Assembly (NCBI GenBank): GCA_025062325.1
Contig: JANXAL010000136.1
Location: 1 to 36,476, forward strand
Source of the DNA: Roseiflexus sp.
GTDB lineage: Bacteria > Chloroflexota > Chloroflexia > Chloroflexales > Roseiflexaceae
Length of the DNA stretch: 36,476 nucleotides
Direction: 5' to 3'
Positions 1 to 36,476 of the stretch are shown in pieces. Within the stretch, counting starts at the first letter, position 1; each line of letters opens with the position of its first letter. The notes beneath the pieces are model-generated. The model saw only the letters and a list, made by a program, of their open reading frames with translations. It was not told the DNA's origin and did not search any database. The translations under genes were made by a program, and so were the position numbers.

Positions 1-1265
1 TCGTTGTCCAGCGCCAGGCGCACGCCGGTTTGCAGCGTGCCGGTGGTGCGGATGCCGTCCAGGCTCACCCCTAGTTGCACCAGCGTCTGCGCCACCTGCG
101 GTTTGATGCCGGTCAGCACCACCTGCGCGCCGAGCAGCCGCACCGCCTGCGCTGCGCGCACCAGCGCATTGGCGACCTGCGTATCAACCACCTGCACCCC
201 GGTGATGTCCACAATTGCTATCTCGGCACGATGTTCAGCGACCCCTTCAAGCAGCACATCGATGATCTGCTGCGCCCGCGCGCTGTCGATCGCGCCGACT
301 AGCGGCATGATCACGGCCGTCTCGCTGATCGGAATGAGCGGGGTCGAGAGTTCACGGATGGCGGCGCGCTGCGCCTCAATCACCTGCTGCTGCAGTGCGA
401 AGCGTTCCTCCTCGGCGCGCTTCTGCGCACTGATGTCGCGCAGGAAGCCGATAATCTGCGCCTCACCGCGCGGCGACATCTGGACATACATCGTTGCAGA
501 CACCGGTACGATGCTGCCATCCTTGCAGCGGATGCGCACCTCGAGAAACGCTGGCTTTCCTTCTGCCAAGCGCACCAGTGCGGCCTGCGCCGTCCGATGA
601 TCTTCTTCGAGAATGTAGTCGAAGCCATTCATGCCGATCAGAGCATCGCCATAGCCGGTGAGGGTCTTGTAGGCGGCGTTAGCGTAGATGATGTTGCCAT
701 TGAAGTCGGCGACGCCAATGGCATCGGGAGCATTCTCAACAAGCGCCTCGAAGAGGGTGAGGCGTTCTTCACGCTGCAATTCGGCGGTGAGGTCCTCGAA
801 CATACCGGTCATTGCCACAGGATGCCCGGCGCCATCACGGATAACGAAACCATTGACCCGCACTATCACAGCGCTGCCGTCCTTGCGCCGAAAACGCACC
901 GTGCCGCGCCAGATCCCCTCATTCAGCACACTGCGCATTCCTGCTTGCAATGAGGGCAAATCTTCATCGAAATGAAATACAGTAAATGACATTCCGACAG
1001 GCGTGTCGTAACCGGTGAGCGCAGCAAATGCCGGATTGGCATAAATAACGACCCCGTCGAGCGTGACGATGCCGATGGCTTGCGGCGCCGTCTCGACAAG
1101 GACGCGAAAGCCGAGGAGTTGGTCGATGTCCCGCCTATTGGGTGTGGCGGTGGAGATGACACTGCTGTTGTGAGCAGCGAGGCGCGCTTCGAGTTCGCTG
1201 ATGCGTTGACGCAGCGCAGCGTTTTCAGCCTCAAGCGCTGGAGTGTTTCCGTCCGTCATGGTCAT
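1..1265 (-). CDS. PAS-PAS-STAS regulator (RsbR-like anti-anti-sigma / stressosome type), 3' end outside window
   Basis: The reading frame is open from the ATG at 1265 to the window edge (421 codons, no stop), so the C-terminus is missing. The start is preceded by AAGGAG with 9 bases spacing. Visible order: short N-terminal coiled coil (about residues 8-32), PAS domain (about 45-160, with VIYANPAFAALTGYD), second PAS domain (about 170-285, with IIYANAAYKTLTGY), a helical linker (AQKRAEEERFALQQQ) and a STAS domain (about 300 to the end). The STAS part carries DITGVQVVDTQVA and GIKPQVAQT, the region holding the RsbT-phosphorylated threonines in Bacillus RsbR/RsbS. By family knowledge such proteins sense a signal through PAS and relay it by partner switching; the ligand cannot be told. 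No kinase or phosphatase partner lies in the visible part. It is a lone gene, with an intergenic gap upstream. Confidence 0.85.
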   Translation of the reverse strand, partial: MTMTDGNTPALEAENAALRQRISELEARLAAHNSSVISTATPNRRDIDQLLGFRVLVETAPQAIGIVTLDGVVIYANPAFAALTGYDTPVGMSFTVFHFDEDLPSLQAGMRSVLNEGIWRGTVRFRRKDGSAVIVRVNGFVIRDGAGHPVAMTGMFEDLTAELQREERLTLFEALVENAPDAIGVADFNGNIIYANAAYKTLTGYGDALIGMNGFDYILEEDHRTAQAALVRLAEGKPAFLEVRIRCKDGSIVPVSATMYVQMSPRGEAQIIGFLRDISAQKRAEEERFALQQQVIEAQRAAIRELSTPLIPISETAVIMPLVGAIDSARAQQIIDVLLEGVAEHRAEIAIVDITGVQVVDTQVANALVRAAQAVRLLGAQVVLTGIKPQVAQTLVQLGVSLDGIRTTGTLQTGVRLALDN

Positions 1266-1557
1266 TGCAAGGTGCTCCTTACGTCCTGGTAGTGCGATGC
1301 GATACCGTGTTGTGAACCATGCTGATTCTGGCAGGCTGCTCATCTGCCTGCTTCAGCAGAACGCGCTGCCGTGTGTTGGCGTTGTCGACGACTCCTCGTG
1401 GTCAGAGCAACGGCGGAGATGCCAAATCTTGATCCTGCGAGAATGATACAAGCAGCGGCGTACCAGGGCATTACCAGAAAGCGTTGAACGTTGAACATTC
1501 AGCATTTAATTGAGAACGGTTCTTCGTGTCCTTCGTGTCCTTGGTGGATAGACCCAT
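1266..1557. other. intergenic gap with short-period repeats
   Basis: No convincing gene. The gap holds the upstream region of the PAS-STAS gene and, next to the end of the CrtC-like gene, a heptad run (GTTGAAC, GTTGAAC, ATTCAGC, ATTTAAT at 1483-1510) followed by a nine-base tandem repeat (CTTCGTGTC twice at 1522-1539, then CTTGGTGGA). No clear promoter was recognised. Confidence 0.6.
1483..1548. repeat. heptad repeat run plus 9-base tandem repeat
   Basis: Four seven-base units at 1483-1510 (two exact GTTGAAC), then three nine-base units at 1522-1548 (two exact CTTCGTGTC, one degenerate). The heptads belong to the same GTTGAAC-type family as those at 9190-9231 and 31700-31990. Confidence 0.6.
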
Positions 1558-2979
1558 CTACAGCACCGCCGCCAGATCGTCGCATAGGCGGATCAGGCGT
1601 TGGCGCTGCGGTTCGGCAAGGGCATCGAGCGCTGGACGCACCTGTTGTTCCAGAAGACGACGCGCTTCGCCTTTGCGCGTCGTATCGATAGCGAGACGCA
1701 CGCTGTCTACCGCCTGCAGCAATGTGGAAAGCGCCCTTCCTTCGCCAGCCAGCGAGCGCAATGAGTCATCGAGCGCCTGGCACAATTCCCACGGTCGCCA
1801 CAGACCCAGAGTGCGTTCGTTGAACCCGTAGCCGGTCACCGGCTTGCCCGCCATCGTTCCTTCCAGGCGGGTTGGTCCGGTAAGGTAATCTACCGGCATA
1901 CGGTGTGCCGGAGCAGGGGCAAGCGGCGTGCTGGTCACCACCAGGTTGAGCGATGGGACGTGCAACCGGTAAGCGTCAAGGAAATAGCGCGTCTCGCCGC
2001 GCACGCCGAAGAGACGCTGGATTGGCGCGTAGAGCGGCGTGACATATCCTTCGTCACGGCAGTAACTGAGCGGTTCGACGCGGTACTCGTCGGTGAATGA
2101 TGTGCGTCCCGTCGGGTCGGCAATCGTCAACCCGCTGAACGGGACCTCGCGGTTGCGCTCATGACGCGCAAAGTGCCGCCACAGGCTGAGTTCCCAGCCG
2201 TTATCGAGCGACATCTGCGCCCACTGATGGCTATAGCGGTCTGCCAGGATACCGGAGTATGCGCCGATATACTTCGGGAACCATTGTCGGTCGAGCCAAC
2301 CGATGTCGCTCTGCACCATCTCTTCTACGCCACGCCACCGAATCGACCCGCGATAGCGCAGACTCTGGAAGTAGGACCGGGTATTCGCTTGACCCATAAC
2401 AGTAATAGCGCCATTGTGGACGGGACCGCCGACCGGTTGCGGCGGTTTGACAGCATCGACGATCAGATCGAGCATCAGCGGATTGCCATAGCTGTCACGC
2501 CCGCACACGTCGAGGGTGTACCCGAATGGCACAGGCGCACCAGATGCATCATAGCGCGCCCAGAATCGGCTCTTCCAGTTCGGCGAATGCCAGGCAACGC
2601 CGAGATAACCGCGTGTGATCGTCAGGCGTTTGCGGAACCAGCGTTTCGGCGGCAGGTCATATGAAGCGAATGTGGTATAGCTGCCGTTTGCCAGATCAAA
2701 CAGCGCGCCGAGGTGCATGTCAATGCCGGAGGCGCTCGAAAAACCGGAGAGGCGGGCAAAGATAACAAAGAAGGCATAGCGTTTCCCAGTCTGTTCGCCC
2801 CGCACGAAGCCTGAGGCGTAATACGTGTCGCTTGCCGTGCCCTGGTACCCTTCTGCCTGTGGGAAGTGCAGTTGCGGATCGCTGGGAACAAGCAGGTATG
2901 GGTAGGCGCGCCACGATGGCTGTTGAGCGGAGGCGTTAGCTGTCACTGGACCAGACCGGTTTTCACGTTCACTCGTCAC
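1558..2979 (-). CDS. CrtC/AttH-type lipocalin-like protein, probable carotenoid 1,2-hydratase
   Basis: A 473-residue protein resembling the hydroxyneurosporene synthase (CrtC) / AttH fold family. These proteins add water across the terminal C1,2 double bond of acyclic carotenoid ends. Seen in the sequence: a large beta-rich region rich in Trp, Tyr and Gly, with ASGFVRGEQTGKRYAFFVIF near residues 55-75, a central VQSDIGWLDRQWFPKYIG typical of this family, and GWELSLWRH. The last ~90 residues form a charged helical tail (SVRLAIDTTRKGEARRLLEQ) not expected in classical CrtC, which is shorter. The start is GTG; its GTGA overlaps the stop of the upstream GlpX-like gene, and AAGGAG lies 8 bases before it, so the two are translationally coupled. 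Roseiflexus makes hydroxylated and methoxylated gamma-carotene derivatives, which fits. AttH relatives with other lipid substrates cannot be excluded. Confidence 0.65.
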   Translation of the reverse strand: MTSERENRSGPVTANASAQQPSWRAYPYLLVPSDPQLHFPQAEGYQGTASDTYYASGFVRGEQTGKRYAFFVIFARLSGFSSASGIDMHLGALFDLANGSYTTFASYDLPPKRWFRKRLTITRGYLGVAWHSPNWKSRFWARYDASGAPVPFGYTLDVCGRDSYGNPLMLDLIVDAVKPPQPVGGPVHNGAITVMGQANTRSYFQSLRYRGSIRWRGVEEMVQSDIGWLDRQWFPKYIGAYSGILADRYSHQWAQMSLDNGWELSLWRHFARHERNREVPFSGLTIADPTGRTSFTDEYRVEPLSYCRDEGYVTPLYAPIQRLFGVRGETRYFLDAYRLHVPSLNLVVTSTPLAPAPAHRMPVDYLTGPTRLEGTMAGKPVTGYGFNERTLGLWRPWELCQALDDSLRSLAGEGRALSTLLQAVDSVRLAIDTTRKGEARRLLEQQVRPALDALAEPQRQRLIRLCDDLAAVL

Positions 2980-3968
2980 GGTTCGCGCTCCTTGCTCAAG
3001 ACGGCGTGAACATCGGGCAGCAGGTGTTCAGCGTAAATCACGCGCCGCGTGCGCGTTTCGCAGCGCAGGATGAGAGAATTGGTTTCGGCGCGGTCGCGCT
3101 GGTAGCGCACGCCGTGGAGCAACAGCCCATCGGTAATGCCAGTTGCAACGAAGAAGACCTCATTCGTCGCCACCATATCGTCGCAGGTCAGCACCCGACG
3201 CATATCGAGTCCGCGCTCTTCAACGGCCCGGCGCTCGTCGTCGCTCTGCGGTGCGAGGCGGGCAAGCATGGCGCCGCCAAGCGACCGCACTGCACATGCA
3301 GCGATGATGCCCTCGGCGGCACCACCGATCCCCATGAGCACATCGACCGGACTGCCAGGCATGGCGGCAAGCACCGCGCCTGCGATATCGCCGTCGTCTG
3401 CCAGCATGACACGTGCGCCAGCTGCGCGGATTTCATTCACGAGATCGACGTGGCGCGGTCGGTCGAGCACGAAGACGACCAGATCGCGGATTTCTTTGCC
3501 GAGCGTGCGCGCAATCAGCGCTAGCGTCCATCCGGCAGGCGCGCCAAGGCACTCTGGCACAAGCGCGTGCGCCGTTTCTCGGCTGACGACCAGTTTTTCC
3601 ATATATGCGGCTGGCGCAGGCGACCAGAGGGCGCCGCGTGGCGCCACTGCTGCAACCGAGATAGCGCCGGAGCGCCCCTGCACCAGCAATCGCAACCCGT
3701 CGACCGGATCGACGACCACATCGACCGGCGGACCGCCGCGCCCAATGCGCCGACCACTGATCAGGCCGGATGGGGTCTTCAGGCGACCCTCCTCGCCGAC
3801 CACAATGCAGCCATCGAAGTCGAGCAGATCAAGGGCGGCAGCCATAGCTTGTTCAGCAGCGGCGTTGGCTTCATCACGCTGACCAAGCCCCATCCAGCGT
3901 CCGGCGCTAATGGCGGCGGCTTCGGTCGCCCGCACGAGATCAAGTCCGGTGTTGCGACTAAGGTGCAC
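2976..3968 (-). CDS. glpX: GlpX-like class II fructose-1,6-bisphosphatase homologue, divergent active site
   Basis: Related along its length to class II fructose-1,6-bisphosphatase (fructose 1,6-bisphosphate to fructose 6-phosphate, gluconeogenesis). Landmarks: ATEAAAISAGRWMG near the N-terminus, VVVDPVDGL at about residues 84-92, MGIGGAAEGIIAACAVRSLG, and FFVATGITDGLLLHGVRY. The GTG at 3968 is preferred because GGGAGG stands 7 bases before it; an upstream ATG at 3995 has no good ribosome site. Two positions are odd. The DPxDG(T/S) motif of the phosphatase superfamily ends in Leu (residue 92), and the GEGERDEAP motif reads GEEGRLKTP, so the acid after Arg is gone. From memory both positions are important in E. 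coli GlpX, so the protein may be inactive or act on something else. It is coupled to the CrtC-like gene downstream. Confidence 0.75.
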   Translation of the reverse strand: MHLSRNTGLDLVRATEAAAISAGRWMGLGQRDEANAAAEQAMAAALDLLDFDGCIVVGEEGRLKTPSGLISGRRIGRGGPPVDVVVDPVDGLRLLVQGRSGAISVAAVAPRGALWSPAPAAYMEKLVVSRETAHALVPECLGAPAGWTLALIARTLGKEIRDLVVFVLDRPRHVDLVNEIRAAGARVMLADDGDIAGAVLAAMPGSPVDVLMGIGGAAEGIIAACAVRSLGGAMLARLAPQSDDERRAVEERGLDMRRVLTCDDMVATNEVFFVATGITDGLLLHGVRYQRDRAETNSLILRCETRTRRVIYAEHLLPDVHAVLSKEREP

Positions 3969-3984
3969 GTCGGCGCCTCCCTGT

Positions 3985-5977
3985 TTACCTTGCATCCTGC
4001 GTCTGAAACGTCAACGCCATCAACTGGCGCCCATCGATGCGCGGCACAATCAGACAGACAGTGTGACCGGTTTGCTCAAAGTCGAGCGACTGGCCTTGCA
4101 GTTCACATGATACACACGCAACGACAGCAGGGACGCGCAATGTGAGCGTGACATCGAAGAGCGGAATGACATCGTCGATCAGGTCGATCGCGTGACTGGC
4201 GCGGACTAGCATACAGTGCAACAGGTGCACGATCCAGCGCGTGGGGTCTTGCTGTTCGTTAGTGGTGACAATCAATTGCGTGTGGAACTTACTGGTCATC
4301 CCCCGCCGCTCTTTGCCCGGGGTGCGGGTGTAGCGCGCTGTGAGGGGGAAGAGGGCATACCCCCACTCACCGCTTGGCAGCGACTCGATCTCCAGGCGCG
4401 TGTAGTCGTCCAGTGTCGGGCGGATGCGTGGGCTGATATGACCACTGTTGAAGAAGATGGAATTCGTGGGGTCTAGGCGGCGCCCAAAATCCGCCGCCTC
4501 TCGTTTGAACCGAGACTGGGAAATGCGGAAGCGGAACGCTGCGCAGGATTAGGAGGATCGAGATCTTCTTCCAACATGGCGGTGCGCGTCCAGACCGACA
4601 AGTCATCAACCAGCATCACAATGTCGAACCAGAGTCCATCGACCGGCAGCATCTCGAAGATCTCTTCCAAGCCTGGTTTTCAACGCCCCAGTCGAGCGCA
4701 GCGTACTGTCCAATGCCAATGACTGCCATCTGTTCCGCGCCAAGCGTCACACTGGCTGCCGTCACCTGCGGTACGAACCCCTCGTCGTGGAAAATGACGG
4801 CGCAATCGTGGCACGTGACCGGCAACGGTACCGTGACAGTCGCCTGGGCAGGGTGACGACCGTGATCAGACCATTGGCGCCGTCGAGCGCCAGGTAGCCG
4901 TAGGGCTGCGCAGCGCCCGGCAGTCCGCCAAAACTTTGCACCGGCGCGCGGCGCATCAGATCGAAGAATGTGGATTGAACAGAAGCGAACCAGCGCGCAT
5001 CATCATCATTCAGGAGGTCGAGGTTGCCATACTACGTGTTCACCCATCCGCCGCGCGCCAGGCTGAGCAGCGGCGTGCTGCGCCGGGCAGTCGCGCCGCG
5101 GTAGTGGCAGGCGCCAGTTGTTCCGATCATGCAGGCGCTGCTGTCGATACGCGGCGACGGAACGCCATTGACCTGATACACGCATGCCAATGGTCGGAAT
5201 AGATATCTTTGGCGCGCCAGAAGTTCATCGCTGGCATATCAGCGGGGCGGGGATCGCCGCAGTAGAGCGAGTCGAACACTTCCAGCCAGCGCGTATCGAT
5301 CGCGCCGTAGAGCGGGAGATCAGCGGCATGCTGAACGGAGCGCTCCTCAAAGCCGTTGTACGCCAGAAACAGCACATCGGGGTGCGCCTGGCGGAACGCC
5401 TTGACCGCGCCGCGCCACACTGCCTGGTTAGCGCGGCGAATGTCGGCGGGGAGCATCGTGCGTCTCAGGTGGAGCGGCGCTGCGTCAAAATGGGCGACAT
5501 CGATTTTGAACAGGTGCAAGCCAGCAACGTGCCACTGTTCCAGCGTTGCGATAAAGTGCGGCAGAAAGCCCCCCATAGAAGCAGCAGAGCGCATTGAGAT
5601 CGGGATCGAACGAGTCCTCCCATTCTGGCGCAGGCTGCATCGGATGGAGCGTCTGACGGACGAGCGAATTGGCAGTGAGCCAGAGACCCGGTCTGACGCC
5701 GATAGCGGCGCATCCCTTGATCGATCCAGCGCTGCAGACCGTCGGCTGACCAGCGGGGAGCGCGCCAGGTGCGAAACCCGGTGTCGGGCGCAAATCAGAA
5801 TGCGTCCATCACGTAATAGTCGATCTGCACGCCGAGTCGCTCGAGGCGCGCTCCCTCGTTGAGCTGGCGCACAGCAAGGGTCTCGGTCAGCTTTACCGCA
5901 TCGGAGAGTTCATCGCAAGCAGCCCAATGATGGAGACGCTGATCGGACGGGTGAGCATAGCGGGCGCTTCTCCCGTT
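3985..5977 (-). pseudogene. decayed glycoside hydrolase (alpha-galactosidase-like TIM barrel), multiple frameshifts
   Basis: Coherent glycosidase-like protein text runs across all three minus frames. From the N-terminal side: LERLGVQIDYYVMDAF, then an in-frame TGA (5797-5795) where TGG would give the expected FWFAPD; FAPDTGFRTWRAP to about 5690; a frame change into IGVRPGLWLTANSLV; another at about 5585 into a long stretch with HVAGLHLFKIDVAHFDAAP and FLAYNGFEERSV (5594-5127); then further breaks through FGGLPGAAQPYGYLALDG (near 4930) and AALDWGVENQ (near 4690) to a C-terminal beta-sandwich-like segment ending at 3985. Family GH36/GH27-like is a guess from the barrel text; the catalytic class is not certain. 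It lies divergent from the LacI-controlled sugar operon, so it was probably once part of the same sugar system. Confidence 0.7.
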
Positions 5978-6043
5978 GAAGCGTCGATCATCGCTCAGAA
6001 TACTGCGCGCCTTCGGAGCGTCAAGCGTCGTGTGAGTCAGGGA

Positions 6044-6072
6044 TTGACAATTCGTCTACTTTTTGCTAGGAT
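6044..6072 (+). promoter_or_regulatory. sigma-70-type promoter of the lacI-sugar transport operon
   Basis: A perfect -35 box TTGACA (6044-6049), 17-base spacer, and -10 box TAGGAT (6067-6072). The twin operator begins at the next base, so a bound repressor would cover the transcription start. It reads toward the LacI gene at 6139. Confidence 0.75.
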
Positions 6073-6110
6073 CGGTAACGATACCGGTAAGGATGCCGGT
6101 ATCGTTACCG
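6073..6110 (+). promoter_or_regulatory. twin LacI-family operator in an inverted repeat
   Basis: Two perfect 15-base inverted arms (6073-6087 and 6096-6110) are separated by 8 bases (6088-6095). Each arm contains a 12-base near-palindrome of form GGTAWCGWTACC with the central CG step typical of LacI/GalR operators. The pair sits immediately downstream of the -10 box and 28 bases before the LacI start codon, which suggests autoregulation and control of the whole operon. Confidence 0.75.
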
Positions 6111-6138
6111 AAGGCGTTGCATCCCCCCCTCCACGCTC

Positions 6139-7164
6139 ATGCGCGATCCGCACACAGGCATCACCATTCGAGATGTAGCCCGCGCCGCTGGCGTGTCGGT
6201 CTCGACGGTCTCGCGCGTTCTGAACGGCAAGGACGACGTGGCGCCTGAGACTGCCGCCGCCGTGCGCCGTGTGATCGAGGAGCTCGGCTATGCTTCGAGC
6301 CTGGCGGCGCGCGGTCTGCGCAGCCGGACGACCCGCGTCGTTGGCGTGATCGTGCAGGATATGTGGCATCCCTTCATCTCGATGGTCATCAAGGGGATCA
6401 ACGAGGTCACGGCAGCGCGCGACTACGATCTGCTGGCGTATGCCAGCGCGCGGCGCAGCGCCGAGACGCTGGCGCAGTGGGAGCAGCGGCAGGTGGCGCA
6501 ACTCAACGGCGCCGTCACCGATGGCATCATCGTTGTGACGCCGCGTGCCGCCACGTATCGCACTGCTTTCCCGGTCGTCGCTGTGGACCCGAATCAGGCG
6601 GATACTGAATTTCCCGCCGTCATCTCCACCAATCGGCAGGGCGTTCTGGAGGCGATGCGCTATCTGCTGGCGCTGGGGCATCGTCGGATCGGGTTCATTA
6701 CCGGGCGCATGGACCTGCAAAGCGCTGTGCGTCGTTTCGATGGCTACCGCGACGCTTTGGAAGAGGCGGGCATACCGTTCGATCCGGCGCTGACGGTCGA
6801 AGGAGACTACACCCGCGAAAAGGGATTTGCTGGCGCGCTCCATCTGCTGTCGCAACCGGATCCGCCGACTGCAATCATGGCATCGAGCGACGATACTGCG
6901 CTCGGCGTCTACGATGCAGCGGCGGAACTTGGGCTGCGTATCCCGGACGATCTCTCAGTGGTCGGTTTCGACAACACCCTTGCTGGCGCTCTGCTCAATC
7001 CCCCGCTCACCACCGTCGATCAGTTCATCGAAAAGATGGGTGCGCTGGCGGCGGAGATCCTGCTCAACCTTATCCGGGGTCATCCCTGCGAAACCCGGGT
7101 CCACAAGGTGCCGACGCGGCTGGTTGTGCGCCAGTCGTGCCGCGCAATCTCATCGGGCGGTTAG
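6139..7164 (+). CDS. LacI-family transcriptional repressor of the sugar operon
   Basis: A 341-residue LacI/GalR regulator of usual length. The N-terminal helix-turn-helix and hinge are at residues 9-57 (TIRDVARAAGVSVSTVSRVL, then EELGYASSLAARGLRS). The periplasmic-binding-like effector domain follows (VVGVIVQDMWHPFISMVIKG, GHRRIGFITGR, IMASSDDTALGVYDAAAELG, DLSVVGFDNT). It should bind DNA as a dimer and let go when a sugar is bound. It is the first gene after the promoter and twin operator at 6044-6110 and is followed after 36 bases by the binding-protein gene, so it most likely regulates itself plus the transporter and GH3 glycosidase. No clear Shine-Dalgarno precedes the ATG, where the sequence is C-rich. 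The inducer is unknown; the neighbours suggest a beta-linked oligosaccharide. Confidence 0.9.
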   Translation: MRDPHTGITIRDVARAAGVSVSTVSRVLNGKDDVAPETAAAVRRVIEELGYASSLAARGLRSRTTRVVGVIVQDMWHPFISMVIKGINEVTAARDYDLLAYASARRSAETLAQWEQRQVAQLNGAVTDGIIVVTPRAATYRTAFPVVAVDPNQADTEFPAVISTNRQGVLEAMRYLLALGHRRIGFITGRMDLQSAVRRFDGYRDALEEAGIPFDPALTVEGDYTREKGFAGALHLLSQPDPPTAIMASSDDTALGVYDAAAELGLRIPDDLSVVGFDNTLAGALLNPPLTTVDQFIEKMGALAAEILLNLIRGHPCETRVHKVPTRLVVRQSCRAISSGG

Positions 7165-7200
7165 AGGTATTCGATCTTTTGCAACACAAAGGAGTGCGAC

Positions 7201-9180
<1,980 letters not shown>

Positions 9181-9189
9181 TCAGAAAGA

Positions 9190-9224
9190 GTTGCACGTTC
9201 AGCGTTGAACGCTGAACGTGCAAC
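9190..9224 (+). terminator. 35-base palindrome after the binding-protein gene (intra-operon stem-loop)
   Basis: Perfect 17-base arms (9190-9206 and 9208-9224) around a single central G, beginning 10 bases after the stop codon. There is no T-run after it, so it is more likely an mRNA-stabilising or partly terminating hairpin, as often found between a highly expressed binding-protein gene and its permeases. It is built from heptads (GTTGCAC, GTTCAGC, GTTGAAC, GCTGAAC, GTGCAAC). Confidence 0.6.
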
Positions 9225-9230
9225 GTCAGG

Positions 9231-9300
9231 GTGAGGGCCGCGTCGCCCTGGGAGAGGGCAGGGTGTGAGGGCCGCGTCGCCTGGGAGGAGGGCGGGGAGA
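9231..9300. repeat. two direct copies of a 34-base G-rich unit
   Basis: GTGAGGGCCGCGTCGCC occurs at 9231-9247 and again at 9265-9281 (period 34), and each copy is followed by a related G-rich stretch (TGGGAGAGGGCAGGG and TGGGAGGAGGGCGGGG). It lies between the stem-loop and the first permease gene. Confidence 0.65.
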
Positions 9301-9334
9301 GCATATATTGAGACCTCGGAAGGAAGCCTGCGCC

Positions 9335-10339
9335 ATGTTTCTGAAGCAATACCTGATTCCGCGATTGATCCAGTATGTGCTGGTCATTCTGCTAGGCATC
9401 ACGGCGGTCTTTTTTATCCCGCGGCTGCTGCCGAACGATCCGGTGCTGCGCACCATCGCTGAGATGCGGGCGCGCGGCGCGTATCTGGAACCGGGGGCGA
9501 TGGATAAAATCATCTCCGACCTCCAGCAGATGTACGGACTGGAAGGATCATGGTTCGATCAGTATCTAGCGTTTTGGGGCAGGCTCTTCCGTGGGGACCT
9601 GGGGGTGTCGTTTTTCCAGTTCCCGACGCCGGTGCTCGATCTAATCATGACGGCGCTGCCGTGGACAGTCGGGTTGTTGCTCACCACGACGCTCCTGTCC
9701 TGGGCGATCGGCAATCTGATCGGCGGATTTGCCGGATACTACGCTGACCGGAGCTGGTCGCGCACCCTCGACGCGATCGCCATGGTCGTGCGTCCGCTCC
9801 CCTACTACATCTTCGCCTTCGCGTTGCTGCTGCTCTTTGCCTATCTCCTGCGCTGGTTCCCGGTGTCGGGCGGCGCCAGGCTGGGGATGCGGCCATCATG
9901 GACGTGGCCCTTCATCCAGAGCGTCCTCTGGCACTCAGTGCTCCCTGCTCTGTCGATCTTTATTCTGAGCGCTGCGGCCTGGTTTCAGACGATGAAACTG
10001 GTCGTTCAGAACGTCAATGCGGAGAGTTTCGTCGCCTACGCCAAACTGAGCGGCGTTCAAGAGAGCCGGATCGTCTCACGCTACGTCATTCGCAACGCGC
10101 TGCTGCCGCAGATTACCGGGCTGGGTCTGTCGCTCGGCTTGATTTTCAGCGGAGCGTTGATCACCGAGATCGTGTATTCCTATCCGGGGTTGGGCACCCT
10201 GCTCTACAACGCAATCGTCAACGGTGATTACAACCTGATTATGGGCATCACGATCTTTTCGATCATTGCCATTACTACCAGCGTGCTGATCGTCGATCTG
10301 ATGTACCCGTTCTTCGACCCGCGAATTCGGTATATGTAG
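9335..10339 (+). CDS. ABC transporter permease (DppB/OppB type)
   Basis: An inner-membrane permease of 334 residues from the ATG at 9335. A TTG at 9308 would add nine residues but lacks a ribosome site; GGAAGG lies about 11 bases before the ATG. The first membrane helix is near the N-terminus (YVLVILLGITAVFFIPRLLP), followed by an extracytoplasmic loop and about five more helices. The coupling (EAA) loop is AYAKLSGVQESRIVSRYVIR followed by NALLPQITGLGLSLG, the usual DppB-type contact with the ATPases. The C-terminus DLMYPFFDPRIRYM is typical of the family. It is paired with the DppC-type permease 13 bases downstream. Confidence 0.9.
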   Translation: MFLKQYLIPRLIQYVLVILLGITAVFFIPRLLPNDPVLRTIAEMRARGAYLEPGAMDKIISDLQQMYGLEGSWFDQYLAFWGRLFRGDLGVSFFQFPTPVLDLIMTALPWTVGLLLTTTLLSWAIGNLIGGFAGYYADRSWSRTLDAIAMVVRPLPYYIFAFALLLLFAYLLRWFPVSGGARLGMRPSWTWPFIQSVLWHSVLPALSIFILSAAAWFQTMKLVVQNVNAESFVAYAKLSGVQESRIVSRYVIRNALLPQITGLGLSLGLIFSGALITEIVYSYPGLGTLLYNAIVNGDYNLIMGITIFSIIAITTSVLIVDLMYPFFDPRIRYM

Positions 10340-10352
10340 GGAGTTCAGGCAG

Positions 10353-11204
<852 letters not shown>

Positions 11205-11214
11205 GACACGCAGC

Positions 11215-12222
11215 ATGGGCGATGCAATTCTGCGCGCAGAGGCGCTCCGGGCCTTTTATGCGCTCGACATCTACGGCAAAACGAAAATCATCCAAGCGGT
11301 CAACGACGTCGATCTGGAGATCCGGGAGAATGAAGTCTATGGCATCGCTGGCGAGAGCGGATGCGGCAAATCAACGCTGCTCAAGGCGCTCGCCGCTGCG
11401 ATCGAGCCGCCATTGCGCCTGATGGGCGGAAAGGTTGTTTATCGCGTCAACGGCGCCGAGATCGATGTTGCAACCCTCTCACAGGAAGAGAAGCGTCGGT
11501 TGCGCATGACCTATATCGCGTATGTGCCACAGGGATCGATGAGCGTGCTCAACCCGGTGATGCGCATCCGCGATACCTACCGCGACTTTATCGAAAGCCA
11601 TCTGGATGTGCGACAGAAAGGCGAAGCCTTTGCGCTCGCCCGCGAGCACCTGGTGGAACTTGGACTGCCGCCGAAAATCCTCGACGCCTATCCGCATCAA
11701 CTGTCGGGCGGCATGCGGCAGCGCGTAACGATCGCATTGGCGACGTTGCTCAAACCGCGCATCATTATCGGCGATGAGCCGACGACGGCGCTTGATGTCG
11801 TCGTGCAGCGCGGCGTGGTGCAACTGCTCAGAGATGTGCAGTCTCGGCTGAAGAATACGATCGTGCTGGTGACGCACGATATGGGAGTGCATGCCAACAT
11901 TGCCGACCGTATCGGCATTATGTATGCGGGAAAGATTGTCGAAGAAGCGTCGGCGGAACGGATCTTCGGCGCGCCGACCCACCCCTATACGCGGTATCTG
12001 ATCGATTCGCTGCCCAGGTTCGGCGATAAGACTCCGCGTGAGAGCGTGCCGGGAAGCCCGCCGTCGCTCGCCAATCCGCCGTCCGGTTGTCCTTTCCATC
12101 CGCGCTGTCCCCACGCTATGGAGATCTGCAAACGCGAGATGCCAGGCTTCACTCGGGTTGCGCCAGATCACAGAGTCGCCTGCTGGTTGGTTGGAGAAGG
12201 AAGTTATGGAAAAGCTGCTTGA
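11215..12222 (+). CDS. ABC transporter ATP-binding protein (DppD/OppD type)
   Basis: A 335-residue nucleotide-binding subunit. Walker A GESGCGKST is at about residues 47-55, the ABC signature is LSGGMRQRVTIA, Walker B is IIIGDEPTTALD, and the switch His lies in VTHDMGV. The C-terminal oligopeptide/dipeptide extension is present, with a Cys pattern (CPFHPRCPHAMEICKREMPG) that in OppD/DppD relatives holds an Fe-S cluster. It energises the two upstream permeases. Its last 17 bases overlap the start of the next ATPase gene. Confidence 0.93.
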   Translation: MGDAILRAEALRAFYALDIYGKTKIIQAVNDVDLEIRENEVYGIAGESGCGKSTLLKALAAAIEPPLRLMGGKVVYRVNGAEIDVATLSQEEKRRLRMTYIAYVPQGSMSVLNPVMRIRDTYRDFIESHLDVRQKGEAFALAREHLVELGLPPKILDAYPHQLSGGMRQRVTIALATLLKPRIIIGDEPTTALDVVVQRGVVQLLRDVQSRLKNTIVLVTHDMGVHANIADRIGIMYAGKIVEEASAERIFGAPTHPYTRYLIDSLPRFGDKTPRESVPGSPPSLANPPSGCPFHPRCPHAMEICKREMPGFTRVAPDHRVACWLVGEGSYGKAA

Positions 12223-13201
12223 AGTTGAGAATCTGACGAAAATATTCACGCTCGGCAGTGTGCTCTCACGGGTGAAAATCACGGCGGTTGATAATATTTC
12301 ATTCTTTATCAGACCGGCGGAGATTTTTGCGCTGGCGGGTGAGAGCGGGTGCGGCAAATCGACGACGGCGCGCATCATCATGGGGTTTGAGCGTGCCACA
12401 TCCGGTACGATTATTCACAACGGTAGGCGAGAAGGTAAGAACGAAAAGGTCTGGTTCACCGAAGGCATTCAGGCAATTTTCCAGGACCCTTTTGCCACCT
12501 TCAATCCGTTGCGTACTGTCGAGCGCTATTTCTTCGAGACGATCCAGAATTACCGCCTGGCGACGAGCAAACAGGAGGCGATTGAACGGATCGACGCCAA
12601 ACTGCGGTTGGTGGGTCTTACCTACGACGATCTGGCGGGCAAATATCCCAGCGAGTTTTCCGGCGGTCAGTTGCAGCGCATCTCGATTGCGCGCGCCTTA
12701 TTGACCGATCCGAAACTGATTATCGCCGATGAGCCGGTTTCGATGGTCGATGCATCGTTGCGAATGTCAATCGTCAATCTGTTCAAACGCCTGCGCGACG
12801 ATTTTGGCGTGAGCGTTCTTTATATCACGCACGATCTGGCGACGGCGTACTATGTGTGCGATCGTATCGCTATCATGTTCCGCGGCAAAATCGTCGAAAT
12901 GGGGACAGTCGAGCAGGTGTTGATGGCGCCGAAGCACCCCTACACGCAATTGCTGCGCGCCTCGATCCCGGAGGCGGATCCCGCTCGTCGCTGGCAGGGC
13001 ATGATTCGCCTTTCCGATATCGAGCAGGACGAGTATTTGCGCCAGGGATGTCGTTTTGCTGGACGCTGCCCGCATGTCATGGATGTCTGCCGCCGGGTGA
13101 CGCCGCCGCAGTTCGACGTCGATGGCGCGCAGGTCGCCTGTCATCTGTATGCGGAAATGCCGCGCAGCGACGAAGTTCTGATTGCATCACAAGGTCAATG
13201 A
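12206..13201 (+). CDS. ABC transporter ATP-binding protein (DppF/OppF type)
   Basis: Second nucleotide-binding subunit, 331 residues from the ATG at 12206 (MEKLLEVENLTKIF), which has GGAGAAGGA before it. The frame is open further upstream, but that is shadow of the previous gene. Walker A is GESGCGKST, the Q-loop AIFQDPFATFNPLR, the signature SGGQLQRISIARAL, Walker B LIIADEPVSMVD, and the switch region ITHDLATAYYV. A C-terminal four-Cys region (CRFAGRCPHVMDVCRR) matches the DppF/OppF extension. It should pair with the DppD-type subunit as a heterodimer. The GH3 gene starts 3 bases after its stop. Confidence 0.93.
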   Translation: MEKLLEVENLTKIFTLGSVLSRVKITAVDNISFFIRPAEIFALAGESGCGKSTTARIIMGFERATSGTIIHNGRREGKNEKVWFTEGIQAIFQDPFATFNPLRTVERYFFETIQNYRLATSKQEAIERIDAKLRLVGLTYDDLAGKYPSEFSGGQLQRISIARALLTDPKLIIADEPVSMVDASLRMSIVNLFKRLRDDFGVSVLYITHDLATAYYVCDRIAIMFRGKIVEMGTVEQVLMAPKHPYTQLLRASIPEADPARRWQGMIRLSDIEQDEYLRQGCRFAGRCPHVMDVCRRVTPPQFDVDGAQVACHLYAEMPRSDEVLIASQGQ

Positions 13202-13204
13202 ATC

Positions 13205-15574
13205 ATGTCTGACGCAACGACAACCACGTATCCGTATCAAAACCCCGGTCTTCCTATTGAACAGCGCGTTAACGACCTGATCGGTCGGATGACGGTCGAA
13301 GAGAAAGTGGCGCAATTGGGCAGCCGCTGGATCTACGAGATTGCCGATGAGCGCGGGCTGAACCGGCAATGGGCGCAGGAGCGAATGGCGCACGGTCTGG
13401 GACAGGTGACGCGCCTCGCCGGGGGGAGTGTTCTGGGTCCGGTCGAAACCGCGAAGCTGGCGAATCAGATCCAGAAGTTTCTGGTTGAAGAGACGCGGTT
13501 GGGCATCCCGGCGCTGATCCACGATGAGTGTTGCAGCGGGTTCCTTGCCAACGGCGCCACCAGTTTTCCGCAGATCATCGGCGTCGCCAGCACGTGGGAG
13601 CCGGAACTGGTCGAGGCGATGACCCGCGTCATTCGCCAGCAGATGCGCGCGGTCGGCGTGCATCACGGGCTGGCGCCGGTGCTCGACATTGCCCGCGATC
13701 CGCGCTGGGGTCGCACCGAGGAGACGTTTGGCGAGGATCCGTACCTCACGTCGGTCATGGGCGCTGCCTACATTCGCGGATTGCAGGGTGCGGGCTGGTC
13801 GGAAGGCGTGATGGCGACCGGTAAGCACTTTGTCGGGTACAGCGCGTCGGAAGGAGGTCTCAACTGGGCGCCAGCGCACATCACAGCGCGCGAATTGCGC
13901 GAGGTCTACCTGGCGCCGTTTGAGGCGGCGGTGCGCGCGGCGCGGCTGGCGTCGATCATGCCCGCCTACCACGAAATCGATGGTGAGCCGTGCAGCGCTG
14001 CGCCGTGGTTGCTGACCGGCATCTTGCGCTATGAGTGGGGTTTCGATGGACTGGTCGTTTCCGATTATATGGCGATCGATCAGTTGCGCAACTACCACAA
14101 ACTGGCGTGCGACAAAGCGCACGCGGCGCGACTGGCGCTCGAGGCGGGCGTGGATATTGAACTGCCAAGCGTCGATGCCTACGGTCAGTCGTTGCTTGAC
14201 GCCATTGCGAATGGCGATGTTCCAATAGAGTGGATTGACCGTTCGGTGCGCCGCATTCTGACGTTGAAGTTCGCCTTTGGGCTGTTCGAGAACCCTTACG
14301 TTGATCCAGACGCCGTGCTGGCAGTGTTCGACACGCCAGCGCAACGCGAGCTGGCGCGCGAGATTGCCCGCAAGTCGATTGTGCTGCTCAAGAACGAAGG
14401 CAAGCTGCTGCCGCTGCCGAAAACCATTGGCGCCATTGCGGTCATCGGACCCAACGCCGATAGTAAGCGCAATCTGCTGGGCGACTATTCCTATCCGGCG
14501 CATATCGAGACGCTGATCATGCTGAGTCGGCTCGGCTTCTCCGAGCATCCGCTGCCGGACTCGATCCACCTGGTTGAGACCGGCGCTTCGATGATCTCAA
14601 TTGTCGAAGCGATCCGCCGCGCCGTGTCACCAACGACGCAGGTGTTCTATGCCAGGGGGTGTGAGGTCAATTCGTCATCAACCGAAGGGTTCGCCGAAGC
14701 GGTCGAGGCGGCGCGCAAGGCGGACGTGGCAATCGTTGTTGTGGGCGACAAGGCGGGTTTGACGCCGGATTGCACCTCGGGCGAGTTCCGCGACAGCGCG
14801 CACCTGACTCTTCCCGGTGTGCAGCAACAACTGGTCGAAGCGATCCTGGCGACGGGAACGCCGGTAGTGCTGGCGCTGGTCACCGGGCGCCCCTACGCCA
14901 TTCCCCGTCTGGTCGAAGCGACGCCAGCAGTGGTCGAAGCATGGCTGCCGGGATCGGAAGGAGCGTCGGCGCTGGCGGATGTGCTCTTCGGTGATGCCAA
15001 TCCTGGCGGTAAGTTGCCGATCACCTTCCCGCGGCATGTGGGGCAGGTTCCGCTCTTCTACGCACATCGACCGTCGGGGGCGCGATCATTCTTCTATGGA
15101 CCGTATGTGGACGAGAGCAATCAACCGCTCTTTCCGTTCGGCTTCGGGTTGAGCTACACGCAGTTCGCGTTCGAGAATCTGACCGTGACGCCTGAAGCGA
15201 CGACCGATGGTGTGGTGCAGGCATCGGTGGAGGTGATCAATGTCGGGGAGCGGAGCGGCGACGAGGTGGTGCAACTGTACACACGCACTGAAGGCGCCAG
15301 CGTTACCCGACCGGTCAAAGAACTGCGAGGGTTCAAGCGGGTGCATCTCGAGCCGGGTGAGCGGAAGCGCGTGGTCTTTACATTGCCCGTTGAGCTGCTC
15401 GCGTACTATGATGCAACGATGCAACTCGCCGTTGAGCCGGTGACAGTGCATATCATGGCTGGCAACTCATCGGCGCACCTGCCGCTGTGCGCATCGGTCC
15501 GGCTGACCGGCGAGAAGCGGATTATGACGCGCCGCACGACATACTTCTGTGGTGTGGAAGTGATGTCGGGTTAA
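13205..15574 (+). CDS. glycoside hydrolase family 3 beta-glycosidase (beta-glucosidase/beta-xylosidase type)
   Basis: A 789-residue GH3 enzyme with the full domain order: (beta/alpha)8 barrel, alpha/beta sandwich, then fibronectin-III-like C-terminal domain (GDEVVQLYTRTEGASVTRPV with KELRGFKRVHLEPGE). The barrel carries LDIARDPRWGRTEETFGEDP and the nucleophile motif GLVVSDY, with Asp at residue 287. A likely acid/base Glu is in TSGEFRD (about residue 527). There is no signal peptide, so it probably acts in the cytoplasm on oligosaccharides brought in by the upstream transporter. Substrate choice among glucosides, xylosides and arabinosides cannot be read from the sequence. It is the last gene of the operon; a heptad repeat follows directly. 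Confidence 0.92.
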   Translation: MSDATTTTYPYQNPGLPIEQRVNDLIGRMTVEEKVAQLGSRWIYEIADERGLNRQWAQERMAHGLGQVTRLAGGSVLGPVETAKLANQIQKFLVEETRLGIPALIHDECCSGFLANGATSFPQIIGVASTWEPELVEAMTRVIRQQMRAVGVHHGLAPVLDIARDPRWGRTEETFGEDPYLTSVMGAAYIRGLQGAGWSEGVMATGKHFVGYSASEGGLNWAPAHITARELREVYLAPFEAAVRAARLASIMPAYHEIDGEPCSAAPWLLTGILRYEWGFDGLVVSDYMAIDQLRNYHKLACDKAHAARLALEAGVDIELPSVDAYGQSLLDAIANGDVPIEWIDRSVRRILTLKFAFGLFENPYVDPDAVLAVFDTPAQRELAREIARKSIVLLKNEGKLLPLPKTIGAIAVIGPNADSKRNLLGDYSYPAHIETLIMLSRLGFSEHPLPDSIHLVETGASMISIVEAIRRAVSPTTQVFYARGCEVNSSSTEGFAEAVEAARKADVAIVVVGDKAGLTPDCTSGEFRDSAHLTLPGVQQQLVEAILATGTPVVLALVTGRPYAIPRLVEATPAVVEAWLPGSEGASALADVLFGDANPGGKLPITFPRHVGQVPLFYAHRPSGARSFFYGPYVDESNQPLFPFGFGLSYTQFAFENLTVTPEATTDGVVQASVEVINVGERSGDEVVQLYTRTEGASVTRPVKELRGFKRVHLEPGERKRVVFTLPVELLAYYDATMQLAVEPVTVHIMAGNSSAHLPLCASVRLTGEKRIMTRRTTYFCGVEVMSG

Positions 15575-15616
15575 GAACCGAGAACCAAGGACCGAGAACC
15601 GAGAACTGAGAGTCCG
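15575..15616. repeat. heptad repeat array, GAACCGA type
   Basis: Six consecutive seven-base units (GAACCGA, GAACCAA, GGACCGA, GAACCGA, GAACTGA, GAGTCCG) begin directly after the GH3 stop codon. They lie between the convergent GH3 and SulP genes. Confidence 0.75.
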
Positions 15617-15627
15617 GAAGCAAGCAA

Positions 15628-17748
15628 TTATCCAATTGCCATCAGCAGGTCGCTTGCCTCCCATGCCAGCATGCCGCCGCGCAAAATCGCCACCTGGTCG
15701 AACCCGCGGTTCATCAGCGCCGCTGCGGCGCGTTCACTGCGGCGACCGCTGCGACACACCAGCACAATGGGACGATCACGGCTCACACTTTCAGGATGGG
15801 TGAGCAATTCATACAACGGCAGCAACTCCGCCTGCGGGATGTGACCCTGGCGATACTCGCGCGGCTCGCGCACATCGATGACGCGCGGCGGAGAGGGACC
15901 GCGGATCTGGCGCCACAACTCACGCGGCTCGATCGTGAGAACCTGTGGCAATGCGCCCATTGCTGGCAGCAGCAGAATGGCTTCGGGGGGAAGCGGTCGC
16001 TTCGGCAGGTTCTGGCATTCGCGGAACGCACGCACCTCACATTCGTAAATGCAGACCGCCGGATCGAGAACGCGATGGAAGAGATAATCAATCGCATGAT
16101 CTTCATCTAGAAAATGATTTTCTCCCACATACTGCGTAAAGCCGGTGACATCCATCATCTGGCGCACAGGCGGACGCACCCGAACAAAATAGACCCCGCC
16201 GCCACGGTCGCGATACCGACGTGCAATTGTTTGGAGCATCTTGATGCCGCTGATGTCGCACCGTTGAACGCTATGCATGCGCAACAGAAGGAACCGTTGA
16301 GTTGGGTTTCTGGTCAGCAAGGCGTTCATCTGTTCTTCGACGTGGTTGACGGCGCCGAAGTAAAGATCGCCGAGCACATCGACGACTGCCAGTTGCGGGC
16401 ACATTGGCAGATGCGGCTGATATTCCCAGTGGCGAAAGTCAGCGTCAGGGAGCACGCTCTGGACGCGCGGTGCGCTGGTGCGCCACAGATATGCGCCGAG
16501 CGACATCAGTACGCCGCTGATGATCGCAAACTGAAGCGGAACGAAGAGGGTCGCCGCCAGCGTGATCAGCGAGATCGCGCCATCGACCCGGTCGGCGTGC
16601 CAGATGCGCCGGATTGCCTGGTAATCAACCATACTCCAGGCGGTAATGGCCAGGGCGCCAGCCAGCACCGGACGCGGCAGGTGCGCGATCAGCGGCGCTA
16701 GTGGAAACATCGCAAGAAGCACGAAGACCCCGGAAAACGCATTTCCCAGGCTGGTGCGCGCCCCTGCCTGAAAACTCAGCGCCGACCGGTTGAAGGAACC
16801 AGAACACGGATAACCGGAGAAGAACCCAGCGCAAATGTTTGCCAGCCCCTGCCCGATAAACTCCTGATTGCTATCGAGACGTTGCTGAGAGTGTGTTGCG
16901 ATAGCGCGCGCAATTGCCGAGGCTTCCACCAACCCGATGATTGCCACTGCCAGCGCGCCGTTCGCCAGCGCCCCGATCAGGTTCAGATCCAGCAGCGGCA
17001 GGCTGGCAAGCGGCGGAAGCGATTGCGGCAACACGCCAAGGGTGCGCACGCCAGCGTCCTCCAGGCGCAACGCCCAGGCGGCCAGCGATGCAATGGCCAG
17101 GGCGATCAGGAGGGTCGGCAGGCGTCGCTGCAACCGTTGCAGGAGGGCGATAAGCGCAATCGTTGCGATACCGAGCAGGAGACTCGGCAGGTGGGTCCGT
17201 TGGATTTGTTCTGCACTCAGGACGAGTGTATCAATCAGACCAACGCCCATTGGCAGATCAAGGCGCATGATGGGCGCGATCTGATTGGAGATAATCAGAA
17301 TGCCAGCGCCAGCCGTGAACCCGACGGCGACCGAGTCGGAGACGAAATTGACCAGCAACCCCAGACGCGCCAACCCGAAGATGAGGCGCAGCACGCCTGC
17401 CAGGACAGCCAGCATGCCAGCAAGCGCCATAAACTCAGGCGTGCCCGGCGTTGCAAGCGGCAGAACCACTGAAAGGGTAAGCAGCGATGCCGTGTTCGTC
17501 GGACCAGTGTGCAGATGACTCGATGATCCCCATAATGCGCCGATAATCGATGCCACAATTGCGGAGTAGAGCCCCATTTCCGGCGGCAGACCTGCGAGGA
17601 GCGAGAACGCCAGCGCCTGCGGCAACAGCACAAGCCCGACGGTTACGCCTGCTATCACATCGGCGCGCAGCGTTTCGAGGGAGTAGCCGCGCATCACCTC
17701 AACAGGGCGCGCCATGGTCGCGGGGAATTTTTGCAAGGCAGCGAGCAT
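15628..17748 (-). CDS. SulP-family anion transporter with STAS and C-terminal rhodanese domains
   Basis: A multidomain membrane protein of 706 residues from the ATG at 17748. A TTG at 17772 is possible but would be encoded in a repeat. The N-terminal ~410 residues carry about 10-12 membrane helices with SulP family text (GVTVGLVLLPQALAFSLLAG, GLYSAIVASIIGALWGSS, GFFSGYPCSGSFNRSALSFQ). A STAS domain follows (VVDVLGDLYFGAVNHVEEQM, RMHSVQRCDISGIKML). After a Cys-containing linker a complete rhodanese domain ends the protein (RVIDVREPREYRQGHIPQAE; active-site loop VCRSGRRS with Cys about residue 665). The family exchanges sulfate, bicarbonate or other anions. A rhodanese tail suggests sulfur handling, possibly sulfate or thiosulfate, but the substrate is inference. 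It is transcribed alone. Confidence 0.9.
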   Translation of the reverse strand: MLAALQKFPATMARPVEVMRGYSLETLRADVIAGVTVGLVLLPQALAFSLLAGLPPEMGLYSAIVASIIGALWGSSSHLHTGPTNTASLLTLSVVLPLATPGTPEFMALAGMLAVLAGVLRLIFGLARLGLLVNFVSDSVAVGFTAGAGILIISNQIAPIMRLDLPMGVGLIDTLVLSAEQIQRTHLPSLLLGIATIALIALLQRLQRRLPTLLIALAIASLAAWALRLEDAGVRTLGVLPQSLPPLASLPLLDLNLIGALANGALAVAIIGLVEASAIARAIATHSQQRLDSNQEFIGQGLANICAGFFSGYPCSGSFNRSALSFQAGARTSLGNAFSGVFVLLAMFPLAPLIAHLPRPVLAGALAITAWSMVDYQAIRRIWHADRVDGAISLITLAATLFVPLQFAIISGVLMSLGAYLWRTSAPRVQSVLPDADFRHWEYQPHLPMCPQLAVVDVLGDLYFGAVNHVEEQMNALLTRNPTQRFLLLRMHSVQRCDISGIKMLQTIARRYRDRGGGVYFVRVRPPVRQMMDVTGFTQYVGENHFLDEDHAIDYLFHRVLDPAVCIYECEVRAFRECQNLPKRPLPPEAILLLPAMGALPQVLTIEPRELWRQIRGPSPPRVIDVREPREYRQGHIPQAELLPLYELLTHPESVSRDRPIVLVCRSGRRSERAAAALMNRGFDQVAILRGGMLAWEASDLLMAIG

Positions 17749-17765
17749 GGGGTGAGAGAACTTGA

Positions 17766-17821
17766 GAACCAAGAACCAAGAACCGAGAACTGAGAGCTGA
17801 GAACTGAGAGCCAGGAACCGG
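17766..17821. repeat. heptad repeat array upstream of the SulP gene, GAACYRA type
   Basis: Eight seven-base units in unbroken phase (GAACCAA, GAACCAA, GAACCGA, GAACTGA, GAGCTGA, GAACTGA, GAGCCAG, GAACCGG), related to the array at 15575-15616 on the other side of the same gene. Confidence 0.8.
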
Positions 17822-17904
17822 AAACCGCGCCTGGAAACCCAGGATTTGTCGCGTTGTGGAACGAAGTGGAGTCACAAGCGGTCATGAAGGATAAAAAGCG
17901 CTTA

Positions 17905-18624
17905 TTAAGAACTCCAACTAAACTCGTCAGACAGCATTGGGATTTCCTGAACGCGCCAGGACGCTTTCTGTTTCAAACGCGCGAAACTCAACCGTACACG
18001 AAACTCTTCGCCGAGAGAAGGTGCGTTGCGCCCAGCGAGCCAGATGGTGTCACTTGAACTGGGATTATATCGATCCTGGAGTATTCCCATTGGCACAGCG
18101 GCAATTGTGATGCTTTTCAATTCATTAACTCCTTGCTCTTTGTCACGATCGTAATTGTACTTCACGAAAATGGTCGTCGTTATATACTGCACTCCTTTCA
18201 AATCTATCACTTCTGGGATCTTGCCTTTTATTTGGATCTCCTTTCCGGCGCGCTTTTGCCTGACCTCCATGGAAAGTTGAGAGAGCTGCAATGTTGCAGT
18301 GTTTTGACCTTCTATTTTCTCAGACTTTGAGTCAATGAAAAGTGCTTGCCGGACAGCATACTCAGGGTGAAAAAGATAACGAGCTCGCTTGTAGTCAATC
18401 TTGCCGAACAGCCGCTGATCTATCCTGGACATTCCAAGCCTATCCAGGGCTTCTCTGGTTATGTCTTCGCCAATATCCGATACCGGGTCGAACTCGGCCT
18501 TGAAAATATCCCGTGCCAGAGTGCGGTAATCATAAATGGCCAGAGTGACCATACGTAGGGTTGATTTCTCGATATCTTCTACGAGATCAGGATTATTTCG
18601 TAGATCACTCAAATCCATAATCAT
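17905..18624 (-). CDS. SfiI-like type II restriction endonuclease
   Basis: A 239-residue protein that I recognise as related to R.SfiI (GGCCNNNNNGGCC) from recalled family text. Shared landmarks are EDITREALD, FGKIDYKRARYL, LFIDSKSEK, TTTIFVKYNYD, VNELKSITIA, DRYNPSSSDT and SWRVQEIPML. The PD-(D/E)xK-type site would be Asp77, Asp98 and Lys100; the 21-residue gap between the two Asp equals my recollection for SfiI. The protein is shorter than SfiI at the C-terminus. SfiI acts as a tetramer bridging two sites; whether this one does is not known. The gene starts inside the end of the methyltransferase gene (20-base overlap; a second ATG lies at 18618), so methylase is made before nuclease. The region is visibly less GC-rich than its surroundings. 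Confidence 0.8.
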   Translation of the reverse strand: MIMDLSDLRNNPDLVEDIEKSTLRMVTLAIYDYRTLARDIFKAEFDPVSDIGEDITREALDRLGMSRIDQRLFGKIDYKRARYLFHPEYAVRQALFIDSKSEKIEGQNTATLQLSQLSMEVRQKRAGKEIQIKGKIPEVIDLKGVQYITTTIFVKYNYDRDKEQGVNELKSITIAAVPMGILQDRYNPSSSDTIWLAGRNAPSLGEEFRVRLSFARLKQKASWRVQEIPMLSDEFSWSS

Positions 18625-19693
18625 CTTGACACTCCAATAGGATTCTCTGACATCCTTTCTCCTTCTCCCTGTCTATTCGATTGTTTGCGAGCTGCACATA
18701 CTTTTCGAGGATTTCGATACCAATGTAGCGGCGACCTTCACGTATTGCTGCAACTGCAGTCGTTCCGCTTCCTACAAAGCAATCAAGGACAATATCTCCG
18801 GGATCAGTGAGCAGCCTGATGATTCTGGAAGGCAGCTCTACCGGGAATTTCGCTTCATGATCATCATTTGATCGTACGGATGGAATATACCATACTCCTC
18901 TTGAGCCCCAACGTTTCCATTCCTCAGGAGAAAGTCTCCTTCTGTCAAATTTAGTGATACCCGGTTTCCAAAAGATATATATGTATTCAAACTCATCCAC
19001 TGAACGATACGAAAGGCTGGCCCACCGGGAGTTCTCCCATGCTGCGTCCTTAACCCATATCCTTCTATCATATGTGTAAAACCCAGCTTGCAGCGCCCAA
19101 TCCTCGACCATCCCTCCGACTATTTTGACCCTCGTTTGAACCTCATATTTACCGCCGCGAATATTATTGCCGTGAAGCCGACGGTCGATAGTTTGCTCAC
19201 TGCAACCCAGCAGCTTTGCGAGTTGATAACGATTATATCCGGGATATTGTTCAATTGCTCTGAGAACATCCTCTCTCGTGACCGGAGATCGCTTTCTATT
19301 CACGGCTTCCGCCTGAATGCGAGGCATCGTTTGGTCTTTGAACACGAGAATGTCAGCGATATTGATGGCGAGAAACCCGCCGGGCTTGAGAATGGGAAAA
19401 TGGAGGCGTATGACAGTGCTGAGCAGGTTCTGCCATTCATCGAATGAAAGATGCTCTTCATATTCTTTTCCAACAAAATAGGGCGGCGACCAGACGCTCA
19501 GGGCAATGCTGTTCGGCTCAATCTGAGGCAGGAGTTGCCGGGCGTCGCCACAATAGATAGTATCAGGTTGCAGGTAGTTATCTGGCTTCTGTTCCCTCTG
19601 TTCATTCGTTGTGTATAAGTCACGACACATTTTCTGTAAATCTTTCGGCAATCGATCGATCTGGACAGGAATGCGTGGAGGGTCGTCGATCAT
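18605..19693 (-). CDS. type II DNA methyltransferase (probable N4-cytosine, partner of the SfiI-like nuclease)
   Basis: A 362-residue amino-methyltransferase of the beta arrangement. The catalytic motif SPPY is at residues 69-72 (LSVWSPPYF), and the S-adenosylmethionine motif is near the C-terminus (DCFVGSGTTAVAAIREGRRY, about 304-323). SPPY usually goes with N4-cytosine methylation. Between the motifs is an inserted winged/HTH-like segment (REDVLRAIEQYPGYNRYQLA, KLLGCSEQTIDRRLHGN). The ATG at 19693 is chosen because AGGAG lies 7 bases upstream; an ATG at 19714 would leave almost no leader after the extended -10 promoter at 19730-19738. The gene overlaps the nuclease gene by 20 bases. Specificity GGCCNNNNNGGCC is inferred only from the partner. 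Confidence 0.85.
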   Translation of the reverse strand: MIDDPPRIPVQIDRLPKDLQKMCRDLYTTNEQREQKPDNYLQPDTIYCGDARQLLPQIEPNSIALSVWSPPYFVGKEYEEHLSFDEWQNLLSTVIRLHFPILKPGGFLAINIADILVFKDQTMPRIQAEAVNRKRSPVTREDVLRAIEQYPGYNRYQLAKLLGCSEQTIDRRLHGNNIRGGKYEVQTRVKIVGGMVEDWALQAGFYTYDRRIWVKDAAWENSRWASLSYRSVDEFEYIYIFWKPGITKFDRRRLSPEEWKRWGSRGVWYIPSVRSNDDHEAKFPVELPSRIIRLLTDPGDIVLDCFVGSGTTAVAAIREGRRYIGIEILEKYVQLANNRIDREKEKGCQRILLECQDDYGFE

Positions 19694-19729
19694 GGCTGCG
19701 CTCCTGTGGTTCAACGAACTGGTGTTCTG

Positions 19730-19738
19730 ATTATATCA
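19730..19738 (-). promoter_or_regulatory. extended -10 promoter of the R-M operon
   Basis: On the minus strand TGATATAAT gives a consensus TATAAT (19735-19730) with the TGn extension. The start of transcription would be near 19723, about 30 bases before the methyltransferase ATG at 19693. No good -35 box at standard spacing was seen, as is usual for extended -10 promoters. No controller-protein box or C gene was recognised. Confidence 0.55.
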
Positions 19739-19973
19739 TACACCGACTCAGACCTGTTGCCGTCCAAAAACTAGAGCAGGGCTGGAGCGTTTGTCTGATC
19801 TGGCGCTGGGTTCAAGTTGATCGCTCTCCACGCATGAATGGAACAAGGATTCGCACGGATCGAGACGGATGCATACGGATTGCACGCTGCACGCTGGCTA
19901 TCATTTCAGCACGTCTTGCAACACTCGCACCTGAGCGTTGCTTGAGGTGCAGCGGCTCTGTCCTGAGCAGCGT

Positions 19974-20795
19974 CTATGGCGTATGGCGCACCGACGTCAC
20001 CACCCACGCGCGGCGTCCGTCGCTCACCCACTCGATGTCGCCGTCCACCCGTTCGTGGTACAGGCGTGCACCGCCGATGGCGCGTTCGCGGTAGGTTTGT
20101 TGTGGCACGTGCCGCGTCTGGTAGCCGTCGCTATACACGATCGCTGCAGGATGCAGCGACTCGACCAGCAGGGTGTGCGGGTCACGCTGCCAGGGATAGA
20201 TGAGCAGCGAAGTGCGGCGATCCGCCTGGCGTTCGAGCATATCGGACGAGGCGGTGTGCGCGAAAACCACGCTGGTTGCACCGTACTCCAAGCGCAGGAG
20301 CGCTCCCTGATCGTTGCAATCCAGCACGCGCAGCGTCACGCCATCGATCTCCAGGCGTTGCCCGGTGCGCAGTGTGTGCACTGGCGTCGCGTTGTATGCC
20401 AGCGCCTGTCGCCACGCATCCAGCGTGGCATTCGATGCGACGCCCGGCGGCGCCAGCGCCCGTTGCGCCCGGTAGCGTTCCAGGGCTGCCACCTGCCCTG
20501 GCAGGCGTTGCCCATCGAATGAGGTCACGATGACCAGCGTCAGTTCACGTTGCCAGAACGGCAGACGCCTTCCCAACGCCGTCACCAGCGCGTCCGGGTC
20601 GGCGCCGCCGTCAATCAGCAGGTATCTGCCGCCTGGAGTCTGCACCAGGGCGACGTCTCCCTTGAGCGCCGGAAAGAAAACATGCAACCGTCCGTCGGGG
20701 CGCTGCATCCAGGCGAGCGTCGCCAGAGCGGCGATCATCAGCCCGATGCGGGGAGCGAAACGGCGAACGAACGATAACTCTAGTAGTGCAGCCAT
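19974..20795 (-). CDS. ComEC C-terminal-like metallo-beta-lactamase-fold protein, zinc motif absent
   Basis: A 273-residue protein with one N-terminal membrane helix (RIGLMIAALATLAWMQRP) followed by a domain like the C-terminal beta-lactamase-fold part of the DNA-uptake channel ComEC (GDVALVQTPGGRYLLIDGGA, then LTLVIVTSFDGQRLPGQVAA). At the place where active members have HxHxDH this protein has TSFDGQRLPG, so the metal-binding histidines are missing; VVFAHTAS stands where GDxx is usual. The ComEC channel portion is not present next to it. It may be a structural remnant or a noncatalytic stand-alone protein facing outside the membrane. The ribosome site is weak (AGG only). No operon partner is seen. 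Confidence 0.65.
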   Translation of the reverse strand: MAALLELSFVRRFAPRIGLMIAALATLAWMQRPDGRLHVFFPALKGDVALVQTPGGRYLLIDGGADPDALVTALGRRLPFWQRELTLVIVTSFDGQRLPGQVAALERYRAQRALAPPGVASNATLDAWRQALAYNATPVHTLRTGQRLEIDGVTLRVLDCNDQGALLRLEYGATSVVFAHTASSDMLERQADRRTSLLIYPWQRDPHTLLVESLHPAAIVYSDGYQTRHVPQQTYRERAIGGARLYHERVDGDIEWVSDGRRAWVVTSVRHTP

Positions 20796-20886
20796 AGCAA
20801 CCTGTGAGCATTCGCAGGTCGCGCGGCTGCCTGCCGGTTACGATTATACCTGCGCAACCTTACCAGAGCAACGACGTATATGGGAG

Positions 20887-20915
20887 TGTACAACGCCTTT
20901 GCGCTGTGCTAGAAT
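20887..20915 (+). promoter_or_regulatory. putative promoter of the pspA gene
   Basis: -35-like TGTACA (20887-20892), 17-base spacer, -10 TAGAAT (20910-20915), leading to an ~80-base leader before a strong AAGGAGG ribosome site at 20987-20993. Confidence 0.5.
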
Positions 20916-21001
20916 GAGCGGGCGACACGCCTGCTTCCGCCTGGACGGCAAAGGCGCAACGTCGATAATGAAAGAGAAGCGACCTTAAGGAGGTTGGAGA
21001 C

Positions 21002-21664
21002 ATGTCGATCTTCGTCCGCATCCGCGACATCCTGAGCGCCAATATCAACGCCCTGCTCGACAACGCGGAAGACCCCGAGAAAATGGCGAACGAGTATTTG
21101 CGTCAGTTGCACGACCAGGAGTACGAGGTCAAGACCAACGTGGCGGCGGCAATGGCGGACCTGGCGCGGCTCAACCGCATGGAAGCACAATACCTAGCTG
21201 AAACCGAAAGTTGGGACCGCAAGGCGGAAGCGGCGTTGCGGGCCGGCGATGAGGCGCTGGCGAAGGCTGCCCTGGCGCGCAAGGTGCAGGCGCACAAACT
21301 GTACGAGCAGTACCGCGATCAGTCCGACGCGCAGGAGAAACAGGTCGAGCAACTGGAGCAGGCGCTGGTGCAGTTGCAGACCCGGATTGCCGAAGTGCAG
21401 GCGAAGCGTGATCTGATCATTGCCAAGAAGAACCGCGCGCAAACGCAGGAGGCCATCCAGCGCACTGTGCGCCAGGCCACCCGTATTTCGGCGCTGGACA
21501 AACTGGACCAACTTGAAAGCCGCGTCGACGAGCGCCTCGACCGCGCCGAAGCGATGGCGAAGCTTGAAGGCGACACGCTGGAGAACAAGTTCCGCGACCT
21601 GGAACGCGACATTGCAGTTGAAGCCGAGTTCGAGGAGCTGAAGCGCCGGTTGGGGCAGGGTTGA
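21002..21664 (+). CDS. pspA: PspA/IM30 (Vipp1) family membrane-remodelling protein
   Basis: A 220-residue protein that is almost entirely coiled coil, as in PspA/IM30 (ESCRT-III-like family). These proteins polymerise on the inner membrane to repair or reshape it under stress; the Vipp1 branch serves photosynthetic membranes. The N-terminal amphipathic helix (FVRIRDILSANINALLDNAE) leads into EDPEKMANEYLRQL, a family hallmark, then long heptad-rich helices (LEQALVQLQTRIAEVQAKRD) and a short C-terminal helix (EAEFEELKRRLGQG). The length fits the family. A perfect AAGGAGG lies 8 bases before the ATG, so expression is probably strong. Palindromic repeats follow the stop. No PspF, PspB or PspC gene is nearby. 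Confidence 0.93.
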   Translation: MSIFVRIRDILSANINALLDNAEDPEKMANEYLRQLHDQEYEVKTNVAAAMADLARLNRMEAQYLAETESWDRKAEAALRAGDEALAKAALARKVQAHKLYEQYRDQSDAQEKQVEQLEQALVQLQTRIAEVQAKRDLIIAKKNRAQTQEAIQRTVRQATRISALDKLDQLESRVDERLDRAEAMAKLEGDTLENKFRDLERDIAVEAEFEELKRRLGQG

Positions 21665-21703
21665 TTGGTTTTGAGGTTATCAGTATCAACGGCGCCGACC
21701 ATC

Positions 21704-21819
21704 GGGGCAGGTCTGAGACCTGCCCTTCCGAGAGGAGTGGATGCGCAGCGCCGCCGCGCCCCTGCTATGCGGATGCAGCGGCACTGACCATCGGGGCAGG
21801 TCTCAGACCTGCCCCGATG
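21704..21819. repeat. two direct copies of a palindromic element between pspA and glgP
   Basis: Copy 1: 10-base arms GGGCAGGTCT / AGACCTGCCC (21705-21714 and 21716-21725) around a G. Copy 2: 15-base arms (21789-21803 and 21805-21819) around a C, with the same core. Both are preceded by GACCATCGGGGCAGGTCT and followed by CGC-rich text that is partly shared. They lie between the convergent ends of pspA and glgP and can form hairpins from both strands, so they may end transcription both ways despite lacking T-runs. The form suggests a dispersed REP-like family. Confidence 0.75.
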
Positions 21820-21842
21820 AAAGCTACAGCCCTGCCGCGCCC

Positions 21843-24002
21843 CTACGATGCCTGCATTTCTGCAACGGGCAAGTACAATCGGGTAACATATTCCTTGACC
21901 ATGCGACGAGTGCTGAACACCGGCGCAATCGTGGCAATCGACTCCTTACAGATAGCCAGCCATCGATGCGGGATGCCATCAGGTCCACGGTCATAGTAGG
22001 TTGGAATGACTTCCTGCTCCAAGACGCGGTACAGGTGCTGCGAGTCGTTCCAGTCCTGTTCGTCCTGGTTGCTATATTCGCGCTCTTCGCCAATGGCCCA
22101 GCCATTTCTGCCATTGTACGCCTCAGGCCACCAACCGTCGAGGATGCTAACATTGACGACGCCGTTCAGACCCGCCTTCTGACCGCTAGTACCGCTTGCC
22201 TCATACGGTCGGCGCGGCGTGTTGAGCCAGACGTCAACCCCCTGAACTAAGGCGCGCGCCAGCGCCATGTCGTACTCTTCCAGGAAGAGAATGCGGCCCA
22301 GGAAGCCGGGTTGCTGCGACAGTTGATAGACGTGCTGAATGAACTGTTTTCCTGGGTCATCAGCAGGATGCGCCTTGCCAGCGAAGATGATCTGAACCGG
22401 GCAATCGCTGCGGTTGAGCAGCGCCTTGAGGCGCTCCGGCTCACGGAACAGCAACGTTGCACGCTTGTAGGTGGCAAAGCGGCGCGCGAAGCCGATGGTG
22501 AGAATCTTTTCATCGAGCACGGGCCAGATTTGCGGCGGAGATCCCAGTCGTAGGTGGCGCTGACGCACGCGCTCCCGCGCAATTGCGATAAGGTCGCGTT
22601 TCAGCGCCTGCCGCACTTCCCACAACCGCTCGTCGGGAATATCCCGCACCTTTGCCCAAAGCGCGACATTGTCAAGATCCTCTTCCCAGTCGGGACCAAG
22701 CGCCTCATCGTACAGGCGGCGCATCGCTGGCGCCAGCCATGTACTGCTGTGAACGCCATTGGTGACCGAGGTAATCGGAACTTCGTCCTGCGCTTTGCCA
22801 GGATAGAGCCACTGCCACATGCCGCGCGCCACGTGACCGTGCAGTTTGCTCACGCCATTGCGCGCATGCGACCCTTTCAGCGCCAGGACGGTCATGGCAA
22901 AGGTCGGTCCCCAATGCTGATGTTGCAGCGCGAGGTTGAAGAATTGCTCGCGCGTCAATCCGAGTTGGGGCCAGAAATGGCTGAAGTACTTCTCCATCAG
23001 GTGGAGCGGGAATGCATCGTTGCCTGCTGGCACCGGCGTATGCGTGGTGAAGACCGACTGTGCCTGCACCTCGCGCCATGCCTCATCAAACGACATGCCC
23101 TGCGCGACTTTCTCACGCGCCAGTTCGAGCACCAGAAAGGCGGAGTGTCCCTCATTCATATGCCAAACGTTCGGCTGAATACCGAGCTGGCGCAGCGCAC
23201 GCACTCCGCCGATGCCCAGCACAATTTCCTGAGCAATACGCATTTCTTGGTCGCCGCCGTACAGTCGCGCCGACAGTTCGCGGTCCTGCGGGCTGTTCGG
23301 ATGAATGTCGGTGTCCATCAGGAACAACGACACTCGTCCGACCTGAATGCGATAAACCTTGGCATAGATCGTGCGACCGGGCAGATCGACCTCGACGACC
23401 ACCTCGCGCCCGTCAGCGGTCAGCGCCTGCGTCGCAGCGATATCGGCAAAGTTCAGCTTGGAGTAGATCGCCTCCTGCCAACCGCTCGCGTCCAGGCGTT
23501 GCCGGAAGTATCCCTGCGGATAGATGAAGCCGACAGCAACGAGCGGCAACCCCAGATCGCTCGCCTCTTTCACGTGATCGCCTGCCAGGATGCCGAGACC
23601 GCCCGAGTAAATCGGCAGCGACTCGTGGAGACCGAACTCTGCCGAAAAGTAGGCGATCATCACGTCGTTGCCGTTGCCAAAGGTACGGCGGTACCAGGTG
23701 TCCTCGGCCGCCATATATCGGTCGAATGCCGCCATCACCCGATCATACTCAGCCAGGTACGCCGGGTCAGCGGCGGCGGCCTCGAGTTTGCGCTGGCGCA
23801 CGTCGCGCAAGAAATCAACCGGGTTGTGGTAATCCTCTTCCCACAGGTCAGCATCGATGCGGCGATACAGATCCTGCGCCTCGGGATGCCAGCTCCACCA
23901 CAGGTTGTACGCCAGCTCACGGAGACGGGCGATCCGCTCAGGAATCGGAGTAAAAAGTAAATCAGCGCTTCTCAAGGACGCCTCCTTGACCTTATCAGCC
24001 AT
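21843..24002 (-). CDS. glgP: alpha-glucan (glycogen/maltodextrin) phosphorylase, GT35
   Basis: A PLP-dependent phosphorylase of 719 residues from the ATG at 24002. It releases glucose 1-phosphate from alpha-1,4-glucan in the cytoplasm. It is of the shorter Thermotoga/actinobacterial-type class. Landmarks: ERIARLRELAYNLWWSWHPE at the N-terminus, VWHMNEGHSAFLVLELARE, VFTTHTPVPAGNDAFP, FARRFATYKRATLLF, and the PLP-lysine segment EASGTSGQKAGLNGVVN. The start is uncertain: the ATG at 24002 lacks a ribosome site, while AAGGAGG lies 5 bases before a TTG at 23975 (giving MRSADLLFTP), which may be the true start. The promoter at 24076-24104 stands upstream. It is a single gene, convergent with pspA. 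Confidence 0.93.
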   Translation of the reverse strand: MADKVKEASLRSADLLFTPIPERIARLRELAYNLWWSWHPEAQDLYRRIDADLWEEDYHNPVDFLRDVRQRKLEAAAADPAYLAEYDRVMAAFDRYMAAEDTWYRRTFGNGNDVMIAYFSAEFGLHESLPIYSGGLGILAGDHVKEASDLGLPLVAVGFIYPQGYFRQRLDASGWQEAIYSKLNFADIAATQALTADGREVVVEVDLPGRTIYAKVYRIQVGRVSLFLMDTDIHPNSPQDRELSARLYGGDQEMRIAQEIVLGIGGVRALRQLGIQPNVWHMNEGHSAFLVLELAREKVAQGMSFDEAWREVQAQSVFTTHTPVPAGNDAFPLHLMEKYFSHFWPQLGLTREQFFNLALQHQHWGPTFAMTVLALKGSHARNGVSKLHGHVARGMWQWLYPGKAQDEVPITSVTNGVHSSTWLAPAMRRLYDEALGPDWEEDLDNVALWAKVRDIPDERLWEVRQALKRDLIAIARERVRQRHLRLGSPPQIWPVLDEKILTIGFARRFATYKRATLLFREPERLKALLNRSDCPVQIIFAGKAHPADDPGKQFIQHVYQLSQQPGFLGRILFLEEYDMALARALVQGVDVWLNTPRRPYEASGTSGQKAGLNGVVNVSILDGWWPEAYNGRNGWAIGEEREYSNQDEQDWNDSQHLYRVLEQEVIPTYYDRGPDGIPHRWLAICKESIATIAPVFSTRRMVKEYVTRLYLPVAEMQAS

Positions 24003-24049
24003 CACCGGTGACACCCATCGTCTTGGAGATGGATCAGGATACGTGCGGA

Positions 24050-24073
24050 GAACAGCGCCACAACGCGCTGTTC
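24050..24073 (-). promoter_or_regulatory. palindrome over the glgP transcription start
   Basis: Perfect 9-base arms GAACAGCGC / GCGCTGTTC (24050-24058 and 24065-24073) with a 6-base centre. It starts 2 bases downstream of the -10 box of the glgP promoter, so it covers the expected start site. It could be a repressor operator or a 5' leader hairpin. Confidence 0.55.
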
Positions 24074-24075
24074 GT

Positions 24076-24104
24076 ACTATACACGGTTCCTGGCGGAGAT
24101 GCAA
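24076..24104 (-). promoter_or_regulatory. sigma-70-type promoter of glgP
   Basis: On the minus strand: -35 TTGCAT (24104-24099), 17-base spacer, -10 TATAGT (24081-24076). Expected transcription start is near 24069, giving a leader of about 70-95 bases before the candidate start codons. Confidence 0.65.
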
Positions 24105-24124
24105 GTTAACCGCTCTTTGACAAC

Positions 24125-24949
24125 TTACGCAATCGTGCGCGCCATGCGACGCTGGACGGCATAGTAGACTGCGATGAAGTTGTAGATGATATGGAACAGA
24201 TAGGTGAATGGCAAAAGCGTGAAGAGCGCCAGTCCCAGCAGCGCATGAACGTAGACGATGCCATGCACCAGGTTCAATCGCGCGAACAGTTCTGTCCAGA
24301 TGATGCAGAAAATAATGCTACGCACCAGCAACCGATCCCATGGGAGGCGTCCTGGCGTGCGAATGCCGCGCGCTGCATGGTCGATATCTCTGACCACCGC
24401 GCCGCTCCGTTTCCGCAGCAATGTTACCATCAGGTGGAGGTTGCCTACCACGGCGAATCCGACGGCGATCCAGGTAATGCCTACGAAATAGGGCGCGGCA
24501 GCGCCGAATAGAAAGTGTGACTGAAGCGCCTCGCCGTTGCCAAAGATGAGCGCCAGCAAGTTGGCGGGCGTGTAGTTGAAGCTCTCTTCGGCGTGCAGCG
24601 CCACGTCCGGCACCGGTTTGCCGAACGCAACGTGGGCAAAGACAATAAGCGCCGAAAGAGTGTAGCCGATGACCTCAGTGATAATGGCGATGTGGTAGTA
24701 GAGGTAGCCGCGCGTCCAGGTCGGATTGGCGCGTTTGTAGAAGTGGGTGACCGGACCGAACAGCACGGCGTGCAGCGCCTCGAAGAACCCTAACCGACGC
24801 GGCGCTCGCTCGAAGGTCGGAGACACGCCGCGGAAGCGTCGCCGCGTCATGAGCGCCCAGGCAAACCTTCCCAGTCGCACTCCGACGCCGATCAGAAGAA
24901 CGGCCATCGCAATCGGTGCGACGATATTCAGCACATCAATGATGATCAT
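24125..24949 (-). CDS. NarI-like (HdrE/DsrM-like) cytochrome b membrane subunit
   Basis: A membrane protein of 274 residues from the ATG at 24949, chosen because GGAGG lies 6 bases before it; the longer frame from 25000 has an Arg/Ser-rich shadow N-terminus. Five to six helices are visible, among them IDVLNIVAPIAMAVLLIGVG, IAIITEVIGYTLSALIVFAH, GITWIAVGFAVVGNLHLMV and LALFTLLPFTYLFHII. His residues in several helices could bind haem b, as in the nitrate reductase gamma subunit family. With the Fe-S protein upstream (163-base gap) it forms a two-subunit module like HdrDE: the membrane part exchanges electrons with menaquinone and the Fe-S part with a soluble partner. The physiological donor or acceptor is unknown. 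Confidence 0.8.
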   Translation of the reverse strand: MIIIDVLNIVAPIAMAVLLIGVGVRLGRFAWALMTRRRFRGVSPTFERAPRRLGFFEALHAVLFGPVTHFYKRANPTWTRGYLYYHIAIITEVIGYTLSALIVFAHVAFGKPVPDVALHAEESFNYTPANLLALIFGNGEALQSHFLFGAAAPYFVGITWIAVGFAVVGNLHLMVTLLRKRSGAVVRDIDHAARGIRTPGRLPWDRLLVRSIIFCIIWTELFARLNLVHGIVYVHALLGLALFTLLPFTYLFHIIYNFIAVYYAVQRRMARTIA

Positions 24950-25112
24950 GATCCGCCTCCTTCTTCTGGAAGAGGACAACGACCGGAGTCCTGCCCGCAA
25001 CCTGTGCCTGTGCAGTCATTGCAAAACATGCCAGTACCACATCCGCCGATTCGCCAGGCGATCGCTTCGCTCGCATCGACGCCCGATGACCATTAGACAT
25101 TCGAGCAGACCC

Positions 25113-26660
25113 TCACTGCCCTGCCACGGCCCTGGCGCGCAACGCTGGCATCGTCGGCGTGGTCATTTCACGCAATGCGCGCAAATGGTCGTACACCTGC
25201 GGATGGTCTTTGCCGAACCGCTGCACGATCTCATCGCGCTCCAGCCAGTCGAGCAGCGCCGGGAACTCTGGCATCTGCATGAGCGCTGCCATCCGTCCTT
25301 CGACGCTGTGTTCCATGAAGAAATCGGGATCGCGATTGCGCAATTCTGCCGGAACGTACATGCGGTCCAGTTCGCCGCGCTTTGCCAGTGCCGGTTCCAT
25401 AGCGGCGTAGACGACCTCGAACAGCACCAGCGCCATGCGTTCGCCAGGTCGCGCCAGCCCATAGGTATGGCAGGTGTCCTCCAGCGACAGCATACAGACG
25501 ACGCATGGCGAGGTGACATACTCAGCGCCGGTTGCACGGATCTGGTTCGCTTTCAGCACCGAAATCTTGCGTCGCAGGTCAGTGTTTTCGGGCAGGCGCA
25601 TGCCGCCAGCGCCGCCGTTGCAACAGTAGTTGTATTCGCGATTGGGTGTCATTTCGATAAAGCTGTCGGTCACCAGATTCAGCAGGTCGCGGGGCACGTC
25701 TCCCAACCCGGAGAGGCGGGTGACGTAGCACGGGTCGTGCAGTGTGACTTTGAGACTAGTCTTTTCGACCGGCAGACGCCCCTCCCGGATCAGGTCGAGC
25801 ATGAGCGTATCGACGCTCACGATTGGGTAGCGGAAGGGTCGCCCAAGAACCTCTGACGCTTCGGCGTAGAGGGTGCGCGCATCGCAGCCGCATTCCACCA
25901 GCAGAATCTTCTTGACGCCAAGCCGATCCGCCTCCTGTTCCCACTCTTCCAGCATCTGCTTTGAGAGATGATGGTGGACGGCAATATGGTCGATCTCGGT
26001 CCCGGTGTCGATCACACGTGGCGAGATGGTGTAACTGACCCCGGCAGCATTGAGGATTTTGACCAGTTTGATGCCGTAGTCGGGGATTTTGGCGTTGCCG
26101 GCCGCCGGGCAGACGAAGAGCAGCTCAGCGCCGTGCACCTCAACCGGCACTTCGATCCCTTCGCTGCGCAGGAACAGGCCAACCCGTCCAATGACCTGCG
26201 GGACGGTCAGGCCAAAACTGTGACGGTGACGTTCGGTGTTTTCGATGATCGATTTGATGGTCGGATTAGCGCGGCTCAGCCCAGAGTCGGTGTAGGCGGC
26301 GCGTGCGAGACGCACGATGCGCCGCGTGCTGATGCCTGCCGGACAGGCTAGCGTGCAGCGCCCGCACGCCGTGCATGCCCAGAAGTAGCGCATGTTTTCC
26401 TTCAGGTCGTCAAGTGTCGGGGTGGGAACCAATCCGAGGGCGCCGCCGATCTGCCCTTCGATCGTCATGTAGCGTCGGTAGATCTGGCGTATCAGCCCGG
26501 TTTTGTGGGTAGGATGCAATTTTTCGTCGCCGGTGACCAGATACCACGCGCAGGCTTCACCGCACATCTTACAGTCCATGCACGCTTCGAGATTGACCAC
26601 ATCTTCGGCTGTGATGTTCTTGCGCAATGAGTCGACAAAGGCGCGCATTTCCGCTTCCAT
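25113..26660 (-). CDS. HdrD/GlpC-like Fe-S oxidoreductase with two 4Fe-4S sites and CCG domains
   Basis: A 515-residue cytoplasmic protein starting at an ATG with GAGGAGG 7 bases upstream. Two ferredoxin-like cluster motifs are visible: Cys27-Cys30-Cys33-Cys37 (CMDCKMCGEACAW, without the usual Pro after the last Cys) and Cys96-Cys99-Cys102-Cys106 (CTACGRCTLACPAG). Cys-rich CCG-type repeats follow: LVECGCDARTLYAE, HDPCYVTRLSG with YNYCCNGGAGGMRLPE, and SPCVVCMLS. In HdrB/HdrD and GlpC relatives these bind a special 4Fe-4S cluster for disulfide or quinone chemistry. It probably works with the NarI-like protein encoded downstream. No substrate-specific subunit is seen, so the reaction is not assigned. 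Confidence 0.85.
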   Translation of the reverse strand: MEAEMRAFVDSLRKNITAEDVVNLEACMDCKMCGEACAWYLVTGDEKLHPTHKTGLIRQIYRRYMTIEGQIGGALGLVPTPTLDDLKENMRYFWACTACGRCTLACPAGISTRRIVRLARAAYTDSGLSRANPTIKSIIENTERHRHSFGLTVPQVIGRVGLFLRSEGIEVPVEVHGAELLFVCPAAGNAKIPDYGIKLVKILNAAGVSYTISPRVIDTGTEIDHIAVHHHLSKQMLEEWEQEADRLGVKKILLVECGCDARTLYAEASEVLGRPFRYPIVSVDTLMLDLIREGRLPVEKTSLKVTLHDPCYVTRLSGLGDVPRDLLNLVTDSFIEMTPNREYNYCCNGGAGGMRLPENTDLRRKISVLKANQIRATGAEYVTSPCVVCMLSLEDTCHTYGLARPGERMALVLFEVVYAAMEPALAKRGELDRMYVPAELRNRDPDFFMEHSVEGRMAALMQMPEFPALLDWLERDEIVQRFGKDHPQVYDHLRALREMTTPTMPALRARAVAGQ

Positions 26661-27206
26661 ACGAAAACCTCCTCACGTGTTATTTGGATAGCACACAGGT
26701 GAAGCGGGGACGCAAACCGGGATGAGAAAAAAAACCCCGGTCAACCCTCGCACCAATACCTGGAAATGCAGCGCATTCACGCCCGGTAACAATTCACGAA
26801 CGACGGTTGGCGAGCCGCACATTCCGCATCACTGTGCAGAGAAGGGACCCGTCGACTCACAACGCTATGCCTGAAGCCTTAGACGTTTCGTTTGGGAACG
26901 CATATCTTGCGGCGAAGCAGTGGACGAGAGTCAGACTTCTGGCTCGTTCCCTCTCGCATACCCGCGGTGTGGAACGTCGGACAGGGTGCGGTTGCCAGCG
27001 CATCTGTCGGAAATGATTCCCCAATCACAGCAGAGCGTCGCTGCAATCCTCTCATCGTTGATATAGACTTGTATCGTTGTCGAGATTTGCAGAGAAGGGG
27101 TGATCGTTGTGGTTGCGAGTGTAGCAGAAGTCGTTGAGATTATGTGTGGAAAGATTACCACAGAAAATTGTGATTTGATCGAGTTTATACTTTTTGAGCA
27201 TCCCAG
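26661..27206. other. 546-base stretch without a recognisable gene
   Basis: Only short frames without family resemblance were found on either strand. The part near 27040-27200 is less GC-rich than the surroundings. The left end should hold the promoter of the Fe-S protein gene, but no convincing boxes were seen. The right end adjoins the transposase remnant and may be flanking IS-derived DNA. Confidence 0.5.
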
Positions 27207-27698
27207 CTATTGCTGACGACGCCTACGGCGCAGGTAACGCATCGAGCGGCGCGGACGGTATCCAAGCGCACGCAGGCGAGCGGCGATGGTCTGGAGAGAG
27301 GGGAGGTCGTCAGGACTGTATCCCTTCTGTTCGATGAGAGCGCGGCGCACCTCTTCGACGCTCATACAGGGCGCTCTGGCGTCGCTGCGGCATTCGGCAT
27401 GATTGCGCCGCCAGGCTTCCACAACGTCGCGGATATCATTCAACAGATTGGGCAGGCGCGCTTCGACTGGTTTGCGCCCGCGGCGACGTGTGGCATCGAG
27501 GCAGGTCAGACCGCTCTCCAGCTCGCGCATGCCCTTACGGATAGTGGCGCGGTTCCAGCCCAGCTCGCGCTCGGCAAGACGCTGCCCGCCAGGACCCAGT
27601 GCTTTGACCGTGCGCGCCATGAAGATCCGGCGCTCACTGCCTTTTAGCGATTGGGCAGTCTTAATCAACTCGGCTTTGGTCTCATCATCGAGATCCAT
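27207..27698 (-). pseudogene. N-terminal remnant of a transposase (ISAzo13-like)
   Basis: About 163 residues from the ATG at 27698 resemble the N-terminal DNA-binding part of ISAzo13-type transposases. An HTH-like segment (GGQRLAERELGWNRATIRKG) is followed by a Gly/Arg-rich joint (TRRRGRKPVEARLPNLLNDI) and a second winged-helix-like part (MSVEEVRRALIEQKGY; LQTIAARLRALGYRPRRSMR). The DDE catalytic domain that should follow is absent; the frame ends in an Arg/Gln tail and the next 500 bases do not continue it in another frame. Eighteen extra N-terminal codons up to 27752 are encoded by a heptad-type repeat and are not counted. The family call is from recalled text and is moderate; a stand-alone HTH protein is the alternative. 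Confidence 0.5.
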
Positions 27699-27720
27699 AG
27701 GAGAAAGGACGAAAACATCC

Positions 27721-27760
27721 CCACCTTCAACATTCAACCATCCCGCTTTCAACCTACCCC
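27721..27760. repeat. GGTTGAA-type heptad-like repeat
   Basis: On the minus strand GGTTGAA, GCGGGAT, GGTTGAA and GTTGAAG follow one another with one-base slips between the transposase remnant and the meh stop codon. The text is like that at 31700-31990. Confidence 0.5.
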
Positions 27761-28596
27761 AGTTCCGCCACGGCGCTGAGGGCCGTCACGCCATCGGGTC
27801 CTTGCGCCTCAAGTTCGATGCGATCCCCGGCAGGCACGGCGATCAACCGGAATGGCGCCAAGTCGAACAATGGCGCCTGGCTGCGGAAACTGAATCCGAC
27901 AATCGGGCGATTGACATGGTGGCGCGCCAGTTCCATCAGCAGCACGGCGGTCAGAGGACCGTGCACGACCAGACCGGGATATCCTTCTTCGTGCTTCGCA
28001 TAGGGTCGGTCGTAGTGGATGCGGTGGGCATTGAAGGTAAGCGCAGAGAAGCGAAAAAGCAGGCGGGTATCAGGAGTCACCGTGCGCACCCATGCGCCCG
28101 ACGGCGGCGGCGGAAGATCTACTGGCACAGGCGCAGGCACAGGTGCGCCTGGTTCGCGGTAGACAATGTCCTGCTCTTCTTCGATGCAGAGCGTATCGTC
28201 CTGGTAAATATTGTAGCCAACAGTCACAAATGCAAGCGGACCGCTGCGCCCCACTTTTTGGGCAATGTTGCGGATGACCCCCTCGCGCCGAGCGGGTTGA
28301 CCAATGATGAGTGGATGATGGAAGCGAATGCGCGCGCCAGCAAACATGCGACGCGGGTAAGGAACAGGGGGCATAAAGCCACCGCGCTGCGGATGACCGT
28401 CGACGCCGAGTTGCGACTGCGGGGCGCGCGGCAAGAAGTAGAACCAGTGCCACAATGGCGGAAGCGCCGAACCTTTCGCGGGCAATGGCGGGGGCGGCTC
28501 TAGCGTTGCCGCCGCCGCTGCCGCCTGTGCCGGGCTTATATCATCCTCAATGTGCTCCGTCCGACCAATCCATGCGGTCAGGTCTTCTGAGGTCAT
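27754..28596 (-). CDS. meh: mesaconyl-C4-CoA hydratase of the 3-hydroxypropionate bicycle
   Basis: A 280-residue hotdog-fold hydratase (HTD2/MaoC-like family). It adds water to mesaconyl-C4-CoA to give (S)-citramalyl-CoA in the last part of the 3-HP bicycle. Seen: an N-terminal half with PPLWHWFYFLPRAPQSQLG and GGFMPPVPYPRRMFAGARIR, and a C-terminal half with RLLFRFSALTFNAHRIHYDR, the usual substrate-side motif of this group (FSALTFN.H.IHYD), then PYAKHEEGYPGLVVHGPLTA. The length is close to my recollection of Chloroflexus Meh. GAGGAGG precedes the start. The gene is divergent from smtA across a 313-base gap, rather than in the same operon as mct-mcl-mch, but the neighbourhood makes the assignment strong. 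Confidence 0.9.
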   Translation of the reverse strand: MTSEDLTAWIGRTEHIEDDISPAQAAAAAATLEPPPPLPAKGSALPPLWHWFYFLPRAPQSQLGVDGHPQRGGFMPPVPYPRRMFAGARIRFHHPLIIGQPARREGVIRNIAQKVGRSGPLAFVTVGYNIYQDDTLCIEEEQDIVYREPGAPVPAPVPVDLPPPPSGAWVRTVTPDTRLLFRFSALTFNAHRIHYDRPYAKHEEGYPGLVVHGPLTAVLLMELARHHVNRPIVGFSFRSQAPLFDLAPFRLIAVPAGDRIELEAQGPDGVTALSAVAELG

Positions 28597-28909
28597 GCCG
28601 CCCCTCCTCGCACGAGAACTGAGAACCGCGAACGAGGACTGAATAAGAGTCAGAAGTTGACGTATCAGGTCAGGTGCACCGGCAGAGATCAGAGAGTTGA
28701 CAATCTTAGACCAATAGTTACCAACGTTTTACTCATATGATACACTATTCTCCGTATCTTGCATGCACATCCCCGCATTCGGCACAGATCTTCCCAGCAG
28801 CATTCTGCGCATTTGAAGACCAATCACAATATTGCGCGTGGAAGCAGGCGTCGCTGGTAGAGTATCTGTTTGTATCTCGCAGTTCTGAGGGTGTATGGGA
28901 GGAAGAAAA
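28597..28909. other. divergent promoter region between meh and smtA
   Basis: Holds a heptad-like run near meh (GAACTGA, GAACCGC, GAACGAG and GACTGAA at 28616-28643) and a candidate smtA promoter at 28718-28746. An isolated TTGACA lies at 28697-28702 without a matching -10. No operator palindrome was recognised. Confidence 0.55.
28718..28746 (+). promoter_or_regulatory. candidate promoter of smtA
   Basis: -35-like TTACCA (28718-28723), 17-base spacer, -10 TACACT (28741-28746) preceded by TGA, giving an extended -10. The start of transcription would be near 28753, about 157 bases before the smtA ATG. Confidence 0.45.
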
Positions 28910-30355
28910 ATGACAAAGGGGGCGCGTTCCGCGAAAACAGCGAGTCAGGCAGCAGTTGCGACGGAGCAGACGGAGACCCCGGCATCGACTCCTGAGGAGT
29001 CGTCGGAGCAGACGTCTCATGAGGCGGTGAGTGAGGGTGATACGCCATCCACTGAAGCATTCGCGTCATCGCCTGATCAGTCTACGGCGTCTTCGATCAG
29101 CAGCGGCGGCGCCTATGCCGCGCCATTGCCATTTGCCGATCGACCGCCTGAGTATGACCGCCTGCCGCTCAGCGGCATTCGGGTGATCGACGTCGGCAAC
29201 TTTCTTGCTGGCCCGTATGCGGCTTCGATACTGGGCGAGTTTGGCGCTGAGGTGTTGAAGGTCGAGCATCCCATAGGCGGCGACCCGATGCGGCGTTTCG
29301 GCACACCCACCCCCCGCCATGATGCAACCCTCGCGTGGCTCAGCGAGGCGCGCAATCGCAAATCAGTGACAATCGATCTACGGCAGAAGGAAGGGGTTGA
29401 GCTGTTCCTCAAACTGGTGGCGAAATCAGACATCCTGATCGAAAACTTTCGCCCCGGTACGATGGAGGAGTGGGGATTGGGATGGCCCGTGCTGCGCGCC
29501 GCCAATCCGGGGCTGGTGATGCTGCGTGTGTCAGGGTATGGTCAGACTGGTCCGTACCGCCGACGGTCCGGCTTTGCGCATATCGCGCACGCATTTGGAG
29601 GTCTTTCGTATCTGGCAGGGTTTCCCGGCGAGACGCCGGTGCTGCCGGGCACAGCGCCGCTTGGCGACTACATCGCAAGCCTGTTCGGCGCGATTGGCGT
29701 CCTGATTGCCCTGCGGCACCGGGAGAAGACCGGGAAGGGGCAGGTGATTGATGTAGCAATCTACGAAGCTGTCTTTCGCGTGCTTGATGAAATCGCTCCT
29801 GCTTATGGTCTATTCGGCAAGATTCGTGAGCGCGAAGGAGCGGGAAGCTTCATTGCTGTGCCGCATGGTCACTTCCGCACTAAAGACGACAAGTGGGTCG
29901 CCATCGCCTGCACGACCGACAAGATGTTCGAGCGCCTCGCTGAGGCAATGGAGCGGCCTGAACTCGCGTCCCCTGAATTGTACGGCGATCAGCGGAAACG
30001 GCTGGCAGCCCGTGACACAGTCAACCAAATCACCATCGAGTGGGTCGGCTCGCTGACACGCGATGAAGTGATGCGCCGCTGCCTCGAAAAAGAAGTCCCG
30101 ATCGGCCCGCTGAACAGCATTGCCGATATTTTCAACGATGAGCATTTCAAAGCGCGCGGCAATCTTGCGTGCATCGAGGCGGAAGGCATTGGCGGGGTGG
30201 TTGTGCCGAATGTTATTCCCACCCTCTCCGAAACTCCGGGACGCATTACGAATCTGGGTCCGCCACTTGGCAATGCGACGTATGAAGTCTTGCGCGAGCT
30301 GCTGAACATCTCGGCGGAGGAGATCAAGAACCTGCGCAGTCGGAAGATTATCTAG
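28910..30355 (+). CDS. smtA: succinyl-CoA:(S)-malate CoA-transferase subunit A
   Basis: A class III (CaiB/BaiF) CoA-transferase, 481 residues from the ATG at 28910, which has GGGAGGA just upstream; the ATG at 28895 overlaps this site. With SmtB it moves CoA from succinyl-CoA to (S)-malate, giving malyl-CoA for Mcl. Family marks: [77 protein letters not shown], and the catalytic Asp253 in [11 protein letters not shown]. The first ~75 residues are a low-complexity Ala/Ser/Thr/Glu/Gln tail with no counterpart in SmtB; its role is not known. smtB follows after 17 bases. The two paralogues are closely similar through the core, as in Chloroflexus. Confidence 0.93.
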
Positions 30356-30372
30356 TTATAAGGGGATCGACA

Positions 30373-31590
30373 ATGGATGGAAATGAGAACACTCTGCCGC
30401 TGGCGGGCATCCGCGTGATCGACGCCGCCACGGTTGTCGCTGCGCCTTTCTGCGCCACGCTGCTTGGCGAATTCGGCGCGGACGTGTTGAAGGTCGAGCA
30501 TCCGATCGGGGGCGATGCCCTGCGTCGTTTCGGAACTCCCACAGCGCGCGGCGATACACTGACCTGGCTCAGCGAGTCGCGCAACAAACGTTCAGTGACC
30601 CTCAATCTGCAACATCCTGAAGGAGCGCAGATTTTCAAGGAGCTGGTTGCAAAAGCTGATGTGCTGTGCGAAAACTTTCGCCCTGGCACCCTGGAAAAAT
30701 GGGGGCTAGGATGGGACGTCCTCAGTCAGATCAATCCAGGTCTCATCATGCTGCGCGTGACCGGCTACGGGCAGACGGGACCGTATAAGGATCGCCCGGG
30801 ATTTGCCCGCATCGCCCACGCAGTCGGCGGCATTTCATATCTGGCTGGTATGCCAATGGGAACGCCGGTAACGCCAGGTTCGACGACGCTTGGCGATTAC
30901 ATGACCGGGTTGTACGGTTGTATCGGGGTGCTGCTGGCATTGCGCTACCGCGAGAAAACCGGACGCGGGCAGTATATCGATGCCGCCCTGTACGAATCGG
31001 TCTTCCGCTGTAGCGATGAACTGGTGCCTGCCTATGGCATGTACAAAAAAGTGCGCGAGCGGCACGGGCCGCACCACAACGATTTTGCGTGCCCCCACGG
31101 TCATTTCCAGACCAAAGACGGCAAATGGGTCGCCATTTCCTGCGCAACTGACAAACTCTTCGCGCGGTTGGCAAAGGCGATGGGCCGACCCGAACTGGCA
31201 TCGTCGAGCATCTATGGCGAGCAGAAGGTGCGTCTTGCGCACGCGAACGACGTGAATGAAATTGTGCGCGATTGGTGCAGTTCGCTTACCCGCGCCGAGG
31301 TGCTAGAGCGGTGCTACGCAACGAATACTCCGGCCGCGCCGCTCAACGACATTGCCGATATCTTTGGTGATCGCCATGTGCACGCGCGGCGCAATCTCGT
31401 CGCCATTGATGTAGAGGATCTGGGTGAAACGATCATCGTGCCAAACGTTGTGCCCAAACTCTCGGAAACACCGGGACGGATCAAGCATCTCGGTCCCAGA
31501 CTTGGCGAGCATACCGAGGAGGTGCTCAAAGAGGTGCTCGGCATGAGCGACGAGCAGATTAGCGAACTGCGCGCTAAACGGGTGATCTGA
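30373..31590 (+). CDS. smtB: succinyl-CoA:(S)-malate CoA-transferase subunit B
   Basis: A 405-residue class III CoA-transferase, paralogous to SmtA and its heteromeric partner in malate activation. Marks: [80 protein letters not shown], catalytic Asp175 in [11 protein letters not shown], and [17 protein letters not shown]. There is no N-terminal tail. An AAGGGGA ribosome site lies before the ATG. The stop codon is followed at once by a long heptad repeat field that separates it from mct by about 510 bases, so mct may need its own promoter or be reached by read-through. Confidence 0.93.
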
Positions 31591-31595
31591 CTAGG

Positions 31596-31695
31596 AGGCA
31601 AGAGGCGAAGAGGTAAGAGGCAAGGGGTGAGAGGCGAGGGGCGAGAGGCGAGGGGCAAGGAGCGAGAGGCGAAGAGGCGAGCGGCGAGCGGCGAA
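31596..31695. repeat. heptad repeat array, RGGCRAG type, 14 units
   Basis: Fourteen seven-base units: AGGCAAG, AGGCGAA, AGGTAAG, AGGCAAG, GGGTGAG, AGGCGAG, GGGCGAG, AGGCGAG, GGGCAAG, GAGCGAG, AGGCGAA, AGGCGAG, CGGCGAG, CGGCGAA. Phase is kept except for a single extra G after units 2 and 11. One strand is purine-only over most of the array. Confidence 0.85.
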
Positions 31696-32031
31696 AGGGT
31701 TGCAGGCGGGAAGGGTGTACGGTTGAAAGTCGAACATTGCAGGTTGAACGTCGCAGGTGCGAAGGTTGTACGTGGGGCAGGCGTGGGGGCGCCCCTCGGC
31801 GAGCGCCCGCAGCCAGACCGCAAGGGAATCTCGCCGGCAGAACGGTCCTCGCTTCCTGTTTGCACGCCCTTCGATCCCAAAGGGTTGAAGGCAGACAGCG
31901 GGTGTACGGTTGAAGGGAGGAAGGTGGTCGTTACCCGTTGAATAGGGCACGTTGAGCGTGGGATAGGCTGAAGGTGGAAAGAGTGCGGGTGGGAGGACGG
32001 GAAGGGCACAGGTTGAGTCAAGCGATCTCAC

Positions 32032-32087
32032 CCCTAACCTCTAACCCCTAACCCCTATTCCCTACTCCCTACTCCTTGATCCCTCAT
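32032..32087. repeat. heptad repeat array, CCCTAMY type, 8 units
   Basis: Eight units in perfect phase: CCCTAAC, CTCTAAC, CCCTAAC, CCCTATT, CCCTACT, CCCTACT, CCTTGAT, CCCTCAT. It ends 14 bases before the mct start codon, next to its GGAG ribosome site. Confidence 0.85.
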
Positions 32088-32101
32088 TGGAGAAATGCAC
32101 A

Positions 32102-33328
32102 ATGAACGGTATCCTCAGTGGCATGCGGGTCGTCGAAGGGTCTGCATTTGTTGCCGCGCCACTTGGCGGGATGACGCTAGCGCAATTGGGCGCTGATGTC
32201 ATCCGCTTTGACCCGATTGGCGGCGGGCTTGATTACAAGCGCTGGCCCGTGACCCTCGACGGGAAACACAGCCTGTTCTGGGCTGGTCTCAATAAGGGCA
32301 AACGCTCGATTGCCGTCGATATTCGCCATCCGCGCGGGCAGGAATTGCTAACGCAACTGATCTGCGCCCCCGGCGATGAGGCGGGACTGTTCATCACCAA
32401 TTTCCCAGCGCGCGGCTGGCTCAGCTACGAGGCGCTGAAAACGCACCGCGCTGATCTGATCATGGTCAACCTGCTGGGACGGCGTGATGGCGGGTCAGAG
32501 GTTGATTACACGGTCAACCCGCAGCTTGGGCTGCCCTTCATGACCGGTCCTTTCACCTCGCCGGAGGTGGTCAATCACGTATTGCCAGCATGGGACCTCA
32601 TTACGGGCCAGATGATTGCGGTGGGATTACTGGCTGCCGAACGCCACCGGCGGCGCACCGGCGAGGGGCAACTGGTCAAACTGGCGCTCAAGGATGTCGG
32701 GCTGGCGATGATCGGTCATCTTGGCATGATCGCTGAGGTGATGATCAACGACACCGACCGACCCAGACAGGGGAACTATCTGTACGGCGCTTTTGGACGC
32801 GATTTCGAGACCCTCGACGGCAAGCGGGTGATGGTGGTGGGATTGACCGACCTGCAATGGAAAGCGCTTGGCAAAGCGACCGGGTTGACCGACGCTTTCA
32901 ACGCCCTTGGCGAGCGTCTTGGTCTCAACATGGACGAAGAAGGAGACCGCTTTCGCGCGCGGCGAGAAATTGCCGCTCTGCTGGAACCCTGGTTTCACGC
33001 GCGCACCTTCGCCGAGGTACGCCGCATCTTCGAGGAGCACCGCGTCACCTGGGGACCGTACCGCACGGTGCGCGAAGCCATTGCCCAGGACCCTGACTGC
33101 TCGACAGACAACCCCATGTTCAGTATGGTCGAACAACCCGGCATTGGCACATACCTGATGCCCGCCTCACCCCTCGATTTCAGCCGGATGCCGCGGTTGC
33201 CAGCGCAACGCGCGCCGCGCCTCGGCGAACACACCGACGAAATTTTGCTGGAAGTGCTTGGCTTGAGCGAGGGCGAAGTCGGCAAACTGCACGATGAAGG
33301 GATCGTCGCAGGACCTGAAGAGTTGTGA
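32102..33328 (+). CDS. mct: mesaconyl-CoA C1-C4 CoA-transferase
   Basis: A 408-residue class III CoA-transferase that moves the CoA group within mesaconyl-CoA from C1 to C4. The ATG at 32102 has GGAG 9 bases upstream; an in-frame TTG at 32087 belongs to the repeat. Marks: [59 protein letters not shown], the catalytic Asp165 in [10 protein letters not shown], and [20 protein letters not shown]. It is clearly different from SmtA/SmtB (no GQTGPY segment), which fits its intramolecular action. mcl starts 10 bases after its stop, so the two are surely cotranscribed. Confidence 0.93.
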
Positions 33329-33338
33329 AGGAGGCAGT

Positions 33339-34388
33339 ATGAAACTCCCCATCCATTTCTACAAGCCGCTGGCAGTCGGCGCGCCGCAACCCATCCGCGA
33401 ATTGCCGGTGCGTCCTGAGCGGGTGATCCACTTCTTCCCGCCGCACGTCGAAAAGATTCGCGCACGCATTCCCGAAATTGCAAAGCAGGTGGACGTCCTG
33501 TGCGGCAACCTGGAAGACGCCATTCCGATGGATGCCAAAGAAGCGGCGCGCGCTGGATTCATTGAAGTCGCACGCAATACCGATTTTGGCGACACTGCGC
33601 TCTGGGTGCGGGTTAATGCCCTCAACAGCCCGTGGGTGCTCGACGACATCGCCGAAATCGTCGCTGCCGTCGGCAACAAACTCGATGTCATGATGATCCC
33701 CAAGGTCGAAGGACCGTGGGACATCCATTTTGTCGATCAGTACCTGGCGTTGTTAGAGGCGAAGCACAAGATTCAGAAGCCGATCCTGATCCATGCCCTA
33801 CTGGAAACAGCGCAGGGCATGGTGAACCTGGAGGAAATCGCCAGGGCCAGCCCGCGCATGCACGGCTTCAGCCTGGGACCAGCGGACCTGGCGGCATCGC
33901 GCGGCATGAAGACGACCCGCGTCGGCGGCGGGCATCCGTTCTATGGCGTTCTTGCCGACCCGCAGGAGGGTCAGGAGCATCGCCCCTTCTACCAGCAAGA
34001 CCTGTGGCACTATACGATTGCGCGCATGGTTGATGTCGCGGTTGCCCACGGGCTGCGCGCCTTCTACGGACCGTTCGGCGATATTAAGGATGAAGCCGCT
34101 TGCGAAGTGCAGTTCCGCAACGCCTTCCTCCTCGGCTGCACTGGCGCCTGGTCGCTTGCGCCGAACCAGATCCCAATCGCCAAGCGCGTCTTTAGCCCTG
34201 ATGTCAACGAAGTCCTGTTCGCCAAGCGCATCCTCGACGCCATGCCCGACGGCTCTGGCGTTGCCATGATTGATGGCAAAATGCAGGACGACGCAACCTG
34301 GAAGCAGGCGAAGGTGATCGTTGATCTCGCCCGCATGATCGCCAAGAAAGATCCCGAGTTGGCAAAGGCATACGGATTTGCTGAATGA
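33339..34388 (+). CDS. mcl: malyl-CoA / beta-methylmalyl-CoA / citramalyl-CoA lyase
   Basis: A 349-residue lyase of the CitE-like TIM-barrel family. It has three jobs in the 3-HP bicycle: splitting (S)-malyl-CoA to acetyl-CoA plus glyoxylate, joining glyoxylate with propionyl-CoA, and splitting (S)-citramalyl-CoA to acetyl-CoA plus pyruvate. The ATG at 33339 follows AAGGAGG (33328-33334). Marks: the N-terminal [55 protein letters not shown], the metal-binding Glu in [18 protein letters not shown], and the Asp in [16 protein letters not shown]. The length agrees with Chloroflexus Mcl as I recall it. mch follows after a 77-base gap with a hairpin. Confidence 0.95.
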
Positions 34389-34392
34389 TCTG

Positions 34393-34445
34393 GACGCAAA
34401 GGCGCGAAGATGCGAGGACGCAATACGCCTTCGCGTCTTTGCGTC
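34393..34445 (+). repeat. inverted repeat (hairpin) between mcl and mch
   Basis: Arms of 17 bases at 34393-34409 and 34429-34445 pair at 16 of 17 positions, with a 19-base loop. The stem begins 4 bases after the mcl stop and ends 20 bases before the mch start. With no T-run it is unlikely to be a full terminator; it may adjust the relative mcl and mch message levels. The left arm and loop contain a degenerate GACGCAA/GGCGCGAAG repeat. Confidence 0.65.
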
Positions 34446-34465
34446 ACATAAGCAAGGAGCATCGG

Positions 34466-35524
34466 ATGAGCAGCAAAACCAATCCCGGCAATTTTTTCGA
34501 GGACTTTCGCGTAGGGCAGGAGATCGTTCATGCAACCCCGCGCACTATCACCGAGGGGGATGTGGCGCTCTACACCTCGCTCTACGGATCGCGGTTTGCG
34601 CTCACCTCTTCGACGCCGTTCGCACAGACGCTGGGGCTGGAGCGCGCACCGATCGACAGCCTGCTGGTATTTCACATCGTGTTCGGCAAAACTGTGCCTG
34701 ACATTTCGCTCAATGCAATTGCCAACCTGGGGTATGCTGGCGGGCGCTTTGGCGCGATCGTCTACCCTGGCGACACTCTCTCAACTACCTCGAAGGTCAT
34801 CGGGCTACGGCAGAACAAAGACGGCAAGACCGGCGTCGTGTACGTCCACTCGGTTGGCGTCAATCAGCGGAACGAAATGGTGCTCGAATACACACGCTGG
34901 GTTATGGTGCGCAAACGCAATCTGGACGCGCCAGCGCCGGAGACGATCGTGCCGACGCTGCCCGAGTCGGTTCCTGTGACTGAGTTGACCGTTCCCTATC
35001 GGGTGCAACCGGGGCAGTACGACCTAGCGCGCGCTGGTAGTCCGTATCTGTGGGAGGATTACGACGTTGGCGAGAAGATCGACCATATCGATGGCGTTAC
35101 GATTGAAGAGGCGGAGCACATGCAGGCGACGCGCCTGTACCAGAACACAGCGCGAGTGCACTTCAACCAGCATGCTGAGAAGGAAGGACGATTCGGGCGG
35201 CGGATCGTCTATGGCGGGCACATCATCAGCCTCGCGCGTGCGCTATCGTTCAACGGGCTGGCGAACGCCCTAAGCATTGCAGCGATCAACAGTGGTCGTC
35301 ACACGAACCCGAGTTTCGCCGGCGACACGATCTACGCCTGGTCGGAAATCCTCGACAAGATGGAAATTCCAGGGCGTTCGGACATTGGCGCGTTGCGGGT
35401 GCGCACTGTCGCCGCCAAGGATCGTCCATGCCACGATTTTCCGTACCAGAACCCGGATGGGACCTACGACCCGGCGGTGGTGCTCGACTTCGATTACACG
35501 GTGCTCATGCCGCGGCGAATTTAA
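34466..35524 (+). CDS. mch: mesaconyl-C1-CoA hydratase (beta-methylmalyl-CoA dehydratase)
   Basis: A 352-residue double-hotdog (MaoC-like) hydratase. It removes water from erythro-beta-methylmalyl-CoA to form mesaconyl-C1-CoA. The ATG at 34466 has AAGGAG upstream; an earlier in-frame codon at 34385 would run through the hairpin. First hotdog half: NFFEDFRVGQEIVHATPRTI and FHIVFGKTVPDISLNAIANL. Second half: LWEDYDVGEKIDHIDGVTIE, with the hydratase-side segment RLYQNTARVHFNQHAEKEGR and GRRIVYGGHIISLARALSFN. It is the last gene of the smtA-mch cluster and converges with the RAYT transposase gene 47 bases away. Confidence 0.94.
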   Translation: MSSKTNPGNFFEDFRVGQEIVHATPRTITEGDVALYTSLYGSRFALTSSTPFAQTLGLERAPIDSLLVFHIVFGKTVPDISLNAIANLGYAGGRFGAIVYPGDTLSTTSKVIGLRQNKDGKTGVVYVHSVGVNQRNEMVLEYTRWVMVRKRNLDAPAPETIVPTLPESVPVTELTVPYRVQPGQYDLARAGSPYLWEDYDVGEKIDHIDGVTIEEAEHMQATRLYQNTARVHFNQHAEKEGRFGRRIVYGGHIISLARALSFNGLANALSIAAINSGRHTNPSFAGDTIYAWSEILDKMEIPGRSDIGALRVRTVAAKDRPCHDFPYQNPDGTYDPAVVLDFDYTVLMPRRI

Positions 35525-35571
35525 CCTTCGGGATGCGCACCGAGCCGCAGCATGCCATTGCTATGTCACAT

Positions 35572-36150
35572 TCACCTAGGTTTGGAATGGTTTCGGTCAT
35601 TTTTCCATTTTGCGGGGTTCCTGGCAATATAATGACGAACGATTTGCAGGTCGCGTTCATTATGAATGATACGATCATAAAAACGTGCCTGCCATCCGAA
35701 CCCTGTGTATCCGTTATGGTTGCACCAATACGAGACAGCAGATTTGTACGAACGAATAATGGCGCCCAATGAACCCGCCCGCGGGGATGTGTGCGCCATA
35801 GGGTTGTCGGGAGCGCGCGGCGGCGCGGGCGACGTAGAGACGTTGCAATGCAACGTCTCTACGTCGGTGTTGGGGGGTTCCAAAATCACCACGATCCCAT
35901 GGATATGATTGGGCATCACCACGAACGTATCGATTGCCACGTTTGCCGTCGTGTGTTGGGGGATTTGCACCCAGTAATCGCGGGCGATTTCGCCAATGGG
36001 CGACAGACGCACAACGCCGTTTTCCACCGCGCCGAAAAACATCTGGCGGTTGCGCGTGCAAATGGTGACGACATACCAACCGGCGCTGCTATAATCCCAT
36101 CCGCGCAGGCGAACGGTTTCGATGCGATATTTGCCTTTGAACAGGGTCAT
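35572..36150 (-). CDS. REP-associated tyrosine transposase (RAYT, Y1/IS200-like HUH enzyme)
   Basis: A 192-residue single-strand transposase of the RAYT type. From the ATG at 36150: the family start FKGKYRIETVRLRGWDYSSA, WYVVTICTRNRQMFFG, the HUH metal motif HIH in VVMPNHIHGIVVI (residues 82-84), a variable loop (about 91-124), GSLGAIIRSYKSAVS with the likely catalytic Tyr135, and the C-terminal WQARFYDRIIHNERD followed by RHYIARNPAKW. A longer frame to 36219 adds 23 residues unlike the family. No Shine-Dalgarno is seen. The variable loop residues 95-107 are encoded by a perfect 37-base palindrome (35830-35866). REP-like palindromes lie on its 5' side at 36276-36340. Such enzymes are thought to mobilise REP elements. 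Confidence 0.88.
   Translation of the reverse strand: MTLFKGKYRIETVRLRGWDYSSAGWYVVTICTRNRQMFFGAVENGVVRLSPIGEIARDYWVQIPQHTTANVAIDTFVVMPNHIHGIVVILEPPNTDVETLHCNVSTSPAPPRAPDNPMAHTSPRAGSLGAIIRSYKSAVSYWCNHNGYTGFGWQARFYDRIIHNERDLQIVRHYIARNPAKWKNDRNHSKPR
35830..35866. repeat. perfect 37-base REP-like palindrome inside the RAYT gene
   Basis: Arms of 18 bases (35830-35847 and 35849-35866) are exact complements around a central A. The core TTGCAATGCAA is the same as in the palindromes at 36281-36340. It lies in frame in the transposase gene and encodes residues 95-107. Confidence 0.9.
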
Positions 36151-36275
36151 GGTATTGTCTGGTGGTGGATGTAGGGGCAGGATGCCGGGTGAACGGATGC
36201 GTTGATGTATGCCGTTCACAGAATATTACCGTGCGTCGTTCGAAAACGATACGATGCGCGGTGCGGCGGATGATT

Positions 36276-36340
36276 GGCATTGCAACGCCGCGGCACGACG
36301 GCGTTGCAATGCCACGGGGGACAGCGTTGCAATGCAACGC
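36276..36340. repeat. cluster of REP-like palindromes at the 3' end of the enoyl-CoA hydratase gene
   Basis: An inverted pair with 15-base arms (36276-36290 and 36299-36313, 8-base spacer) is followed by a 17-base palindrome GCGTTGCAATGCAACGC (36324-36340). All contain the GTTGCAA core. They lie between the RAYT start and the stop codon of the enoyl-CoA hydratase, 3 bases from that stop, so they may also act as its terminator hairpin. Confidence 0.8.
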
Positions 36341-36342
36341 CG

Positions 36343-36476
36343 CTACGTGATGTTTTTGTCCAATGCCCATGCCGGGGAACGTTTTTCGATGAAGGCGTCG
36401 ATCCCTTCCTGGGCGCACGGTTCCATCATGTTGCACGCCATCGTCTCCCCTGCCAGCCGGTAGGCGTCGGCGATGC
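36343..36476 (-). CDS. enoyl-CoA hydratase/isomerase family protein, C-terminal end only
   Basis: The last 44 codons before a TAG at 36345-36343; the rest lies beyond the window. The readable end (IADAYRLAGETMACNMMEPC, then AQEGIDAFIEKRSPAWALDK) is typical of the crotonase superfamily C-terminus, where EGI.AFIEKR.P.W is highly conserved. The exact substrate cannot be read from this piece. It lies next to the 3-HP cluster but on the opposite strand and behind the RAYT element. Confidence 0.8.
   Translation of the reverse strand, partial: IADAYRLAGETMACNMMEPCAQEGIDAFIEKRSPAWALDKNIT

Follow-up and report, generated by a model that had tools for sequence, protein, structure and literature searches.

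Quentin et al. 2018 (PMC6006769) described in-frame REPs lying within the tnpAREP gene, between the HuH and Y motifs, as a predominant feature of TnpA_REP subclass 2.4 that is unique to it; the subclass corresponds to RAYT group 4 (Bertels et al. 2017, cited in that paper). The definition of this subclass includes an 8-aa insert at the end of helix B, together with the motifs NH[IFV]H, WQ and YIxNNP (PMC6006769). The same study attributes little effect to the REP insertions, and rates, frame or length statistics and an orthologue comparison are absent from its main text; a literature search for later work on the in-frame REPs of subclass 2.4 found none. GTAG-tagged REPs and REPtrons, as well as REPs within other ORFs, are described by Di Nocera et al. 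2013 (PMC3733652), and TnpAREP proteins bind GTAG-footed single-stranded DNA hairpins, cutting the DNA adjacent to them (Corneloup et al. 2021, PMC8266576). A subclass in which the enzyme gene contains its presumed substrate, at a fixed size and in a preferred reading frame across phyla, provides a direct handle on the long-term association between RAYTs and REPs and on what RAYTs may do for their hosts.

The window analysed here, a 36,476-nucleotide stretch of Roseiflexus sp. DNA, carries a gene that is a TnpA_REP (RAYT), probably of the subclass 2.4 type (Table 1). Its product matches the NCBIfam profile NF047646 (REP-associated tyrosine transposase) with an E-value of 3.6e-13 and 49.6 bits, a score below the curated cut-off of 80. 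The E. coli RAYT/TnpAREP bound to a REP hairpin (4er8) is the only solved relative recovered by sequence profile, and it is also the best fold match of an AlphaFold2 model with a mean pLDDT of 86. As in other RAYTs, an HUH motif and a single tyrosine are combined in a Y1 fold, and NHIH and Y174 show little or no variation in alignments; from knowledge of the family, we take Y174 to be the catalytic residue of the active site. A second RAYT-like gene is present in the genome of the window in broken form (L011/L013; G000:C76:3884-4494).

The window gene shares with subclass 2.4 the NHIH form of the HUH motif, the WQ motif, the YIxxNP pattern and a variable insert of low pLDDT between beta-3 and helix C. 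It also shares the double-foot GTAG...CTAC REP, located in frame between HuH and Y, that this subclass carries across scattered phyla. There is no difference in kind, the tyrosine motif reading YIARNP against the published YIxNNP, one residue apart. Because in-frame REPs are already published for subclass 2.4, the window gene adds a member and not a kind; the rates, the regularity of frame and length, the orthologue comparison and the compensatory variation reported below are new. Compared with E. coli TnpAREP and its Y/Z REPs (PDB 4er8; PMC8266576), the fold, the HUH motif and tyrosine, and the GTAG-footed hairpin substrate (putative for the window RAYT) are alike, whereas the E. coli system has single-foot, bulged REPs, no REP within the gene and a short segment joining beta-3 to helix C. 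The palindromic elements of Rickettsia (RPE), cited in PMC3733652, resemble the present case in being palindromic repeats placed in frame within ORFs. Unlike the window REP, they are present in many unrelated genes. They are also longer and, to our knowledge, have no link to a RAYT.

Table 1. Positions of the RAYT gene, its motifs and the associated palindromes in the window
Feature	Position	Strand	Content or basis
RAYT / TnpA_REP transposase, 192 aa, subclass 2.4-like	35572..36150	-	Family profile; sequence-profile and fold match to 4er8
Tyrosine Y174 (YIARNP)	35629..35631	-	Invariant in alignment
Variable loop, beta-3 to helix C, residues 90-116	35803..35883	-	pLDDT ~50-60
Perfect palindrome, 18-bp arms and 1 central base	35830..35866	-	Codons 95-107 = TDVETLHCNVSTS
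29-bp double-foot REP, GTAGAGACGTTGCA(T)TGCAACGTCTCTAC	35834..35862	-	Kept in orthologues, repeated across the genus
HUH motif MPNHIHG, residues 79-85	35896..35916	-	(Nearly) invariant in alignments
Second upstream hairpin, also containing GGCGTTGCAATGCC	36274..36314	-	Inverted repeat and fold
Upstream single-foot REP, GTAG then stem GCGGCGTTGCATTGCAACGCTG	36321..36346	-	Sequence, inverted repeat and fold

The palindrome consists of two 18-nt arms (35830-35847 and 35849-35866), which an inverted-repeat scan of the window finds to be 100% complementary across a 1-nt spacer; chance alone would not be expected to yield so perfect a pair of arms in 36 kb. It is in frame within an ORF whose probable ATG lies at 36150, and its core is the 29-bp double-foot REP, GTAGAGAC...GTCTCTAC. 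The predicted RNA fold reaches -30.4 kcal/mol (z -8.2), and the hairpin is also predicted for single-stranded DNA of both strands. Within the AlphaFold2 model, the pLDDT minimum falls at residues 100-106, inside the stretch encoded by the palindrome, and the whole loop between the HUH strand and helix C is predicted to be disordered; being unstructured, the loop would tolerate the palindrome. The earlier note had described a perfect in-frame palindrome in a RAYT gene, located in a variable loop past the HUH motif and having a core in common with palindromes upstream. That description is borne out on each point: the arms pair completely, the encoded residues fall within the predicted disordered loop, and TTGCAATGCAA recurs at 36327-36337.

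The TTGCAATGCAA core recurs in hairpins located 120-200 bp upstream of the gene, one of which is GTAG-footed. Together with the scattered copies, this upstream element gives the gene the flanking, genomically repeated GTAG-footed REPs that are typical of RAYTs. Copy counts are based on pattern searches, which detect ~8-10 extragenic, scattered near-copies of the 29-mer in the genome of the window (G000), where the count at up to two mismatches is 8, and none with a reversed control; the congeneric genomes have 2-31 scattered copies each. The earlier note had tied its proposal to a recurrence of the arm sequence elsewhere in the genome, and the 29-mer does recur. Three copies examined (L116, L117 and L120) are intergenic and near gene ends. 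In G340-G342, scattered copies often lack the GTAG foot through paired changes (GTAC...GTAC, GAAG...CTTC) and are still palindromic; the in-gene copies, unlike these, retain GTAG.

This arrangement resembles the published GTAG REPs and REPtrons (PMC3733652) in its GTAG foot, its palindrome within the 20-40 bp range (29-bp core, 37 bp in all), its extragenic copies just past stop codons and its REP-flanked RAYT. It differs in having a REP inside the RAYT gene itself and in its low number of copies in the window's genome. Because high copy number, a defining feature of the GTAG REP superfamily, is absent from this genome, the scattered family is termed REP-like in numbers and REP in structure.

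Variation among the scattered copies preserves the stem. Specifically, 23 of the 44 two-mismatch copies in the genus change both partners of one base pair to a complementary pair, against 0.5 expected, although the 44 are not fully independent and comprise eight distinct variants. Independent pairs with two perfect stems were excluded as proof of compensation, since they had been selected for perfect stems. Compensatory double changes at single base pairs are likewise predicted by hairpin-templated correction (quasipalindrome template switching), which would perfect any near-palindrome and need neither selection nor transposition, and the many perfect cores found among homologues (below) also follow from it. 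As the explanation of the in-gene palindrome this process is nevertheless unlikely, because it leaves unexplained the recurrent location, the GTAG foot, the length of 28-29 bp and the link to scattered copies.

The gene occupies the same place in two congeneric genomes, adjoining the same downstream gene, and the coding sequence outside the palindrome is 83-84% identical among the orthologues. In the three orthologues (the window and the two others), no stem base varies (28 of 28 identical) and the sole difference lies at the unpaired central base, whereas the rest of the coding sequence has 76% invariant columns, and 61% at codon position 3. At gene-average rates, 28 invariant stem columns have a probability of ~5e-4. 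The stretch after the HUH codons is as invariant as the stem, which makes the stem conservation suggestive and not unique. The orthologue in G342 (L235; G342:C72:16760-17334) is a pseudogene, with W18 changed to TAG and a 5-nt frameshift in the loop, and its palindrome is still perfect. The orthologue in G341 (L236; G341:C6:23889-24485) has, next to its REP, an additional partial one that is also in frame. G341 is also the genome with the most scattered copies (31 at up to two mismatches).

Several of these features are in line with passive insertion, in essence the interpretation given by Quentin et al. 2018 (PMC6006769). Under it, REPs mobilised by the RAYT would land preferentially near its own gene, and within the gene only in-frame insertions into a flexible loop would survive, with no function and no maintenance. 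The predicted disorder of the loop, the perfect copy inside the G342 pseudogene, and the extra partial REP in G341 together with tandem repeats in loops all agree with such an origin, and the conservation of the stem above the gene average in the three orthologues argues against it. The further evidence on this rival comes from the homologues.

The best 80 relatives in the genome collection belong to Bacteroidota, Cyanobacteria, Desulfobacterota, Chloroflexota, Patescibacteria and others, and in most of these 80 the same loop contains a perfect palindrome, the cores being different. A loop-blind survey was carried out with a model from which the loop had been removed, so as to avoid selecting for the palindrome; it covered 301 genomes of the window's phylum (Chloroflexota) and 148 of Bacteroidota, the phylum of Runella defluvii. 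Loop ends were set by anchoring on the W and Y motifs, and each palindrome was scored by subtracting two points per mismatch from the number of matches; hairpin loops could span no more than 6, and the threshold was a score of at least 10. At this threshold the loop contains a palindrome in 35 of 85 genes of the window's phylum (41%) and in 45 of 65 of Bacteroidota (69%), whereas ~0.2% of codon-shuffled loops in both samples reach even a 10-bp palindrome (0-0.2%). Outside the loop, palindromes are rare: in the window's phylum one precedes the loop in 1 of 85 genes and follows it in 2 of 85, and in Bacteroidota the corresponding counts are 0 and 1 of 65. Stems scoring at least 12 comprise 67 different cores. 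Chance, or a codon choice dictated by the protein, is rejected as an origin on the codon-shuffle null and on the residues of the homologues, and its probability is negligible. The earlier note had regarded homologues encoding the same residues with non-palindromic codons as the sign of such an origin; the homologues instead encode different residues with different, palindromic codons. The palindrome looks kept or renewed and not accidental, and the counts show its presence to be the usual state and not an oddity.

The element is also regular in size and frame. Among the 92 genes with a recognisable double foot, its length is 28 bp in 67 and 29 bp in 17. The foot is read in frame 0 (V-E-T or V-G-A) in 77 of these genes and in frame 1 (R-D or R-G) in 15, and none of the 92 uses frame 2, in which it would read a TAG stop. 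An insertion of 28-29 bp and nothing else would shift the frame, as neither length is divisible by 3. Passive insertion does not account for this fixed length or for the 77:15 frame bias. Palindrome density bears on it in both directions, amounting to 3.3 per kb in the loop, 0.8-1.1 in the 300-bp flanks and 0.2 further out: enrichment of the flanks is expected of REPs landing near their own gene, and a 3-4-fold excess in the loop over the flanks is not. In addition, ~40% of genes have no palindrome and changes of state are frequent, as insertion without function would predict. On a tree of 238 loop-free proteins, presence and absence require at least 39 changes, against a mean of 76 for shuffled labels, so the palindrome is inherited, yet gained and lost often, and an element that changes state this many times is not indispensable. 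Given the pseudogene copy and the many empty loops, passive insertion stays a serious rival, although a doubtful one.

A regulatory role has also to be weighed, in which the stem-loop in mRNA or DNA would slow ribosomes or RNA polymerase, or would be a binding site through which the RAYT curbs its own synthesis. The very stable predicted mRNA hairpin and the conservation above the gene average are consistent with it. Against these stand the many functional-looking homologues that have no palindrome and the lack of any conserved companion signal, and regulation as the main explanation is accordingly very unlikely. The coupling of expression to element mobility that the earlier note had envisaged, by self-targeting or autoregulation, has no direct support.

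Collectively, these observations lean, with modest confidence, towards the palindrome being a resident copy of the RAYT's own presumed double-foot REP substrate, held in frame in the disordered loop and renewed or retained there. When the DNA becomes single-stranded during replication or transcription, the palindrome would fold into a GTAG-footed hairpin, which the RAYT may bind and cut. The in-gene copy would preserve the linkage of enzyme and substrate when the gene is transferred. Selection could keep this copy perfect, as could recurrent renewal in which the scattered copies act as its source or are seeded by it. More tentatively, and short of an even chance, the in-gene REP may be a conserved functional part of a RAYT subclass and not a passive insertion. 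It would then serve as a built-in cognate substrate, either a master copy or a linkage device and possibly also a self-binding regulatory hairpin. Compensatory changes would replace its sequence over time and leave the stem preserved. The earlier note had set a REP inserted into a tolerant loop against a gene carrying its own substrate; these are not exclusive, and both stand, since both fit the predicted disordered loop and the scattered REP family. Because the in-gene element can be recoded synonymously with the protein unchanged, a role in the spread of REPs or in expression is cleanly testable.

The correspondence between internal core and scattered REPs was followed in 15 genomes. The core GGTTCGCGAACC is scattered in 4 of 4 genomes whose RAYT carries it, against 1 of the 11 others. 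Three sampled genomes hold scattered copies of the core GGGTTTGAAACCC although their sampled RAYTs lack it, and in G152 no copy occurs outside the gene; a third core has its sole copy, in the gene, in two genomes. The exact core is confined to the RAYT gene itself in G262, G278 and G152. A one-to-one cognate rule, in which the internal core equals the scattered REPs, holds only in part, clearly for GGTTCGCGAACC and failing for GGGTTTGAAACCC, and this incomplete match counts against the resident-substrate interpretation.

Two further observations concern the placement of repeats within these genes. The near-identical RAYTs L161 and L162 carry the same palindrome and differ in the adjoining tandem VTNG repeats, and on these repeats the loop is a hot spot for slippage. 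L040, L075, L093 and L050 have palindromes at a second site in the gene, such as the stretch that separates helix C from the W motif or the part preceding HUH.
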